Positions 1-51,688 of a stretch of DNA of 51,688 bases are shown here, in pieces. Position 1 is the stretch's first letter. Every line of letters begins with the position of its first letter. Both the position numbers and the translations under genes were made by a program. The notes under the pieces are model-generated. The model was not told where the DNA came from, did no database searches, and was given only the letters and a program-made list of their open reading frames with translations. The stretch spans positions 1 to 51,688 of the IMG/VR virus record IMGVR_UViG_3300042731_008732. One strand, given 5' to 3'. The stretch comes from a virus.

Positions 1-312
1 AAACTGCATGCCAGCAGCGAATTACGTACAGTTGGGAGAACCGAAGAGCAACTGTCTGCTTGGCGTCGCGATTTAAATCAAATGGCAGCCGAACTTTATA
101 TGTTAGCTAAAACTTACTCAAAACTTGAAGATTTAAAGCACGTTCCACGTTTGGGAACATTCCGGTATAGGGGAGAACCCTGTGTACACTGTTCATTCAA
201 AAATTGGTGCCGTACCGGCTTCGATGTTGGCTTGATGGATACCTTCACCAAAGAATCCAAATGGGAACCCTGGAACGATCCGGGTGCGGTGCAAGTCAAC
301 GAGCGATATTAA
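1..312 (+). CDS. Cas4/RecB-like PD-(D/E)XK nuclease, C-terminal part (continues from 50957)
   Basis: Open from base 1 in the frame that ends at base 51688, so it completes the gene beginning at 50957; the joined protein is 324 aa. This part holds residues about 222-324. It carries three cysteines, in CVHCSFKNWC at about residues 282, 285 and 291, which together with Cys15 of the N-terminal part reproduce the four-cysteine 4Fe-4S arrangement of Cas4/AddB-type nucleases. It is followed by a short zinc-ribbon ORF and the Sak4-like ATPase. Assigned as the exonuclease of a phage recombination module; the fold is seen by motif, the role is inferred. Confidence 0.9.
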   Translation, partial: KLHASSELRTVGRTEEQLSAWRRDLNQMAAELYMLAKTYSKLEDLKHVPRLGTFRYRGEPCVHCSFKNWCRTGFDVGLMDTFTKESKWEPWNDPGAVQVNERY

Positions 313-357
313 AATTCCGGAATGACATCTTACATCTAAAATGAAAGGAACAACAAT

Positions 358-546
358 TTGAAAAAGGTGAAAATGCCTTCAATAAGAGTGATAATAATGG
401 GGGATGGTGAAGATAAGCATTCCGCGTGGGAGTGTAACAAATGCACATCTATCACTTATGATTACAGTTTAAAAAGACCCGGTATTTTAACATGTGAATC
501 TTGTAAACAACGATACAATCCTGTTTACGTAGATTTAACTCAATAA
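358..546 (+). CDS. small zinc-ribbon protein, function unknown
   Basis: 62 aa beginning at a TTG preceded by AAAGGAA at 7-8 nt spacing; an in-frame ATG lies 5 codons later. Two CxxC pairs (CNKC near residue 26, CESC near 46) suggest one zinc-binding ribbon. It sits between the Cas4-like nuclease and the Sak4-like ATPase and is probably co-transcribed with them. No family recognised. Confidence 0.65.
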   Translation: MKKVKMPSIRVIIMGDGEDKHSAWECNKCTSITYDYSLKRPGILTCESCKQRYNPVYVDLTQ

Positions 547-560
547 AAAGGGGGTGAATC

Positions 561-1379
561 TTGAAAAGGCCTTACATCCACGTGTTGCTATATGGTTACT
601 TTGGAGTAGGCAAAGACACACTGGCCGCTAAGTTCCCAGGTGACCGGCTCGTCTTATTCCTTGATGGCCGCGGCGGTAACGAATTTCCTTACTTTGAAGG
701 AGCAAAATCGATATCAGACATTTTGACATACGAATTAGGTAAAGATTGCTACGGTGAGCCAATCCTGGTTGAATACCAAGATGTTACAGCAGAAGACGAT
801 ACCTTAACAAGAATTGAATATCATAGCAGTTTAGCCGCCAACAACCCAACCGTATCGGACGTACTTGAACTTCGTTTAGGCATGTTCAACAGCGAACAAG
901 AAAACTGGGAAACGTTGATAGTTTCATCTTTATCGGCCGCAAACCTCGAAGCCATGTATATGGAACAGTTTATCAAAAACCCCACAACAAAAGAATCGCG
1001 TCAGTGGCGAGGAGGGGCCGCTGACTTTCTGGAGCGTATCATCTTCGGTCAAAGGTCGTTTAGAAATGCAAACGTGGTGTATATCGCCCACACAGCATTA
1101 AAAGACAACGGTGAAACCGGCGAAGTTTTACGAACAGTTGCCTTGCCTGGCCGCTTGGCAACGCAGGCAGGCAACTTTTTTGGTGAAGTTTGGCGATTAT
1201 ATGTGAAAACCAACCACGAAACCGGTCAGCGCGAACGCTGGCTCCAAACGGACGGCGATGGTCGTTACCAAGCAAAGACACACCTTAACCCGCCATGCCC
1301 ATGTTTGCCTAAGCTCGATGAAGTGTGGCGCAATTGGGAAGCCAAGATGGCTAAATTTGAAAAGTTAAAAGGTAAGTAG
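561..1379 (+). CDS. Sak4-like RecA-family ATPase (AAA_24 type)
   Basis: 272 aa, TTG start directly behind the SD GGGGGTG. Walker A is GYFGVGKDTL at residues 12-21, the GKD(T/S) form typical of phage Sak4/AAA_24 proteins. A RecA-like strand NVVYIAHT lies near residue 170. The strand expected to carry the Walker B aspartate reads LIVSSLS (about residue 118), so the usual Asp is a Ser. Sak4 proteins are single-strand annealing/recombination ATPases that work with an SSB, and an OB-fold-like gene follows immediately while a Cas4-like exonuclease precedes. Family placement is likely; activity is not demonstrated. Confidence 0.75.
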   Translation: MKRPYIHVLLYGYFGVGKDTLAAKFPGDRLVLFLDGRGGNEFPYFEGAKSISDILTYELGKDCYGEPILVEYQDVTAEDDTLTRIEYHSSLAANNPTVSDVLELRLGMFNSEQENWETLIVSSLSAANLEAMYMEQFIKNPTTKESRQWRGGAADFLERIIFGQRSFRNANVVYIAHTALKDNGETGEVLRTVALPGRLATQAGNFFGEVWRLYVKTNHETGQRERWLQTDGDGRYQAKTHLNPPCPCLPKLDEVWRNWEAKMAKFEKLKGK

Positions 1380-1456
1380 TTGACTCACTTAATTTTGAGT
1401 TCTTAAAAAAAAAGTAAACTTAAGCTAAACAAATGAAAGAAAAGGAAAGGAAAAGT

Positions 1457-2194
1457 ATGGACGACTATTTTCCCTGGGATGAAACGCCGGAAACTGATGT
1501 ATTCCCAACACTTGACGGCTTATTTAACGTATCCAACATGGAGGCAAGTTACAGCAAAAGTTCTGGAAAACGAATGTTCAAAGTTTCGTTTTGTTGCGTA
1601 GAGCCAAAACTTTACAAAGGCTTGTACCACACGGAATATTATGTTGTTGGAACCGATGACGAGCCGGACAAGATCAACGCGGATACCCGTGGCATGAGAG
1701 GTATTCAGCAATTACGTATTGCTTGTAACGTAGGCAAGGAAGTAAGAAGTGTACCTCAGTTTATTTCATTTATGTCAAACACAAATCCACCTGTCGGCTT
1801 GCGTATCATACATAGGATAGATGAAGAAGGTGAGCCGCGCAATAGCGTCGCCATGGGTGGTTACTGGAAGCCCGGAACACGCGAACCAATGATTTTAACG
1901 AACGATGCGGGCAGGGGTAAGCCTAAATCAAAGAAGCAACCCCCTAAACCAGTCCAGCAGCAGCAAACATACCAAGCACCGCCGAAACCTTCTTCACCGC
2001 CGAAACCCGTGAAAAATGAAAATGATGAAGGTCCGGCCGATATTCCTTCCGACGTTGGCGATGATATACAAACTAAAGAAGCTGAGCCCGCCGAAGGAAA
2101 TCCAGGTTTCAAAATAACATGCCAGGGATGCGGTGAGCAGGTTGCTCCCAATGAGTACGCTGCGCATTTAGCTTCATGCAAGGGCAAGAAATAA
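1457..2194 (+). CDS. SSB-like/DUF669-like ssDNA-binding protein with C-terminal zinc finger
   Basis: 245 aa from the ATG at 1457, chosen because AAGGAAAGG lies just upstream; an in-frame ATG at 1433 has no SD. An N-terminal domain (about 1-140) resembles phage DUF669/OB-fold proteins, followed by a Pro/Gln/Lys linker and an acidic stretch. The C-terminus has CxxC...HxxxxxC (from ITCQGCG), a probable zinc finger. Position after Sak4 and before the polymerase fits a single-strand-binding partner. A rho-independent terminator follows at 2221. The fold assignment is inferred from context and composition. Confidence 0.6.
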   Translation: MDDYFPWDETPETDVFPTLDGLFNVSNMEASYSKSSGKRMFKVSFCCVEPKLYKGLYHTEYYVVGTDDEPDKINADTRGMRGIQQLRIACNVGKEVRSVPQFISFMSNTNPPVGLRIIHRIDEEGEPRNSVAMGGYWKPGTREPMILTNDAGRGKPKSKKQPPKPVQQQQTYQAPPKPSSPPKPVKNENDEGPADIPSDVGDDIQTKEAEPAEGNPGFKITCQGCGEQVAPNEYAAHLASCKGKK

Positions 2195-2220
2195 CTTTGA
2201 TATAAACATAATTTAACACA

Positions 2221-2241
2221 AAGGGCCTTCGGGCCCTTTTT
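2221..2241 (+). terminator. rho-independent terminator with TTCG loop
   Basis: A 7-bp perfect stem AAGGGCC/GGCCCTT closes a TTCG tetraloop and runs into five Ts. It lies 27 nt after the stop of the SSB-like gene and before the SD of the next gene, so it ends or attenuates the recombination-module transcript. Confidence 0.85.
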
Positions 2242-2254
2242 GAGGTAGAGGGTC

Positions 2255-2464
2255 ATGCGGGTAAATGAGAGGACAAAGGCTAAGCCATACCTTTTCAACG
2301 GTATGATTAGAGTTAACTTGAGTCAATATTCAAAAGTTTCATCAACTAAGGACGGTTCAATTCCCCAAATAGTCGATATTACCTTTGGGGAATTAATCGC
2401 AATAGTTGAAGACGTGCAGAAGTTTTACGTACAAAACAACTCAAAAAGGAATAGTAAAAAATGA
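2255..2464 (+). CDS. hypothetical protein, 69 aa
   Basis: ATG preceded by GAGGTAGAGGGTC. No recognisable domain; ends in a basic Lys/Asn/Ser tail. Its stop overlaps the next start as ATGA, implying translational coupling. First gene after the terminator at 2221, so expressed by read-through or from an unseen promoter. Confidence 0.6.
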   Translation: MRVNERTKAKPYLFNGMIRVNLSQYSKVSSTKDGSIPQIVDITFGELIAIVEDVQKFYVQNNSKRNSKK

Positions 2465-2634
2465 ATGGTAGTTTGGACCATAGGGTATACTACGATTACA
2501 AACTTCGTAAATGGGCATTGGAAATCACAATCACCTCCGGCAGAAAGTCGGCAACATGTGCCGTTGGGTTTAACGATTTTCGTAATGCTATAAACAAGGC
2601 GGCTGAAAAAATAAGAGAGGGCCAAAGGAGGTAA
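2461..2634 (+). CDS. hypothetical protein, 57 aa
   Basis: Short gene coupled to the one before it by ATGA and ending two bases before the next start. Basic, mixed alpha/beta composition (residues 10-30 strand-like, 35-55 helical and Lys/Arg-rich). Function unknown. Confidence 0.55.
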   Translation: MNGSLDHRVYYDYKLRKWALEITITSGRKSATCAVGFNDFRNAINKAAEKIREGQRR

Positions 2635-2636
2635 CA

Positions 2637-2843
2637 ATGTCAGCTATTAGTTTAGATATCACTGTCTACTGCAAAGACTGCGGTGAAATTTTGGATGCTG
2701 AAATCTCCTTAAGGAGTGATAGCGTTGAAATCGACGTTGATCCTTGCAGATCTTGCTTGAAAGAAATAATCACAGAAAAAATAGGAATGATTGAAGGAAA
2801 AATCAAAGATTCAATGGAAGAACTTGATTTAGACGACGATTAA
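2637..2843 (+). CDS. small zinc-ribbon protein with acidic tail
   Basis: 68 aa with a near-perfect SD AAAGGAGG. CKDC near residue 12 and CRSC near 37 form a probable zinc ribbon; a helix and an Asp/Glu-rich C-terminus follow. Same general design as the 62-aa protein at 358 and the next gene. Role unknown. Confidence 0.65.
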   Translation: MSAISLDITVYCKDCGEILDAEISLRSDSVEIDVDPCRSCLKEIITEKIGMIEGKIKDSMEELDLDDD

Positions 2844-2866
2844 AAAGGAAGGGGGTGATTGAATAG

Positions 2867-3175
2867 ATGAAATTACATTGTATTTGTATGAATCAACTTA
2901 ATGTAGTTGACGAGCCTGGAGATTATCTTTTTCCAACGGTTGAGCCTTGCGAACGTTGCCTTGAAAAAGCTAAGCAAAAAATTGTAGGTCCCTTAAAAGA
3001 AGTAACCGATTTTGACATACATACATACATTGACCAACAAGGTACCAATAGAATTAGACTTACCGCTCAAGTAGACGGACTCAAATTATCGTTTGTGGTA
3101 GAATTAGACTTATTGTTTGAAATAGTCGTTGAAGAAAAGAACTTTCTCGATAAGCAAAAAGGGGTGATTAAGTGA
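2867..3175 (+). CDS. hypothetical cysteine-pair protein, 102 aa
   Basis: SD GGAAGGGGGTG precedes the ATG. Cysteines at residues 5 and 7 and CERC near residue 29 could bind zinc; the C-terminal half is beta-rich. Its stop codon overlaps the GTG start of the polymerase fragment, so the two are translationally coupled. Function unknown. Confidence 0.6.
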   Translation: MKLHCICMNQLNVVDEPGDYLFPTVEPCERCLEKAKQKIVGPLKEVTDFDIHTYIDQQGTNRIRLTAQVDGLKLSFVVELDLLFEIVVEEKNFLDKQKGVIK

Positions 3176-5046
3176 ATTACACACCTTTTACGGGAGACGT
3201 TAATCCGTCTTTTGAAGGACCGTTGACGTCGAAAATATTAGTGGTGGCAGAGAGTCCATGGAACACTGAAATAGCAGCCGGTAGGCCCCTTTGTGGGCCT
3301 TCGGGAAACAAATTGAATTACTGGTTCCATCTAATCGGTTTAAATCGGCATGAAATGCGCATCGAGAATCTATATCCTTTCAAACCACCGAGAATTGAGC
3401 TTGATTCAGTAAAAATGGACGAACTGCTTCCTTGGATAAATAACTTACACGAACGTATAACAAACATGCCCAACTTAAACTTAATTGTAACAATGGGTAA
3501 CTATGCCACATTTGCCTTAACCGGAAAGGGGAAAATTAGGGCTGCAATTAGAAACGCTTTAAACTCATCCGACTTAACTTCAACCGAGTCGGAAAGAAAA
3601 GCAGGAATAACGCAATTAAGAGGTTCCATCTACGAATACATCGACTTAAACGGACGCAGTATCAAAGTAATGCCTACAATTCACCCTGCTGCGGTAACTC
3701 GAAGGGCAGTGTGGGAAAAGAGATGTTTAATTGACTGGACTAATATCAAAACAGAGTGTCAATTCCCGCAAATAGTTGATGTTCCAAGAAATACAATAAT
3801 AGATCCAACTGAACACGACGTAGAAATTTTCACAAAACAAGTTGAAAATAATTGTGAAGATTTGAAAGCCGCGGTTGACATCGAATGTTGGGGAAAGTCA
3901 TTATCTTGCGTAGGTTTTGCATTGACTCCGGTTGAAAGCATTACAATCCCAACATTAACTAAAGAACAATCAAGCACATTTTTACCTTACATCAAACGGC
4001 TTTGTGAATGTAAAGTACCGAAGATACTATGCAACGGGCTCTTTGACTGGTATTGGCTCGACGCTTACGACATCCAACTTGTCAATTACCGCAGTGACGT
4101 CCAATACGCTCATCACGCGCTTGATCCGATTGAAGAACACAGTTTAAACTTTCTATCGTCCATCTATACCAGATTTAATTATTGGAAAGACGAGGCGAAA
4201 GACGCAGAAGAGATAATTAAGTACGCATCAAAGGTAGACGCACTGTGGATTTACAATGGTTACGACTGTTGTGCTACTCGTGAAATCTGGACGGCGGTTG
4301 AAAAACAGCTGATTGAAGAAGGCATGATGGAATTTTATCAGCGTCATTATGCTGATTTACTTGAACCGCTCCATCGCATGTCGAGACATGGGACGAGAGT
4401 AGATGTTGCCGCTCAAAAAGAGTGGGCAAAACAATTGAAGATCGAAATGAAGGAAGCTCGAAATACCCTTGAAGAAGGAGCTGACTGTAATCTTTTTTCA
4501 ACGAAAAGCAAGAGTAAGTTTAGGGACCCTACAGACGCTGAATGGGATGAATTGATACTTGAAGGTGAAGTGAAGCACGATGCGGACGGTATACCAAAAC
4601 CTAAATATATCAACAAAGAAGTTCGCAATACTTTCGTTGAAAACGGCCTAACTTACATGATGTCCGGCAAAAACAAAGGTAAAATTCGATATTCTGTTGA
4701 AGAAGACCAAAAAGGCTTCTCCAAAGACAAGCTGCTACGTTTTTTCTACGGCAAACTTGGACTGCCGAAACAGCGAAAACGTGGTACAAACGGCAAAATG
4801 ACCGTCACACTTGATGAAGGAGCCATACACAAGTTGTGCGAAAAGTTTCCGGATAAGATTGGCGAATACGGTAAAATATTACTATCTTATAGAAGCCGCG
4901 AAAAGGAGTTACAGTACTTGAGTGGTGTCCAAGATAAAGACGGTAGAGTACGTTGTTCCTACAAATTTAATACTAAGGAAGGTAGATTGGCGAGCTCCAA
5001 AAACCCAATGAGGACCGGCATGAACATGCAAAATTTAAAGAGGTGA
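3172..5046 (+). CDS. DNA polymerase A, N-terminal half: UDG-like + 3'-5' exonuclease + palm start
   Basis: 624 aa, GTG start behind AAAGGGGTGA. Residues about 20-190 resemble family 4/5 uracil-DNA glycosylases (VVAESPW at 24-30, GRPLCGPSG at 37-45, TIHPAAVTR at 169-177), the fusion known from SPO1-type polymerases; the Fe-S cysteines are not evident. Residues about 230-370 are a DnaQ-like exonuclease with D236/E238 (VDIECWG), D292 (NGLFDW) and YNGYD (361-365). The thumb/palm region follows and ends with EGRLASSKNP...MNMQNLKR, the family A segment immediately before motif A, then a stop. All catalytic palm motifs are missing and occur in a separate gene at 9939. Functions presumably with that protein. 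Confidence 0.88.
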   Translation: MNYTPFTGDVNPSFEGPLTSKILVVAESPWNTEIAAGRPLCGPSGNKLNYWFHLIGLNRHEMRIENLYPFKPPRIELDSVKMDELLPWINNLHERITNMPNLNLIVTMGNYATFALTGKGKIRAAIRNALNSSDLTSTESERKAGITQLRGSIYEYIDLNGRSIKVMPTIHPAAVTRRAVWEKRCLIDWTNIKTECQFPQIVDVPRNTIIDPTEHDVEIFTKQVENNCEDLKAAVDIECWGKSLSCVGFALTPVESITIPTLTKEQSSTFLPYIKRLCECKVPKILCNGLFDWYWLDAYDIQLVNYRSDVQYAHHALDPIEEHSLNFLSSIYTRFNYWKDEAKDAEEIIKYASKVDALWIYNGYDCCATREIWTAVEKQLIEEGMMEFYQRHYADLLEPLHRMSRHGTRVDVAAQKEWAKQLKIEMKEARNTLEEGADCNLFSTKSKSKFRDPTDAEWDELILEGEVKHDADGIPKPKYINKEVRNTFVENGLTYMMSGKNKGKIRYSVEEDQKGFSKDKLLRFFYGKLGLPKQRKRGTNGKMTVTLDEGAIHKLCEKFPDKIGEYGKILLSYRSREKELQYLSGVQDKDGRVRCSYKFNTKEGRLASSKNPMRTGMNMQNLKR

Positions 5047-5050
5047 ATTT

Positions 5051-5278
5051 GTGAGAGATTGGAACAAAATTGAAGAATATAGGCGGAAGAATTCATTTTC
5101 GTTTTTACATGACCCACACCAACCAATTCACACCGACGGTATGGGTTGGCGTATTATCTACTGTAAAAAGTACAAGAATTCCCCTTCTCGTCACCGAAGA
5201 TGGATGGAAACAGTAATTTTGCATAATGAGTTAGAAAAAATAAGAAAGGAAGCTTCAAAAAGAAATGGGAAAAATTGA
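5051..5278 (+). CDS. hypothetical basic protein, 75 aa
   Basis: GTG start with GAGGTGAATTT just upstream, 4 nt after the polymerase fragment stops. Rich in Arg/Lys/His with a C-terminal charged helix; no recognised family. First of the genes lying between the two polymerase halves. Confidence 0.5.
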   Translation: MRDWNKIEEYRRKNSFSFLHDPHQPIHTDGMGWRIIYCKKYKNSPSRHRRWMETVILHNELEKIRKEASKRNGKN

Positions 5279-5594
5279 ACTTATGAGTCCGTACTACATC
5301 GTATGCGGGCCAAATAAAAGTAGGGCTGAAACCTTGAGGGAACTTGAAGAGGGCGACATATTTTTCTTCAAATACCAAATGCAGGACCCTGGGCGTAATG
5401 GTAATCAACTTTACGCTTCTTACTTTACCTTCATCAATGTGACTAAAGGGATCGGACGAGAAATAGCTCAATCCATCCTTATACGATCACTCGAAATGAT
5501 ACCGTTTAGACAGTGTGACAAGGATCGTTTCTATTGCATAACCACGAAAGAAGGGGTCTCAATTAGATTGGCGACCACCCATCGAGAGGATTAA
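5265..5594 (+). CDS. hypothetical protein, 109 aa
   Basis: Overlaps the preceding gene by 14 bp; AAGGAAG lies about 12 nt upstream of the ATG. Mixed alpha/beta sequence without recognised motifs. Part of the insert between the polymerase halves. Confidence 0.55.
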   Translation: MGKIELMSPYYIVCGPNKSRAETLRELEEGDIFFFKYQMQDPGRNGNQLYASYFTFINVTKGIGREIAQSILIRSLEMIPFRQCDKDRFYCITTKEGVSIRLATTHRED

Positions 5595-5595
5595 T

Positions 5596-5862
5596 GTGAA
5601 TCGCAAACCTGAAATAGACATATGTGTATGGCAAGATAACGTATGGTGTCATTCTAACGATGTCGATGAATATCTCAGAACGGGTTTTTCTGATGATTAC
5701 CGGATAGTCGAACTACCTCATTTACCCGATGATATTATAGACGTAATCGTAAGCCATATGTCCGACAAAAGTTTATTGTCGGACGAAGGTTTACTTAACT
5801 ACACTTTTGAAATCATCGACACACTTGAAAGATACTGCACACTTGAAAGATACTTACTATGA
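5596..5862 (+). CDS. hypothetical acidic protein, 88 aa
   Basis: GTG start two bases after the previous stop, with GAGAGGA as SD. Strongly acidic; ends with a near-duplicate LERYCTLERYLL. Overlaps the next gene by 4 bp (ATGA). Function unknown. Confidence 0.55.
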   Translation: MNRKPEIDICVWQDNVWCHSNDVDEYLRTGFSDDYRIVELPHLPDDIIDVIVSHMSDKSLLSDEGLLNYTFEIIDTLERYCTLERYLL

Positions 5863-6137
5863 CTGACCCAATAATAAAAGAGAACTACCCAACGGCTAAA
5901 ACCAAACGCCATCGAGACACCAAAGAGGAACTCGCCAACCAATATCGACACTTAAAAGCCAAGCTGACTTATCTCGGAGTGACATCAACATCAGAAAGCC
6001 TCGGCCTTCATACGAAGGACGACTTTGATAGTTGGTCTGAAGCGGTAGCTGCTTTTTTTACTGAAGCGGGGAAGTGGGTCGATGGTGTCAATAAATTATA
6101 CGAACGAACCGGAGAAGTGAGGAAAAGATACCGGTAA
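5859..6137 (+). CDS. hypothetical helical protein, 92 aa
   Basis: Coupled to the previous gene by ATGA. Mostly helical, basic at both ends, Trp-containing middle. Its stop shares one base with the start of the following membrane peptide (TAATG). Function unknown. Confidence 0.6.
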   Translation: MTDPIIKENYPTAKTKRHRDTKEELANQYRHLKAKLTYLGVTSTSESLGLHTKDDFDSWSEAVAAFFTEAGKWVDGVNKLYERTGEVRKRYR

Positions 6138-6280
6138 TGCTTGCAATACGAATAATTCTTGAAACACTACTTACGACATTAATAGTATCGTTTGTAGCGT
6201 CACTGGTTTTCACAACAATATCAGTGCCAACGATATTTTTTATTTGTTTCGTGATAGTGTGTCTTGGAAACATGTGGTGA
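6137..6280 (+). CDS. small membrane protein, 47 aa
   Basis: Starts on the TAATG overlap with the gene before. Nearly the whole length is hydrophobic, enough for one or two transmembrane helices (about residues 9-28 and 30-44). First of four consecutive small membrane proteins ahead of the membrane ATPase. Function unknown; a holin-type or membrane-scaffold role is only a guess. Confidence 0.55.
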   Translation: MLAIRIILETLLTTLIVSFVASLVFTTISVPTIFFICFVIVCLGNMW

Positions 6281-6298
6281 AAAAGCAAAGAGGTGGGC

Positions 6299-6451
6299 AT
6301 GTCTAAATTTAAATATCATATTGTAGCAGCTTGCGCTTCGTTATTGGTGTGTCTGGTTGCTGGCTGCTCGTTAACTTTAACTTTATCTTTAATTGTCATA
6401 TCGGTTATCGTTTATGACATGTTAGAGGTTTTTCTTTATCCTAAAAAATAA
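6299..6451 (+). CDS. small membrane protein with lipobox-like motif, 50 aa
   Basis: SD AGAGG precedes the ATG. Residues 8-22 form a hydrophobic segment ending in LVAGC, a good lipobox; a second hydrophobic stretch follows (about 23-45). It could be a tiny lipoprotein or a two-helix membrane protein; the hydrophobic sequence directly after the cysteine argues for the latter. Confidence 0.5.
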   Translation: MSKFKYHIVAACASLLVCLVAGCSLTLTLSLIVISVIVYDMLEVFLYPKK

Positions 6452-6478
6452 GGAATTAAAGAGAGGACTAAAAAAACC

Positions 6479-6622
6479 GTGGCAAAACGTAAATCAAATA
6501 AAAAGAGGCGTAAATCAAGCGATAGTCAAATAACGGCGATAATTTGCATTATCATTATTGTGAGTGCGGTGATTGTGCTAAATTTCGCAAACCCCGATTT
6601 CCAAATGTGCCCACTTTGGTAA
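6479..6622 (+). CDS. small single-pass membrane protein, 47 aa
   Basis: GTG start behind GAGAGGACT. A very basic N-terminus (residues 2-13) precedes a transmembrane helix (about 18-35), implying N-in orientation. Same architecture as the next gene. Function unknown. Confidence 0.5.
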   Translation: MAKRKSNKKRRKSSDSQITAIICIIIIVSAVIVLNFANPDFQMCPLW

Positions 6623-6637
6623 ACAGAAAGGATGAAG

Positions 6638-6886
6638 ATGGAAGACCGAATATTTGAAAGACCAAAGACACCACAACGTAAAAGACCTCAACGTAAAGGG
6701 GGAAAACGATCTGTGAGCAGGAAACGACGTAATACCAATAGCCAAATTGGAGGGCTGGACACTATAACATTCATTTTCATCATCTTGATCATCCTCGGCA
6801 TATTTTTTTCTCTTCAGGATCATGACTGGAAGGCACCAAGGATGTTTCGTTTGTCTCAAATCGAATTAACGGGGACATTTTCATAG
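6638..6886 (+). CDS. single-pass membrane protein with basic cytoplasmic tail, 82 aa
   Basis: Start set at the second ATG because AAAGG sits 6 nt before it and overlaps the first. Residues 8-35 are Arg/Lys/Gln-rich; one transmembrane helix lies near residues 43-60, with a short outer tail. Resembles the 47-aa protein before it. A nucleic-acid-touching membrane anchor is conceivable from charge alone. Confidence 0.6.
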   Translation: MEDRIFERPKTPQRKRPQRKGGKRSVSRKRRNTNSQIGGLDTITFIFIILIILGIFFSLQDHDWKAPRMFRLSQIELTGTFS

Positions 6887-6901
6887 AATCAATTTAATCC
6901 G

Positions 6902-6926
6902 ATGGGGGGTTTATTTTAACCCCCAT
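6902..6926 (+). terminator. intergenic hairpin, possible weak terminator or mRNA element
   Basis: ATGGGGG pairs with CCCCCAT across an 11-nt A/T-rich loop. It lacks a 3' T-run and lies 15 nt upstream of the next start, so it may attenuate or stabilise the transcript rather than terminate it. Confidence 0.4.
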
Positions 6927-6941
6927 TGGTTGAGGTAAAAC

Positions 6942-8861
6942 ATGACCGGGGACAACAATACACTTAGAATTGGCGCTTTGATTTTGGGTGCCTGGATTTC
7001 ATTCAGCAGTTGCATACTAACGTGTCGTCACATAATTTTGAGCAATAACGTCCCAACTGAGTTTGAAACATGGACCGCATACATAACGCTGATTTACATT
7101 ATAGCTAAAGTGTCCCTTGGTGGCATAGGAACAACTGCAGCCCAAGTATTCGGGGCTGTAATCTACCGTAAGACCGGGGAGGCTTACTACAATAGATTAT
7201 TCTGGGCAGCTACCACATTATCCATTACAGTATCAATTTTAGCCTATTACACCGATGAAAGTAAGTCGGCGGTCAATGCCAAATACTCAACAGCCCATTA
7301 TCAAGCGTTACAATCAATACAAGAAACTTTCAAAAAACGTGTCGAGGCTTTAACAAAGGAAAAGGAGGATTATTTAACAGGTGAGTATAAAAGAAAACGA
7401 GCCAAACATTATTACACAGTGGCAGAACGTGAGTTAGATAAACGAAAGGCTCAAATTAAAGCGGCTCAAGCAAAACTTGATAAAGCTTCCGAAGAATTGC
7501 TCAAATATCAATCAGGGCAAACAGAAAGCAAGACAGACCAAGTGACCGCCATAGGAATTTACTCCAAATTCACGAAAGACTCTTTAGTTTCTGTAGGAGC
7601 TTATGCTGAAACAAGGCACAATTGGTTCAAAACGGTTATGCCTTTATTAATGATGATAATGTTTTCTGTTATCCCTGACCTAATCGGACCGAAACTATTC
7701 GCCTATGGGGTCGTAGGAGCCGTAAAACGAAAGAAAAAACTCACTTTAATAGATAGATACTTTAACTTAATAGAGTTTGTAAAAACACTTCGTGAGGGAC
7801 GGTATGAACGTGTTAGCGAGGAAGTCGAAGAGCCTGAACCCGAACACATACCCACGCCGAATGAGGAGCAACAACAAATAACGAAACTTGAACGCCGGTC
7901 GGTTCGTGATTTGAACGTGAATGAATTAAAACTATTACTATCCCATTCACCCAACTTGGTGGACTCTATACCAACATTGAAAGGTCGATATTACGTAGAA
8001 GCCAGTCCGAACGCAGGTAAAACAACGTTCTTGCAGATGATGTTGCAAAAGGCTATTGAAAATGGTGAAATAAGTCCGGGAAAATGCATCTTACGCATCC
8101 ACGATTTAAAGCCGTTTGAACCGGGTAAGTGGCCCTCTTGGGCTGAAATCAAAGGTTCCGAATACAACATAGATGAAATTGTTGAATCGCTCGATGAAAT
8201 GCATAATTGGGCTAAGAATAAACTCCAAAAACTTCCTGTTTACATTATCCAAGACGAGCAATTGCAAATATCCGACGCATATCTTGAAAAGTACAAAGAG
8301 CCCGTTGGGAAAAAATATACGTGGGCGCTTACATTCGCTCGGGATTTAAACTATTCATTGGCAGTAGCGACTCAACTGGGCACGGCGGATGCGGATGGTA
8401 CACCAGGAAGAGCCACTTTAAGGAGCCGGTACGATATGCACATCTTTTTGATCTTCGACAAAATTGAAGATATCCGTTTCGCCTATGTAGATTTAGGTTA
8501 TAAAAAACGTTTTTTCAATTTACCAAAACAACCTAAACGGTGTCCGTTCCCAGTAGATAAAGAACGACATGTACCTGTGAAAACTCCCGTTAAAACACCT
8601 AAAAACGTAGTTCGTTTGGACGGGCAAAAGAGGGCTAAAAAGACTACCAAAACCCAGCCCGATTGGTTGGATAATTATTACAATAAAGCTACAAAGTTTC
8701 AGATAAGCGCCATAATGGAAAAACATGCGGCCGGAGAATCTCACAATCAAATAATAAAAACCGTATTCGCTTGTAAACCAACTCCGGCTAAACGTAAAAT
8801 AGTCAAAGCCGTTATAGAAAAAGGGAATATTAATGAAAGTAGGAAACTACGCAGCTCTTAA
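6942..8861 (+). CDS. membrane-anchored P-loop ATPase, HerA/FtsK/TraG-like
   Basis: 639 aa, SD GAGGTAAAAC. N-terminal membrane segments at about 10-33, 45-75 and 86-104, a charged coiled coil (about 120-195), another membrane segment (about 231-262), an acidic linker, then a cytoplasmic ATPase. Walker A is ASPNAGKTT (354-362); Walker B VYIIQDEQ has D438/E439; LAVATQ near 473-478 resembles the sensor strand of FtsK/VirB4/Zot-type pumps. The last 50 residues look like a helical DNA-binding tail of the kind seen in FtsK-like replicon proteins. Likely a DNA or protein translocation motor at the membrane; family assignment is inference. It lies between the two polymerase genes and a few kb before the relaxase/coupling pair. 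Confidence 0.7.
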   Translation: MTGDNNTLRIGALILGAWISFSSCILTCRHIILSNNVPTEFETWTAYITLIYIIAKVSLGGIGTTAAQVFGAVIYRKTGEAYYNRLFWAATTLSITVSILAYYTDESKSAVNAKYSTAHYQALQSIQETFKKRVEALTKEKEDYLTGEYKRKRAKHYYTVAERELDKRKAQIKAAQAKLDKASEELLKYQSGQTESKTDQVTAIGIYSKFTKDSLVSVGAYAETRHNWFKTVMPLLMMIMFSVIPDLIGPKLFAYGVVGAVKRKKKLTLIDRYFNLIEFVKTLREGRYERVSEEVEEPEPEHIPTPNEEQQQITKLERRSVRDLNVNELKLLLSHSPNLVDSIPTLKGRYYVEASPNAGKTTFLQMMLQKAIENGEISPGKCILRIHDLKPFEPGKWPSWAEIKGSEYNIDEIVESLDEMHNWAKNKLQKLPVYIIQDEQLQISDAYLEKYKEPVGKKYTWALTFARDLNYSLAVATQLGTADADGTPGRATLRSRYDMHIFLIFDKIEDIRFAYVDLGYKKRFFNLPKQPKRCPFPVDKERHVPVKTPVKTPKNVVRLDGQKRAKKTTKTQPDWLDNYYNKATKFQISAIMEKHAAGESHNQIIKTVFACKPTPAKRKIVKAVIEKGNINESRKLRSS

Positions 8862-9117
8862 GTATGAAGTCAAGATTTCGATGCGAGGCAAAATAGTTAG
8901 TAAATTTTCAATCGACCTTGAAACTGAAGACTATACTATGGAGGAGTGGGAACAAATAATACTGGATGGAATTGTCGAAAATACTGTCAAAAATGTAATA
9001 AACATGGAGGAGTGGGAACAAATTGAACATAAATACAAACGTGCAATACTGGACGAAATTGTTGAGAATACTGTCAAAAATATAATAAACGTTGAATTGA
9101 AACCCGTTTATGCTTGA
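8833..9117 (+). CDS. repeat-containing hypothetical protein, 94 aa
   Basis: Overlaps the ATPase gene by 29 bp with SD AAAGGGAAT. Contains two copies of a unit beginning MEEWEQI and ending (D/E)IVENTVKN (about residues 36-57 and 58-86), also visible in the DNA as a repeated stretch of about 20 bp. The following gene carries a diverged third copy. Acidic, helical; function unknown. Confidence 0.6.
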   Translation: MKVGNYAALKYEVKISMRGKIVSKFSIDLETEDYTMEEWEQIILDGIVENTVKNVINMEEWEQIEHKYKRAILDEIVENTVKNIINVELKPVYA

Positions 9118-9134
9118 AAGGATGGAAATTAACC

Positions 9135-9422
9135 ATGCTTGAACTTAGTGCCATAGCATTACTGCTGACCGCCAGTGTTTGTTTTGTTTATAGGATTATA
9201 GAAGTTCACCATAGAATAATGCTTACAAAGGAACTTCGAAAATCACACAGACTGGACGACAAATTGGACGATTATACAATGGACGAGTTAGAGCAGTTTG
9301 CACATGATTATAAACGTGATATACTCAGTGAAGACATTGAGGAAAACAGAAACCATGAAGATACAGAGATACCAACATTTTGTGACGGGAGTGCACCCGG
9401 CAACGGGTGTACGAGAGAGTAA
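9135..9422 (+). CDS. single-pass membrane protein sharing the upstream repeat, 95 aa
   Basis: ATG 9135 chosen because GGATGG lies upstream; an in-frame TTG at 9114 is less likely. One transmembrane helix at residues 5-22, then a cytoplasmic part containing YTMDELEQFAHDYKRDIL (about 47-64), related to the MEEWEQI...HKYKRAIL unit of the preceding protein. The pair may interact or derive from a local duplication. Confidence 0.55.
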   Translation: MLELSAIALLLTASVCFVYRIIEVHHRIMLTKELRKSHRLDDKLDDYTMDELEQFAHDYKRDILSEDIEENRNHEDTEIPTFCDGSAPGNGCTRE

Positions 9423-9546
9423 ATATTTCAACATGAGGGATATATCAAAAGCCATAAATTACGCGAACAAATTAAGAAGTCTCGGTTATTTAAGAGTAGT
9501 AACCCAAATAGAAAATCTCCCAAAAAGGGAGACATTTATAAAATAA
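9355..9546 (+). CDS. hypothetical protein, 63 aa
   Basis: ATG 9355 with GAGGAAAAC upstream; overlaps the previous gene by 68 bp in another frame. Looks like a compact alpha/beta protein (KAINYANKLRSLGY helix). The long overlap leaves some doubt about which frame dominates between 9355 and 9422. Confidence 0.5.
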   Translation: MKIQRYQHFVTGVHPATGVRESKYFNMRDISKAINYANKLRSLGYLRVVTQIENLPKRETFIK

Positions 9547-9567
9547 CATATCATTCCATACTTTATT

Positions 9568-9598
9568 GGGTAGCCGCAAGGCTGCCCACGAAAGGGCA
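9568..9598 (+). promoter_or_regulatory. 5'-leader hairpins, possible alternative pairing over the SD
   Basis: GGGTAGCC and GGCTGCCC form an 8-bp stem (one G-U) closed by a GCAA tetraloop at 9568-9587. The last bases, TGCCC (9583-9587), can instead pair with GGGCA (9594-9598), which contains the SD AAAGGGC of the gene at 9607. The two structures exclude each other. Confidence 0.45.
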
Positions 9599-9606
9599 AA
9601 CTCATC

Positions 9607-9936
9607 ATGACGAAACCAATCTTTACGGTAGTCAGGATTGTGGATTACATTTCCAACAACCGAAATACTCTTTCCGAACATTTATCTAAGACTAAAAGTG
9701 AAGGCACCCATCATGATCAATTAAATGTAATTACGATAACCGATCTTGATGAAAGCATCCAAACAATGTGCGAAAGTTATTATTACACCTTCATGCGACA
9801 TATCACTTATACAGGCACTGAAGAATGGTTAACCGAAGTTTTGTCGAAGGAACTACCTGAAGGGGTAAATCACTTTGATTCACAAGGCCTAAAAATCGAG
9901 GTCGAAAAAGTGACTGATACCCGTTTAAAGGGGTAA
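9607..9936 (+). CDS. hypothetical protein, 109 aa
   Basis: SD AAAGGGC lies inside a potential hairpin. Alpha/beta composition without recognised motifs. It ends two bases before the polymerase C-terminal gene and is probably co-translated with it. Confidence 0.6.
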   Translation: MTKPIFTVVRIVDYISNNRNTLSEHLSKTKSEGTHHDQLNVITITDLDESIQTMCESYYYTFMRHITYTGTEEWLTEVLSKELPEGVNHFDSQGLKIEVEKVTDTRLKG

Positions 9937-9938
9937 TA

Positions 9939-10811
9939 ATGACTAAATTAAAATCAATAAGACAAACGTTTTTACCTGATGAAGGCTGTTTATTCGTTAA
10001 AACCGACTACAGTCAAATCGAGGACCGCATCGGTAAGATGTACTGTGGGACCGATAGGATGGTGTTGTTGGCAAACTCAAAACCTTGGGAATATGATGTC
10101 CACTCAGATAATGCCGTGTTGATATTCGGCAACGAAGTAATAGACCTTCCAAAGTTTAAATTCAAACTCTACCGTTACCTGGGCAAAAAAGTAGTCCATG
10201 CGTCTTGGAGAAAGATGGGCGGGAAAACGATGTCACAAGCGGTATCGAAGGATACAAACGGTGATGTTTACATGCATCCCGCAAGGTGTGATCGGCTTAT
10301 TAAAATTTTTTTAAATAAAAACCCTGAAATACAGGATATTTATTTCCCATATGTTAACAACCTCGTTTATTCAACCGGGGTGTTAACCAACTCATGGGGT
10401 AGACGTTACATTGTAAAGGGGATACGCATTGACGACGACGTCCTTCGAGGGTGTTATTCATACTTCATGCAATCCGAAGGGGCTGGTTGGACCAACCAGT
10501 ACCTTTTACTACCCGGCAACAAATATATGTTCGACAAGTACAATAAACCGTTAAATTTACAGATACACGATGAAGTCGTAGCGAGTGTCCCACCTGAAGG
10601 GTTGTATGATTATTGTGTTTATTTAAAAGCCGAAGGCGAGGTCGAGCGTGAAATACCGGCGGGTTCCGGGTTAAAGTTAAGCGTCCCACTTGGAATAACC
10701 ATATCCGACACTCTTTACGGCGGTCTTGAGTTTAAACGATTTCCTGAAGATAAAACTTTGTTTGAAAGCAAGGTCCAAGACTATTTTGGTGACTTATTGG
10801 GGAGACTCTAA
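9939..10811 (+). CDS. DNA polymerase A, C-terminal half: catalytic palm and fingers
   Basis: 290 aa with SD AAAGGGG. Begins at the segment that follows QNLKR in family A polymerases (KSIRQTFLPDEG) and carries motif A VKTDYSQIE (D23), a motif B region KKVVHASWRKMGG (83-95) and motif C LQIHDEVV (H210, D211, E212). In motif B the usual Tyr-Gly of the O-helix (NYG-type in SPO1-like enzymes) reads WRK, which is unusual. No exonuclease or thumb, so it must assemble with the 3172-5046 product to form a complete polymerase. Nothing is missing across the split; no intein or intron remnant is visible at either edge. Confidence 0.88.
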   Translation: MTKLKSIRQTFLPDEGCLFVKTDYSQIEDRIGKMYCGTDRMVLLANSKPWEYDVHSDNAVLIFGNEVIDLPKFKFKLYRYLGKKVVHASWRKMGGKTMSQAVSKDTNGDVYMHPARCDRLIKIFLNKNPEIQDIYFPYVNNLVYSTGVLTNSWGRRYIVKGIRIDDDVLRGCYSYFMQSEGAGWTNQYLLLPGNKYMFDKYNKPLNLQIHDEVVASVPPEGLYDYCVYLKAEGEVEREIPAGSGLKLSVPLGITISDTLYGGLEFKRFPEDKTLFESKVQDYFGDLLGRL

Positions 10812-10812
10812 A

Positions 10813-11094
10813 TTGAATCATAATGACGACATGAGGCAAGTTGTAACTAAAGTAGGGGAAACTGTAAACAATTTAACTAACCAACTAAATTTAACTACAC
10901 AAGAATATAAGAAATTGCTCAAAGATTATAATGAACTTTACAATCTCTTCATTGTTATCCTTGATGCTTGCGACGAGAAAACATTGATTTTACATAAATC
11001 ACAATTAAAGCGATTTTCTGCTGAATATAGAGTTGATATTAGTTCAAACAAAAACGGGGAAATTACATTAAGCTTAAAAACTCTCGCGGATTAA
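10813..11094 (+). CDS. hypothetical coiled-coil protein, 93 aa
   Basis: TTG start chosen because GGGGAGA sits 7 nt upstream and it abuts the polymerase stop; an ATG at 10831 is possible. Residues about 8-40 look like an amphipathic helix or coiled coil. Between polymerase and helicase genes; function unknown. Confidence 0.55.
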   Translation: MNHNDDMRQVVTKVGETVNNLTNQLNLTTQEYKKLLKDYNELYNLFIVILDACDEKTLILHKSQLKRFSAEYRVDISSNKNGEITLSLKTLAD

Positions 11095-11104
11095 GAGGCA
11101 TAAA

Positions 11105-12304
11105 ATGTCAATATTAAACAAGACCATTAACATTTTTGATTTATATAAACACATTTGCGGGGAGTCTGAAGTGCCCCCGATTTACAACTTTTGGTCCTGT
11201 GTTGCGGGCATTTCAGCTACATTGAGTGACCACTGTTACTTTGATTTGATACCGGGTATTCCAATAAAACCGAATTTATTTATAGGTTTCATTGGTCCAG
11301 GATCAGTCGGCAAAGGTGTTGCTATGTCGAATATAGCTAAACTTGTGCAAGAGTCTGTTGATTTAAACGTTTATCGAGGTAAATTAACAGCTCCCTTTTT
11401 AGTCGACAAATTAGGTAAGCCATATGAAGACGAACACGGCAACAAACACTTAGCTAACCCACTCTTGTGGTGTTTAATGGATGAATTGAAGAACGACGTT
11501 GGATCGAATAAAACATTGTGTGAAGACTTTATTTCACTCATGACGGAAATTTATACCGGTTCTCACTATCCGATTCAAACCGGAACGCGCATGCACGGTG
11601 AGATTGTTATAGACAAGTCGTGTCTTAATTGGTTCTTCGGCTCGACAAAAAACTGGCTCAGGCAAGTACTATCTAAAGACATATTTGAGTCCGGCTTCAT
11701 TGCACGGTGTTGTTTCGTGGAAGCTGAGTACGACTTTGGTAAACGGATATTTAGGCCGAAACTACCCAGTGACTATGAATTTATTTACAATCATTTACAG
11801 AGCCGCTTCTACGCGATGCATGAACATTACAAAGGACCCTTCGAATTATCCGAAGAAGGAGAGGCTAAATTAATTCATTGGTATGAAAACCGTTCAACAC
11901 CCACTGATAAAATGCTTCATTCAGTGTGGTATCGGCAAAAAGAGATGGTGATACGTTTTGCTATGATACAATGTGTTGCCGATGGAGGCGAAATGTTGAT
12001 CAACAAACAACATGTTAAAAAAGCCATCGCAATGGCGAACCAACGCCTAATGTTTGCGGAAAAGCTGCTCGAAGCGGCCAGTGAATCCTTTGAGTCGAGA
12101 ATAACTAATGAAGTTGCCACTTTATTAAGAGACAGATCAGTTATGAAACATTGTGATTTACTGAAACATTTAAATTCACGTAGGGGTTTGACAAGGAGCA
12201 AAGTGATACCGGCTCTTGCCGACTTAATAGAGCGGAATTTAATCACAAGGACAAGATCGCCAACTGGTGGTGTTGTTTACCTGTGGGGGAGTAAGAATGG
12301 CTAA
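11105..12304 (+). CDS. DUF3987/YfjI-like helicase-primase ATPase
   Basis: 399 aa. Walker A GPGSVGKG at 64-71; Walker B LLWCLMDELK with D126/E127; the surrounding sequence (lysine-rich anchor, then Ser/Thr-rich target segment GTRMHGE) resembles DUF3987 proteins, which phages and plasmids use as replicative helicase or primase-helicase. No TOPRIM or archaeal-primase domain precedes it. The C-terminal 70 residues form a winged-helix-like region. Followed with 8 bp overlap by a metallophosphoesterase. Replicative helicase role is likely but inferred. Confidence 0.75.
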   Translation: MSILNKTINIFDLYKHICGESEVPPIYNFWSCVAGISATLSDHCYFDLIPGIPIKPNLFIGFIGPGSVGKGVAMSNIAKLVQESVDLNVYRGKLTAPFLVDKLGKPYEDEHGNKHLANPLLWCLMDELKNDVGSNKTLCEDFISLMTEIYTGSHYPIQTGTRMHGEIVIDKSCLNWFFGSTKNWLRQVLSKDIFESGFIARCCFVEAEYDFGKRIFRPKLPSDYEFIYNHLQSRFYAMHEHYKGPFELSEEGEAKLIHWYENRSTPTDKMLHSVWYRQKEMVIRFAMIQCVADGGEMLINKQHVKKAIAMANQRLMFAEKLLEAASESFESRITNEVATLLRDRSVMKHCDLLKHLNSRRGLTRSKVIPALADLIERNLITRTRSPTGGVVYLWGSKNG

Positions 12305-13088
12305 AAAACCGACGATTCTCGTCCCGGAAGGAATTAAGGCTTTCACACCAGAGTGGAAGCCTTTTTTATTGGACTCAAAGAAGACATTAATAATTAATGA
12401 TTTGCATGTTCGTTATCACGATAGGGAGGCTGTCGAATTAGCACTTGAAACCGGATACAAGCAAGGTGTCGATTGTGTGTTGATAAATGGGGATCTAAAT
12501 GATTTTTATTCAATTTCGAGGTGGGAAAAAGACCCAACTAAAAGGGACTTCGGGGAGGAAGTTGAGACAACTCAATACATCCTCCAATCAATTCGACTTG
12601 GCTTCGGTAAAGTGAGGATTATTTTGAAATGTGGAAACCATGAAGACCGCTATAAAAAGAAAATAATGGATAAATTACCCGAATTGTTAAATGTTCCATA
12701 CTTCAATTATGAGTCAGTAATCGGAGCTGAAAGATATGGAGTTGAGGTTATTACGGAGAAAATACCAGTTAAAATTGGTAAATTGAACGTAATTCATGGT
12801 CATGAACTAAGAGGCTATGGAACTGTGAATCCCGCGCGGTCACTTTACCTAAAAACTAAAACTCATACTTTGTCGGGACACTACCACAGAACGAGTGAGC
12901 ACATCGAACGCGACCTCGATGATGAAGTCGTAGGTTGCTGGTCGACCGGATGTCTTTGTGATCTTCATCCAGATTGGATGCCGGTCAATAATTGGAACCA
13001 CGGCTTTGCTATCGTCGACTTACTTGATGAGGAAAGCGGTGAATATTCAGTACGTAACTATAAAATAATAGAAGGGAAATTGTTTTGA
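12297..13088 (+). CDS. calcineurin-like metallophosphoesterase
   Basis: 263 aa from ATG 12297 (SD GGGGGAGT). Shows the five metal-binding blocks in order: NDLH (34-37), NGDLND (64-69), CGNHED (about 105-110), IHGHE (about 165) and SGHYHR (about 195). Phage enzymes of this family include phosphodiesterases and protein phosphatases; position among replication genes suggests a nucleic-acid role, but the substrate cannot be told. Confidence 0.88.
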   Translation: MAKKPTILVPEGIKAFTPEWKPFLLDSKKTLIINDLHVRYHDREAVELALETGYKQGVDCVLINGDLNDFYSISRWEKDPTKRDFGEEVETTQYILQSIRLGFGKVRIILKCGNHEDRYKKKIMDKLPELLNVPYFNYESVIGAERYGVEVITEKIPVKIGKLNVIHGHELRGYGTVNPARSLYLKTKTHTLSGHYHRTSEHIERDLDDEVVGCWSTGCLCDLHPDWMPVNNWNHGFAIVDLLDEESGEYSVRNYKIIEGKLF

Positions 13089-13270
13089 GTGAATACATTG
13101 AGACAAACTCAAAGATAACTTTAATCAACTTACATAAAAAAGTGGAACAGCAAACTAAAATGCTTTGCCGGATTGCCGAAGCTTTAGAAAACATGGTGAA
13201 AGTTTCCGATTTCGATGAATGGTTGATAGACGACATCCACGAAATTTACCTGGACGTAGAAGACTTGTAA
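13085..13270 (+). CDS. hypothetical helical protein, 61 aa
   Basis: TTG start overlapping the previous stop, SD AAGGGAA. Two helices; the first (about 10-45) is heptad-like and could form a coiled coil, the C-terminus is acidic. Directly precedes the relaxase by 2 nt, so it could be an accessory relaxosome factor, but this is only positional. Confidence 0.5.
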   Translation: MSEYIETNSKITLINLHKKVEQQTKMLCRIAEALENMVKVSDFDEWLIDDIHEIYLDVEDL

Positions 13271-13272
13271 CA

Positions 13273-14028
13273 ATGGCTATCTACCAATTTACAGTAAACA
13301 CACTAAACAAGGCCGCCGGTCATTCAGCGGCCAATTTTTTCATTTACATCGCAAGGGAGTGTCAATACCGAGAAAAAGGAGGTCTTACTTTTTCTCAATC
13401 CGGGAACATGCCTCCGTGGGCGGTGGATAAACCGAGAAAGTATTGGCAGTCTGCAGACAAATGGGAGCGTTCAAATGGACGCCTTGGGAAGATATTCCAA
13501 TACTCACTACCGAGGGAAAGTTGTGCGGCTTTCAATGAAATGATGGTAGATGAATTGGCCGAACAAGCTACCGGTCAGCTAAAGCTGCCCTATTCGCTTG
13601 CCGTCCACGTTAACGACCCAAACAACCCTCATTGTCATATGGTAGTCAGTGAACGAATGAACGATGAAATTGAACGACATCCAAGACAATGGTTTAAACG
13701 TTACAATCCGGATAACCCTGATAGAGGAGGTGCAAAGAAGACTAATATATTGAAGCCAAGGAGTTGGTTGTTGATGATACGAGAAAAATGGGCTGATATT
13801 TGCAATAAATATCTGGAGAAGGAAGGATTCAGCGTTAGAGTTAGCCATAAATCTTATAAAGATAGAGGGATCAATAAAGTTTCTGCAATTCATTATGGTA
13901 AAAATGTGTGGGCGTTACATAAAAAAGGGGAAACAACAAGGTTCCATGAAATAAACAAACAAATTGAAATCGAAAATTATAGTTCAATGGCCCTCAATTA
14001 CACCCGGAACAGAGAAAGGGAAAGATGA
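13273..14028 (+). CDS. MobA/MobL-family relaxase
   Basis: 251 aa from ATG 13273. Starts MAIYQFTVN like MobA/MobL nickases. Likely catalytic tyrosine Y25 (FIYIARE), the family block GRLGKIFQYSLPRE (69-82), and the metal-binding histidines H112 and HCH (120-122) in NNPHCHMVVSER. The later RVSHKSYKDRG and HYGKNVWALHKKG blocks also match the family. Only the nuclease domain is present, with no primase or helicase domain. Relaxases nick at oriT and stay covalently attached to the transferred strand. Its stop overlaps the coupling-protein start (ATGA). Finding one inside a tailed-phage genome is unusual. Confidence 0.88.
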   Translation: MAIYQFTVNTLNKAAGHSAANFFIYIARECQYREKGGLTFSQSGNMPPWAVDKPRKYWQSADKWERSNGRLGKIFQYSLPRESCAAFNEMMVDELAEQATGQLKLPYSLAVHVNDPNNPHCHMVVSERMNDEIERHPRQWFKRYNPDNPDRGGAKKTNILKPRSWLLMIREKWADICNKYLEKEGFSVRVSHKSYKDRGINKVSAIHYGKNVWALHKKGETTRFHEINKQIEIENYSSMALNYTRNRERER

Positions 14029-15419
14029 TGTTTTGGGGCAGAAACAAACACTCTACAAGTCAAGGGACAGCTGAGTTTAGTCGGGTAACAGGAGTCACAC
14101 CGACTGGTGAAAACCTAATCTTTGGGCGGTTGTTAGGAGGAAGCTTTCGGTATCCGTATGTTGGAATTGAACCGGAAAAGCATGCTTTGACGGTGGCTGG
14201 AACACGAGGTGGCAAAGGGACCACGTTGATAATAAACAATCTGCTGACTTACCGTGGTTCAGTGGTCGTCATTGACCCGAAGGGTGAGAATGCCGCTATT
14301 ACGGCGAGGGCAAGGGCTGCTATGGGTCAAAACGTATTATTACTTGACCCTTGGGGTGTTGTCGAAAAGCGTTATGGCGAAGATTCATTCCCAATTGCAA
14401 GCTACAACATCTTGGAAGAGCTTGATATAAACTCATCGGACTATGTCGATGATCTAACATATAAAACAAATGCTTTGATATTAAAACAGTCACAAGATCC
14501 CCATTGGGACAATTCGGCAAGGGCTCTACTGAGTGGCTTGATAGATTTTTCACTGCGCAAAGGTTGGAAGGATATATCGAACGTTCGTCAAATACTTTGT
14601 CTACCAAATCTGGTTCCGGTAGCAAGTGAAGCTCTTAACAATATGCCGGGTGACAGCATAGCTTGCAGACGTTTAAGTCAATTTTTACAAGACGACAGCC
14701 GTGAAAATAACAGTATTCTATCATCCGCCAGGCAACAAACATTATTCATTGACAGCCCGATACTTGCTAACAATATGTCGGGTAAATCAACATTTAAAAT
14801 GGAGGATTTAACAAGAGAAGCAACACTTTACATAGTATTACCAGTTGATAAAATAACCAGCTACGGCAGATGGCTCCGTCTGCTATTGAGCGACATCATC
14901 AAGACACTTGCAAGGCATCCAAGGACAATTCATCCAAAGCCGGTTATGTTTCTTGATGAATTCGGCACAATCGGGGCACTGGAACCCATTAGACAAGCCT
15001 ACGGACTGATGGCCGGTTTAAATATGTTCCTATGGGTATTCTTGCAGGATTTAAATCAACTATCGAGGGATTACCCGAACGACTGGAGGACGTTTATATC
15101 TAATAGCCAAGCGGTTTCTATCTATTCTGCCATGGACTTGAAAACCGGCCAACATTTCGCAGAAATGCTTGGACGGAAAACAATGTCCATACCCTCGACC
15201 ACTTATAGCCGACACCCTGGTGAGTTGCTCGGTTCCAAAACGGGTAAAACATTTTCATATCAAGGTAGGCACTTGATGACCGCCGATGAAATACGGATGC
15301 TTCCAAGTGATGAGGGGCTTTTAATGACCTCTGGATACAATACGAAATTCAAAAAGAATCCGTATTATCTTGATAAAGCGTTAATGAAATTGGCTCGAAA
15401 AGATCCACATTACAATTAA
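14025..15419 (+). CDS. VirD4/TraG-type coupling protein lacking the membrane anchor
   Basis: 464 aa. Walker A AGTRGGKGTT (58-67), the following VVVIDPKGENAA (81-91), Walker B VMFLDEFGTIG (307-317, D311/E312) and a C-terminal KNPYYLD block match type IV coupling proteins closely. It begins at the segment equivalent to the HGSARWA block of VirD4, so the N-terminal transmembrane helices are absent. Coupling proteins deliver relaxase-DNA complexes to a type IV secretion channel; no such channel is encoded here. Translationally coupled to the relaxase. A partner could be the membrane ATPase at 6942, but that is speculative. Confidence 0.88.
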   Translation: MMFWGRNKHSTSQGTAEFSRVTGVTPTGENLIFGRLLGGSFRYPYVGIEPEKHALTVAGTRGGKGTTLIINNLLTYRGSVVVIDPKGENAAITARARAAMGQNVLLLDPWGVVEKRYGEDSFPIASYNILEELDINSSDYVDDLTYKTNALILKQSQDPHWDNSARALLSGLIDFSLRKGWKDISNVRQILCLPNLVPVASEALNNMPGDSIACRRLSQFLQDDSRENNSILSSARQQTLFIDSPILANNMSGKSTFKMEDLTREATLYIVLPVDKITSYGRWLRLLLSDIIKTLARHPRTIHPKPVMFLDEFGTIGALEPIRQAYGLMAGLNMFLWVFLQDLNQLSRDYPNDWRTFISNSQAVSIYSAMDLKTGQHFAEMLGRKTMSIPSTTYSRHPGELLGSKTGKTFSYQGRHLMTADEIRMLPSDEGLLMTSGYNTKFKKNPYYLDKALMKLARKDPHYN

Positions 15420-15427
15420 GGAGGTTT

Positions 15428-16411
15428 ATGACGCAAACATTAACAGACGTGATTAAAGAGCTTAAGCAAGTCCAGCGGGATTTGGCTAAGATGAGTAAAC
15501 AAATCAATGAAATGAAAGGAATAAATTTCGATGAACGAAAGGGAAATGACCGCGCAGGAAAAGTTGCAGGAAACGTCAACGACTTTGGTAAAAGTGGCGA
15601 AGAACCTGGAGTCTATTACGGAGAGTATGTTGACTATAATAGCGGAGACCAACAAAGACAAATGCGAGTCACCGAAGCTGCCCCTCTATGTAAGGTTGGC
15701 CCATATTCTACTCATAAGCGTGTTGTCGATGATGGCGTTACCAACCGCTTTGATGATGCTGGAGTTTCTGGCAAGATCGCTGAAAGGCTAAACAAAGTAG
15801 CTAAAGTTTCATCCCACGGTTATCATGTTTTGCATAAGGGGCCGGGAAACAGGCAAGTCACCGCCAAATTTGACGATATAATAAACAACTTGGAAAAAGA
15901 TTTGCCGGACGGTAAATATTTCAGCGTTGGATTGATGCGGAAAGGTGATCTTTTTGTAAAACGGAAAAAGAATATGACGAAGCCGGAAACGATTGCCTTC
16001 ATATCGAATGAGTTAAAAAACGGTAATGGTGTTGAAAACAGTCTGTCGGTTACGGAAACTATTCCATCTCCCATTAAAAGAGTGGCTACTTTGTTGAAGA
16101 AGGCGTTGTTTCCGTTGGAAAACAAGGTAGAGAATGCCATGGGTCGAATGGCATTTAGATCGTGGGTTGTAGAGTCTGTCCCGCAGCCTGATGCACGGCA
16201 CATTCTGCAGGCTTTTAAAGAACTGGGTAAGAGTGAGTTTAAATCTGACCGAAATGTGCGGAGTTGGATGGGAAGGAATATGCATCGTGATCCGAGAGGG
16301 ACGGCTTGTGCATTAAAAGCTTTGGCGGCTTGTGAAGGCGTGAGTAAGCCGTGGGAGTTTTTGAATCAAATTAAAAAAACTGTAGATAAACACTCCGAAA
16401 GGGGTAGGTAA
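15428..16411 (+). CDS. hypothetical protein following the coupling protein, 327 aa
   Basis: SD AAGGAGG precedes the ATG 8 nt after the coupling-protein stop. Residues 1-32 are heptad-like; residues 35-120 are Gly/Asp-rich and overlap a second open frame (15531-15791); residues about 120-327 are basic, with Lys/Arg-rich helices. No family recognised. Because the 35-120 part looks atypical, the true product may be two pieces or start later than shown. Operon position suggests a link to the relaxase/coupling pair. Confidence 0.55.
   Translation: MTQTLTDVIKELKQVQRDLAKMSKQINEMKGINFDERKGNDRAGKVAGNVNDFGKSGEEPGVYYGEYVDYNSGDQQRQMRVTEAAPLCKVGPYSTHKRVVDDGVTNRFDDAGVSGKIAERLNKVAKVSSHGYHVLHKGPGNRQVTAKFDDIINNLEKDLPDGKYFSVGLMRKGDLFVKRKKNMTKPETIAFISNELKNGNGVENSLSVTETIPSPIKRVATLLKKALFPLENKVENAMGRMAFRSWVVESVPQPDARHILQAFKELGKSEFKSDRNVRSWMGRNMHRDPRGTACALKALAACEGVSKPWEFLNQIKKTVDKHSERGR
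15531..15791 (+). CDS. possible embedded membrane protein, 86 aa, overlapping frame
   Basis: Lies entirely inside the 327-aa gene in another frame. ATG has AAAGGA about 10 nt upstream. The product has an amphipathic N-terminal helix (about 5-40) and a strongly hydrophobic segment (about 52-80), a pattern unlikely in a random frame. It ends while the host frame stays open. Could be a true nested gene, or the real gene with the outer frame open by chance. Confidence 0.45.
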   Translation: MNEREMTAQEKLQETSTTLVKVAKNLESITESMLTIIAETNKDKCESPKLPLYVRLAHILLISVLSMMALPTALMMLEFLARSLKG

Positions 16412-16412
16412 A

Positions 16413-16592
16413 ATGAATAACGAATGGGTACAATACGAAGAAGAAATAAGAGCATTAAAGAAAAAAATTACAAATTTAGAGAGGGAGGTTACAAATTTAA
16501 ATAGCCTTGTACGAAAGCTTGAATCTCAAAGAAACTTCCTCTCTTACCAGCTTGACCGTTATGGAGCTGCCGATCTTGATAAAGAAGATTAA
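16413..16592 (+). CDS. small coiled-coil protein, 59 aa
   Basis: SD GGGGTAGG directly before the ATG. Residues 8-46 follow a heptad pattern with Leu/Ile/Val at a/d positions and charged flanks. Last gene of the plus-strand arm, 30 nt before the terminator hairpin. Function unknown. Confidence 0.6.
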   Translation: MNNEWVQYEEEIRALKKKITNLEREVTNLNSLVRKLESQRNFLSYQLDRYGAADLDKED

Positions 16593-16622
16593 AAAAGGGG
16601 TAAATAATTAACCAAAAAGAAA

Positions 16623-16649
16623 CCCCCGATGCTCTGACAACATCGGGGG
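16623..16649. terminator. hairpin terminator between convergent arms
   Basis: CCCCCGATG and CATCGGGGG pair perfectly (9 bp) around a 9-nt loop. On the minus strand it is followed by TTTCTTTTT, a good terminator tail for the late transcript; on the plus strand the tail is weaker. It lies between the last plus gene and the last minus gene. Confidence 0.85.
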
Positions 16650-16749
16650 AACCACTCATCCTTATTTTACTCTTCTATTTTTTAAAATCCCAAAAACGTT
16701 ACCTATAAGCAAACCTTCCTTTTCACCTGGTTAAAAAATAAACAGCGAA

Positions 16750-16917
16750 TTAAGTTTTTAGATAATTCGCAACGAGTCCGACTAACATCAATATAATTGC
16801 TAACAAGATTTGTGTAAAGCGTTTTTCTATTGCGTTCCACAAATCGACATTTTCCTTCTCCAAATTATCCAACCTTGCCTCCACTCCACTATGTTTTTGA
16901 CACACATCACATTCCAT
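16750..16917 (-). CDS. XhlA/holin-like small membrane protein, 55 aa
   Basis: SD GGAGGG 6 nt before the ATG, overlapping the previous gene by 11 bp. An N-terminal CDVC and a short coiled-coil helix (about 12-32) precede one C-terminal transmembrane helix (about 35-52). This order resembles XhlA-type and other holin-like phage proteins. Last gene of the late cluster, a common place for lysis genes. No endolysin is adjacent, so the lysis role is inference. Confidence 0.65.
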   Translation of the reverse strand: MECDVCQKHSGVEARLDNLEKENVDLWNAIEKRFTQILLAIILMLVGLVANYLKT

Positions 16918-18853
16918 CTTGCCCTCCGGCTTCTATCGGCCTAAAGCGATACCATTCATTATCGGTTTCATCGGCGGCTTTCATTTGACCGGCTTTCCTT
17001 AAAGCTAAGGCTAACTTAGCCCCTACTCCGGTAAATATCCTTCTTTCGGAAAACCCATCGTATATGGCCCGACACAATCTTGGATTGGCTAATATTTTAG
17101 CCATCGTGTTGGGTGCCATCATTATCATGGTAGCCCCACCAAGACCTGTTGCGGCTTGTTTTGGATCGTTGTTTGCGAATAACGCCCAAACGCCAGCGCC
17201 TCCGGATGTCATAGCCGCTGCGGTTTTCATTTGAACGAATATTGACTTTCCGGGACTGGTTTTTTGAATGTATTCCATTGCATTCAAGGTCTTTTTGATT
17301 AAGTTTACTTGGCTTGGGGAACCCCATATCTCCGTTAAATATTGCGGCACTCCCGCCGATTCTATTTTTTCTATTCGATTCAATATCTTTTTCGGTTGGA
17401 ATAATCCACTGTTATCTGTGGCATTTAGGACAAATTCAAACCTTAGAGGCTTCAAAACATTCTCTTCCCATTCCTTCTTTGCAGCTTTCAAACCCATTCC
17501 GACGATTTCAGTTTCAGGTACCGGTAACGTTTGGGCGCTGAATTTAAGTCCGTTTTTCAGCTTCATTAAAGCATCGTAACTGGCTGCCGGGTCACCTTTC
17601 GTTGGTTTGACTATGTGGACTACGGTAGATGGTTTTTCTATCAAAGCTTGACGCATCGTTTGAATGGTTGCGTTATTGAGCATGTCTTGCTCTGCACCGT
17701 AAAACTTATTTGCAGCGTCTTTGTACTTTTTAAGTCCAGGGTTTTTATTTAGAAATTCATCGTAAGGGTCTTGTAAATGTCTTCTCATGAAACCAAGTCT
17801 TTTGTTGAATAACTCAGACATCTTACCCGACTTAGTCATCCCATTCATTTGATGGATAGCTATATCTACTTTTTCAACGTCAAGTTTCTTCCAGGCTTCC
17901 GCATCTCCCAGCTTAGGCAGTAGATCCATGGCTTGTAACTCTCCATAAACATCAAGCATTTTTGGATCTCTGGTTTGTTTCATTACCTTTCTAAAACCGG
18001 AGCCGTCTATGACGTTACCTGCAACGTTTGAAAGTGCGTCTTTATATTGTTCATATAAATATGTTCTATAAGCTAAGACCGGCTTGAATAGCTCACCAGG
18101 TTTATTCGTTTGACCAAGAGTTCTGTTGATGAACTCCGCGAACTCCGGTCCAGTTGACTGTCTGGCTCTTTTGTTGATGTAATCCTCTAATATCGCTTGT
18201 ACATGACGTGCATTTCTTTCATCGAATTTGGCGAACCTACCGGCACCAGCGCCGGATCTTGCTATTGCTTCGAAGTGATAAATTAATCCTTGCTCGTCCG
18301 GATTTAGTTGATGCATTGACAGTGAAAATGGATCTTTACCGGTCCATCGCCACCACTTTTTTGCAGCCTCCTTTTCCGTCTCGGTGGCCAAGACCGATTG
18401 AGCTAACTCGGCTTCCACTGGAATAGCTCTTTTCTTGATGAAAAACTTACTGGCACCTTTTAAGAATAGTTTACTTAATCCTTTGGTTATCATCGTTCCG
18501 GCGACGTCGAACGCGCCAGCCACACCACCAGCTTTTAAATCATTCCAAATGCTATCCAACTTCGGGTCTTGTCCGGCTCTTTCTATTTGCCGGGCTGTTA
18601 TTTCACCTCCCGCTGATGCGGCAGCACCTATCCCAAGTTGGGCACCAAAGCCCATCCCACCTGTTGCAAGTCCAGCCGCTATGGGAACGCCATATCTTGC
18701 TCCCGTAGCTGCAGCTTGGCCGTATGTTTTCAAAGCCTCTTCAGTTTTTTGGATTGGTTTTTCGACGGGTTTACCAGTTATTGTGGATACTTCCCGAACC
18801 GGTTTAAATCCGCCTTCTTCGGTTACCTCTTTGACGGGCTTAAAAGTTGCCAT
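16907..18853 (-). CDS. internal virion/DNA-ejection protein, 648 aa
   Basis: SD AGGGGGTGG; overlaps the upstream gene by 31 bp. The N-terminus has a repeated FKPV(K/R)EV element, then Gly/Ala-rich hydrophobic stretches (about 50-85 and again near 555-590) separated by a long helical region. Large, helical, Ala/Gly-segmented proteins at this position in podoviruses are ejection proteins that form the trans-envelope channel. Assigned by position, size and composition; no catalytic motif seen. Confidence 0.65.
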   Translation of the reverse strand: MATFKPVKEVTEEGGFKPVREVSTITGKPVEKPIQKTEEALKTYGQAAATGARYGVPIAAGLATGGMGFGAQLGIGAAASAGGEITARQIERAGQDPKLDSIWNDLKAGGVAGAFDVAGTMITKGLSKLFLKGASKFFIKKRAIPVEAELAQSVLATETEKEAAKKWWRWTGKDPFSLSMHQLNPDEQGLIYHFEAIARSGAGAGRFAKFDERNARHVQAILEDYINKRARQSTGPEFAEFINRTLGQTNKPGELFKPVLAYRTYLYEQYKDALSNVAGNVIDGSGFRKVMKQTRDPKMLDVYGELQAMDLLPKLGDAEAWKKLDVEKVDIAIHQMNGMTKSGKMSELFNKRLGFMRRHLQDPYDEFLNKNPGLKKYKDAANKFYGAEQDMLNNATIQTMRQALIEKPSTVVHIVKPTKGDPAASYDALMKLKNGLKFSAQTLPVPETEIVGMGLKAAKKEWEENVLKPLRFEFVLNATDNSGLFQPKKILNRIEKIESAGVPQYLTEIWGSPSQVNLIKKTLNAMEYIQKTSPGKSIFVQMKTAAAMTSGGAGVWALFANNDPKQAATGLGGATMIMMAPNTMAKILANPRLCRAIYDGFSERRIFTGVGAKLALALRKAGQMKAADETDNEWYRFRPIEAGGQDGM

Positions 18854-20460
18854 TTGCCACCCCCTAAATACTTTGCTCTTTGTCCGGTTGCGTCTTCGTA
18901 AATGTGGTCCTTGATGTAATTGGCGTCATCATCCGGGTCGCTTTGAATAATTTGAGGTTCCGCTTCAACTTTTGGCTTGGGTGTCGATGGCTTATTGTAT
19001 CCTTGTCTTTCGAGCACTTCTTCTAAGGTTGGTTGACCTTCTAAAACGGAGTAAAAAGCCTCAACATCGCCGACGTCGTAACCGGCTTTCTTCCAAGTGT
19101 CGATGGTGTTTTTGACACCGACTTTGTAAGCTTTTTGGAATTCTGAAAACTTAGTTACGAATTGCATTGGTGCGTCGTCCATAGTTGGTATCATTTGCAT
19201 TGCTAAATCAAGTTCAACGTTTGAGATTTGCTTTCCACGGGTGTCATAAATTGATTGAGTAAAGTGGTTTAAGGCGGCTCTAAGTCTGATTCTATCCTTC
19301 TCAGCCCCTACTCCATATTTATCCATGTATTTACGCCACATTTCACCGACTCCGGTCGGTATGGCATCCAGACCACCGCCGGAATAAAATGCCTCTACAA
19401 TACCCATGGTGTTGCCAGCTATATCGTTTATGGTTCTCCCGCCTTTAACTTCCTTCAAAGTATCCGATGTAAGTCGCGGTTTGTTGATTTCATGACGAAC
19501 CTGCGCCTCTTCGGCTATCCTGTTTAACTTACCGCCCCATACCTTGGCATCCACCTCTTCTTGGGCCACACCTTTGGTTATTATTTCATTCCTTTGCCGA
19601 GCGTTTTCCATCTCTTGCATATCATCCGATAATTGATCGAACCTGTCTAAAAATTGTTGATATTGAGATGGTATTGTGTAGCCTTGTTGCCTCATACCAT
19701 GGAGGACGAAACCCGCCATAGTTTTGTCTATATCTTGATTGGGAAACGCCTTGTTAATACTGGAGCGCAAAACCGGATCATTGAAGTGGTTACCGAAGAC
19801 GGTGTTAGCCATAGTTTCTTTTTCATCCGGGGATAGGTCCTTCAAATTAGCCGCACTATCCGGCATCCAACCATTTTGCATAGTTACGGCTTCCACTATT
19901 TTTGATGCGGGTAAGTTTGGATTTGCTTGTCTCATTTCTTGATATTGTTGGTACCAATCGCTTTCCTGTCCATAGTGAGCACCTACATCGACACCAAGAA
20001 TCTTTTTGGCAAGCATCCGGGTGGTAAACTCAGGTGTGAATAATTCATTTAATTGTTGCTTCAAAGCGTCAGGTGTTGTTGCCTGTTTTGTTGGTTCCGT
20101 CTCTCCGTAATCGACAGCAGGACCGACGGCTTCATCACGTGTCGTGGTTTGCTTCGGTGCCACACCAAGTCTTTGGGCCACCGTTTCATTGATTGCCTGA
20201 CTCAATCGTTGATCCATAGCAGGCTTCCCGGCGGCTACTCGATATGGAGTTGGGTCTATCCCGGATGCTACGGCTTGTGGGAACAATGCATCGAGTTGGG
20301 CTGTGTTACCCTCCGCTAAAGCAGATTCAAGCAATTTACGGTAGGCTGCCCTATTCTCCTTCGCCAGTGGGTCCTCCTTTTCGGCAGCCCCTTGGCGTCT
20401 ACTTGGTATGGCTCTTTGTGCTGCGGCTATTTGTTGGTTTATTAAACTCATTACATCCAT
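18823..20460 (-). CDS. internal virion protein, 545 aa
   Basis: Starts with AAAGGATTT upstream of the ATG. Hydrophilic and helical, Gln/Ala/Asp-rich, with no membrane segment and no lysozyme or transglycosylase motif found by eye. It stands between two smaller internal proteins and the 648-aa ejection protein, in the place of T7 gp15-type core proteins. Function inferred from order. Confidence 0.6.
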   Translation of the reverse strand: MDVMSLINQQIAAAQRAIPSRRQGAAEKEDPLAKENRAAYRKLLESALAEGNTAQLDALFPQAVASGIDPTPYRVAAGKPAMDQRLSQAINETVAQRLGVAPKQTTTRDEAVGPAVDYGETEPTKQATTPDALKQQLNELFTPEFTTRMLAKKILGVDVGAHYGQESDWYQQYQEMRQANPNLPASKIVEAVTMQNGWMPDSAANLKDLSPDEKETMANTVFGNHFNDPVLRSSINKAFPNQDIDKTMAGFVLHGMRQQGYTIPSQYQQFLDRFDQLSDDMQEMENARQRNEIITKGVAQEEVDAKVWGGKLNRIAEEAQVRHEINKPRLTSDTLKEVKGGRTINDIAGNTMGIVEAFYSGGGLDAIPTGVGEMWRKYMDKYGVGAEKDRIRLRAALNHFTQSIYDTRGKQISNVELDLAMQMIPTMDDAPMQFVTKFSEFQKAYKVGVKNTIDTWKKAGYDVGDVEAFYSVLEGQPTLEEVLERQGYNKPSTPKPKVEAEPQIIQSDPDDDANYIKDHIYEDATGQRAKYLGGGKWQLLSPSKR

Positions 20461-20472
20461 AGCATAAATCCT

Positions 20473-21009
20473 TTATTTTAAACTGAAACCGCCGGATACT
20501 CCAGAAGACTGCCCGCTTCCTTCCTGTTTTGTAGTGGCAGCCGTCGCGCCGCCGACTCCACCAAGTCCACCGAGAGTCATTCCGCTTGCGTAGCCGGGTA
20601 TCAATGATAAGGCGGTTTGAAAAAGTTCTTGTTGCCTTTGCTTGGCTTCGGTTTCAAACTCGGACGCTATCTTCCTTCGGCCTTCTATATCCGACATAGT
20701 TTGTTGAGCTAACAAAGATTGACCCCAAGGTGTATTCATCAAACCTGACCGCTTTAGTTGTTCGGTCGTCGTCTTCCTGGTACCGGCTTGTTCGGCTTTT
20801 AAAGTTTCAATGGCACCACTTGGGTCAAGGTCGGTGAAATCCATTGCGCCTTCAGACGCTAATATTTGTTGAAGGCTTTCAGCGAAATCTTGTCTAAGTG
20901 GTGCGACTTCATGCATAATGTCCATACCAAGGAATTTCAACAACTCTGCATATGGACTTTCCGTCCTGGTTGTTGTACTGCCTGTTCCGGTTGAACCTCC
21001 TACGCTCAT
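20473..21009 (-). CDS. internal virion protein, 178 aa
   Basis: Ser/Thr/Gly-rich ends flank a helical centre (about 20-145) with many Gln/Glu; the C-terminus is Gly-rich (GGLGGVGGATAATT). This composition is typical of small ejection proteins in short-tailed phages. Overlaps the preceding gene's stop by 4 bp. Confidence 0.55.
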   Translation of the reverse strand: MSVGGSTGTGSTTTRTESPYAELLKFLGMDIMHEVAPLRQDFAESLQQILASEGAMDFTDLDPSGAIETLKAEQAGTRKTTTEQLKRSGLMNTPWGQSLLAQQTMSDIEGRRKIASEFETEAKQRQQELFQTALSLIPGYASGMTLGGLGGVGGATAATTKQEGSGQSSGVSGGFSLK

Positions 21010-21578
21010 CTTCGAACCTCACTTTCTCTTACTTTATTCGCGATTGAATGTAGTTTAAAAGATTGGAAGTCGTCTTTGCTTAAACCAATAAAGTAAACGT
21101 CATTTATACCATATAAACTTGGTACTTTGGCTAATATCCTGTAACCGATGCTCTCTGAAACTTTGAATAAACTCTTTTGCCAAGTGGTTCCAAGACAATA
21201 GTTATAATTTAGAAATAAAAGCTGGTAAGCATTGTTGATTAATTTCAAAGCCTTTTTCGATTTTCTAAAGTCCCGTTTTAACCATAAACCTGCAAATGCC
21301 GTCTTTTCACCTTGAGATTTACTTGCAGGTGAAAACCAAAATAGAAAGTTGATTTCACCTGATGGGTTTAAGTGATATAAAGTCACTTCAGTGCTTTTTA
21401 GGTGGTTTATGAACGCCATCATTTGCCTACACTCAGGTAAGACGGTTTTTTCTAATTCGTTAGTAGCACTTAAGTGCACCCAAAGTTTGAACAACCTTAT
21501 TTCGTCCGTTTGATTATTCGATAAACAACATAATCCTTTTTCTGGTTTGTAATCACCGACTTCTTGTATTCCCGTCAT
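21006..21578 (-). CDS. hypothetical protein between tail nozzle and internal proteins, 190 aa
   Basis: Overlaps the tail nozzle gene by 26 bp. Alpha/beta composition with a C-terminal half rich in aromatic and basic residues. Its place, first after the nozzle gene and before the core proteins, is where T7-like phages carry the gp13-type (GNAT-like) internal protein. That similarity is positional and weak by sequence. Confidence 0.45.
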   Translation of the reverse strand: MTGIQEVGDYKPEKGLCCLSNNQTDEIRLFKLWVHLSATNELEKTVLPECRQMMAFINHLKSTEVTLYHLNPSGEINFLFWFSPASKSQGEKTAFAGLWLKRDFRKSKKALKLINNAYQLLFLNYNYCLGTTWQKSLFKVSESIGYRILAKVPSLYGINDVYFIGLSKDDFQSFKLHSIANKVRESEVRR

Positions 21579-24500
21579 AAGTTAGCCCTCTTCTTGCCTC
21601 TAATTCTATTTCGAGGCGGTAGATAATTGGTGTCCCGCCGGAAAACACATCGCACTCAATTGTTAATGCCGTTGGCCTTCCTACCCACGACATGTGGACT
21701 TCTCCTTCAGTCCTTGTTGCTGCCGACGTAGTCAACAAGGTTGCCGTGGTTTCTCCTACCCGGTCAAGCTTGAATACCATTTCATTAGCACCTGGGTTTA
21801 TATCATAAACAAAACGGTGGATTATGAATTTACTGTATAATGCTTCCTGCAGATATGGGTAAATCTCAAAATACATTTCGGCTATGTCGTTTTGAAATCT
21901 ACCTGGGATGCGTTTTTGTTTGCCGTTTACGTATAATAACAATTCAACTGGATGTGCAATTAATTCGAGTCTTTGTAACCCTACTTGTGTAATATAACTT
22001 GCCTCTAAACTTAGCTTGTCAAGCACACCTGTCTTCACCAAGGCACGATTATCGACGTGTCTTGCCGATGTGTTGAAGGCCGTCATGTTTATAGTCGTTA
22101 CCTCGTTCAATTTCAGTTTTGGAGTTACATTAACGGAATGAGTGTTGCCGTCCAGTAATAGTTGCTCAAATAGAAATATTTGTTGTAGAGGAGGCTCTTC
22201 AAGCAAACTCAAGTCGAATGTTACTGCTGTTGAGCCGTCCATGTAGGATTTAATCCTTTGTCTTTGGTTGTTTAGGTACAAATCAAGCGTGAATGGTTGT
22301 CCTATTAATTCAAGGTTGTAAATTCCAATATTAAAATAGTCTCCGGAAACACCTTCTAAGGTAAGCTCCATCGCTCTACCGACAGCGTAAATTTCCCAGG
22401 AATCAACTGACCTACTCGCAGCCGTAATTGTTCCGCTATCCAATGTTGAGGATGCGTGGATTAAATCGAATTTAAATTCAACTGAGTTTGCTCCGCAGTC
22501 CATGTCATAAACGAGGCGTTCATAGAAATAGACTTCGTTCAACGCCTCTTTCGGGAATTCGGCAAAATCGAACACTATTTTATCAAGGGATGAGTCTAAA
22601 TAACTGTTCACTGAGTAGATCTCAGAGCCAAGACGGACCTTTAACACCAAAGGACGTGCCGCTACCTTGACCGAGCTGACAACGGCTCCTCCTGCAGCTG
22701 TTAGATCTCCTGCTATCCTGAAGTAATCCATTATACCGAGCTTTGATATCGGGAAGTCAAGGTATGTTAGACCGTTTGATGAGTCCGTGCCGATTGTGTG
22801 AGTTGTTCCGTCCAATGTATTTAAATAGAAAACCATGCTGTTTGAGTTGGAATCCATGTAAACTTGAGCGTAGTCTAAAAAGTAAACCCCCCTTCTGACT
22901 CCAAGGAAGTCTTTCGTTCTCGGTCTGAAGTACATATTATTTCGATCTTCGGAAAAGTACCCGTCGCAAATGTAACTACCCTCCCCGCAGTCGAATGTTA
23001 GTTGAACCGGCGTTCTATGTAATGTTAAATCGTAGATTTCCAGAGAATAACCTGGACTAACGGAAGCATGGTAAAATGAAAGGTATTCGAGGGTACCGTG
23101 AAGGTCTACCAAACTACCTGTGAATGGCTTTCTGGAAGCGGTTTGCAATGTGTCGATTGTAGTTGCACTACCTCCGACTTGTTTATATCTAAATGTTATT
23201 TCGTAGTTATTTGTATGTAAATCGGCGCAGTAACGCTCATATTTGTAAGCCTTGCCGCCCTCTTGGTAAGGAGTGCCTTCTAAGTAAAATATAAGTTCTA
23301 AACCATCGTCCTGCAATCTGGCCGGGACATCGAATTCTCCTTCAACTGCGTCAATTATCCTTAAATTTAGAACTTCAAACCAAATCTTTATGCCGTGAAC
23401 GACAATTGTGTTAGTCATTCCGGAACAATATATCCTGATGTTTATGTTGTTCCCGATGGCGTTCAATGAAAATGTGTTGTCTTGACGGTTAATACTTGTA
23501 CTTAGGTTACCGAGTGAGTGAGACCAACCGTTGACCGTCGCGGTGATTGCAACGGTATTTCCATTGGTATCAGCATCTATGTCTATCCGGCGTACTACCA
23601 CGGTTTGGCCGAAACTGTGACGTTTCGTTCTGATGTCGAATACTATTGCATCACTACCGTCATTGTAAGTAGAGTCCTCCAAATCAACGATATTTCCGCG
23701 ATAGTTCATGTAAATTCTGTCGTTTACCACGTCGTATCCAATTGCATTACATGTCCCGTCTGTTGCGTCATACATACCTAAGTCGCGCCACCTGCCTGTA
23801 TGTACATTGTAGGCAAGTATGTTCTCCACGTTGCCCATGTAATATTCACCTCTTGCGTATGTTGCCCTACATGTTATTTTGTGTGCGTTGCAATATATTT
23901 CGTCTATTATGCCCCCACCGTATGCGTGGGCGAGGGCGTCGCCCCCCGCAGGAGGTGATTGGGACGCACCCGTGAATATTCTGATGCCGTCCCCAGCCAT
24001 CCAAAGGACTCCTACCGGAGTTTCAACAACACTTTGGGCGAACCGGGAACCTAAGATACCATCCACTTTGAATGCCTCCCAATTCGTGCCGGTTTCGTTT
24101 CCTACGATAGCATAAACTGATTGTGTACAAACGCAATATAGCTGGGAGTTCCAGCTACAAAAACAGGTTGGGGAGTCGTATAAATAATTGCCGACTGAAT
24201 TGAATCCGGCTATTGTTTCAGGTCCGTATTTGTTGCTGAAGAAAAAATGGTCATAAGTGAAGGCACCAACACCTTCCAACCAAAACATGGTTCCGTTGAA
24301 ATAATAACAACGGTTTAGTTGATAGTCGCCTTCAATGGGAGCGTAGTTGTCGTAGCTGATTATGATGTCTGATAAACCTGAATCAGCCGTGGTATCCGCA
24401 TAAGTAGTTGTTGTGTTGTCGGATATAGTGGCTAAATAATATAAAATACCGCCGTTCCCTACGGTCCTATAAATTTTACGCGCAGTAACTTGACTATCTC

Positions 24501-25125
24501 CGGAGACGTCTATTGACGATAGATTGACGGCGTTCTGCGCAGCCCCAAGCGAAACGCTGTTCGTTGGTGAGGGGTTACTTTCAACGCCGGAACTGCCGTT
24601 GTAGAATGTGTAAGCATAGTAATAAGTTGAACTAACATCCATGGAACCACCTGTGGTGGCCGCTAAAGCACAGTTAGTAGTAGGTTCTGCTATTCCCCAA
24701 TTTCTATCACTGCAACCCGCTTGCACTGCAGCGTATACAGTTGTACCTCCGTTGCAACAATAGACGGATGATTCTTTAGCTGTTAAGGAATTGCTTGAAG
24801 GCGCCGCCGCAAATGTGAATGGGTCCGTACTGGAACCGCTATTGTCTCCTAAGTTATTGGTAAAAGCGCAGTAAAGGACTCCACCGATTGACGTGAACCA
24901 ATTGTAAAGCATGTATTTTATTTCATCAGCATCGTGGGCGGCTTGTACTTGAGGGGAGCCTACTCTACTACGTAGTTTCATTCCGGACAGTCTATGGATA
25001 CCTTTAAAACGGACACATGCATTATCTGGTATGTTGTCGTCATATAAAGACATGTATAGACCCCCAGAGAAGTCGTTCAAGTAAAGAACGTCATTCCTAC
25101 CCGCAGCGTCGATTTCATTTTTCAT
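21553..25125 (-). CDS. tail nozzle/tail tubular protein B-like, about 1190 aa
   Basis: ATG 25125 preferred because AAGGATGG lies 6 nt before it and it forms an ATGA overlap with the previous gene. The N-terminus has a YLNDFSGGLY block like the start of many podovirus stabilisation/nozzle proteins. The remainder is beta-rich, Thr/Ser/Gly/Asn-rich, with repeated YNGSSGV- and YADTTAD-like strands and several similar 150-residue modules in the second half, each containing a (F/L)YLNxxxxRI-type motif. Probably the distal tail tube, possibly with built-in receptor-binding domains, since no separate fibre gene is obvious downstream. Confidence 0.65.
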   Translation of the reverse strand: MKNEIDAAGRNDVLYLNDFSGGLYMSLYDDNIPDNACVRFKGIHRLSGMKLRSRVGSPQVQAAHDADEIKYMLYNWFTSIGGVLYCAFTNNLGDNSGSSTDPFTFAAAPSSNSLTAKESSVYCCNGGTTVYAAVQAGCSDRNWGIAEPTTNCALAATTGGSMDVSSTYYYAYTFYNGSSGVESNPSPTNSVSLGAAQNAVNLSSIDVSGDSQVTARKIYRTVGNGGILYYLATISDNTTTTYADTTADSGLSDIIISYDNYAPIEGDYQLNRCYYFNGTMFWLEGVGAFTYDHFFFSNKYGPETIAGFNSVGNYLYDSPTCFCSWNSQLYCVCTQSVYAIVGNETGTNWEAFKVDGILGSRFAQSVVETPVGVLWMAGDGIRIFTGASQSPPAGGDALAHAYGGGIIDEIYCNAHKITCRATYARGEYYMGNVENILAYNVHTGRWRDLGMYDATDGTCNAIGYDVVNDRIYMNYRGNIVDLEDSTYNDGSDAIVFDIRTKRHSFGQTVVVRRIDIDADTNGNTVAITATVNGWSHSLGNLSTSINRQDNTFSLNAIGNNINIRIYCSGMTNTIVVHGIKIWFEVLNLRIIDAVEGEFDVPARLQDDGLELIFYLEGTPYQEGGKAYKYERYCADLHTNNYEITFRYKQVGGSATTIDTLQTASRKPFTGSLVDLHGTLEYLSFYHASVSPGYSLEIYDLTLHRTPVQLTFDCGEGSYICDGYFSEDRNNMYFRPRTKDFLGVRRGVYFLDYAQVYMDSNSNSMVFYLNTLDGTTHTIGTDSSNGLTYLDFPISKLGIMDYFRIAGDLTAAGGAVVSSVKVAARPLVLKVRLGSEIYSVNSYLDSSLDKIVFDFAEFPKEALNEVYFYERLVYDMDCGANSVEFKFDLIHASSTLDSGTITAASRSVDSWEIYAVGRAMELTLEGVSGDYFNIGIYNLELIGQPFTLDLYLNNQRQRIKSYMDGSTAVTFDLSLLEEPPLQQIFLFEQLLLDGNTHSVNVTPKLKLNEVTTINMTAFNTSARHVDNRALVKTGVLDKLSLEASYITQVGLQRLELIAHPVELLLYVNGKQKRIPGRFQNDIAEMYFEIYPYLQEALYSKFIIHRFVYDINPGANEMVFKLDRVGETTATLLTTSAATRTEGEVHMSWVGRPTALTIECDVFSGGTPIIYRLEIELEARRGLTYDGNTRSR

Positions 25126-25616
25126 AACCACCATCCTTGAACACTAACGTTTACAGTATCCCACGTGTCGTTATCTAATTTGTAATAAAGCTTTTTATTT
25201 GCATCCACTGGAACTTCAACTTGGGAAACAATCAATGAACCATTCACCTGCGTGTACACTGATATTCTATTCATAGTACTTTGGTGGCTTTCATTGTCGT
25301 AATGAGGCCAAAAACGTAAACCCCTATTAGCGTTGGTACATTTCAATTCAACTCCCAGTCGAACCATTTTAGGCAATTCGTCGTTGATTATGCCTTCTAA
25401 TGATAATTCAACAAAATCAGCGCTTATTGAGATATCGCCCCCGGCATAAGAGAAATCAACATCATCACCGACATCACGTGGAACATAAACATAGGCCCTT
25501 TTAAGCCTTCGGTTCAACTCGACTAACAAAGCGTTTAACTCTGAATTTTGGATGTTGAACGCAGCTAAATTTATTTCTTTAACGTTTTGATTGCTCGGTA
25601 TTTCCCGGAGTCTCAT
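25122..25616 (-). CDS. tail-associated hypothetical protein, 164 aa
   Basis: Overlaps its upstream neighbour by 38 bp and the nozzle gene by 4 bp. Mixed beta strands with a Leu/Asn-rich N-terminus. Position between tail adaptor and nozzle genes suggests a tail component. No family recognised. Confidence 0.55.
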   Translation of the reverse strand: MRLREIPSNQNVKEINLAAFNIQNSELNALLVELNRRLKRAYVYVPRDVGDDVDFSYAGGDISISADFVELSLEGIINDELPKMVRLGVELKCTNANRGLRFWPHYDNESHQSTMNRISVYTQVNGSLIVSQVEVPVDANKKLYYKLDNDTWDTVNVSVQGWWL

Positions 25617-26172
25617 CGTGTCCTACCATTTTCATCATTAAATCACCAAGTTCTTTACACTTTGCCCCGAAAGCCAAATCTTGGTGAATATTGCTGTAAG
25701 TGAATTCCTTTACTAATACGTATAAAGCTATTATCAATCCATAGTATTCTTGAATGCCAGTTGCTCTATCTTCGGCGTAGAATATTTTAAGTGTATCACC
25801 TGAACTAAAGTTCGGTGTTGGGTAAAGTTGATATTGTCTACTAAGCCAGTCTTCAAGATATGCCAGTGGTTGAGCGTCCGGGTCATCTTCCCACAGGTAA
25901 TCGTAGGCATTTAGCTGGGTTTCATCCGTCCGCATCAATAATTTTCCGGATAAAAGAGCATGGATAAGCCGGAGCATGTCGGCTTCGTAATTGTAGGTGG
26001 ACGTGCCGTCCACCAAATTTACGTTGCTGCTTTTAATGAATGGTGGTTTAGATAGAAATGCCAATCGTTCCACCACATCGTCGAAGTATTGGCTGACCGT
26101 GGTGGTGTCTTCAAGGTCGAGCGCCAATACTTCTACCAAATTTGACAGTATTTCAGCTTTAGTCATCGGCAT
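25579..26172 (-). CDS. tail/head-completion protein, 197 aa
   Basis: Acidic helical N-terminus, then a Trp/Tyr-rich middle. Overlaps both neighbours, so it belongs to a tightly coupled translation unit. Size and position match head-tail adaptor or connector proteins; inferred from order only. Confidence 0.5.
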   Translation of the reverse strand: MPMTKAEILSNLVEVLALDLEDTTTVSQYFDDVVERLAFLSKPPFIKSSNVNLVDGTSTYNYEADMLRLIHALLSGKLLMRTDETQLNAYDYLWEDDPDAQPLAYLEDWLSRQYQLYPTPNFSSGDTLKIFYAEDRATGIQEYYGLIIALYVLVKEFTYSNIHQDLAFGAKCKELGDLMMKMVGHDETPGNTEQSKR

Positions 26173-26764
26173 TGATTATAGCCCCCAATAAATCTTTTAA
26201 TGTTTCGATTGCAATTCCAAGGACTTCGGTATTTCTGCTTTTTATTAATATGACGGCTTCCGCCAACTTTAAGGCAAGTTCGACACTTTCATCCGATAAC
26301 GTCATGTTCCCATCATCTGCGTATGTATCTTCGATTGGTGTTGCGTCGACGTAGGTTATATCAACTGATGAAGCCCCACCCTTTGCGGGATAAATGATGA
26401 AATAGTCGCGTCCTATTGCAGACCAGGCAAGGAATTCGGATGCGTCCGTGGCGGAGAACCAGTCAATGTCGTATGCAGACAGGTCTTCAAGGTTTGTTAA
26501 GTTGTCAAGTTCGCCTCTTGTGCTTCTTGATACGTCGACAATATCGACGGCATCCGCAGCTAAGTCGGTTCTGGTTTCATAAAGTTGTATGTCGGCCGTG
26601 GTTGCAAAGGACGTTGTTGTTGTCACTTCACGTAGGGCTACGTTCGCTATTTGTTGGCAGATTGTTAAGATATAAACGGCTTCGTCATTGGTAACTGATA
26701 TTCCGGCTGTTTGTCTGGTTCTTAAGAGGAGTAAGTCGACGGTATCTTGTATTGGTCTTGTCAT
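26159..26764 (-). CDS. head-tail adaptor-like protein, 201 aa
   Basis: Starts on a TAATG overlap with the previous gene. Pattern of an N-terminal helix, a long beta region (about 55-150) and a C-terminal helix resembles connector/adaptor proteins of short-tailed phages. Together with the 314-aa and 197-aa neighbours it forms the probable connector set. Confidence 0.5.
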   Translation of the reverse strand: MTRPIQDTVDLLLLRTRQTAGISVTNDEAVYILTICQQIANVALREVTTTTSFATTADIQLYETRTDLAADAVDIVDVSRSTRGELDNLTNLEDLSAYDIDWFSATDASEFLAWSAIGRDYFIIYPAKGGASSVDITYVDATPIEDTYADDGNMTLSDESVELALKLAEAVILIKSRNTEVLGIAIETLKDLLGAIINADD

Positions 26765-27708
26765 TATCTACTCCAATTCGCGTAAACTTGGTCATGTGCA
26801 TCAGTTATTTCATAACCGGTTCGAATGCCCCCGAAGTCTTCGATTATGAATTGGGCGTCATCAACTCCCCGGCTCGTTCTAACTGCGTCTTGGATTGCCT
26901 TTTTCCATATTGTCCTTTGCTTGGCTTCCTCATTGGCATAAACGCCAGCGGCTTCTATTTGACCTTCTTCAAGACTTCGAACTTTCAAATAGCGATATAG
27001 ATCTATAATGGCCCCTTCCTTCAGTGTATAGGCGTCTATTTGTGGGGGGATTGTGGATAATATTTCTAAGTTTGAAGGAAGGGACCAATAAACGTAGCGT
27101 ACTAATTCGGTATTGCTTGGAGTCGGGTAAAATTCAACCTCCAGGTAGTTTGACGAATCAACACCACGCTGGGTAACGTACAATGGGTATCCTTCTGCAA
27201 GTATCCTACCTGGTTGTGAGATATCAAGTTCCGCCGATGATATTGTCCTTATTTTATACCTAAGTCGGGGGAAGACGAACACACCAAGCCAACGGGCGTC
27301 CGACTCCAATGAATAGTAACGCCTTACGATGTTGTATGAACCGTCATCAACGTCATCCTCTGCAAATTCAGTTGAAAGGGTTAAGGTCGTGTCGTTTGTT
27401 ACTGAAGCTATTTTATACCAAGCGGTTCGTGTTCTGAAAAACCATTGAGTGTGAGAAGCTACTCCGGGTGATGTGGCCCAGGTGGTATCGGTACCGGTTA
27501 TTGAAGTTGAACCACGCGTTGCGTCAATTGTACCGTCATCGACTACGGCGGACATGTAAAGTTCACCTACTTTTCGCAGGTGTTTGAATTGGGATTTCGA
27601 TACCAACTCCTGGTAACGATTGTCGAGCCACTTTGCAATTGCTACCTGGGGGATTCTTTTGGGTGAGATTGCTGAGATATCTTTGATAATAGCTTCTACA
27701 GTTGGCAT
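26764..27708 (-). CDS. head-tail adaptor / tail tubular A-like protein, 314 aa
   Basis: Helical N-terminus (about 1-50), a beta domain with GSTSITGTDTTW near 65-77 typical of phage Ig-like or adaptor strands, then alpha/beta with EGAIIDLYRYL (about 230-240). This helical-beta-helical plan and its location downstream of the capsid genes fit an adaptor or tail tubular A-type protein. Not certain by sequence alone. Confidence 0.55.
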   Translation of the reverse strand: MPTVEAIIKDISAISPKRIPQVAIAKWLDNRYQELVSKSQFKHLRKVGELYMSAVVDDGTIDATRGSTSITGTDTTWATSPGVASHTQWFFRTRTAWYKIASVTNDTTLTLSTEFAEDDVDDGSYNIVRRYYSLESDARWLGVFVFPRLRYKIRTISSAELDISQPGRILAEGYPLYVTQRGVDSSNYLEVEFYPTPSNTELVRYVYWSLPSNLEILSTIPPQIDAYTLKEGAIIDLYRYLKVRSLEEGQIEAAGVYANEEAKQRTIWKKAIQDAVRTSRGVDDAQFIIEDFGGIRTGYEITDAHDQVYANWSR

Positions 27709-27711
27709 GAC

Positions 27712-27813
27712 TTATTTTCCCTTTCGTTTGTAGCGTTCCCATGGGCAACGTTTCGGCTTCGGTTTCCGGAGAGGTGATTTGTTTTTGTTTTTATTGAGTT
27801 TTAACTTTATCAT
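27712..27813 (-). CDS. very small basic protein, 33 aa
   Basis: Starts on an ATGA overlap with the preceding basic gene and ends 4 nt before the next start. Lys/Arg/Pro-rich (KNKNKSPLRKPKPKRC). Fourth member of a run of tiny basic genes. Function unknown. Confidence 0.5.
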   Translation of the reverse strand: MIKLKLNKNKNKSPLRKPKPKRCPWERYKRKGK

Positions 27814-27941
27814 TTTCTCCTTCTTCCACCCCGCCTTTTACCACGCTTTCGAACGCATAAGTAGTTTGAGACGGGACGGCCACATCCTTTCGCTCTTGAA
27901 TAAGACTTCCTTCTCTTTGGTTTACGCATCTTTTTGGGCAT
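27810..27941 (-). CDS. small Arg/Lys-rich protein, 43 aa
   Basis: ATG has the perfect SD AAGGAGG at 8 nt, and overlaps the previous stop as TAATG. Nearly half the residues are Lys or Arg, including the tail RKRGKRRGGRRRK, with two cysteines. Possibly a DNA-condensing or capsid-packaged peptide by composition; no homology claimed. Confidence 0.65.
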   Translation of the reverse strand: MPKKMRKPKRRKSYSRAKGCGRPVSNYLCVRKRGKRRGGRRRK

Positions 27942-28099
27942 TAACGTTTCCTCCTTATTGGTCTCGGTCGTGGATGAGGTCTTGGCCCACGTGGAACACA
28001 TCTGGCTCTTCGCGGCCTTACTTTGCAGCCACGCGGACATCTTGGTCTATGTTTTCTGCATCTTCTATATTGTGGCGGTATACGTCGTTTTCTCGTCAT
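27941..28099 (-). CDS. protamine-like Arg/Pro-rich protein, 52 aa
   Basis: Open frame from ATG 28099 to TAA 27941; the stop overlaps the next start (TAATG) and the last codons contain that gene's SD. About 23 of 52 residues are Arg and nine are Pro, with five Cys, in blocks such as RPRCPRGCKVRPRRARC. Its own SD is weak (AGGAGG about 17 nt upstream), so translation likely depends on coupling. Composition is unlike most phage proteins. Confidence 0.5.
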   Translation of the reverse strand: MTRKRRIPPQYRRCRKHRPRCPRGCKVRPRRARCVPRGPRPHPRPRPIRRKR

Positions 28100-28107
28100 T
28101 CTCGGCA

Positions 28108-28272
28108 CTATTTCTTCCTCCTCTTTCGTCTTTTACGTTTACCTTTCGTTTTATGTGCCCCAGTTATGGTGCCTTTGTTGATTGAGGCATAAAACACTTG
28201 TTCGCCTTTCTTGGCACCATAATGGCTTCTCATCTTTCGCCTTATCTTTTTGCCTTTTTTGGTAAGCGGCAT
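28108..28272 (-). CDS. small basic phage protein, MPLTKKGKKI family, 54 aa
   Basis: Starts on a TAATG overlap with the previous gene. Begins MPLTKKGKKI and contains HYGAKKGEQVFYASINKG, a pattern common in short phage proteins near capsid genes; an Arg/Lys-rich tail follows. Function unknown in the family; it is probably virion-associated. Confidence 0.65.
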   Translation of the reverse strand: MPLTKKGKKIRRKMRSHYGAKKGEQVFYASINKGTITGAHKTKGKRKRRKRRKK

Positions 28273-28475
28273 TAACCCTTGTAACCTCCTTGGGTTCTAT
28301 TTATCGACGGGTATAACGTTTTTTTCTTTGACACCACACCATTTACGAACCCGGATAGTTGTTGGTGATTGTAAAGATTGTATATAACTTTAGCAGCTCC
28401 TTTTAAATCTTCCGGTTTAATTTTGCCTTCATGAGCTGCTAAAGCTACTTCAAAGTTTGTATGGCTTCTTTGCAT
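28272..28475 (-). CDS. hypothetical protein, 67 aa
   Basis: ATG 28475 chosen since AAGGGG lies just upstream; an apparent GTG start at 28481 falls inside that SD. Helical N-terminus, basic C-terminus. Coupled to the basic-protein run by TAATG. Confidence 0.5.
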   Translation of the reverse strand: MQRSHTNFEVALAAHEGKIKPEDLKGAAKVIYNLYNHQQLSGFVNGVVSKKKTLYPSINRTQGGYKG

Positions 28476-28484
28476 GGTCACCCC

Positions 28485-28793
28485 TTAGTCTGGATTTTCT
28501 TCGTAATATTGATGAAGGGCTTCTTCTATTTCCATTGCCCGTAAAACTTGTAATCTCTTTTGGAGCGGTATTTCACCTGTCTTCTTTTTTCTATCCTTTA
28601 TTAATTTCTTTAATGATTTGACTTTTTCAGTGGCTAAATTAGGCTCAACCTTCTCTTTTCGAAGGACCGCCCGAACTTGAGCCTGGCGTTTGAATGGAAT
28701 GTCTCTAAATGAAACTTTCCTCTTTTTGACCAGGTTCGCAAGTTCGTTGGCCGGGCGTTCTGATAATCTACCTATCTTTTTGCATGAGTCCAT
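28485..28793 (-). CDS. basic helical protein, 102 aa
   Basis: Lys/Arg-rich over most of its length (e.g. VKKRKVSFRDIPFKRQ), with an acidic C-terminal helix. Two nt after the beta-helix gene. Charge pattern and position suggest a virion or DNA-binding role; no family recognised. Confidence 0.5.
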   Translation of the reverse strand: MDSCKKIGRLSERPANELANLVKKRKVSFRDIPFKRQAQVRAVLRKEKVEPNLATEKVKSLKKLIKDRKKKTGEIPLQKRLQVLRAMEIEEALHQYYEENPD

Positions 28794-28795
28794 AA

Positions 28796-29752
28796 CTAAG
28801 CCGGATCGGTGTTATCAGCAAACCCACCGAGTAGGTTAAGACCGTCGTCGGCATTACCGTAACGAGCGCATAAAACGCTTGCGTCGGGGCCACTTGTGGT
28901 TATGTCGGTTACACCTACAAAAATACATTGACTGTCAAAGAAAAACTTTTGATTACCAAGTCCGGTTCCGTCTATACCTACTGTTAAATTGGTTCCTATG
29001 TTAACGAATTGACAGTTGCGAAATACTCCAAGGGCAGCTCCGTTACCGGATACCGTTTCGATGAAGTTCACTTGTGCGTTGTCGGCTTTCATGATGAACA
29101 GGCAATCTTCGAATATCGGACGGCAAGACCTGTCGGTGGGGCCGTAAGTTCGTATCATATCGCCGTTTGTCCAAGATAAGGTGTCACCGCCGAATACACA
29201 CTTCTTAAAGTAAACTTCACCGCAATTTAACCGAACAAGGTCAAATGAACCTTGATCAAGCTCGGTTGCGTTCCCTGGGAGGAAGTGACAGTTTATGAAA
29301 CTGTTTCTGTCGCCGGATACTTGTAGGCAAGTTAAGTTAGCGGCATTACCTCTACCATACATGAAATATAAATTGGCAAATAAATTGCCGTATCCGGTTA
29401 CATCTATAAGTGGTGTGAAGTCGGCACTATGGCCTATTCGCGACCTTTGATTCATCATAGCAGGTGGAAACATGCCGACCAAATGGGTCATATTTTTATC
29501 CCAAGTGATTGAGTCTGCTTGGGTGTGATTATCGGGGGTTAAGAGAACTACATCGTTTCTCGCCGACGTGCATAGACTCAATGCCGTTTCAATGTCGGTG
29601 TGAAATGCGTTTTGCAGTCCATGGCAGCGGTCTTTCCAATATTGATAGGGAGCACCGCCGTCCGCATCAGCACAAACATGCACGTCGGCAATGCCGGGTA
29701 TGCCGAATCGGCCAAGTGCCGATGAAGCTATATCTCGTAGTCTTGAGGACAT
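28796..29752 (-). CDS. right-handed beta-helix-like virion protein, 318 aa
   Basis: ATG 29752 chosen because AGGAAGGA is 7-8 nt upstream; the longer frame would run into the capsid gene. Short repeated strands with N/C/G turns (FINCHF, YFKKCVF, IFEDCLF, VFRNCQF spaced 20-30 residues) are typical of a pectate-lyase-type beta helix. Directly after the major capsid gene, so likely a head decoration or fibre protein, or an enzyme carried on the virion. No catalytic residues are assigned. Confidence 0.6.
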   Translation of the reverse strand: MSSRLRDIASSALGRFGIPGIADVHVCADADGGAPYQYWKDRCHGLQNAFHTDIETALSLCTSARNDVVLLTPDNHTQADSITWDKNMTHLVGMFPPAMMNQRSRIGHSADFTPLIDVTGYGNLFANLYFMYGRGNAANLTCLQVSGDRNSFINCHFLPGNATELDQGSFDLVRLNCGEVYFKKCVFGGDTLSWTNGDMIRTYGPTDRSCRPIFEDCLFIMKADNAQVNFIETVSGNGAALGVFRNCQFVNIGTNLTVGIDGTGLGNQKFFFDSQCIFVGVTDITTSGPDASVLCARYGNADDGLNLLGGFADNTDPA

Positions 29753-29780
29753 ATTTAATCCTTCCTGTTTTTTTAGTTTA

Positions 29781-30683
29781 TTATCCGGTTGAACCGTAAA
29801 TACCACGCCAGGATGCGTAGGCACCTTCAGTATGTCTTTGATACGTGGTGAAAATGCCGTTCATCGTCCAAGGATCGTCGAACATATCGGGTTTCGGTCT
29901 ATCTCGCCAGAAAAAGTTGAGGTCATGTTTTCCTTTGGCAGCCATGAGGAACCAATATGTTGATGTGGTTATGTAGTGGTCAACCATGTAAAATAGGTCA
30001 TCTTCGATTAATGCATTGATTTCATTGTCGGTTGTGTATGGTTTATTGGTTGAGCCGAGGATTTCACGGGCAGTGTACATGTCGGCAGATGTAACCATAA
30101 CCATACTGGGTTTCATTCGAAGCTTGAGACCACGTTCATTCTCCATGTCTTGGAACGCTTTCATACCGGCTTGTAAACCAGTTATGGAGAAACCGATATC
30201 TACACTGGGACGGTTCGCTTGAGTATCACCATTCAATGCTGTGTGACTTGTTGAACATAATGCCTCACTCGCGGTGAAACCTGTGTAGCTTGTCGAAAAT
30301 GCGTTATTCAGAACAGAATGGGCGGACACTTCTTCACGGTTCCGGCCAGCTTCGGAGAGACATGATACCATTTCTTTAAAGACGCCGTATAATTCGTCGC
30401 GCCAAGCCTCAAAGGTGATTTCAACGGCAAGGCCGTAAGGATTGGCTGTGTATGTTTTGGTACCACCCATGATAACTTCGTCAAGGGTGAATTGAGTTCC
30501 TTCAGGTTTACTGGGCATAGTCCCGAGACCGGATACTTGTTGATCGGTTATTGGATTCCATTCCATGTCTTGGACATTCATAAAGAATTCGTATTCCCGG
30601 GGGTAGCTGTCGCCTACTTCGAAGTATACCTTTCGAAGGTCGGGGGCGAGTAATTCGGATATTGAGGCTCTTGTGTGTGCCAT
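29781..30683 (-). CDS. major capsid protein, 300 aa
   Basis: Begins MAHTRASISELL. Shows the Mu gpT/HK97-type pattern: an N-terminal helix region, an extended segment, then a P-domain helix around ITGLQAGMKAFQDM and a late stretch YMVDHYI...FWRDRPKPDM with HK97-like spacing. Expected size, and followed by virion proteins. Preceded by a decoration-like gene. Assigned by order plus overall pattern. Confidence 0.75.
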   Translation of the reverse strand: MAHTRASISELLAPDLRKVYFEVGDSYPREYEFFMNVQDMEWNPITDQQVSGLGTMPSKPEGTQFTLDEVIMGGTKTYTANPYGLAVEITFEAWRDELYGVFKEMVSCLSEAGRNREEVSAHSVLNNAFSTSYTGFTASEALCSTSHTALNGDTQANRPSVDIGFSITGLQAGMKAFQDMENERGLKLRMKPSMVMVTSADMYTAREILGSTNKPYTTDNEINALIEDDLFYMVDHYITTSTYWFLMAAKGKHDLNFFWRDRPKPDMFDDPWTMNGIFTTYQRHTEGAYASWRGIYGSTG

Positions 30684-30720
30684 TTTTGGTTACTCCTTAC
30701 TTTTATCAAGTCAGTTTTAA

Positions 30721-31275
30721 TTATACACATTCGTGTAGGATGCCACCATTGGTTAAACGAACCAATACCCTACCGTTTACAGTACTCGCAACATCAATCA
30801 ATTCCGTTAATACTCCTCTAACGTAATTAGCCGAAGATGCTCCTGGGGTGTTTAATGTAAATCCCCAATGAGTATCTGATGTTTGCCTCGCTAAGTAAGC
30901 ATAACTACCAATATTAGCTGCTGTCGCAAAAGCTGAAGAAGCTGATGACGCAGTTTGAATTAAGTTGCCGATAAAACCAGCACCTTCTTGTAAAGTATGT
31001 ACACCAATTTCAGTTGTAACGCTCGCCGTTGCATTTCCCGTAGCAAATCCCAATATTACATTAGTACTTGAAGTGCTTACATAAAGCAAGCTACCCACCG
31101 AAGCTGTACTTACGGCGGTTAACGCCGCAACGCTACTTGCGGCTGAATCAGCCCCTATTTTTACTGGGGCTCCATGTTTAAAAGTGGCTGCCGTTTTTTG
31201 CCTTAACTGAAACATAGGGCAACTCGTTATACCAGCCCTGCGCCCGGGCATTATTCTAATCTTGGCTTGTGCCAT
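30721..31275 (-). CDS. capsid decoration-like protein, 184 aa
   Basis: ATG 31275 chosen because AAGGAG lies 7 nt upstream. Small-residue-rich beta protein (Ala, Ser, Thr, Val, Gly) with GAPVKIGADSAASSV and NGRVLVRL strands, characteristic of head decoration/cement proteins that sit just before the capsid gene. Overlaps its neighbour by 20 bp. Confidence 0.6.
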   Translation of the reverse strand: MAQAKIRIMPGRRAGITSCPMFQLRQKTAATFKHGAPVKIGADSAASSVAALTAVSTASVGSLLYVSTSSTNVILGFATGNATASVTTEIGVHTLQEGAGFIGNLIQTASSASSAFATAANIGSYAYLARQTSDTHWGFTLNTPGASSANYVRGVLTELIDVASTVNGRVLVRLTNGGILHECV

Positions 31276-32068
31276 CTTCATTCTCCTTATCATCGCGGCA
31301 CACTGGTAAGTGATAAGTGACCGCTTTCATTGTTAGAAAATCTTGGCCAAAGTAGTCAACCCAAGATTTATCGCCGTGGGAATTAGCCCACTTAGCCAAG
31401 CGTAAAACTATCTTGTTTTTCAGCCAGTCCGGCTGTGTTGAACACCTCCAACAAGGGGCGAATATATCCATTAGATGTCGTTCTATATCTAAATGCCCCG
31501 GTTGTTCAGTGTTCCAGAATTCGTTATCAGTAGGTCCATATGACTTTTCAAACTCAGTGCAAGACCTTTTCAATATTATATTTATGTTTTCGCCGTCCTC
31601 CATGTGATCGTTTACCAACTTTCTGATTAATGAGTACTTTTCAAGTCCGTTATCGGGTCCATCGCAATAAACGAATCCATTGAATGCCCCATCTGAGTAG
31701 TGGCGTTCATCCATTCCCACTTTTCCATGAATGGGCGTGAGTTCGGCATTTATACAACCGGACGAATTCATCAGCCCGTAGAATTGCATGGCTTCCATGA
31801 AATTACGGACTTTAACGACCACTTTATAACAACGTTTGCGACAAAATTCAGGAACGATGTCGAAAACACGGAACATTATTTGATGCCAAAGATAACAGTC
31901 TCTTAATGACGTAGTGTTGCCGCAAAACAACCAATTACAGTCATATTCGGATGCCTTCATGCGCGGTTCTATTAAGCCGGTATCGTGATTTATGAAAACC
32001 GCTCCGGATTGGATTAATTGTTTTATTCTATTATCAATGCCATCGTTAAACCAAAGTTTTCTCCACAT
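31256..32068 (-). CDS. cysteine-rich hypothetical protein in head module, 270 aa
   Basis: SD AAAGGGC. About a dozen Cys and many Trp/His, unlike its virion neighbours (DCNWLFCG, EFCRKRCYK, APCWRCS). Could be an accessory (moron) gene rather than a structural one. No motif recognised. Confidence 0.5.
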   Translation of the reverse strand: MWRKLWFNDGIDNRIKQLIQSGAVFINHDTGLIEPRMKASEYDCNWLFCGNTTSLRDCYLWHQIMFRVFDIVPEFCRKRCYKVVVKVRNFMEAMQFYGLMNSSGCINAELTPIHGKVGMDERHYSDGAFNGFVYCDGPDNGLEKYSLIRKLVNDHMEDGENINIILKRSCTEFEKSYGPTDNEFWNTEQPGHLDIERHLMDIFAPCWRCSTQPDWLKNKIVLRLAKWANSHGDKSWVDYFGQDFLTMKAVTYHLPVCRDDKENEDGTSQD

Positions 32069-32078
32069 AATATGCCCT

Positions 32079-32753
32079 TTATCTAATTGGGATTCCTTTT
32101 ATAGGCCCCTGTTTCATTTTATTACCGATATGGCCTAAAGCCATCTTTCGTGCCGCCCTCTTTTGCATGGTGTCCATGTGTGGGTTTTCACCAGTGAAAC
32201 TTGAGTAGAATTTTAAATGATCACTGTGTTTTTCGGCATAATCGTAAGCTGCTGCTTCAATGCCGTATTGATCACGCAACATTGCTTGGTGGCGTTCTTT
32301 TTCTATTTCCTTGAATTTATCGATGGGCATGCAAAATGCCATCACGTCACCGATTCTAACCGTACCATCTTCACGACATTTATATTGTTCGCTTTTGGGC
32401 AACAATTCCCTTGTTACCGGAATCCATCCCTCGTTTCTGGCGTACCACGCTTGGCTGCCGTTGTGGTGGATGTAGTCTTTGTAGCAGACTTTCCATTCGG
32501 GGCCAAGGTCGATATGGAAAGGATCTCTTTTTTGATGTAAAACTCTCTGGATATCCCTATCTTCTTCGAGTTTGTTTGGATCTATGGCTTGCATGCCGGT
32601 TTTATTGGACTCCTTTTCAGCCTGTTCTTCTAAATCGTCCTGCCTTTTAGCAAGAACTTCATCCCTTTTATAGCCAGCTGGCGGAAGATCACCTGTTAAA
32701 TCAACGTTGGCCAAATCACCGTTTAAGTCACTCTTTTTTATTTTTTTAACCAT
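32079..32753 (-). CDS. hypothetical head-module protein, 224 aa
   Basis: N-terminal 70 residues are charged and disordered-looking; the centre (about 80-150) is Trp/Tyr-rich and globular; the C-terminus is basic. Between scaffold-like and cysteine-rich genes. No family recognised. Confidence 0.5.
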   Translation of the reverse strand: MVKKIKKSDLNGDLANVDLTGDLPPAGYKRDEVLAKRQDDLEEQAEKESNKTGMQAIDPNKLEEDRDIQRVLHQKRDPFHIDLGPEWKVCYKDYIHHNGSQAWYARNEGWIPVTRELLPKSEQYKCREDGTVRIGDVMAFCMPIDKFKEIEKERHQAMLRDQYGIEAAAYDYAEKHSDHLKFYSSFTGENPHMDTMQKRAARKMALGHIGNKMKQGPIKGIPIR

Positions 32754-32764
32754 TTCACCAACCC

Positions 32765-33574
32765 TTATTCATAAAATGCTTTGTTTTTAGAGTAATGTTC
32801 AGCCCATCCGTCTTTGTAACCAAGTCTTTTATAATATTCATCAGGTGTCAAACCTTTATCTTTTAATGCTTGCAAAGCCCCGGCAGACATTATGGATTCA
32901 AAATTAGGTATTTCAGTTTCATTGTATGTAACTTTTTTATCCCTGGCTTGACTTGAAGCGTCAATGGAGCTTTGAGCGGCTGCCTGTTCACGCAGTTGTT
33001 TTTCCATCCGAGCGTTGAAGATCTTGTCGAAATTTTCACCTACGGCGAATTGGTAAGCGAGTTTGACCACCTGGGGGTTTGCCCTTTGTTCCTGCGTCAA
33101 ATTAGCTAATTGCTTGTCAACTTCAGGTCGAATGATGTCGTAATAAGGCATTTCACTTCTCGTCACCTTCTCGGTTAGTTGAGACATGGTATTGAGCCCT
33201 GCATTTATGACGGGCTTTATGTCCTCCTCTTGTATTTGTAAGCGGAGAGATTTACTTTCAAGTTTAGATCTTTCACGCATCAATTTCGAGACGCCCTTAC
33301 CATCTGCTATGTATTCATCTATCTGCTTGTCAAGTTGTTCAATCTTACCCGATATTTCGTCTACTTGGTCTTTCAACGAGGGCCCTTGTGGGACCGGCGG
33401 GGGTGTGGCCGGTTGAGCGTTATAATTACCCTGGTTGCGTTCAAATGCATCAAGACGGCTTTTCATTTGATTCCAGTCGTCTTCTGATATTTGGACGTAT
33501 TTTGGTTCGTTTTTGGCATCCCCATTTTGATTGTTGAGATCTTGCCCATCGATATCCGGTTTGAAATCAGCCAT
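32765..33574 (-). CDS. scaffolding-like protein, 269 aa
   Basis: Highly charged, mostly helical with a Pro/Gln-rich linker (about 50-70) and a coiled-coil region (SLKDQVDEISGKIEQLDKQ onward, about 70-130). Position after portal and before capsid matches scaffolding proteins, which are consumed or expelled during head assembly. Confidence 0.65.
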   Translation of the reverse strand: MADFKPDIDGQDLNNQNGDAKNEPKYVQISEDDWNQMKSRLDAFERNQGNYNAQPATPPPVPQGPSLKDQVDEISGKIEQLDKQIDEYIADGKGVSKLMRERSKLESKSLRLQIQEEDIKPVINAGLNTMSQLTEKVTRSEMPYYDIIRPEVDKQLANLTQEQRANPQVVKLAYQFAVGENFDKIFNARMEKQLREQAAAQSSIDASSQARDKKVTYNETEIPNFESIMSAGALQALKDKGLTPDEYYKRLGYKDGWAEHYSKNKAFYE

Positions 33575-33809
33575 TTTTCACTTTCCTTTCATTTAAATCT
33601 TTTCTTTCGTTTTCCTCAATCTTAAATCTTTTAACAAGTGCCTGGTAAACTGTTAACTCTGCAGCGGCATTCATCGCTTCTTGCACTTTACCATTGAGTA
33701 GCTTTGTCTGCATTATTTGGTATTTAATGTTTTCTTGGTCGTGTAACCAATCAATTAAGTCTTCCCTGGCTGCGGAGTCATAGTAAATCTTGTCCATCCA
33801 AATTCTCAT
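33567..33809 (-). CDS. small helical head-module protein, 80 aa
   Basis: ATG 33809 overlaps the portal stop (ATGA) and its end overlaps the scaffold start by 8 bp. Entirely helical, charged C-terminus. Likely translated in a coupled series; function unknown. Confidence 0.55.
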   Translation of the reverse strand: MRIWMDKIYYDSAAREDLIDWLHDQENIKYQIMQTKLLNGKVQEAMNAAAELTVYQALVKRFKIEENERKDLNERKVKNG

Positions 33810-35683
33810 CAAGCCATGGTCCTTTCCGGCATATTTTCCGGTAATGCCTGCCCTTGCTGGTTTTGTTGGTTTAATGCGTTCATTAATGTCATAACGGCTT
33901 CACTTCCCTTTGGGATATCTTCACCGAGACGCTTTATTTCATCCTCCACATCAATTACGAAGGTCTCCGGGTCTCTCACTTGATCGAAGGTTCGCATGGT
34001 TCTTTCAATGGCGCGTCCGGCAGCTTCCGCAACTTTCAAAGCCACATCGCGGAGTTGAGGTGGAGTTTGCGGGTTAGCTGCAAGGCTGGTTAATTCAAGT
34101 GTACGTTGGTAGTATTGCCCGAGTAGTTGGGTGAGCATGATATTGTTTTGCCGGTCGGCTTCGCTGTTCACCGTTGGTGAAGCAGCGGTCAGTTCCACGT
34201 CAACGAATTCGTCGAACCTTTCATTTGCCAGGAGGTCTATTACTTTGGAACCTCCATTGTAGCCTAAAACCTGGAAAATTGATGCTTGAGCCATTGAATC
34301 TTGGGACTTTAATCTTTCTTGGTACCTGAATAAGCATTGCTTTAATGCGTCCGCTGCGCACTGTCTCATGCTCTTGAATGCAGGTGCGAATCTGCGGTTG
34401 ACTTGTCGTAGCATCGACATGGTTGTGTTTGCCGGGGTGCGGTTTGGGATGTCGGCGCCGGATACGACGTCGTTTAGGCCTACTCTCTGGTTGGCGAATT
34501 GCATGACGGCCATTTGCTCTTGGTAAATGGAACTGTAGACGTCTGCCATTTGGATGGCTGTCAATGAATCTTTACTTGCTAAACCTGTTAATACCTTGCC
34601 TGGGTAGATTTTCATTTCGTCCGGACATGTGCCGTCTCCGGCCCATATTCTTGAATTCGCCAGTAATACGTTTAATGTTGCGTAGTTGTGGATGTCGGAT
34701 ATTTTTTCTTCGTATGGGTCGAGCATTCCGAGGACACCGAGTCCGTAAAACATGTGGGAACGGAGTTGGTAGACCATGTGACTTGCCGGTCGACGGTCCA
34801 TTGGGTTGTAAGTGCATAATCCGACTGCCGCGCCGGTTCCGTTGTAGACGACCATCAAATCTTCTTCTAAGCCGTCGTCGTCGATGTCGTAGTAGATGAA
34901 TAACAATTGGACGTCGTAGACTTCGCCTTTCATCTGGGGGCCTTCGACATGTTTACCGAGTGTTTCTCTCTTTTCCCTTACTGAGTTCCTTCCCCCAAGT
35001 GGTTGAAAGTGTTCTATATTTATATTGTTTAATTTGGCTAATTGCTTCAACTGGTATTCAGTGTAGTAAAATTGGAAGCCGAATAGCTGCATTTCTTCGA
35101 TGTCGTTTCGGCACCCGGAGGGTACTATTATGTCTTCCGGAGCTATTGAGCGGATCTTCGGGCCCCTCGACAACACCTTTGCCGTCTTGGTCTTCTTTAT
35201 ATTTTCAACCCACGGAACATAGAGCATCCCGGTTCCAAGTTGGACGGTGTCTAAAGTGGCATTGTCGAAGGCGGGTGCGAACCCGACATCATCGTTCGTT
35301 GCGATGTGGTTGACGAATTTTTGAAGTTCGGCTGCGGCGTCGACTATTTCGGGAACTCCTTTATCTTTCGGCTTAGGCCTAACGGTTGCGAATGGAGATG
35401 TGTTGTAAAATGTGTCCGTCGCTTGGGCCCAAATTATGTCTGATGCAATAGCCCCTAATGTTACTTCGATGTTTGGGGCATTTTCGATTGGAACATCCCT
35501 TGTTGGTAGTTTTGGTACTCCTTCGTACATTGTCAATTGGCGTCGCCAAGCATGCTCTAATGGTTGCCTGGCAGCTACGGCGTCCGTTACGGTTGAATCG
35601 AGCCAGGAAGCAAGCCTGGTTATTGCTTCATCGGACACATTTAGTTTTTGTGAAATTTTGTGTTTTTCAAAAAACCTTGTCAT
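33809..35683 (-). CDS. portal (head-tail connector) protein, 624 aa
   Basis: Large portal of the P22/T7-type size class. Motif-like features: RRQLTMYEG near residue 47, GTGMLYVPWVE near 150, a YYDIDDDGLEEDLMVVYNG segment near 266-284, SHMFYGLGVLGMLDP near 310 and a long helical C-terminus with Gln-rich end. Forms the dodecameric DNA channel at one head vertex. Followed by small helical, scaffold and capsid genes in the usual order. Confidence 0.85.
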   Translation of the reverse strand: MTRFFEKHKISQKLNVSDEAITRLASWLDSTVTDAVAARQPLEHAWRRQLTMYEGVPKLPTRDVPIENAPNIEVTLGAIASDIIWAQATDTFYNTSPFATVRPKPKDKGVPEIVDAAAELQKFVNHIATNDDVGFAPAFDNATLDTVQLGTGMLYVPWVENIKKTKTAKVLSRGPKIRSIAPEDIIVPSGCRNDIEEMQLFGFQFYYTEYQLKQLAKLNNINIEHFQPLGGRNSVREKRETLGKHVEGPQMKGEVYDVQLLFIYYDIDDDGLEEDLMVVYNGTGAAVGLCTYNPMDRRPASHMVYQLRSHMFYGLGVLGMLDPYEEKISDIHNYATLNVLLANSRIWAGDGTCPDEMKIYPGKVLTGLASKDSLTAIQMADVYSSIYQEQMAVMQFANQRVGLNDVVSGADIPNRTPANTTMSMLRQVNRRFAPAFKSMRQCAADALKQCLFRYQERLKSQDSMAQASIFQVLGYNGGSKVIDLLANERFDEFVDVELTAASPTVNSEADRQNNIMLTQLLGQYYQRTLELTSLAANPQTPPQLRDVALKVAEAAGRAIERTMRTFDQVRDPETFVIDVEDEIKRLGEDIPKGSEAVMTLMNALNQQNQQGQALPENMPERTMA

Positions 35684-35692
35684 ATCACACCT

Positions 35693-36949
35693 TTAGTAAA
35701 TCGTTACGGTTAAATCCGTTACTGTCCCCGTGACCGTCCCTATGTCCAGATTTAACCAGTCCCCAGCATCAACGGCACCGTTTGTTAATGAGCCGTCGTC
35801 TTCTGCCCCATCGTTGTCGCATGTTATTGTTGCATCCACCGTTGTACAATTATCGCCGGAGCTGTCACACTCCTGCACATCTATTACGACACTCTCTGAA
35901 CTGTCTGTTGGGTCGACTATGCAATGGATGTCCGTTATTGTTATTCCGGATGGAAGTTTCGTAAAGAGGAAGCTGTCTGAATCGGAAGGGTCTCTCACTA
36001 CAATGGAGAAGGTAGGGAGTGTATCCGGCCAATATGATTCATCCGTTAGGCTTCCATCATCATCCGAGTCTATTTGGTGAAGGTAATCATAAATGTCGTC
36101 CTTTTCAGGTAGGCCAGTGTCGCCATTCCATCCGGAGCTGTAAACTTCATTAGAACCTATTAATTCCGAATCCCTCGCAATGTCGGAGTCGATTATGGCT
36201 TCGTCGATTAAATTATCGTCACTTGCGTCCCCATTGAGTCTATCAGGATCTATATCATTAGACGTAGTTGTTTCGTATGTAGCCGACAAGTCCGGAATTA
36301 AGCTTGAATCTATTGTATTGTCATCAACAGTATCCCCGGCAAGTCGATCCGGATCTATATCGTTACTATCCGCGTCTTCTTTCCCTGCAAATAGTGCAGT
36401 TAATTCCGCTTCGGTGTCATATGAAGTACCGAGAGTGCCGGTTAATTCAGCTGGTGTAAGGTAATCCGTCAACCAACTTTCATCCGTGAATGAACCGTCA
36501 TCGTCGGTGTCAAAAAGATGGAACCTATCGTAGAAATCATCCTGGCTTGTTCCTATCGTAGTATCTCCATCGAAGTTTCCGGCGGTGAAGGCTTCGTCGG
36601 CTATCGTCGCAGCCGGGAACCAACCTTCATCGGAGAAGTCGCCGTCGTCATCGGCATCAAATTGATGTAGGTAATCGTAGAAGTCGTCTTGGGACACTGC
36701 GTGGGAAGTGTCGCCGTCAAAGTTGGTTGAATTGTATATTTCATCCTGCACTTCCGGTATACCGGCACCGATGCTTAATGTTGCTTCATTCCCTGATATT
36801 GACAAGGCATCGTTCGTTATTTTGAACTTGGTTATGTAACCGGCCGGGCTTGAGTCCAACTCCTCAACCAACACGCCAAACTTGTCACTATCTGCTTGGA
36901 CAGTTGTGTAAAGAGTCAAAACGAACAAAATTGTCAATAATTTCCACAT
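35693..36949 (-). CDS. secreted or virion-surface repeat protein with signal peptide, 418 aa
   Basis: ATG 36949 chosen because AGGTGA is upstream and the N-terminus MWKLLTILFVLTLYTTVQA is a clear Sec signal peptide. Mature part has repeats with EF-hand-like acidic loops (DADDDGDFSDE, DTDDDGSFTDE, DSDDDGSLTDE), NDIDPDRL repeats and a C-terminal beta domain with paired cysteines. Lies between terminase and portal genes, where export signals are unexpected. Could be a host-surface or fibre protein. Calcium binding is inferred from the loop pattern. Confidence 0.65.
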   Translation of the reverse strand: MWKLLTILFVLTLYTTVQADSDKFGVLVEELDSSPAGYITKFKITNDALSISGNEATLSIGAGIPEVQDEIYNSTNFDGDTSHAVSQDDFYDYLHQFDADDDGDFSDEGWFPAATIADEAFTAGNFDGDTTIGTSQDDFYDRFHLFDTDDDGSFTDESWLTDYLTPAELTGTLGTSYDTEAELTALFAGKEDADSNDIDPDRLAGDTVDDNTIDSSLIPDLSATYETTTSNDIDPDRLNGDASDDNLIDEAIIDSDIARDSELIGSNEVYSSGWNGDTGLPEKDDIYDYLHQIDSDDDGSLTDESYWPDTLPTFSIVVRDPSDSDSFLFTKLPSGITITDIHCIVDPTDSSESVVIDVQECDSSGDNCTTVDATITCDNDGAEDDGSLTNGAVDAGDWLNLDIGTVTGTVTDLTVTIY

Positions 36950-36957
36950 ATTGTCAC

Positions 36958-37524
36958 CTAATGAGCATTGTAATTTGCCACCGTCATGGTGTTTATTCGA
37001 GTGGATGCGATTGAATACATAGTTCCGCAATCCGACGCTTGACCATATGCACCGCCTCCAAGGTCGTCGTAATGGTAGTCGATGAAACCAAGTGTTGGGA
37101 CGTGATAACATAGGTAGTATGTTGTCGAGGCGGTTAACTCAACAGCGGGTGAGAATGTCATTTCGTTCCAAGTATTAGTATCCGACACATCAATGGTGTT
37201 TGAGCAACCAAGTTCAGTGCCGCCGGAATTGTAAATTCCAAGCTTCATTGTTTGTGCCCCGTCTCCGGCGGTTCCGTTACCACTTACGCCGGTATCGTTT
37301 CCGTAGAAATATCCGTATGTTATGTCTACGTCGTAAGTTGGGGTGAAGGGTATACGTCTGTAATTATTCCTTGAGATTGCGTAAGTGCCTATTGTTGCAT
37401 AACCATATTCTTGGTTCACTCCGGTTGTGGAACCTTGGAATATTATCACCTGCTTCGCTATTGCGACGGTGGATATCAATAATATTAGTATCGTTAACAG
37501 TTTGAGTTTATTTGAAATACACAT
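36958..37524 (-). CDS. beta-sandwich protein with signal peptide, 188 aa
   Basis: ATG 37524 has GGAA upstream. Residues 1-24 form a signal peptide ending in TVAIA; the rest is a beta-rich domain with STTYYLCYHV and GIYNSGGTELG patterns typical of carbohydrate-binding or fibre-tip beta sandwiches. Adjacent to the repeat protein with the same export feature, so they may act together at the cell surface. Confidence 0.6.
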   Translation of the reverse strand: MCISNKLKLLTILILLISTVAIAKQVIIFQGSTTGVNQEYGYATIGTYAISRNNYRRIPFTPTYDVDITYGYFYGNDTGVSGNGTAGDGAQTMKLGIYNSGGTELGCSNTIDVSDTNTWNEMTFSPAVELTASTTYYLCYHVPTLGFIDYHYDDLGGGAYGQASDCGTMYSIASTRINTMTVANYNAH

Positions 37525-37843
37525 ATAGCGTTCCTGCGTCGGATGAAGCACTTGGGCCCATTTGAGCTAATTTGAAACCTAAGAAGTCGTGCCCGTCCCC
37601 ACCAAAATTCAATGAGAGTTCACCAGCGGAACCGCCAGCGGCAGCGGTTTGACTCCAAACATTTTGCCAAGCTTTTGTGTTAGGATCGTATGTTTGAATT
37701 GTGATTACATCACTAATGGCGTTTGGTAAGTAATTTACCTTTTGGACGCGTAATTTATCCATGGTTATGTAAGTTGCATTTGAACTTGCATCCCTTTCAA
37801 CAGTGTCGATTTCCCAACTTAAATGTGCGTAAACATTAGCCAT
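37508..37843 (-). CDS. hypothetical beta-rich protein, 111 aa
   Basis: Overlaps the signal-peptide protein by 17 bp. No signal peptide itself. Beta-strand-like composition (VITIQTYDPNTKAW) resembling small fibre-associated or decoration domains. Follows a terminator hairpin on this strand. Confidence 0.55.
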   Translation of the reverse strand: MANVYAHLSWEIDTVERDASSNATYITMDKLRVQKVNYLPNAISDVITIQTYDPNTKAWQNVWSQTAAAGGSAGELSLNFGGDGHDFLGFKLAQMGPSASSDAGTLYVYFK

Positions 37844-37856
37844 ACAAACCCCCGTT

Positions 37857-37878
37857 AAAAGCGGGGAACAAACCCCGC
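37857..37878 (-). terminator. rho-independent terminator within late cluster
   Basis: GCGGGG/CCCCGC 6-bp stem with a 6-nt loop and four Ts on the minus strand. Separates the terminase/small basic genes from the fibre-like/portal genes, so it may reduce expression of later genes or be bypassed. Confidence 0.6.
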
Positions 37879-37884
37879 ATTTCG

Positions 37885-38028
37885 TTATTTACCGGTTATT
37901 TTCCCACCTTTTTTGATGGGATTTACATTGCCTCTCCTACCAGTGGCGGGACCATTCTTTTTCTTATGAGGCTTACCACTTTTCCCGTCATTCCAACTAT
38001 TCTTTTCGGGACATCTGCCTATAGCCAT
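37885..38028 (-). CDS. small basic protein, 47 aa
   Basis: SD AAGGAGA before the ATG. Lys/Gly/Asn-rich (GKPHKKKNG) with one Cys near the N-terminus. Between the terminase nuclease gene and a terminator. Function unknown. Confidence 0.6.
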   Translation of the reverse strand: MAIGRCPEKNSWNDGKSGKPHKKKNGPATGRRGNVNPIKKGGKITGK

Positions 38029-38043
38029 GATTTTCTCCTTCAG

Positions 38044-38691
38044 TTAATTTTGTTCGAACTTCAATCTTTGTCTGTAATTGGTTACCTTTTCCTTGATTAA
38101 GTGCGCCGGACACCCGGTTGACCTTAGGTATTTTGCGTATTCCTTCAACTCCCTATCGAAGCCTCTTTGTTTCGTGGTCTTTGGGGCCATACCTACAATG
38201 GTCGCCAAAGAATCAACTAAGTCTTTCGTTTTTGCTGTTGGGAAACCTCTTATCTCTTGAGCTAATTCGCCGGTTTTGTCAAGAATGAACAACCTGCCTT
38301 CGCTTATGACCGGTTCCAATGCTGTTCTAATACGGTACTCCTTTTTAACGCCTCTTGGTTGATAAATGGGCAGGAACCTTGCCCGTTTACCGAAACGTTG
38401 GATTCCGGCATCCCTAACGATGGCCCCGAAAAGAACCTGCATACCGTTGGCTTCTATCCCATACCGGTATGGTTTGTATTTTGCATAGGCGTCCAGGATT
38501 AAATCCCGGAATTTGGAGGTACCGACTCTACCGGCCCATTCATGGATCACGAACCAACGGGAATATGCATCCCTGGCACATACCATTATCGTTTGCCGGG
38601 CGGCTGTTTTCCTTTTTACGACAGCCTCTTCTCCGGCCGCCAAATCCGAGAAGGCATAGATTTCCATTTTGGTAGAGTCATATACCTCCAT
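38044..38691 (-). CDS. large terminase, nuclease domain (separate gene), 215 aa
   Basis: Carries the RNase H-like nuclease of TerL: D16 (FSDLAAGE), E80 (GIEANG), and the DLVDSLA block (D157, D160). No ATPase. The matching ATPase is a separate gene at 38956-40317, with a holin-like gene in between. Nuclease cleaves concatemeric DNA at the end of packaging; it must work with the separately encoded motor. Confidence 0.85.
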   Translation of the reverse strand: MEVYDSTKMEIYAFSDLAAGEEAVVKRKTAARQTIMVCARDAYSRWFVIHEWAGRVGTSKFRDLILDAYAKYKPYRYGIEANGMQVLFGAIVRDAGIQRFGKRARFLPIYQPRGVKKEYRIRTALEPVISEGRLFILDKTGELAQEIRGFPTAKTKDLVDSLATIVGMAPKTTKQRGFDRELKEYAKYLRSTGCPAHLIKEKVTNYRQRLKFEQN

Positions 38692-38695
38692 TTAA

Positions 38696-38935
38696 TTACC
38701 TGCCTTCGTCGTCTTCACCGTCGATTTCGTCAAGCATTTCAAGTATTTTAGGTTTGACGATTGCAATGATTGGGATAATGATGCCGCCGAGACCGAAACT
38801 AACTTTCGGCACCAGGGTGGCCAACAGGGCGAAGGCCGCTTCTACCAACAAGACTGAAGCGTCTTCGGCTACATTCAACCCTTTATTCCTTGCAATTTCG
38901 TTGATTTCCTTTTTAAGTTCATCACTCAATTTCAT
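38696..38935 (-). CDS. holin-like small membrane protein, 79 aa
   Basis: Charged N-terminal helix, two hydrophobic segments (about 27-42 and 47-60) separated by a short turn, acidic C-terminus: a class II holin-like outline. Sits between the two terminase genes, 4 nt before the nuclease gene. No endolysin is adjacent; lysis role is inferred. Confidence 0.55.
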   Translation of the reverse strand: MKLSDELKKEINEIARNKGLNVAEDASVLLVEAAFALLATLVPKVSFGLGGIIIPIIAIVKPKILEMLDEIDGEDDEGR

Positions 38936-38955
38936 TACCTTTCCCTTTCACCATA

Positions 38956-40317
38956 TTAATAACGTTTTGCCCTTAAGTAGGCGGTTCTACTCGCAAGTGC
39001 GTCCAACATACCTGCATTCAACTTCGTTCCCCTTTTAATAAGGGGTCTATCACTGTAGTCTCTTTCTACTTCCTTTACATCTAATGATTTTTCCAAGGCA
39101 TCGTCTATATCCGGCAGCCTTTCCCACATAATTTGGTCGTTTACGAAGCGGAACTCTCGGACGTCATCAAGGTTAAAATCAACCAAATTGGGGTCCGCGG
39201 CGTTGTTCATATAGAGGAGGAAAAACATGTGTTTGTGGTAATGCATCAATTCGGCAACCGATTCCTTCGTATGCTTTTCCGGCCACAACACTTTACCGTT
39301 CCGGATTATTTGATGGAATTTTTCATCAATCACTTCAACACTTGGATCAGTATCTATTATGTCACTATATAAATCGTAAACAGCCCAACGAGTGCCTATT
39401 ATGAATTCGAGTCCATATAATCCGGATTCCTTCTCATAACTGTCGAGCAACGCACGACTTGCTTTATGCCATTCAATCGCATTTGCCATGACGGTATCTG
39501 ATCGACTTGCTTCCAATGACACGAGGTCGTCCTTTATCATGACATTGGGACGTGTCCCGGTTACAGCCCCATCGGTACCCTTGGCCCAAATAGTGGGGTC
39601 CGGCCACTCATTCAATCGAGGGAAGATAGCCGCCTTCTGGCTCCACACAGGACTTTCCCTCTTTGCATTTTTCCAACAAATATGAGGCCAAAGAGAGCGA
39701 AAAACAAGGTTGTCGTCATGAACGGACTTTAACACCCTTAAATTCTTCTCGGCCATGTCTTGAGTTTCTCCGGCAAGTAAGATGCGGCACTCGCTACCTT
39801 GGATACCAGGGAAATACATGTTGGTATCAGCTGGTTGGATTATAATATGAAGAGGCAACCCACCACTGACAATGGCGGTTTTAGCGTGTTCTCTCGGCAT
39901 TAAAGTCAACTTGTGAAACGGGGGTGTTAATTGTTGGAAGTCGCAAACCGGTTTATGGAGACTTAGAGTAAGGAAGTGCCTATTGAGTATACCTTTACAG
40001 AAAAAATAAAGTGAACGTTCGCCCGCTTTTTTGATGCGGACGATAAATTCACCTTCCTGATGATCAGCGCCAGCTTGCCGGGGTAGCCCATTTTCGTCAA
40101 CTACGACTTCCCGCATCAAATAGTCAATAGGCCCACGTTTGGCCCGTGCCGCAAACGCTTCCCTCTTCTTGATGATATCGGAGTAGTCTTTTTTCTTCTT
40201 CTTGGTTTTTGCGGGGGCTACTCGTTGGGCAAGGCTTTCACCCCCGCTGGGGTGAGCAACAAGAGGGACACCAGGCTTGGCTTGTTGCTCGGATTTTTTG
40301 GAAGGCTTCTTACTCAT
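38956..40317 (-). CDS. large terminase, ATPase domain (separate gene), 453 aa
   Basis: Walker A PREHAKT (141-147, adenine-side motif upstream), Walker B VMIKDDLV (D263/D264), and coupling motif GTRW (308-311) in TerL order, then LWPEK near 350. The protein ends about where the nuclease should begin. Nuclease residues are absent and lie in the 38044-38691 gene. Overlaps the small terminase by 8 bp. Motor that translocates DNA into the prohead. Confidence 0.88.
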   Translation of the reverse strand: MSKKPSKKSEQQAKPGVPLVAHPSGGESLAQRVAPAKTKKKKKDYSDIIKKREAFAARAKRGPIDYLMREVVVDENGLPRQAGADHQEGEFIVRIKKAGERSLYFFCKGILNRHFLTLSLHKPVCDFQQLTPPFHKLTLMPREHAKTAIVSGGLPLHIIIQPADTNMYFPGIQGSECRILLAGETQDMAEKNLRVLKSVHDDNLVFRSLWPHICWKNAKRESPVWSQKAAIFPRLNEWPDPTIWAKGTDGAVTGTRPNVMIKDDLVSLEASRSDTVMANAIEWHKASRALLDSYEKESGLYGLEFIIGTRWAVYDLYSDIIDTDPSVEVIDEKFHQIIRNGKVLWPEKHTKESVAELMHYHKHMFFLLYMNNAADPNLVDFNLDDVREFRFVNDQIMWERLPDIDDALEKSLDVKEVERDYSDRPLIKRGTKLNAGMLDALASRTAYLRAKRY

Positions 40318-40903
40318 TTTCGTAACTCTCGTTTAAGAGTTCGATTAAGTCACTTTCACCTATTTCAACCGCAGCTTCACTTATGGTTTGAACCTGTTGA
40401 TATGGTATATTTACAACGATATTCGGAACTTGACGATTATCGGCTTTCCTTTGAGGCGCTTTCGGAGCCATGTCGAGGATCATGGAAGCAGCCTTTAACC
40501 GATCTGAATGCTTTGCTCCTTCATCATCCCTAACGAATACTAAGAAATCCAACGAATTTGATATTTCCGCATTGAACAAACTAACAATTTCATCTTCAGA
40601 CAAGTTCTCAGTTTTAACAACCTTTTTGGCTTTCCTCCTCAATCTACGCTTAACATTTTTAACCAATCTTTGATAGTCAGGTCTGCCCTGTAATTCATTT
40701 AACCAAGAAAGGGGCTTACCAAAAGCAGTGGCAAGATCATCGTTGGACCAGTCGGGCATCTTAACTTGCAGTTCGGCACAGGACTTTTCATCGTCGGATA
40801 GAGGTCGAACAAAGAATGAGTCAGCTTTAGGCGAAGTCGGTTTTACAGTTTCCGTTAAAGCCGTAAGGTTCAAGTTTAAATCGGCCGGATTCAGTGTAGT
40901 CAT
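40310..40903 (-). CDS. small terminase-like protein, 197 aa
   Basis: SD AAAGGGG. First gene behind the late promoter and immediately upstream of the terminase ATPase, with helix-turn-helix-like segment (MPDWSNDDLATAFGKPLSWL, about 49-68), a basic region (NVKRRLRRKAKK), and helical C-terminus: the usual small-terminase plan for recognising packaging DNA. Assigned by position and pattern. Confidence 0.6.
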   Translation of the reverse strand: MTTLNPADLNLNLTALTETVKPTSPKADSFFVRPLSDDEKSCAELQVKMPDWSNDDLATAFGKPLSWLNELQGRPDYQRLVKNVKRRLRRKAKKVVKTENLSEDEIVSLFNAEISNSLDFLVFVRDDEGAKHSDRLKAASMILDMAPKAPQRKADNRQVPNIVVNIPYQQVQTISEAAVEIGESDLIELLNESYENE

Positions 40904-40940
40904 GTGAGCCCCTTTCGTTTACATCAAGCTTACCATCAAA

Positions 40941-40969
40941 ATAATATCCCCTATGAGGCAGGTTGTCAA
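40941..40969 (-). promoter_or_regulatory. late-operon sigma70-type promoter
   Basis: On the minus strand TTGACA (40969-40964), 17-nt spacer, TATTAT (40946-40941): near-perfect consensus. Transcription would start about 30 nt ahead of the small terminase and run through the structural genes. Confidence 0.8.
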
Positions 40970-41340
40970 GCAAAGGTGTTCACAAACCGGACGGTATGAT
41001 CGACCACAAAGTGAACACTCCGTGGGAAGCCCGATGGCTTTTAATGAGATTTGATATGGATATTGCCAATAGATTCAACGGCTTCGACTGCCGGTCCCCG
41101 CCAGTCTCGCCTTCGCTTTATCTCCTGATTACATTGATAAACAGGTAGATCAAAAAATAGTGTGAGCATGTAAGAGGGTCTTCTGTACATTTAGATTGAC
41201 GCTTGGGGGGTCCCCCGGCCTTCGTCCATCTCGCAAGTGCGTTGTTTGCCATGTGCATTGCATACCTGGACGGAATGGCACGTCTGTTGCATGTAGTGAG
41301 ACAGGAATGTCCCATTCATTTGCATCTTGCAAAAAGTGGG

Positions 41341-41442
41341 ACACAATTGACTCATTCGCAGTTTGCAAACACTTTCTCTCGTTTTGTCAACCTTCTTTAC
41401 ACCACTGTCAACCTTCTTTATGTAATGAGACACAATTGACTC
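41341..41442. repeat. two interleaved direct-repeat pairs
   Basis: ACACAATTGACTC occurs exactly at 41341-41353 and 41430-41442; between them TGTCAACCTTCTTTA occurs at 41385-41399 and 41406-41420, exactly 21 bp apart (two helical turns). The inner pair also presents TTGACA on the minus strand. Spacing suggests a protein-binding site. Confidence 0.65.
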
Positions 41443-41648
41443 GACCCAACTCCCAGCCCAATTTCGCAAATCAGAGTTATTGAAAACCTCTCAGGGCCAC
41501 ACAGTGCGACGTCCATGTTAATGTCTGTAGGTAGGTATAGGTCAAGACGTAATCGTGCTACTGTGAGCCTGTCCCTCGACCAGACAGCCCTTTTTGGCTC
41601 ACAACACCCACATTATTTCCCACCATCACTCAATAGCAGCCCGATATG

Positions 41649-42197
41649 TCCTGATTCCTTCCTGGAATGTCCTGGCACCACCAGGATACCATTTTCCGTA
41701 ATCATTCCGGCAGTTTAAGTGCGATTTCTCCGGCAATATATCCTGGTTTTCAAAAGTAGTGATTTGCAATGATAACACAGGTTTACATGCTGATATATCC
41801 TGTTTTGAGCCTTTTGGTCGAAAAAGGATAAAATGGATCAAAAAATCCAAAAAAGAAAAAACGGAAAAAAAAATCATAAAAAGTTCTCATTTTTCTTACT
41901 TAAAAAATACTAAAACTATAAAATACTCTATAACTTATTAATATTATTATATATTATTAATTATCAAAGTGAGATTTGTGAATATAGAAAAATTTCGCTA
42001 TTAGAATATTTTGATATTTCGTTTTCGCTGAAAAACTCAAAAACAGGATATAATGACATCTAAAGTACCGGAATAATTACATATCACTACTTCCGACAGA
42101 CCAGGATATATTAAGGACAAATTGCTGTTTTCCGCTTTATTATCACGTGCTTACGATATCCTGCCGGTAACAGGATACTCCAGGATAAACCAGGATA
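41649..42197. repeat. iteron-like CAGGATA array, putative replication origin
   Basis: Nine exact CAGGATA/TATCCTG heptamers: plus orientation at 41682, 42044, 42102, 42171, 42181 and 42191; minus orientation at 41739, 41796 and 42157. Shorter TCCTG(G) copies lie at 41649, 41660 and 41670. The last three are spaced exactly 10 bp. Copies flank an AT-rich core (about 41820-42060). This organisation resembles iteron origins of plasmids and some phages; initiator not identified. Confidence 0.65.
41716..41723 (+). other. possible nic-site core (TAAGTGCG), candidate oriT
   Basis: TAAGTGCG matches the core of IncQ/R1162-type nic sites used by MobA relaxases. It is flanked by a repeated CCGGCA (41707 and 41730) and lies within the iteron region. 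An 8-base match is suggestive only. Confidence 0.25.
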
Positions 42198-42268
42198 AGC
42201 CACCATCTCAATGTGGTTCTGTCATATTTGACAGAAATGACCCGAACGTAAACTGTCAAATAAAACAG

Positions 42269-42297
42269 TTGACAATATTGATAATCTTGGTTATCAT
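42269..42297 (+). promoter_or_regulatory. early promoter 1 with palindromic operator
   Basis: TTGACA (42269-42274), 17-nt spacer, TATCAT (42292-42297). The -10 lies within the perfect palindrome TTATCATGATAA (42291-42302), which recurs in variant form at three other early promoters. Drives the gene at 42420 and probably those after it. Confidence 0.75.
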
Positions 42298-42419
42298 GAT
42301 AAACATATACAATCCATCATCATGCTAACGACGCCCGACCGGGAGTAAGAGGGAAACGTCGACGGGAAACCGGTAATTGCGCTCACACTTAAACCACCAC
42401 CAAAAACAAGGAGAAAGTG

Positions 42420-42887
42420 ATGAAAAACGAAGAATGCCGAATAGAGGCTACCAGGGCCGTGTACAAACTATTATTAAAGGAGAGTACATACCCACAGGCA
42501 AATAGGAGATCGTTCCGCTATCGAGTCATCCTACCTTCAGGATTGAGATTTGAGGGCGGCATCAAAGCAATAGGAATCGCCCATGCAGCCATGACTGCAG
42601 CTGCAAGGCACAGCGGAATCAGCCACAAATTCACGCGACACTATGGGCGAAGTCGAGCGGAACGCTTGACGCAGCATCTACATGTCATTTCTTTTAAAAG
42701 CTACAACCTATCCAAATGTTTAGACGGAACCGGCCGTATTAATTGTCCACGGCAGTGGTGGACGTCGTCCCATGCCGTTATGCAAAGCTGGCACTTTGCC
42801 AACGAGCTCAAACTATTAATTTGGAACGATACAGTGGAGTTGAGGCGGCAAGTCTGGCTGAGTGCTGGATTTAATAAAATAAAATAA
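42420..42887 (+). CDS. hypothetical early protein, 155 aa
   Basis: SD AAGGAGAAAG. First early gene after the origin region, under promoter 1. Basic, Arg/His/Trp-containing, with a beta-like central region. No family recognised. Codon and RBS pattern support expression. Confidence 0.6.
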   Translation: MKNEECRIEATRAVYKLLLKESTYPQANRRSFRYRVILPSGLRFEGGIKAIGIAHAAMTAAARHSGISHKFTRHYGRSRAERLTQHLHVISFKSYNLSKCLDGTGRINCPRQWWTSSHAVMQSWHFANELKLLIWNDTVELRRQVWLSAGFNKIK

Positions 42888-42906
42888 ATAGAAAGGAAGG
42901 GACACA

Positions 42907-43113
42907 ATGAAAATTGATAGATTGCCTTTTGAATTCGAAGAGTTGGGTCAATACCGCACCAAAGAACGTGCCCAGCGGGCGTTACGATCGTCTTGTTATC
43001 CCAATAGACGACATCAAATAGTACCCGCTGTCGCTTTTAGGGTAAGTAGTGACGGCTGTGTGAAGGAGTACCGTTGCTATGCCATTCAGATCAAGGAGGG
43101 AGATAATGTCTAA
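42907..43113 (+). CDS. hypothetical early protein, 68 aa
   Basis: SD AAAGGAAGGG before the ATG. Basic N-terminal helix with KERAQRALRSS, then a beta-like C-terminus. Overlaps the next gene by 8 bp. Function unknown. Confidence 0.6.
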   Translation: MKIDRLPFEFEELGQYRTKERAQRALRSSCYPNRRHQIVPAVAFRVSSDGCVKEYRCYAIQIKEGDNV

Positions 43114-43357
43114 ACAAAGCATTTTGTATCACCCGGTAACTTTCTTCATTCAATGGGGAAAGGATGAAATGAAAAAAGTGCACGGCTTTCAAGTCGGATC
43201 AACGTCAATTGCCTATGTTCGCTTACATTTTAATATAACCGGCAATTATGTTTATCGTTGGTTTGTATTCGACATGAAGACCGGAAAGCGGATTTATTCT
43301 GGAAACTTCCGCACTTCAAGGGAAGTTAAAAACTGGATAGTCCATAACTTACTGTAA
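43106..43357 (+). CDS. hypothetical early protein, 83 aa
   Basis: ATG 43106 chosen since AAGGAGGGA lies 5 nt upstream. Alpha/beta with many aromatic residues (VTFFIQWGK, YVYRWFVFDM). Ends ahead of promoter 2. Function unknown. Confidence 0.6.
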   Translation: MSKQSILYHPVTFFIQWGKDEMKKVHGFQVGSTSIAYVRLHFNITGNYVYRWFVFDMKTGKRIYSGNFRTSREVKNWIVHNLL

Positions 43358-43400
43358 TAACGATAAATAAAGGAAAAGTGTAAAAATAATTAAAAAGTTC

Positions 43401-43429
43401 TTGACAAACATGATAATCTTGATTAATAT
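43401..43429 (+). promoter_or_regulatory. early promoter 2 with operator-like sequence
   Basis: TTGACA (43401-43406), 17-nt spacer, TAATAT (43424-43429), followed by GATAATCATGATA. Shares ATAATCTTG(A/G)TTA with promoter 1. Upstream of the methyltransferase gene. Confidence 0.75.
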
Positions 43430-43510
43430 GATAATCATGATATGGTTGTTTCGGTCTTGGGGGAGAAAACCCAGGCTTTTAAAAACAAAAACAAAGTAAA
43501 GGGGCAGGAA

Positions 43511-44020
43511 ATGAAGCAAGAAATCACATCCAGAGGCACATCGCTCAACCAAATTCCCGCCGGTTACGTAAGAGGCTTAAAGTACGGATACCTTAAAAAT
43601 AAGGCTATATTTGACTTCGGCTGCGGCCGTTATCTCAATAAAGTGGTTAATTGGGCAAATGACTTTTTAAATAGCGAAATCGTCGGTTACGATCCGTACA
43701 ATCGTACCGCCGAAGAGAATCGAAGGGCATTAAACAACTCCAGTCGTTGTGACGTAGCTGTTTGCAACAATGTCTTAAACGTCCTTTGCGATGGAGTACT
43801 TGAAAGCGTCATAGACAGCTTGGTAACAATCATGACAAGGGCTGATATTCCGACAGTTTTTATTACTGTCTATGAAGGCGACAAGAGTGGACGAGGGCGG
43901 AAAACAAAGGTCGATTGTTATCAACGCAACATGACTAAGAAGGCTTACGTAAGTTTGCTTTCCAAGTTTTTCAGTGAGGTTACAGTGCGTTACAATGTAA
44001 TCACATGTAGCTTACATTAA
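43511..44020 (+). CDS. SAM-dependent methyltransferase-like protein, 169 aa
   Basis: ATG 43511 with AAGGGGCAGG upstream. Class I methyltransferase hallmarks: FDFGCGRYLN motif I, an acidic residue after beta 2 in IVGYDPYN, and CNNVLNVL as the motif IV-like strand. Substrate (DNA, RNA, small molecule) not determinable; no DPPY/NPPY motif, so an adenine-N6 DNA methylase is unlikely. Confidence 0.65.
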   Translation: MKQEITSRGTSLNQIPAGYVRGLKYGYLKNKAIFDFGCGRYLNKVVNWANDFLNSEIVGYDPYNRTAEENRRALNNSSRCDVAVCNNVLNVLCDGVLESVIDSLVTIMTRADIPTVFITVYEGDKSGRGRKTKVDCYQRNMTKKAYVSLLSKFFSEVTVRYNVITCSLH

Positions 44021-44097
44021 TTGTGGCTTTTGGTGGTGTGTGGGTGACCTGGCACCACCTGGGAGATACCAACCAACCAAACACAAGGAGGGATATC

Positions 44098-44328
44098 ATG
44101 GACGTAGTTATCGTAGTTGACATTGAACATTATAGTGATGGTACCATGATCTATGTAAGCGTCTTGTCTTATCACTACGACAAGGCCGGGGAGTTCGTTG
44201 AAAATACTATTGAATCGGCTCGATCATTTGAGGACGGTAGGGGGGCCGACCGTTATATTAAACGGACCGCCTCGTCTTTAAGAAAAAAGGGTCATGCTGT
44301 TAAAACCGAGTATTTCGAGCATCATTAA
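44098..44328 (+). CDS. hypothetical early protein, 76 aa
   Basis: ATG 44098 with perfect SD AAGGAGGG; an upstream in-frame start has none. Beta-rich N-terminus (VVIVVDIEHYSDGT) and basic helical C-terminus. Function unknown. Confidence 0.6.
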   Translation: MDVVIVVDIEHYSDGTMIYVSVLSYHYDKAGEFVENTIESARSFEDGRGADRYIKRTASSLRKKGHAVKTEYFEHH

Positions 44329-44338
44329 TTAAACCACT

Positions 44339-44361
44339 CCCCCTACTTGGGCTGTAGGGGG
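44339..44361 (+). terminator. intergenic hairpin
   Basis: CCCCCTAC/GTAGGGGG 8-bp perfect stem with a 7-nt loop, 11 nt after the previous stop. The 3' side is A-rich, so it may act as a processing site or weak terminator. Confidence 0.5.
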
Positions 44362-44391
44362 AAAACAAACAAAAAAATGGGGGACACAAAA

Positions 44392-45312
44392 ATGAGTAAC
44401 TACACAGTAAGAGCCATCGACAACAGGACTGGGGACGTCAAATACTTTTGTGGTTGGGACGATGAAAGCGAAGCTCCTAACTTTCATCCGGATAAAAAGC
44501 GTTGCTTGGAGCTTGATAACATTAACCAAGCACGTATTTGCATTAATTTTTTCAACGGCCATTATGCTGATGACATAGAATTCGCTCCTTATAGAATAAT
44601 CGTTCGCAATCCGACATGGCGTAGACAATTGAGGGAAGCCAGGAAGGAAGCCGCTGCCGGGAAAGAACGCGCAGCTGCTCGTATGGCCGAAGTGTCCCAC
44701 CTTCGCGATAAAACAGTAAAGCACAGTATGCCGATCACAGCCCGTCCAGCCCCTGACAAGCCGGAGGAAGGCATTTATAGAATCATGAAGGTAAATGCCA
44801 AGGGGGCAAGTTATGTGTCCAACTACGACCTTCTTAAAGGCACTGTCGATTTCAGCGAAGCTTGTTACTGTGAAGTGTTCGACAGCATCGCCGAAGTCCA
44901 CCGTGTATTCGAACTTATTAATGGTCATAAATACATCCAAGAAGCAGACTCAGAAGGCAACTTCGCAATCATGAAAGACAAAGCCTTGGAGAACAAACAC
45001 GCTGTTGCCATTGTCAACGGTTCCGTTGATAAAATTGCCGACAGAACGATTGAGACAATTCTCAAATACGAGGACGACTTCTTGTTCGAAATAGATGCAT
45101 TATCCCTCGAACTTGGTTACAGTCGAGAAGACATTCCGGAAAAAGGCGAATTGGACGTATTCGGTCTGTTTGATTGGCTCCAAGATCTAAAAAAGGAACG
45201 TCGACTGGATAGAGATAGGCAAGCAGAGAGAATTTGGAAGTCTGGCCGCAGCATTGGGGAAGCTATACAAACTTTCGATCAATCTTGTAAAATGTGCTCG
45301 GAACTTATTTAA
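44392..45312 (+). CDS. hypothetical early protein, 306 aa
   Basis: ATG 44392 with GGGGGAC upstream. Charged, mostly alpha/beta; a basic Arg/Ala helix (about 75-105: RRQLREARKEAAAGKERAA) divides two halves that each begin with a short YTVRAI- or YRIMKV-like strand, suggesting internal duplication. Two cysteines at the end (CKMC). No family recognised. Confidence 0.6.
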   Translation: MSNYTVRAIDNRTGDVKYFCGWDDESEAPNFHPDKKRCLELDNINQARICINFFNGHYADDIEFAPYRIIVRNPTWRRQLREARKEAAAGKERAAARMAEVSHLRDKTVKHSMPITARPAPDKPEEGIYRIMKVNAKGASYVSNYDLLKGTVDFSEACYCEVFDSIAEVHRVFELINGHKYIQEADSEGNFAIMKDKALENKHAVAIVNGSVDKIADRTIETILKYEDDFLFEIDALSLELGYSREDIPEKGELDVFGLFDWLQDLKKERRLDRDRQAERIWKSGRSIGEAIQTFDQSCKMCSELI

Positions 45313-45342
45313 CACCAGCAAAAAAGAAGGGAGCAACGAAGC

Positions 45343-45615
45343 ATGCCAAAATATCATATAACCAAAGAAATATTTCCGGAAAATATTCGCAAATTAGTAG
45401 CCGCTGCCGAAGGAAAGCTCGGGGGTTTTAGAATATCCCGCTCAAAAGAGCACACCGATTCCTATTGTGATGATTTTGAATCTTATCATGATACTTTAAT
45501 TGAAGCCGAAAATCTTTCGCAAAGATTACTCGGCGCATTATTTTGCGTCGAAGTGCAGCTTGACGATGAGTGGTTTACCTTAACCACAATCCAGACGGCA
45601 CTTATGGATAGTTAA
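45343..45615 (+). CDS. hypothetical early protein, 90 aa
   Basis: SD AAGGGAGC. Acidic with HTDSYCDDFESYHDT near the middle. Followed by a terminator-like hairpin. Function unknown. Confidence 0.6.
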   Translation: MPKYHITKEIFPENIRKLVAAAEGKLGGFRISRSKEHTDSYCDDFESYHDTLIEAENLSQRLLGALFCVEVQLDDEWFTLTTIQTALMDS

Positions 45616-45622
45616 TTAACCA

Positions 45623-45645
45623 AGGGCCCCCTAAAAAGGGGCCTT
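45623..45645 (+). terminator. probable rho-independent terminator
   Basis: GGCCCC and GGGGCC (45625-45630/45638-45643) pair around an A-rich loop just after a stop codon; the T-run is short (TTAAAA). Confidence 0.5.
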
Positions 45646-45664
45646 AAAATCAATGAGGTGTTTA

Positions 45665-46060
45665 ATGATTTATTCAGCCGATCAAATTGAAAACAATAAA
45701 TTGTACGGTACATTAATGTCCGAAATAAATGATTTGTATTGCGAGCTTGGTTCCCCGAGCGAATTGTTGCCTGAGGCTTCCCGGGCAACAACCGGACAGC
45801 AGTTAGAAGCCTTCTGGCAGGCAGATGAAATAGGCGATTGGGGTGGCGCTGAAGAAGTAATTGCCGAATGTGCGAACGACGCATTAGAAGTCGTGTTTAA
45901 CGGCCTTGAACTGATGGGCAACGGAGGTATTCATTGTTACCATCAAACCGAGGATTGGCGGGAATTTGTTAATAGGTCGTTGGAACTATTGGCGGAGTAT
46001 CACGCTCATGAAGCCTATGACAATTTGTGTCAAATGAGGGATGAGATATGTTTAGAATAA
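45665..46060 (+). CDS. hypothetical early acidic protein, 131 aa
   Basis: ATG 45665 chosen because GAGGTG lies just upstream. Strongly acidic and helical, with a central Trp/Gly segment EIGDWGGAEEV. Overlaps the next gene by 13 bp. Function unknown. Confidence 0.6.
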   Translation: MIYSADQIENNKLYGTLMSEINDLYCELGSPSELLPEASRATTGQQLEAFWQADEIGDWGGAEEVIAECANDALEVVFNGLELMGNGGIHCYHQTEDWREFVNRSLELLAEYHAHEAYDNLCQMRDEICLE

Positions 46061-46284
46061 AATCAACTGCCTTAGGTTTCTATCTTAGCTGGGACGTAGG
46101 AGAAGATCCATTTTTCAGCGCACATGACAGCTTTATATCCGCAGCCGAACACGTTGCCTTTGACGTGGCGAATTGCTTAGCTAATACGCTGGTAGGCAAA
46201 ACATTCGTCGTAGAGCAATTTATTGACGATCATTGGAAGGCAATATCAAAGCATGCAGTCCCAGGTAATCATTCCAATTATTAA
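46048..46284 (+). CDS. hypothetical early protein, 78 aa
   Basis: SD GAGGGATG within the preceding gene. Aromatic/acidic N-terminus, helical centre. Followed by a terminator-like hairpin. Function unknown. Confidence 0.6.
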   Translation: MFRIKSTALGFYLSWDVGEDPFFSAHDSFISAAEHVAFDVANCLANTLVGKTFVVEQFIDDHWKAISKHAVPGNHSNY

Positions 46285-46295
46285 TCATTAACATT

Positions 46296-46323
46296 AAAGG
46301 ACGGATTCTTAAAGCCGTCTTTA
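46296..46323 (+). terminator. probable rho-independent terminator
   Basis: AAAGGACGG pairs with CCGTCTTT (one bulged G) around a 10-nt loop, with a T-rich tail. Confidence 0.55.
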
Positions 46324-46346
46324 TTTAATAAAGGAGGGTCCAAAAA

Positions 46347-46562
46347 ATGGCAGCTGTATTATTAGAAGGCGTTAGAAATGAGGCAAACGAAAGGCTGTGT
46401 AGGGCAATTAATACATCTTATTGTCAGCCTAATTTGGCTCTATCGTTAACTTACATACTCGCCGATATTTATCATGTTTGCGATGCGAACAAAATGAACG
46501 TTGAACACTTACTTAGAAATGCATCTTATATTTTTCGGAAAGAAGTTGAAGAAAGTACTTGA
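46347..46562 (+). CDS. hypothetical early protein, 71 aa
   Basis: SD AAAGGAGGG. Helical, no recognised family. Its last codons contain the -35 region of promoter 3. Confidence 0.6.
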   Translation: MAAVLLEGVRNEANERLCRAINTSYCQPNLALSLTYILADIYHVCDANKMNVEHLLRNASYIFRKEVEEST

Positions 46563-46587
46563 CGAAATAGCTTATCTTGTTTAACAT
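46559..46587 (+). promoter_or_regulatory. early promoter 3 with operator-like sequence
   Basis: TTGACG (46559-46564), 17-nt spacer, TAACAT (46582-46587) inside TTAACATGATAA. Preceded by GAAGAAAGTACTTGAC, identical over 16 nt to the sequence before promoter 4. Confidence 0.75.
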
Positions 46588-46651
46588 GATAAACATGACA
46601 GGGTAACATATTAATAATATTAACAATAAAGAAAGAAAGGAAAGGGCGAAA

Positions 46652-46987
46652 TTGGATAAAGTACAAATATATCGTAGTATAGTAGAGGATGGTCAAATAT
46701 ACGTACGAATTATTAAAAACGTTATGTCTCCATTAGACATAGCCAAATTATACGGTAAAGAGGTCCTTAGAATTTATGAAAAAGGCCCTCATTATTACAG
46801 AACTGATACATGTGATATCAATTACTACAACCCAACGGCCGGGTCGTGTTTTTATATGTGTGTTGGTGATTTGTATGATTCAGATGTATTTTCCTGGTAT
46901 CTTGAACAATTGGCCGAAGCCGGAGAATTATTGGAATCCGCGATTAAGCGGGCATCTTCATACAGCCGTGAAACAGTTGAGGTATAA
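46652..46987 (+). CDS. tandem paralogue A, hypothetical, 111 aa
   Basis: TTG start behind AAAGGAAAGG. Shares GKEVLRIYEKGPHYYR with the next protein's GGEVMRLYEEGPHYYR and similar overall length. Under promoter 3. Function unknown. Confidence 0.6.
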   Translation: MDKVQIYRSIVEDGQIYVRIIKNVMSPLDIAKLYGKEVLRIYEKGPHYYRTDTCDINYYNPTAGSCFYMCVGDLYDSDVFSWYLEQLAEAGELLESAIKRASSYSRETVEV

Positions 46988-47010
46988 TAAAAAAAAAGAA
47001 GGGACACATA

Positions 47011-47340
47011 GTGAAGCGGACAAGAATAACTTACACTGCAACAACCGATGATAGAATATTGATAAGGAAAATCGAAAACGTTGCAGACAGCTATGAAATT
47101 AGGCATCAGTTTGGGGGTGAGGTGATGAGGTTATACGAAGAAGGCCCCCATTATTATAGGGAGTATGAAGGATGCATCTTTTACACAAATCCGCGAATTA
47201 CTAACGATGAATTTCATTTTAAAGAAGGACAAGTATTAAAAAAGTCCGAGTTCTGGACGCGTTACGGCGCTTTAGTTAAAGCGAGTGATTGCCTTAGTTC
47301 ATTAGGTGATAGTTACCCAACCAAAAAGATTTACGTATAA
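47011..47340 (+). CDS. tandem paralogue B, hypothetical, 109 aa
   Basis: GTG start with AAGAAGGGA upstream. Aligns with the 111-aa protein through the GPHYYR block and the following Tyr/Asn-Pro turn (YYNP, YTNP). A local gene duplication. Confidence 0.6.
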   Translation: MKRTRITYTATTDDRILIRKIENVADSYEIRHQFGGEVMRLYEEGPHYYREYEGCIFYTNPRITNDEFHFKEGQVLKKSEFWTRYGALVKASDCLSSLGDSYPTKKIYV

Positions 47341-47363
47341 CTGGTAAAGGTTTGACTTGCATT

Positions 47364-47426
47364 TAGTAGCATCAATCACTTGATGCTACTATGAGCACGC
47401 CAAACAAATCGGAATTACCCGATTTG
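47364..47426 (+). promoter_or_regulatory. two consecutive perfect inverted repeats in leader
   Basis: TAGTAGCATCA/TGATGCTACTA (47364-47374/47381-47391, 11 bp) and CAAATCGG/CCGATTTG (47405-47412/47419-47426, 8 bp). They lie before the SD of the gene at 47453. A TTGACT at 47352 may be a -35 box, but no good -10 follows. Confidence 0.55.
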
Positions 47427-47452
47427 CGAAAAGAAGAGGTAAGGAGGACATC

Positions 47453-47779
47453 ATGTCAATCATTTACCTACCCACACCCAGAATTATCAAAACAGAGTAT
47501 TTCAATTGTGTCTACGAGCTTCAATCAAATAATAGTTATAAGAGAGTCATTTTCGATCTATACAATGGGATATGGGATGTTGAACTGGCAGATGAACAAA
47601 CCGAAATAAAGATGGAAACATTCAAAATGCCGGATTACATAATAAAAATGGAACTGGAAAGGGGCAAAAATGCGGAGAGCCGTATTAACAAAACGCATCA
47701 TTCGTTTAGATCGAAAATCAAAAAGCTTGTATCAAACATTATGTTACAATTATCGCCAAGACGCCTTGTTGCACATTAG
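47453..47779 (+). CDS. hypothetical early protein, 108 aa
   Basis: SD AAGGAGG. Beta-like N-terminal 60 residues, basic C-terminus. The last 110 bp overlap another frame with its own good SD, so the true C-terminus is uncertain. Confidence 0.55.
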   Translation: MSIIYLPTPRIIKTEYFNCVYELQSNNSYKRVIFDLYNGIWDVELADEQTEIKMETFKMPDYIIKMELERGKNAESRINKTHHSFRSKIKKLVSNIMLQLSPRRLVAH

Positions 47780-47870
47780 TTTATTTTCAACGGCAATGGA
47801 CGACCCATTAACAGCGCTTGTAAAAAGAGTTGAACGAGCGCGTCAATCCACAAGAAGGAGAATAAAATAG
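47670..47870 (+). CDS. basic hypothetical protein, 66 aa
   Basis: SD AAAGGGG before the ATG, 110-bp overlap with the previous gene, ending exactly where the next begins. Arg/Lys-rich at both ends (RRAVLTKRIIRLDRK; QSTRRRIK). Function unknown. Confidence 0.5.
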   Translation: MRRAVLTKRIIRLDRKSKSLYQTLCYNYRQDALLHISLFSTAMDDPLTALVKRVERARQSTRRRIK

Positions 47871-48083
47871 ATGACATCGAAAAGAGCGAGAGAACTTAGG
47901 CAATTACTCAATTGGATTAACTTCGGCTGCCTTTGCTTGGGAGCAAAGAAGCCTGATATCGATCCGATGACGGCCGATGAAAGCCAATACGTCATGGATG
48001 TATGGAACACTATGAGCGGCAACACATCTTTCGACGACGCGTTGGCTAAGATCTCTTATCGCCGTAATGAGGTAAGTGGATGA
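47871..48083 (+). CDS. hypothetical early protein, 70 aa
   Basis: SD AAGGAG in the preceding coding end. Helical, with a Cys-rich CLCLG near residue 20. ATGA-coupled to the membrane protein that follows. Function unknown. Confidence 0.55.
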   Translation: MTSKRARELRQLLNWINFGCLCLGAKKPDIDPMTADESQYVMDVWNTMSGNTSFDDALAKISYRRNEVSG

Positions 48084-48349
48084 GATATCCTTTAATTAAA
48101 TTGAATACACGGGCAGTCAAATTGAACGAACAAAGCTCTGAAGTTGAAAGTGGCTGCTCGTCAAGTAAGCCGTTCATAATCCTTTTAATATCTATCTTGA
48201 TAGCAATCATAACGTTGCCGCCCATGGTTGTATTGCTGATTTGTTTTGCCTTTTCAGTATTTGTTTATGTTTTTGCTAATCCTGAGACTGTAGCTGAATA
48301 TTGGACTTTAGCAACGATTGTTTTCCTTGTCTCATTGTTATTCAGTTGA
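48080..48349 (+). CDS. multi-pass small membrane protein, 89 aa
   Basis: Hydrophilic N-terminal 28 residues then hydrophobic stretches at about 31-50, 50-66 and 74-89, two or three transmembrane helices. Followed by a strong hairpin. Function unknown. Confidence 0.6.
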   Translation: MRYPLIKLNTRAVKLNEQSSEVESGCSSSKPFIILLISILIAIITLPPMVVLLICFAFSVFVYVFANPETVAEYWTLATIVFLVSLLFS

Positions 48350-48365
48350 TTTGTATGACTCAATT

Positions 48366-48392
48366 ATAGGCCACCAAAATTTGGTGGCCTAT
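48366..48392. terminator. perfect 13-bp hairpin after membrane protein gene
   Basis: ATAGGCCACCAAA and TTTGGTGGCCTAT are exact reverse complements around a single A. No strong T-run on either side; probably a bidirectional or processing hairpin. Confidence 0.65.
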
Positions 48393-48443
48393 TGTGGATT
48401 CACACAACAAGCAAAAGGATAGAATATTATAAATGGGGGTGAT

Positions 48444-48620
48444 ATGGATCACAAAGAACAGTTTTTTACTGCAACCTTGATATGGGTTTATATCCTTCTT
48501 TGCATAACGCGAATGTCGAGTATGGAATATGTCCCCACTGAGGACCCGTTCTATAATTTACTTTGGTACATAGTAAGTTTCATTTGCGGTCCCATTTGGG
48601 ACATTATCGACATTCTTTAA
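48444..48620 (+). CDS. small membrane protein, 58 aa
   Basis: SD GGGGGTGAT. Two hydrophobic segments (about 8-22 and 37-53). Function unknown. Confidence 0.55.
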   Translation: MDHKEQFFTATLIWVYILLCITRMSSMEYVPTEDPFYNLLWYIVSFICGPIWDIIDIL

Positions 48621-48630
48621 AGGGGGGAAA

Positions 48631-48924
48631 GTGAAAGGATTTTTTATGTGCATTGATTATGACATTGTAAAAGATGTCAAAAACACGTTGGAATTGGCGG
48701 TTCATACGCCATTGATCAATGGAAATTGGTGGTTCATAACTCTTGAACGGGGCAAAGAGACGCGCGCTGATGTAGTTGTAGACGGCGATTTTGAGTCATA
48801 TGAGATTGAAGCATTTGATTCAAAGCATACTTTAATTGAACGTGTTCGCGCAGATTTTACATGTGCAAAGGACTTAATTGAATACTGTTATAAACAGTTA
48901 ACTGAAGAAGGCATAATAAAATGA
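48631..48924 (+). CDS. tandem paralogue C, hypothetical, 97 aa
   Basis: GTG start behind GGGGGGAAA; an ATG at 48646 with AAAGGA is an alternative. Shares PLINGNWWFI and DLIEYCYKQLTEEGIIK with the next protein. Function unknown. Confidence 0.6.
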   Translation: MKGFFMCIDYDIVKDVKNTLELAVHTPLINGNWWFITLERGKETRADVVVDGDFESYEIEAFDSKHTLIERVRADFTCAKDLIEYCYKQLTEEGIIK

Positions 48925-49178
48925 AGATGAACTCAATTATGGATACGGAGTATAAAGTTTCCAAACACGAGTTGATTGTTGAATACCCGTTGATAAACGG
49001 GTATCCGTGGCATTTGATTATTGATTTCGAAGAGGGTGTGTTTGTAAGAGTACATGACGAAGGCGTCTTAAGAAACCTTTCCATCGACTTTGAGATGGAA
49101 AAGATTTTGAATTTTAATAATCAAGAGTTAATTACACACTGTTATCTGCAGTTAAAGGACAAAGGCATAATCAAATGA
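48921..49178 (+). CDS. tandem paralogue D, hypothetical, 85 aa
   Basis: ATGA-coupled to its paralogue. Its PLINGYPWHL and ELITHCYLQLKDKGIIK match paralogue C at equal positions, indicating tandem duplication. Coupled in turn to the zinc-ribbon gene after it. Confidence 0.6.
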   Translation: MKMNSIMDTEYKVSKHELIVEYPLINGYPWHLIIDFEEGVFVRVHDEGVLRNLSIDFEMEKILNFNNQELITHCYLQLKDKGIIK

Positions 49179-49366
49179 AAAGGCTGAAGTGTCACAAAAA
49201 GTGCGGCCACAAGGCCAAGAAAGACCTGTCTCAAGGTCAAGGAGACGAAAGGCATTACTACTGCCCATCATGCGGCTCCCATTGGTATAAGGGAGTTTTC
49301 TACCCTCACTCGCAATGGGAAGATTGGATAAACGAACCTTTCAAAAGTGAAAGCGAGGCATGTTAA
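49175..49366 (+). CDS. small zinc-ribbon protein, 63 aa
   Basis: ATGA overlap with previous gene. CHKKC near 6-10 and CPSC near 30-33 form a probable zinc ribbon; Trp-rich C-terminus. Function unknown. Confidence 0.6.
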   Translation: MKRLKCHKKCGHKAKKDLSQGQGDERHYYCPSCGSHWYKGVFYPHSQWEDWINEPFKSESEAC

Positions 49367-49692
49367 TGGGTGAAACTTTTTTGTTCGAAGGTGAAATGTT
49401 GTGCCCTCAGTGTGACGGCATCTTGGGTGATGTTGAAAATATACGCGATTTTCCGGCAACATTCGACCCACACATGGGAGTAAGCATTTACGGGCACACT
49501 GCCGGTTGGTTTTATGAGAAAGTAGGCATAGGCGACTACGCTTGTTATTTCTGCAGTTGGGTTTGGACCAAAGAAACTGTTATCAATTACAACAATGAGA
49601 TAGACAAATCCGCAAAACGTTTTAAAGAAATAAAAGACGGCGCGGTCGAGACCATTGACTTTTCCAAGTTAAGTAAGAAGATCCAGGAGTAG
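49366..49692 (+). CDS. zinc-binding hypothetical protein, 108 aa
   Basis: ATG 49366 selected for its 7-nt spacing from GAGG. CPQC near residue 13 and CYFC near 60 pair as a zinc site; helical charged C-terminus. Similar style to the preceding zinc-ribbon gene. Confidence 0.6.
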   Translation: MGETFLFEGEMLCPQCDGILGDVENIRDFPATFDPHMGVSIYGHTAGWFYEKVGIGDYACYFCSWVWTKETVINYNNEIDKSAKRFKEIKDGAVETIDFSKLSKKIQE

Positions 49693-49693
49693 T

Positions 49694-49792
49694 ATGCTTA
49701 AACTATTTTTCGCTTTACTGTATTTTATTTCAATTGTTGTGTCCGCTATTGTGATCAACGCGTGGGCATTTTATCATATCATAACAAGATGA
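49694..49792 (+). CDS. single-pass membrane peptide, 32 aa
   Basis: ATG one base after the previous stop, SD CAGGAG. Almost entirely one transmembrane helix (about 4-24). Function unknown. Confidence 0.5.
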   Translation: MLKLFFALLYFISIVVSAIVINAWAFYHIITR

Positions 49793-49798
49793 GGCTTT

Positions 49799-49918
49799 AT
49801 GCTTATAGGAGATGTAACAATCGCAATTGCAGCATTCGCGTTTTACCTTTTAATCTCAAATGAGATTGTAGCATTTATATTTTTTTGTTTAGCGTGTTGG
49901 TTATTTCATTCAATATAA
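49799..49918 (+). CDS. membrane peptide, 39 aa
   Basis: SD GATGAGG. Hydrophobic through residues 6-37, one or two membrane helices. Ends two bases before the GTAC repeat array. Confidence 0.5.
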   Translation: MLIGDVTIAIAAFAFYLLISNEIVAFIFFCLACWLFHSI

Positions 49919-49920
49919 AG

Positions 49921-50123
49921 GGTGGTACGGTACTGGTACGGCTGGTACGCGTACCACCCCGTACCACCCCGTACCAGCTTGATTTCATTGTCAAAATTAG
50001 GTGGTACGGTTACCGTACCAGGACGACCGTACCACCCCCATATCGTACCACCTTCGTACCACCTGGTACGACCGTACGACCGTACCACCGTACCACCCAA
50101 AAACGTACCACCGTACCACTTGG
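49921..50123. repeat. GTACCACC repeat array, gene-free
   Basis: About 18 GTAC tetramers in roughly 200 bp, mostly within CGTACCACC or its reverse complement GGTGGTACG. Early copies are mainly in the GGTACG sense and later copies in the CGTACC sense, with an AT-rich break at about 49978-50008. The region can fold extensively. Open frames across it encode low-complexity Val/Pro/Tyr/Arg strings and are spurious. Not CRISPR-like: no uniform repeats or spacers. Confidence 0.8.
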
Positions 50124-50173
50124 TTGAAATTTTCAATTATCACAAAATATAACAGTTATGAGGAAGTAATTTT

Positions 50174-50416
50174 ATGTCTAAGGTAGAAGAACAAGTCAAC
50201 CGTATTCCAGAATTGATGAAACAGGTCTATGAGTCCCATCTTAAAAATTATGACGTTTTCAATGATTTGATACCCGCCGCTTTTCATGGTGATGATGATA
50301 GAATCGCCAAAGAGATAGACACATTCATTGACTCCATGGCTGAATTATCTGAAAAACTTTTAACTTTGAAGCAAGCAATTAGGGATATTTATGACTATCC
50401 AAACCGGAAGCTTTAG
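50174..50416 (+). CDS. hypothetical helical early protein, 80 aa
   Basis: SD GAGGAAG. All-helical, acidic, with a heptad-like C-terminal half. First gene after the GTAC array. Function unknown. Confidence 0.6.
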   Translation: MSKVEEQVNRIPELMKQVYESHLKNYDVFNDLIPAAFHGDDDRIAKEIDTFIDSMAELSEKLLTLKQAIRDIYDYPNRKL

Positions 50417-50431
50417 TTAAGGAGACAACCC

Positions 50432-50650
50432 ATGCAACACTTAATAAATGACCTATCTCAAACGATAGGGGCTCTTAAAAACGAATTGGAATATTACAAC
50501 CTCGCCGGTCTTGGTAATATCCCAAGATACATAAAAGCACTTAACGAAATATCGAAGGGTATGCAGACTCTACAAACTAAAACTGATTGTGATCGCGACG
50601 CAAGAATGTTGAAAGCAATAAAAAAACAAATACTTGCAGTATCACGTTAA
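50432..50650 (+). CDS. hypothetical helical early protein, 72 aa
   Basis: SD AAGGAGAC. Helical, basic C-terminus. Shares gene size and style with the previous one. Ends just before promoter 4. Confidence 0.6.
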   Translation: MQHLINDLSQTIGALKNELEYYNLAGLGNIPRYIKALNEISKGMQTLQTKTDCDRDARMLKAIKKQILAVSR

Positions 50651-50662
50651 CGAAGAAAGTAC

Positions 50663-50691
50663 TTGACAATCAAGCTTAATTAGTATATCTT
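50663..50691 (+). promoter_or_regulatory. early promoter 4 with operator-like sequence
   Basis: TTGACA (50663-50668), 17-nt spacer, TATCTT (50686-50691), then GATTAAAGTGATTAA, a diverged version of the operator at promoters 1-3. Shares 16 nt upstream with promoter 3. Drives the RHH-like gene and the recombination/replication arm. Confidence 0.7.
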
Positions 50692-50719
50692 GATTAAAGT
50701 GATTAACAATATTCAAAAC

Positions 50720-50767
50720 GGCGAACTCCGGTTCGCCTTAAAAATTAAAAAAGGGAGTTCGCCTATG
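50720..50767 (+). promoter_or_regulatory. leader with mutually exclusive hairpins over an SD
   Basis: GGCGAACTCC (50720-50729) can pair locally with GTTCGCC (50731-50737, 7 bp) or with GGAGTTCGCC (50754-50763, 10 bp). The second pairing buries the SD GGGAG (50753-50757) and abuts the ATG at 50765. Looks like a translational on/off switch. Confidence 0.55.
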
Positions 50768-50956
50768 GAAACAAAGAAACACGATATGCCCGTGAGAGTG
50801 TATCTCACAAGAAATTTACCGATAATCTACCATCAAAGCCTGAAAAGGTTGGCAATTGAAATGAATGTCAGTTTAGAGCAGGCATTAAACCATTGTATTA
50901 GAGTGGGCTATTATGCCCTAAAAAATTCAGATTTAAATAAAGAGGGGAACGGTTAG
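50765..50956 (+). CDS. ribbon-helix-helix-like small protein, 63 aa
   Basis: ATG 50765 chosen because GGGAG is 7 nt upstream and the longer frame would start inside promoter 4. Strand MPVRVYL followed by two helices (about 18-33, 36-52) fits a CopG/RHH DNA-binding fold. A candidate repressor of the four related early promoters; direct evidence is lacking. Its stop precedes the nuclease start without a gap. Confidence 0.55.
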   Translation: METKKHDMPVRVYLTRNLPIIYHQSLKRLAIEMNVSLEQALNHCIRVGYYALKNSDLNKEGNG

Positions 50957-51688
50957 ATGGCGTTTAACTTCGACAATTCAAAGATCGAGAAGGCAACATG
51001 TCCGGCCGCCTTCGTAGCAAGCAGTGTCCACAACCGGTCGGGTATCAATCAATTACCCTGGGCTGAGTTGGGAAATGCAGTACATAAAGCTCTCGAACAT
51101 TACTATACCAACAACGATTACACGGGGGCCCTCGAACTACTTGCAAATCTTTACGACGAAATAATCCCTGTTGGAACAGTTCCCGAAGTTGATCATATGT
51201 TCAAAAAGGAAGTCCTTGATAATGTCGATGCTTATTTGACCAATAATCCAATTCACAGTCTACCTTTCTTTCCCATATCCATGGAACGCACAATCGGAGT
51301 CAGACTAAGAGACCTTTCCAGAATTTTTGGTCAAACTGTTACTTTTTGGTTCAAGCAGGATATGCTTGTTGAAGAAAAGACATCAGGAGCATATGCCGTT
51401 TTGGACCACAAGACACGGTGGGGGAGAATTACAGACTACTGGCTTGATAAATTCAATCATTGCTCCCAATTCACAGGTTACATTTGGGGGTCAAGACAGG
51501 CAGCTCCAAAACATCGTCGCGTTCAAAACAAGGTTTACGTTAACTTAATACAAATGGCTAAACTACCGAATTCAGAGAGAAAGTGTAAAACCCACAAGAT
51601 GAAGTATTGCGAGTGCAGAAAACTGCATGCCAGCAGCGAATTACGTACAGTTGGGAGAACCGAAGAGCAACTGTCTGCTTGGCGTCGC
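50957..51688 (+). CDS. Cas4/RecB-like PD-(D/E)XK nuclease, N-terminal part (continues at base 1)
   Basis: Starts at ATG 50957 directly after the RHH-like gene and is open to the window end; resumes at base 1. Visible nuclease residues: Cys15 (ATCPAAF), H43 (NAVHKALEHYY), D135 (KQDMLVEE), D150 and K152 (VLDHKT), and Q171/Y175 (QFTGYIWG). With three C-terminal cysteines this is the Cas4/AddB iron-sulphur nuclease plan. Likely generates single strands for the Sak4/SSB recombination genes that follow. Confidence 0.9.
   Translation, partial: MAFNFDNSKIEKATCPAAFVASSVHNRSGINQLPWAELGNAVHKALEHYYTNNDYTGALELLANLYDEIIPVGTVPEVDHMFKKEVLDNVDAYLTNNPIHSLPFFPISMERTIGVRLRDLSRIFGQTVTFWFKQDMLVEEKTSGAYAVLDHKTRWGRITDYWLDKFNHCSQFTGYIWGSRQAAPKHRRVQNKVYVNLIQMAKLPNSERKCKTHKMKYCECRKLHASSELRTVGRTEEQLSAWRR
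51620..51688. repeat. 69-bp terminal duplicate of bases 1-69 (circular closure)
   Basis: The final 69 bases are identical to the first 69, and the reading frame of the nuclease is continuous across the join. This is the overlap expected from a circular (or circularly permuted) genome assembled as a line. Confidence 0.9.

Follow-up and report, generated by a model that had tools for sequence, protein, structure and literature searches.

Phages and conjugative plasmids are usually regarded as separate DNA-transfer routes, and the locus described here raises the question of what a relaxase and a coupling protein of the conjugation type are doing in the genome of a tailed phage. The sequence analysed, called the window below, is the whole of IMG/VR record IMGVR_UViG_3300042731_008732 (51,688 bases).

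The window is a complete tailed-phage genome

The window is a complete podovirus-like tailed-phage genome, and its identity as a phage is secure. An exact 69-bp direct repeat was found at both contig ends, indicating that the contig closes as a circle and that the genome is probably complete.

1..69, no strand: terminal repeat, copy 1 (exact 69-bp direct repeat)
51620..51688, no strand: terminal repeat, copy 2 (exact 69-bp direct repeat)

The portal matched the SU10 type (1.8e-17) as well as phrog_332, an SU10-type adaptor gene was found besides it, the split large terminase corresponded to phrog_38, and the capsid/protease family phrog_133/4523 was matched. Tail fibre families were matched more weakly, so that the portal, terminase, capsid and tail genes listed in an initial annotation of this DNA were all recovered, the last at lower strength. 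The genome consists of two arms: a minus-strand arm with the structural genes (~41 to 17 kb) and a plus-strand arm with the early/replication genes, which extends from 42.4 kb through the contig ends to 16.6 kb. The GC skew switches at ~42 kb and ~16.5 kb. Among named phages, only distant terminase relatives were recovered, such as VpV262, SIO1 and Celeribacter phage P12053L. The three closest syntenic relatives were found by an alignment-based terminase scan (G002, TerL 41% identical to that of the window) and a capsid scan (G011, capsid 77% and TerL 59% identical; G012, capsid 73% and TerL 64% identical).

The large terminase of the window occupies two genes (38956-40317 and 38044-38691; span 38044-40317) with a 79-aa gene in between. 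G011 and G012 have the same split together with the small gene, and phage MW202554 has a similar layout of three genes, indicating a lineage trait. The terminase gene of MW202554 (L010:9804-11456) contains a large in-frame, intein-like insertion, which begins with Cys and ends with SGYLSRNC. DNA polymerase A is also divided between two genes (3172-5046 and 9939-10811), one for a UDG-plus-exonuclease protein and the other for a polymerase protein; the two parts are ~5 kb apart in the window and adjacent in G002. A 639-aa coiled-coil protein without a family is encoded in the early operon (6942-8861) and is kept in G011 and G012 (27-30%).

Pfam scans of the window proteins, which include many small ORFs of no known family, gave no match to Rep, ParA/B or integrase, and no lysogeny or plasmid maintenance genes were seen in the window. 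The plasmid half of the "mobilizable phage-plasmid" that had been proposed as the simplest hypothesis was therefore not supported. Among the window proteins scanned, none matched the Pfam families of the type IV secretion system (T4SS) channel; a relaxase without T4SS families of its own is what would be expected for a hitchhiker, i.e. a mobilisable element.

An IncQ-type relaxase with an altered motif II

13273..14028, plus strand: MOBQ (IncQ/MobA-type) relaxase, 251 aa, stand-alone relaxase domain

The protein matched Pfam MobA_MobL at 8.9e-25 (88.2 bits, against a curated cut-off of 26.7) and, by phmmer, R1162 minMobA (2ns6) at 1.2e-49 over residues 2-185. Its closest relaxases are IncQ mobilisation proteins, with ~41% identity and 98-100% of the protein covered. 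When its AF2 model was compared with 2ns6, the R1162 MobA crystal structure, an HUH relaxase fold was recovered (E 1.1e-20, TMt 0.93, rmsd 1.9). The catalytic residues of R1162 MobA are Y25, E74, E76, H112, H120 and H122 (PMC6856555). The motif I tyrosine, Y25 (codon 13345), and the motif III histidines, H112, H120 and H122 (codons 13606, 13630 and 13636), are kept in the phage protein, in agreement with the MobA/MobL relaxase with Y25 and a metal motif that had been read from the sequence.

In motif II, I74 and Q76 replace E74 and E76 of R1162 in a gap-free alignment (GRLFKEIEFALP versus GRLGKIFQYSLP). We surveyed MobA/MobL homologues of plasmids and bacterial genomes covering this position: residue 74 was Glu or Asp in all complete homologues but one (L086, Lys), and residue 76 varied. 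Since position 74 is acidic in nearly all homologues surveyed, the loss of the acid is unusual and probably functionally important; since E74I lies two base changes from GAA, it is not a single sequencing error. Inactive relaxase residues had been named in the initial annotation as evidence that would count against its reading, and the alignment divides on this point, with E74 replaced by I but Y25 and the three histidines kept.

A coupling protein without a membrane segment

14025..15419, plus strand: VirD4/TraG-type coupling protein (T4CP) ATPase, 464 aa, Walker motifs intact

The relaxase and T4CP ORFs lie on the plus strand and overlap by ATGA. The T4CP matched PF02534 at 1.7e-59 and TraG-D_C at 1.6e-20, and contains a Walker A motif (GTRGGKGT, residue 59), the sequence VVVIDPKGEN (residue 80) and a Walker B motif (PVMFLDEF, residue 306), which confirms the earlier claim of an ATGA-overlapping VirD4/TraG protein with full ATPase motifs. 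The closest T4CPs, at ~36% (36-40% identity), are those of small MOBQ plasmids of Alphaproteobacteria. The phage protein starts just ahead of the ATPase core and is missing the N-terminal membrane region of its homologues; neither a hydrophobic segment (transmembrane domain, TMD) in the T4CP nor an in-frame start upstream was found, whereas, among homologues, an N-terminal hydrophobic segment was seen in two plasmid proteins and an additional N-terminal region in four viral ones. The predicted model of the T4CP was of modest quality (pLDDT 61) and was left out of the evidence. TMD-less T4CPs are a recognised class and may pair with a membrane partner, but TrwB, PcfC and CloDF13 MobB are non-functional when the TMD is deleted (PMC7431656).

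With Glu74 lost and the membrane anchor missing, any mobilisation activity of the pair is at best altered. These two departures from active forms lower the mobilisation hypothesis and make it worth testing whether the pair interferes with conjugation instead. As a decoy, it would stop resident plasmids from conjugating. A relaxase capable of binding but of very little cutting, together with a soluble ATPase that joins, or competes with, the coupling protein of the helper, would be dominant-negative parts, and phage DNA or host resources would be spared from the plasmid. The E74I substitution and the absence of a TMD, with the fold and the Walker motifs kept, are the expected look of a dominant-negative pair. 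Moreover, a chimeric T4CP was negatively dominant over native T4CPs (PMC7431656), and the plasmid proteins PifC and Osa are reported to serve as weapons against the coupling proteins of rivals (PMC5696584). However, no phage example was found in the literature searched, a decoy would need no oriT-like site, and early-operon co-expression with replication genes fits mobilisation and interference alike. Overall, we consider a decoy role quite unlikely, but a serious rival to mobilisation.

The pair lies in an insert that is absent from relatives

The pair belongs to an insert of ~3.3 kb that occupies the 3′ end of the early operon (13085-16411), with the following neighbours.

12306..13088, plus strand: metallophosphoesterase, left flank of the insert; kept in G011 (48%)
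13085..13270, plus strand: 61-aa ORF between the metallophosphoesterase and the relaxase, forming the left end of the insert; matches nothing in G011 or G012
15428..16411, plus strand: 327-aa ORF without a family, in the operon of the relaxase and T4CP; strong Shine-Dalgarno sequence AAGGAGG
15531..15791, plus strand: 86-aa ORF in the +1 frame within the 327-aa ORF; one C-terminal TM segment
16413..16592, plus strand: 59-aa coiled-coil gene marking the right edge of the insert; matches the 59-aa coiled-coil gene of G011 in position, not in sequence
16622..16650, no strand: terminator-like hairpin ending the early operon; similar GC-rich hairpin in the same place in G011

The operon is tight, running from DNA polymerase and primase through the metallophosphoesterase, the pair, the 327-aa ORF and the 59-aa coiled-coil gene to the terminator. 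In G011, the metallophosphoesterase is directly followed by the 59-aa coiled-coil gene and the terminator, the same elements that flank the insert in the window; as G011 keeps this arrangement without the insert, the insert can be delimited to 13085-16411. Other genes occupy this site in G002. The relaxase and the T4CP are absent from all three closest syntenic relatives (G011, G012 and G002), indicating that the pair is accessory cargo. Single-sequence scans of IMG/VR with the relaxase, the T4CP and the terminase gave no match, and an alignment-based relaxase scan of IMG/VR gave no relative.

Searches of plasmids, phages, Pfam, PHROGs and NCBIfam gave no significant match to the 327-aa ORF. 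The 86-aa ORF resembles IncQ MobB by architecture alone; MobB, too, lies in the +1 frame downstream of the relaxase domain. A MobB HMM placed it at rank 1 of 904 (E 0.35) and a broader profile at rank 4 (E 0.35-0.77 overall), and with such weak E values and the drop in rank its homology to MobB is unproven. An early strong signal of dual coding in this ORF came only from a lack of stops and was dropped as evidence.

The codon scores of the pair were 0.113 and 0.108, the phage mean being 0.165 (sd 0.064), and both composition and codon usage of the insert match the phage, indicating that the cassette is a long resident rather than a fresh insertion. Because both insert edges adjoin phage genes placed as in G011 and the composition is phage-like, a chimeric assembly is unlikely.

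These data bear on whether the pair has any present function, since a plasmid fragment inserted at a permissive cargo site could simply be decaying there as a passenger. Absence from the three relatives, the clean empty site in G011 and the other genes at this site in G002 agree with such an origin, as do the losses of the catalytic Glu, the TMD and the oriT hairpin (see below). On the other hand, the ORFs are intact, ATGA-coupled and provided with ribosome sites inside an operon, Y25 and all three histidines are kept, matching the composition and codon use of the phage takes time, and useless DNA is usually lost by phages. In our assessment a functionless passenger is unlikely, but, like the decoy role, a serious rival to mobilisation. 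The possibility that the block is missing from close relatives, which the initial annotation had set against its own proposal, was realised in G011, G012 and G002, but the intact ORFs and phage-like codon usage oppose simple decay.

A candidate oriT core in the presumed origin region

41100..42415, no strand: non-coding, AT-rich, repeat-rich region between the divergent arms, with CAGGATA repeats and the GC-skew minimum
42364..42388, plus strand: candidate oriT core GGGAAACCGGTAATTGCGCTCACAC, 20/25 to the IncQ1 oriT core

The region between the arms contains CAGGATA repeats in both orientations, an AT-rich stretch and TGTCAACCTTCTTTA direct repeats, and comparable non-coding regions with different repeat sequences are present in G011 and G012. 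It is likely to be the replication origin and control region. IncQ oriTs read CAGTTTCTCGAAGAGAAACCGGTAAGTGCGCCCTCCC, and the 20/25 match to their core at 42364-42388 was reached by none of 300 shuffles; the match to the 37-nt full-length IncQ oriT was not above shuffles (23, against a shuffle maximum of 25). MOBQ loci share an inverted repeat followed by TAAG(T/C)GNGC, whereas the phage site has no inverted-repeat partner arm (hairpin) and reads TAAT at the usual TAAG. A standard MOBQ oriT (TAAG core with hairpin) was not found across the whole window. Matches to TAAGTGCG at 38098 and 41716 were also considered as oriT and rejected, as their number is about that expected by chance. The 42364-42388 site is absent from G011, G012 and G002, which are without the relaxase. 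A search for an oriT near the pair or at 41-42 kb, as suggested in the initial annotation, thus yielded an IncQ-like core, but one with neither hairpin nor TAAG, and we regard it as a candidate oriT only.

The position of this site, at the GC-skew minimum within the presumed origin region, would also suit a pair recruited to the DNA metabolism of the phage. The relaxase would then nick the origin or process ends and the ATPase would pump DNA, resulting in rolling-circle replication or movement of single-stranded DNA inside the cell. Within the replication operon, the pair follows the polymerase, primase/helicase and phosphoesterase genes, and the ATPase has no membrane segment, both of which fit such a role. 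Relatives with the same polymerase and primase nevertheless replicate without the pair, which is therefore not essential to that mode of replication, and we regard recruitment as improbable, the least likely of the functions considered.

Proposed function of the pair

We conclude that the pair is, very probably, a captured mobilisation cassette of the IncQ/MOBQ type. For its present function we favour helper-dependent DNA mobilisation, with a probability of about 0.38. This proposal builds on what both genes were shown to be, on their position in the operon, on the relative with an empty site and on the lack of any detected T4SS family. A MOBQ cassette with its own T4CP would have been acquired as cargo by one lineage of podoviruses with SU10-type portals, entering the early operon at its 3′ end. 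The relaxase would bind and nick the IncQ-like site at ~42380 in the origin region, and the soluble coupling ATPase, perhaps tethered through a small membrane protein (the 86-aa ORF product or a host or helper protein), would deliver the strand carrying the relaxase to the T4SS of a conjugative element resident in the cell. In this way the phage genome could pass to a neighbouring cell without a virion.

The IncQ-like relaxase and its fold, the T4CP resembling those of MOBQ plasmids, the lack of a T4SS, the oriT-like core and the intact, ATGA-coupled ORFs make mobilisation plausible; the change of Glu74 to Ile, the T4CP without a TMD, the oriT candidate without hairpin or TAAG, and the absence of the pair from all relatives found leave it unproven. 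The suggestion that a resident type IV system could mobilise the phage genome therefore stands in part: the module is of a genuine plasmid mobilisation type and an oriT-like core lies in the region, but E74I and the missing TMD speak against it. Moreover, with no lysogeny or plasmid maintenance genes seen, it is hard to see how mobilisation would benefit a lytic phage.

More broadly, it is doubtful that a phage without detectable lysogeny genes uses a modified mobilisation pair, made up of a relaxase lacking the motif II glutamate and a soluble coupling ATPase, either for the passage of its genome through the conjugation channel of a resident element or for jamming such a channel. Each of these outcomes, if true, would be a new kind of phage-plasmid interaction: a phage genome mobilised by conjugation could reach cells without the phage receptor, and a phage that jams conjugation would possess a new weapon against plasmids.

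Comparison with known systems

The phage relaxase shares 41-45% identity in the relaxase domain with MobA of IncQ plasmids (RSF1010/R1162, MOBQ1), as well as the fold, Y25 and H112/H120/H122, but it is a stand-alone protein of 251 aa with no primase fusion and carries E74I and E76Q. In contrast to the IncQ system, the phage has no standard oriT, and a coupling protein gene follows that of the relaxase. Small alphaproteobacterial MOBQ plasmids, such as a Tabrizicola piscis plasmid and Sphingobium pSY2, combine MOBQ typing with a VirD4-type T4CP (36-40% identity), as the phage does, and in Tabrizicola (L002) MobQ, a mobilisation protein and a T4CP lie side by side. Unlike the phage protein, the T4CPs of these plasmids have an N-terminal hydrophobic segment, and the plasmids carry replication and partition genes. 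CloDF13 is a mobilisable plasmid that encodes a relaxase and its own T4CP, MobB, and uses the channel of a helper (PMC7431656); it resembles the phage in having both proteins, but its relaxase is MOBC, its TMD is essential and it has no phage genes.

Among phage-plasmids, mob or oriT has been reported in only two P1-like elements (PMC10879196). These also join a phage genome with conjugation-related functions, but are temperate and maintained as plasmids, whereas no Rep or Par was found in the window phage, which belongs to another lineage. No report of a phage without lysogeny genes carrying such a pair was found in the open-access literature. A T4CP scan of IMG/VR yielded four contigs, two of which (G588, loci L088/L092-L093, and G590, loci L090/L094-L096) encode a PF03432 relaxase and a T4CP with an N-terminal extension alongside portal, terminase or tape-measure genes of tailed phages; they also carry similar integrase-like genes, which by eye resemble tyrosine integrases. 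By their gene content, both are apparent mobilisable temperate phages. They differ from the window in the relaxase type, the T4CP extension and the integrase-like gene, and belong to different phage lineages, indicating that the combination of a relaxase and a coupling protein recurs in tailed-phage contigs and suggesting a pattern that can be surveyed and tested.
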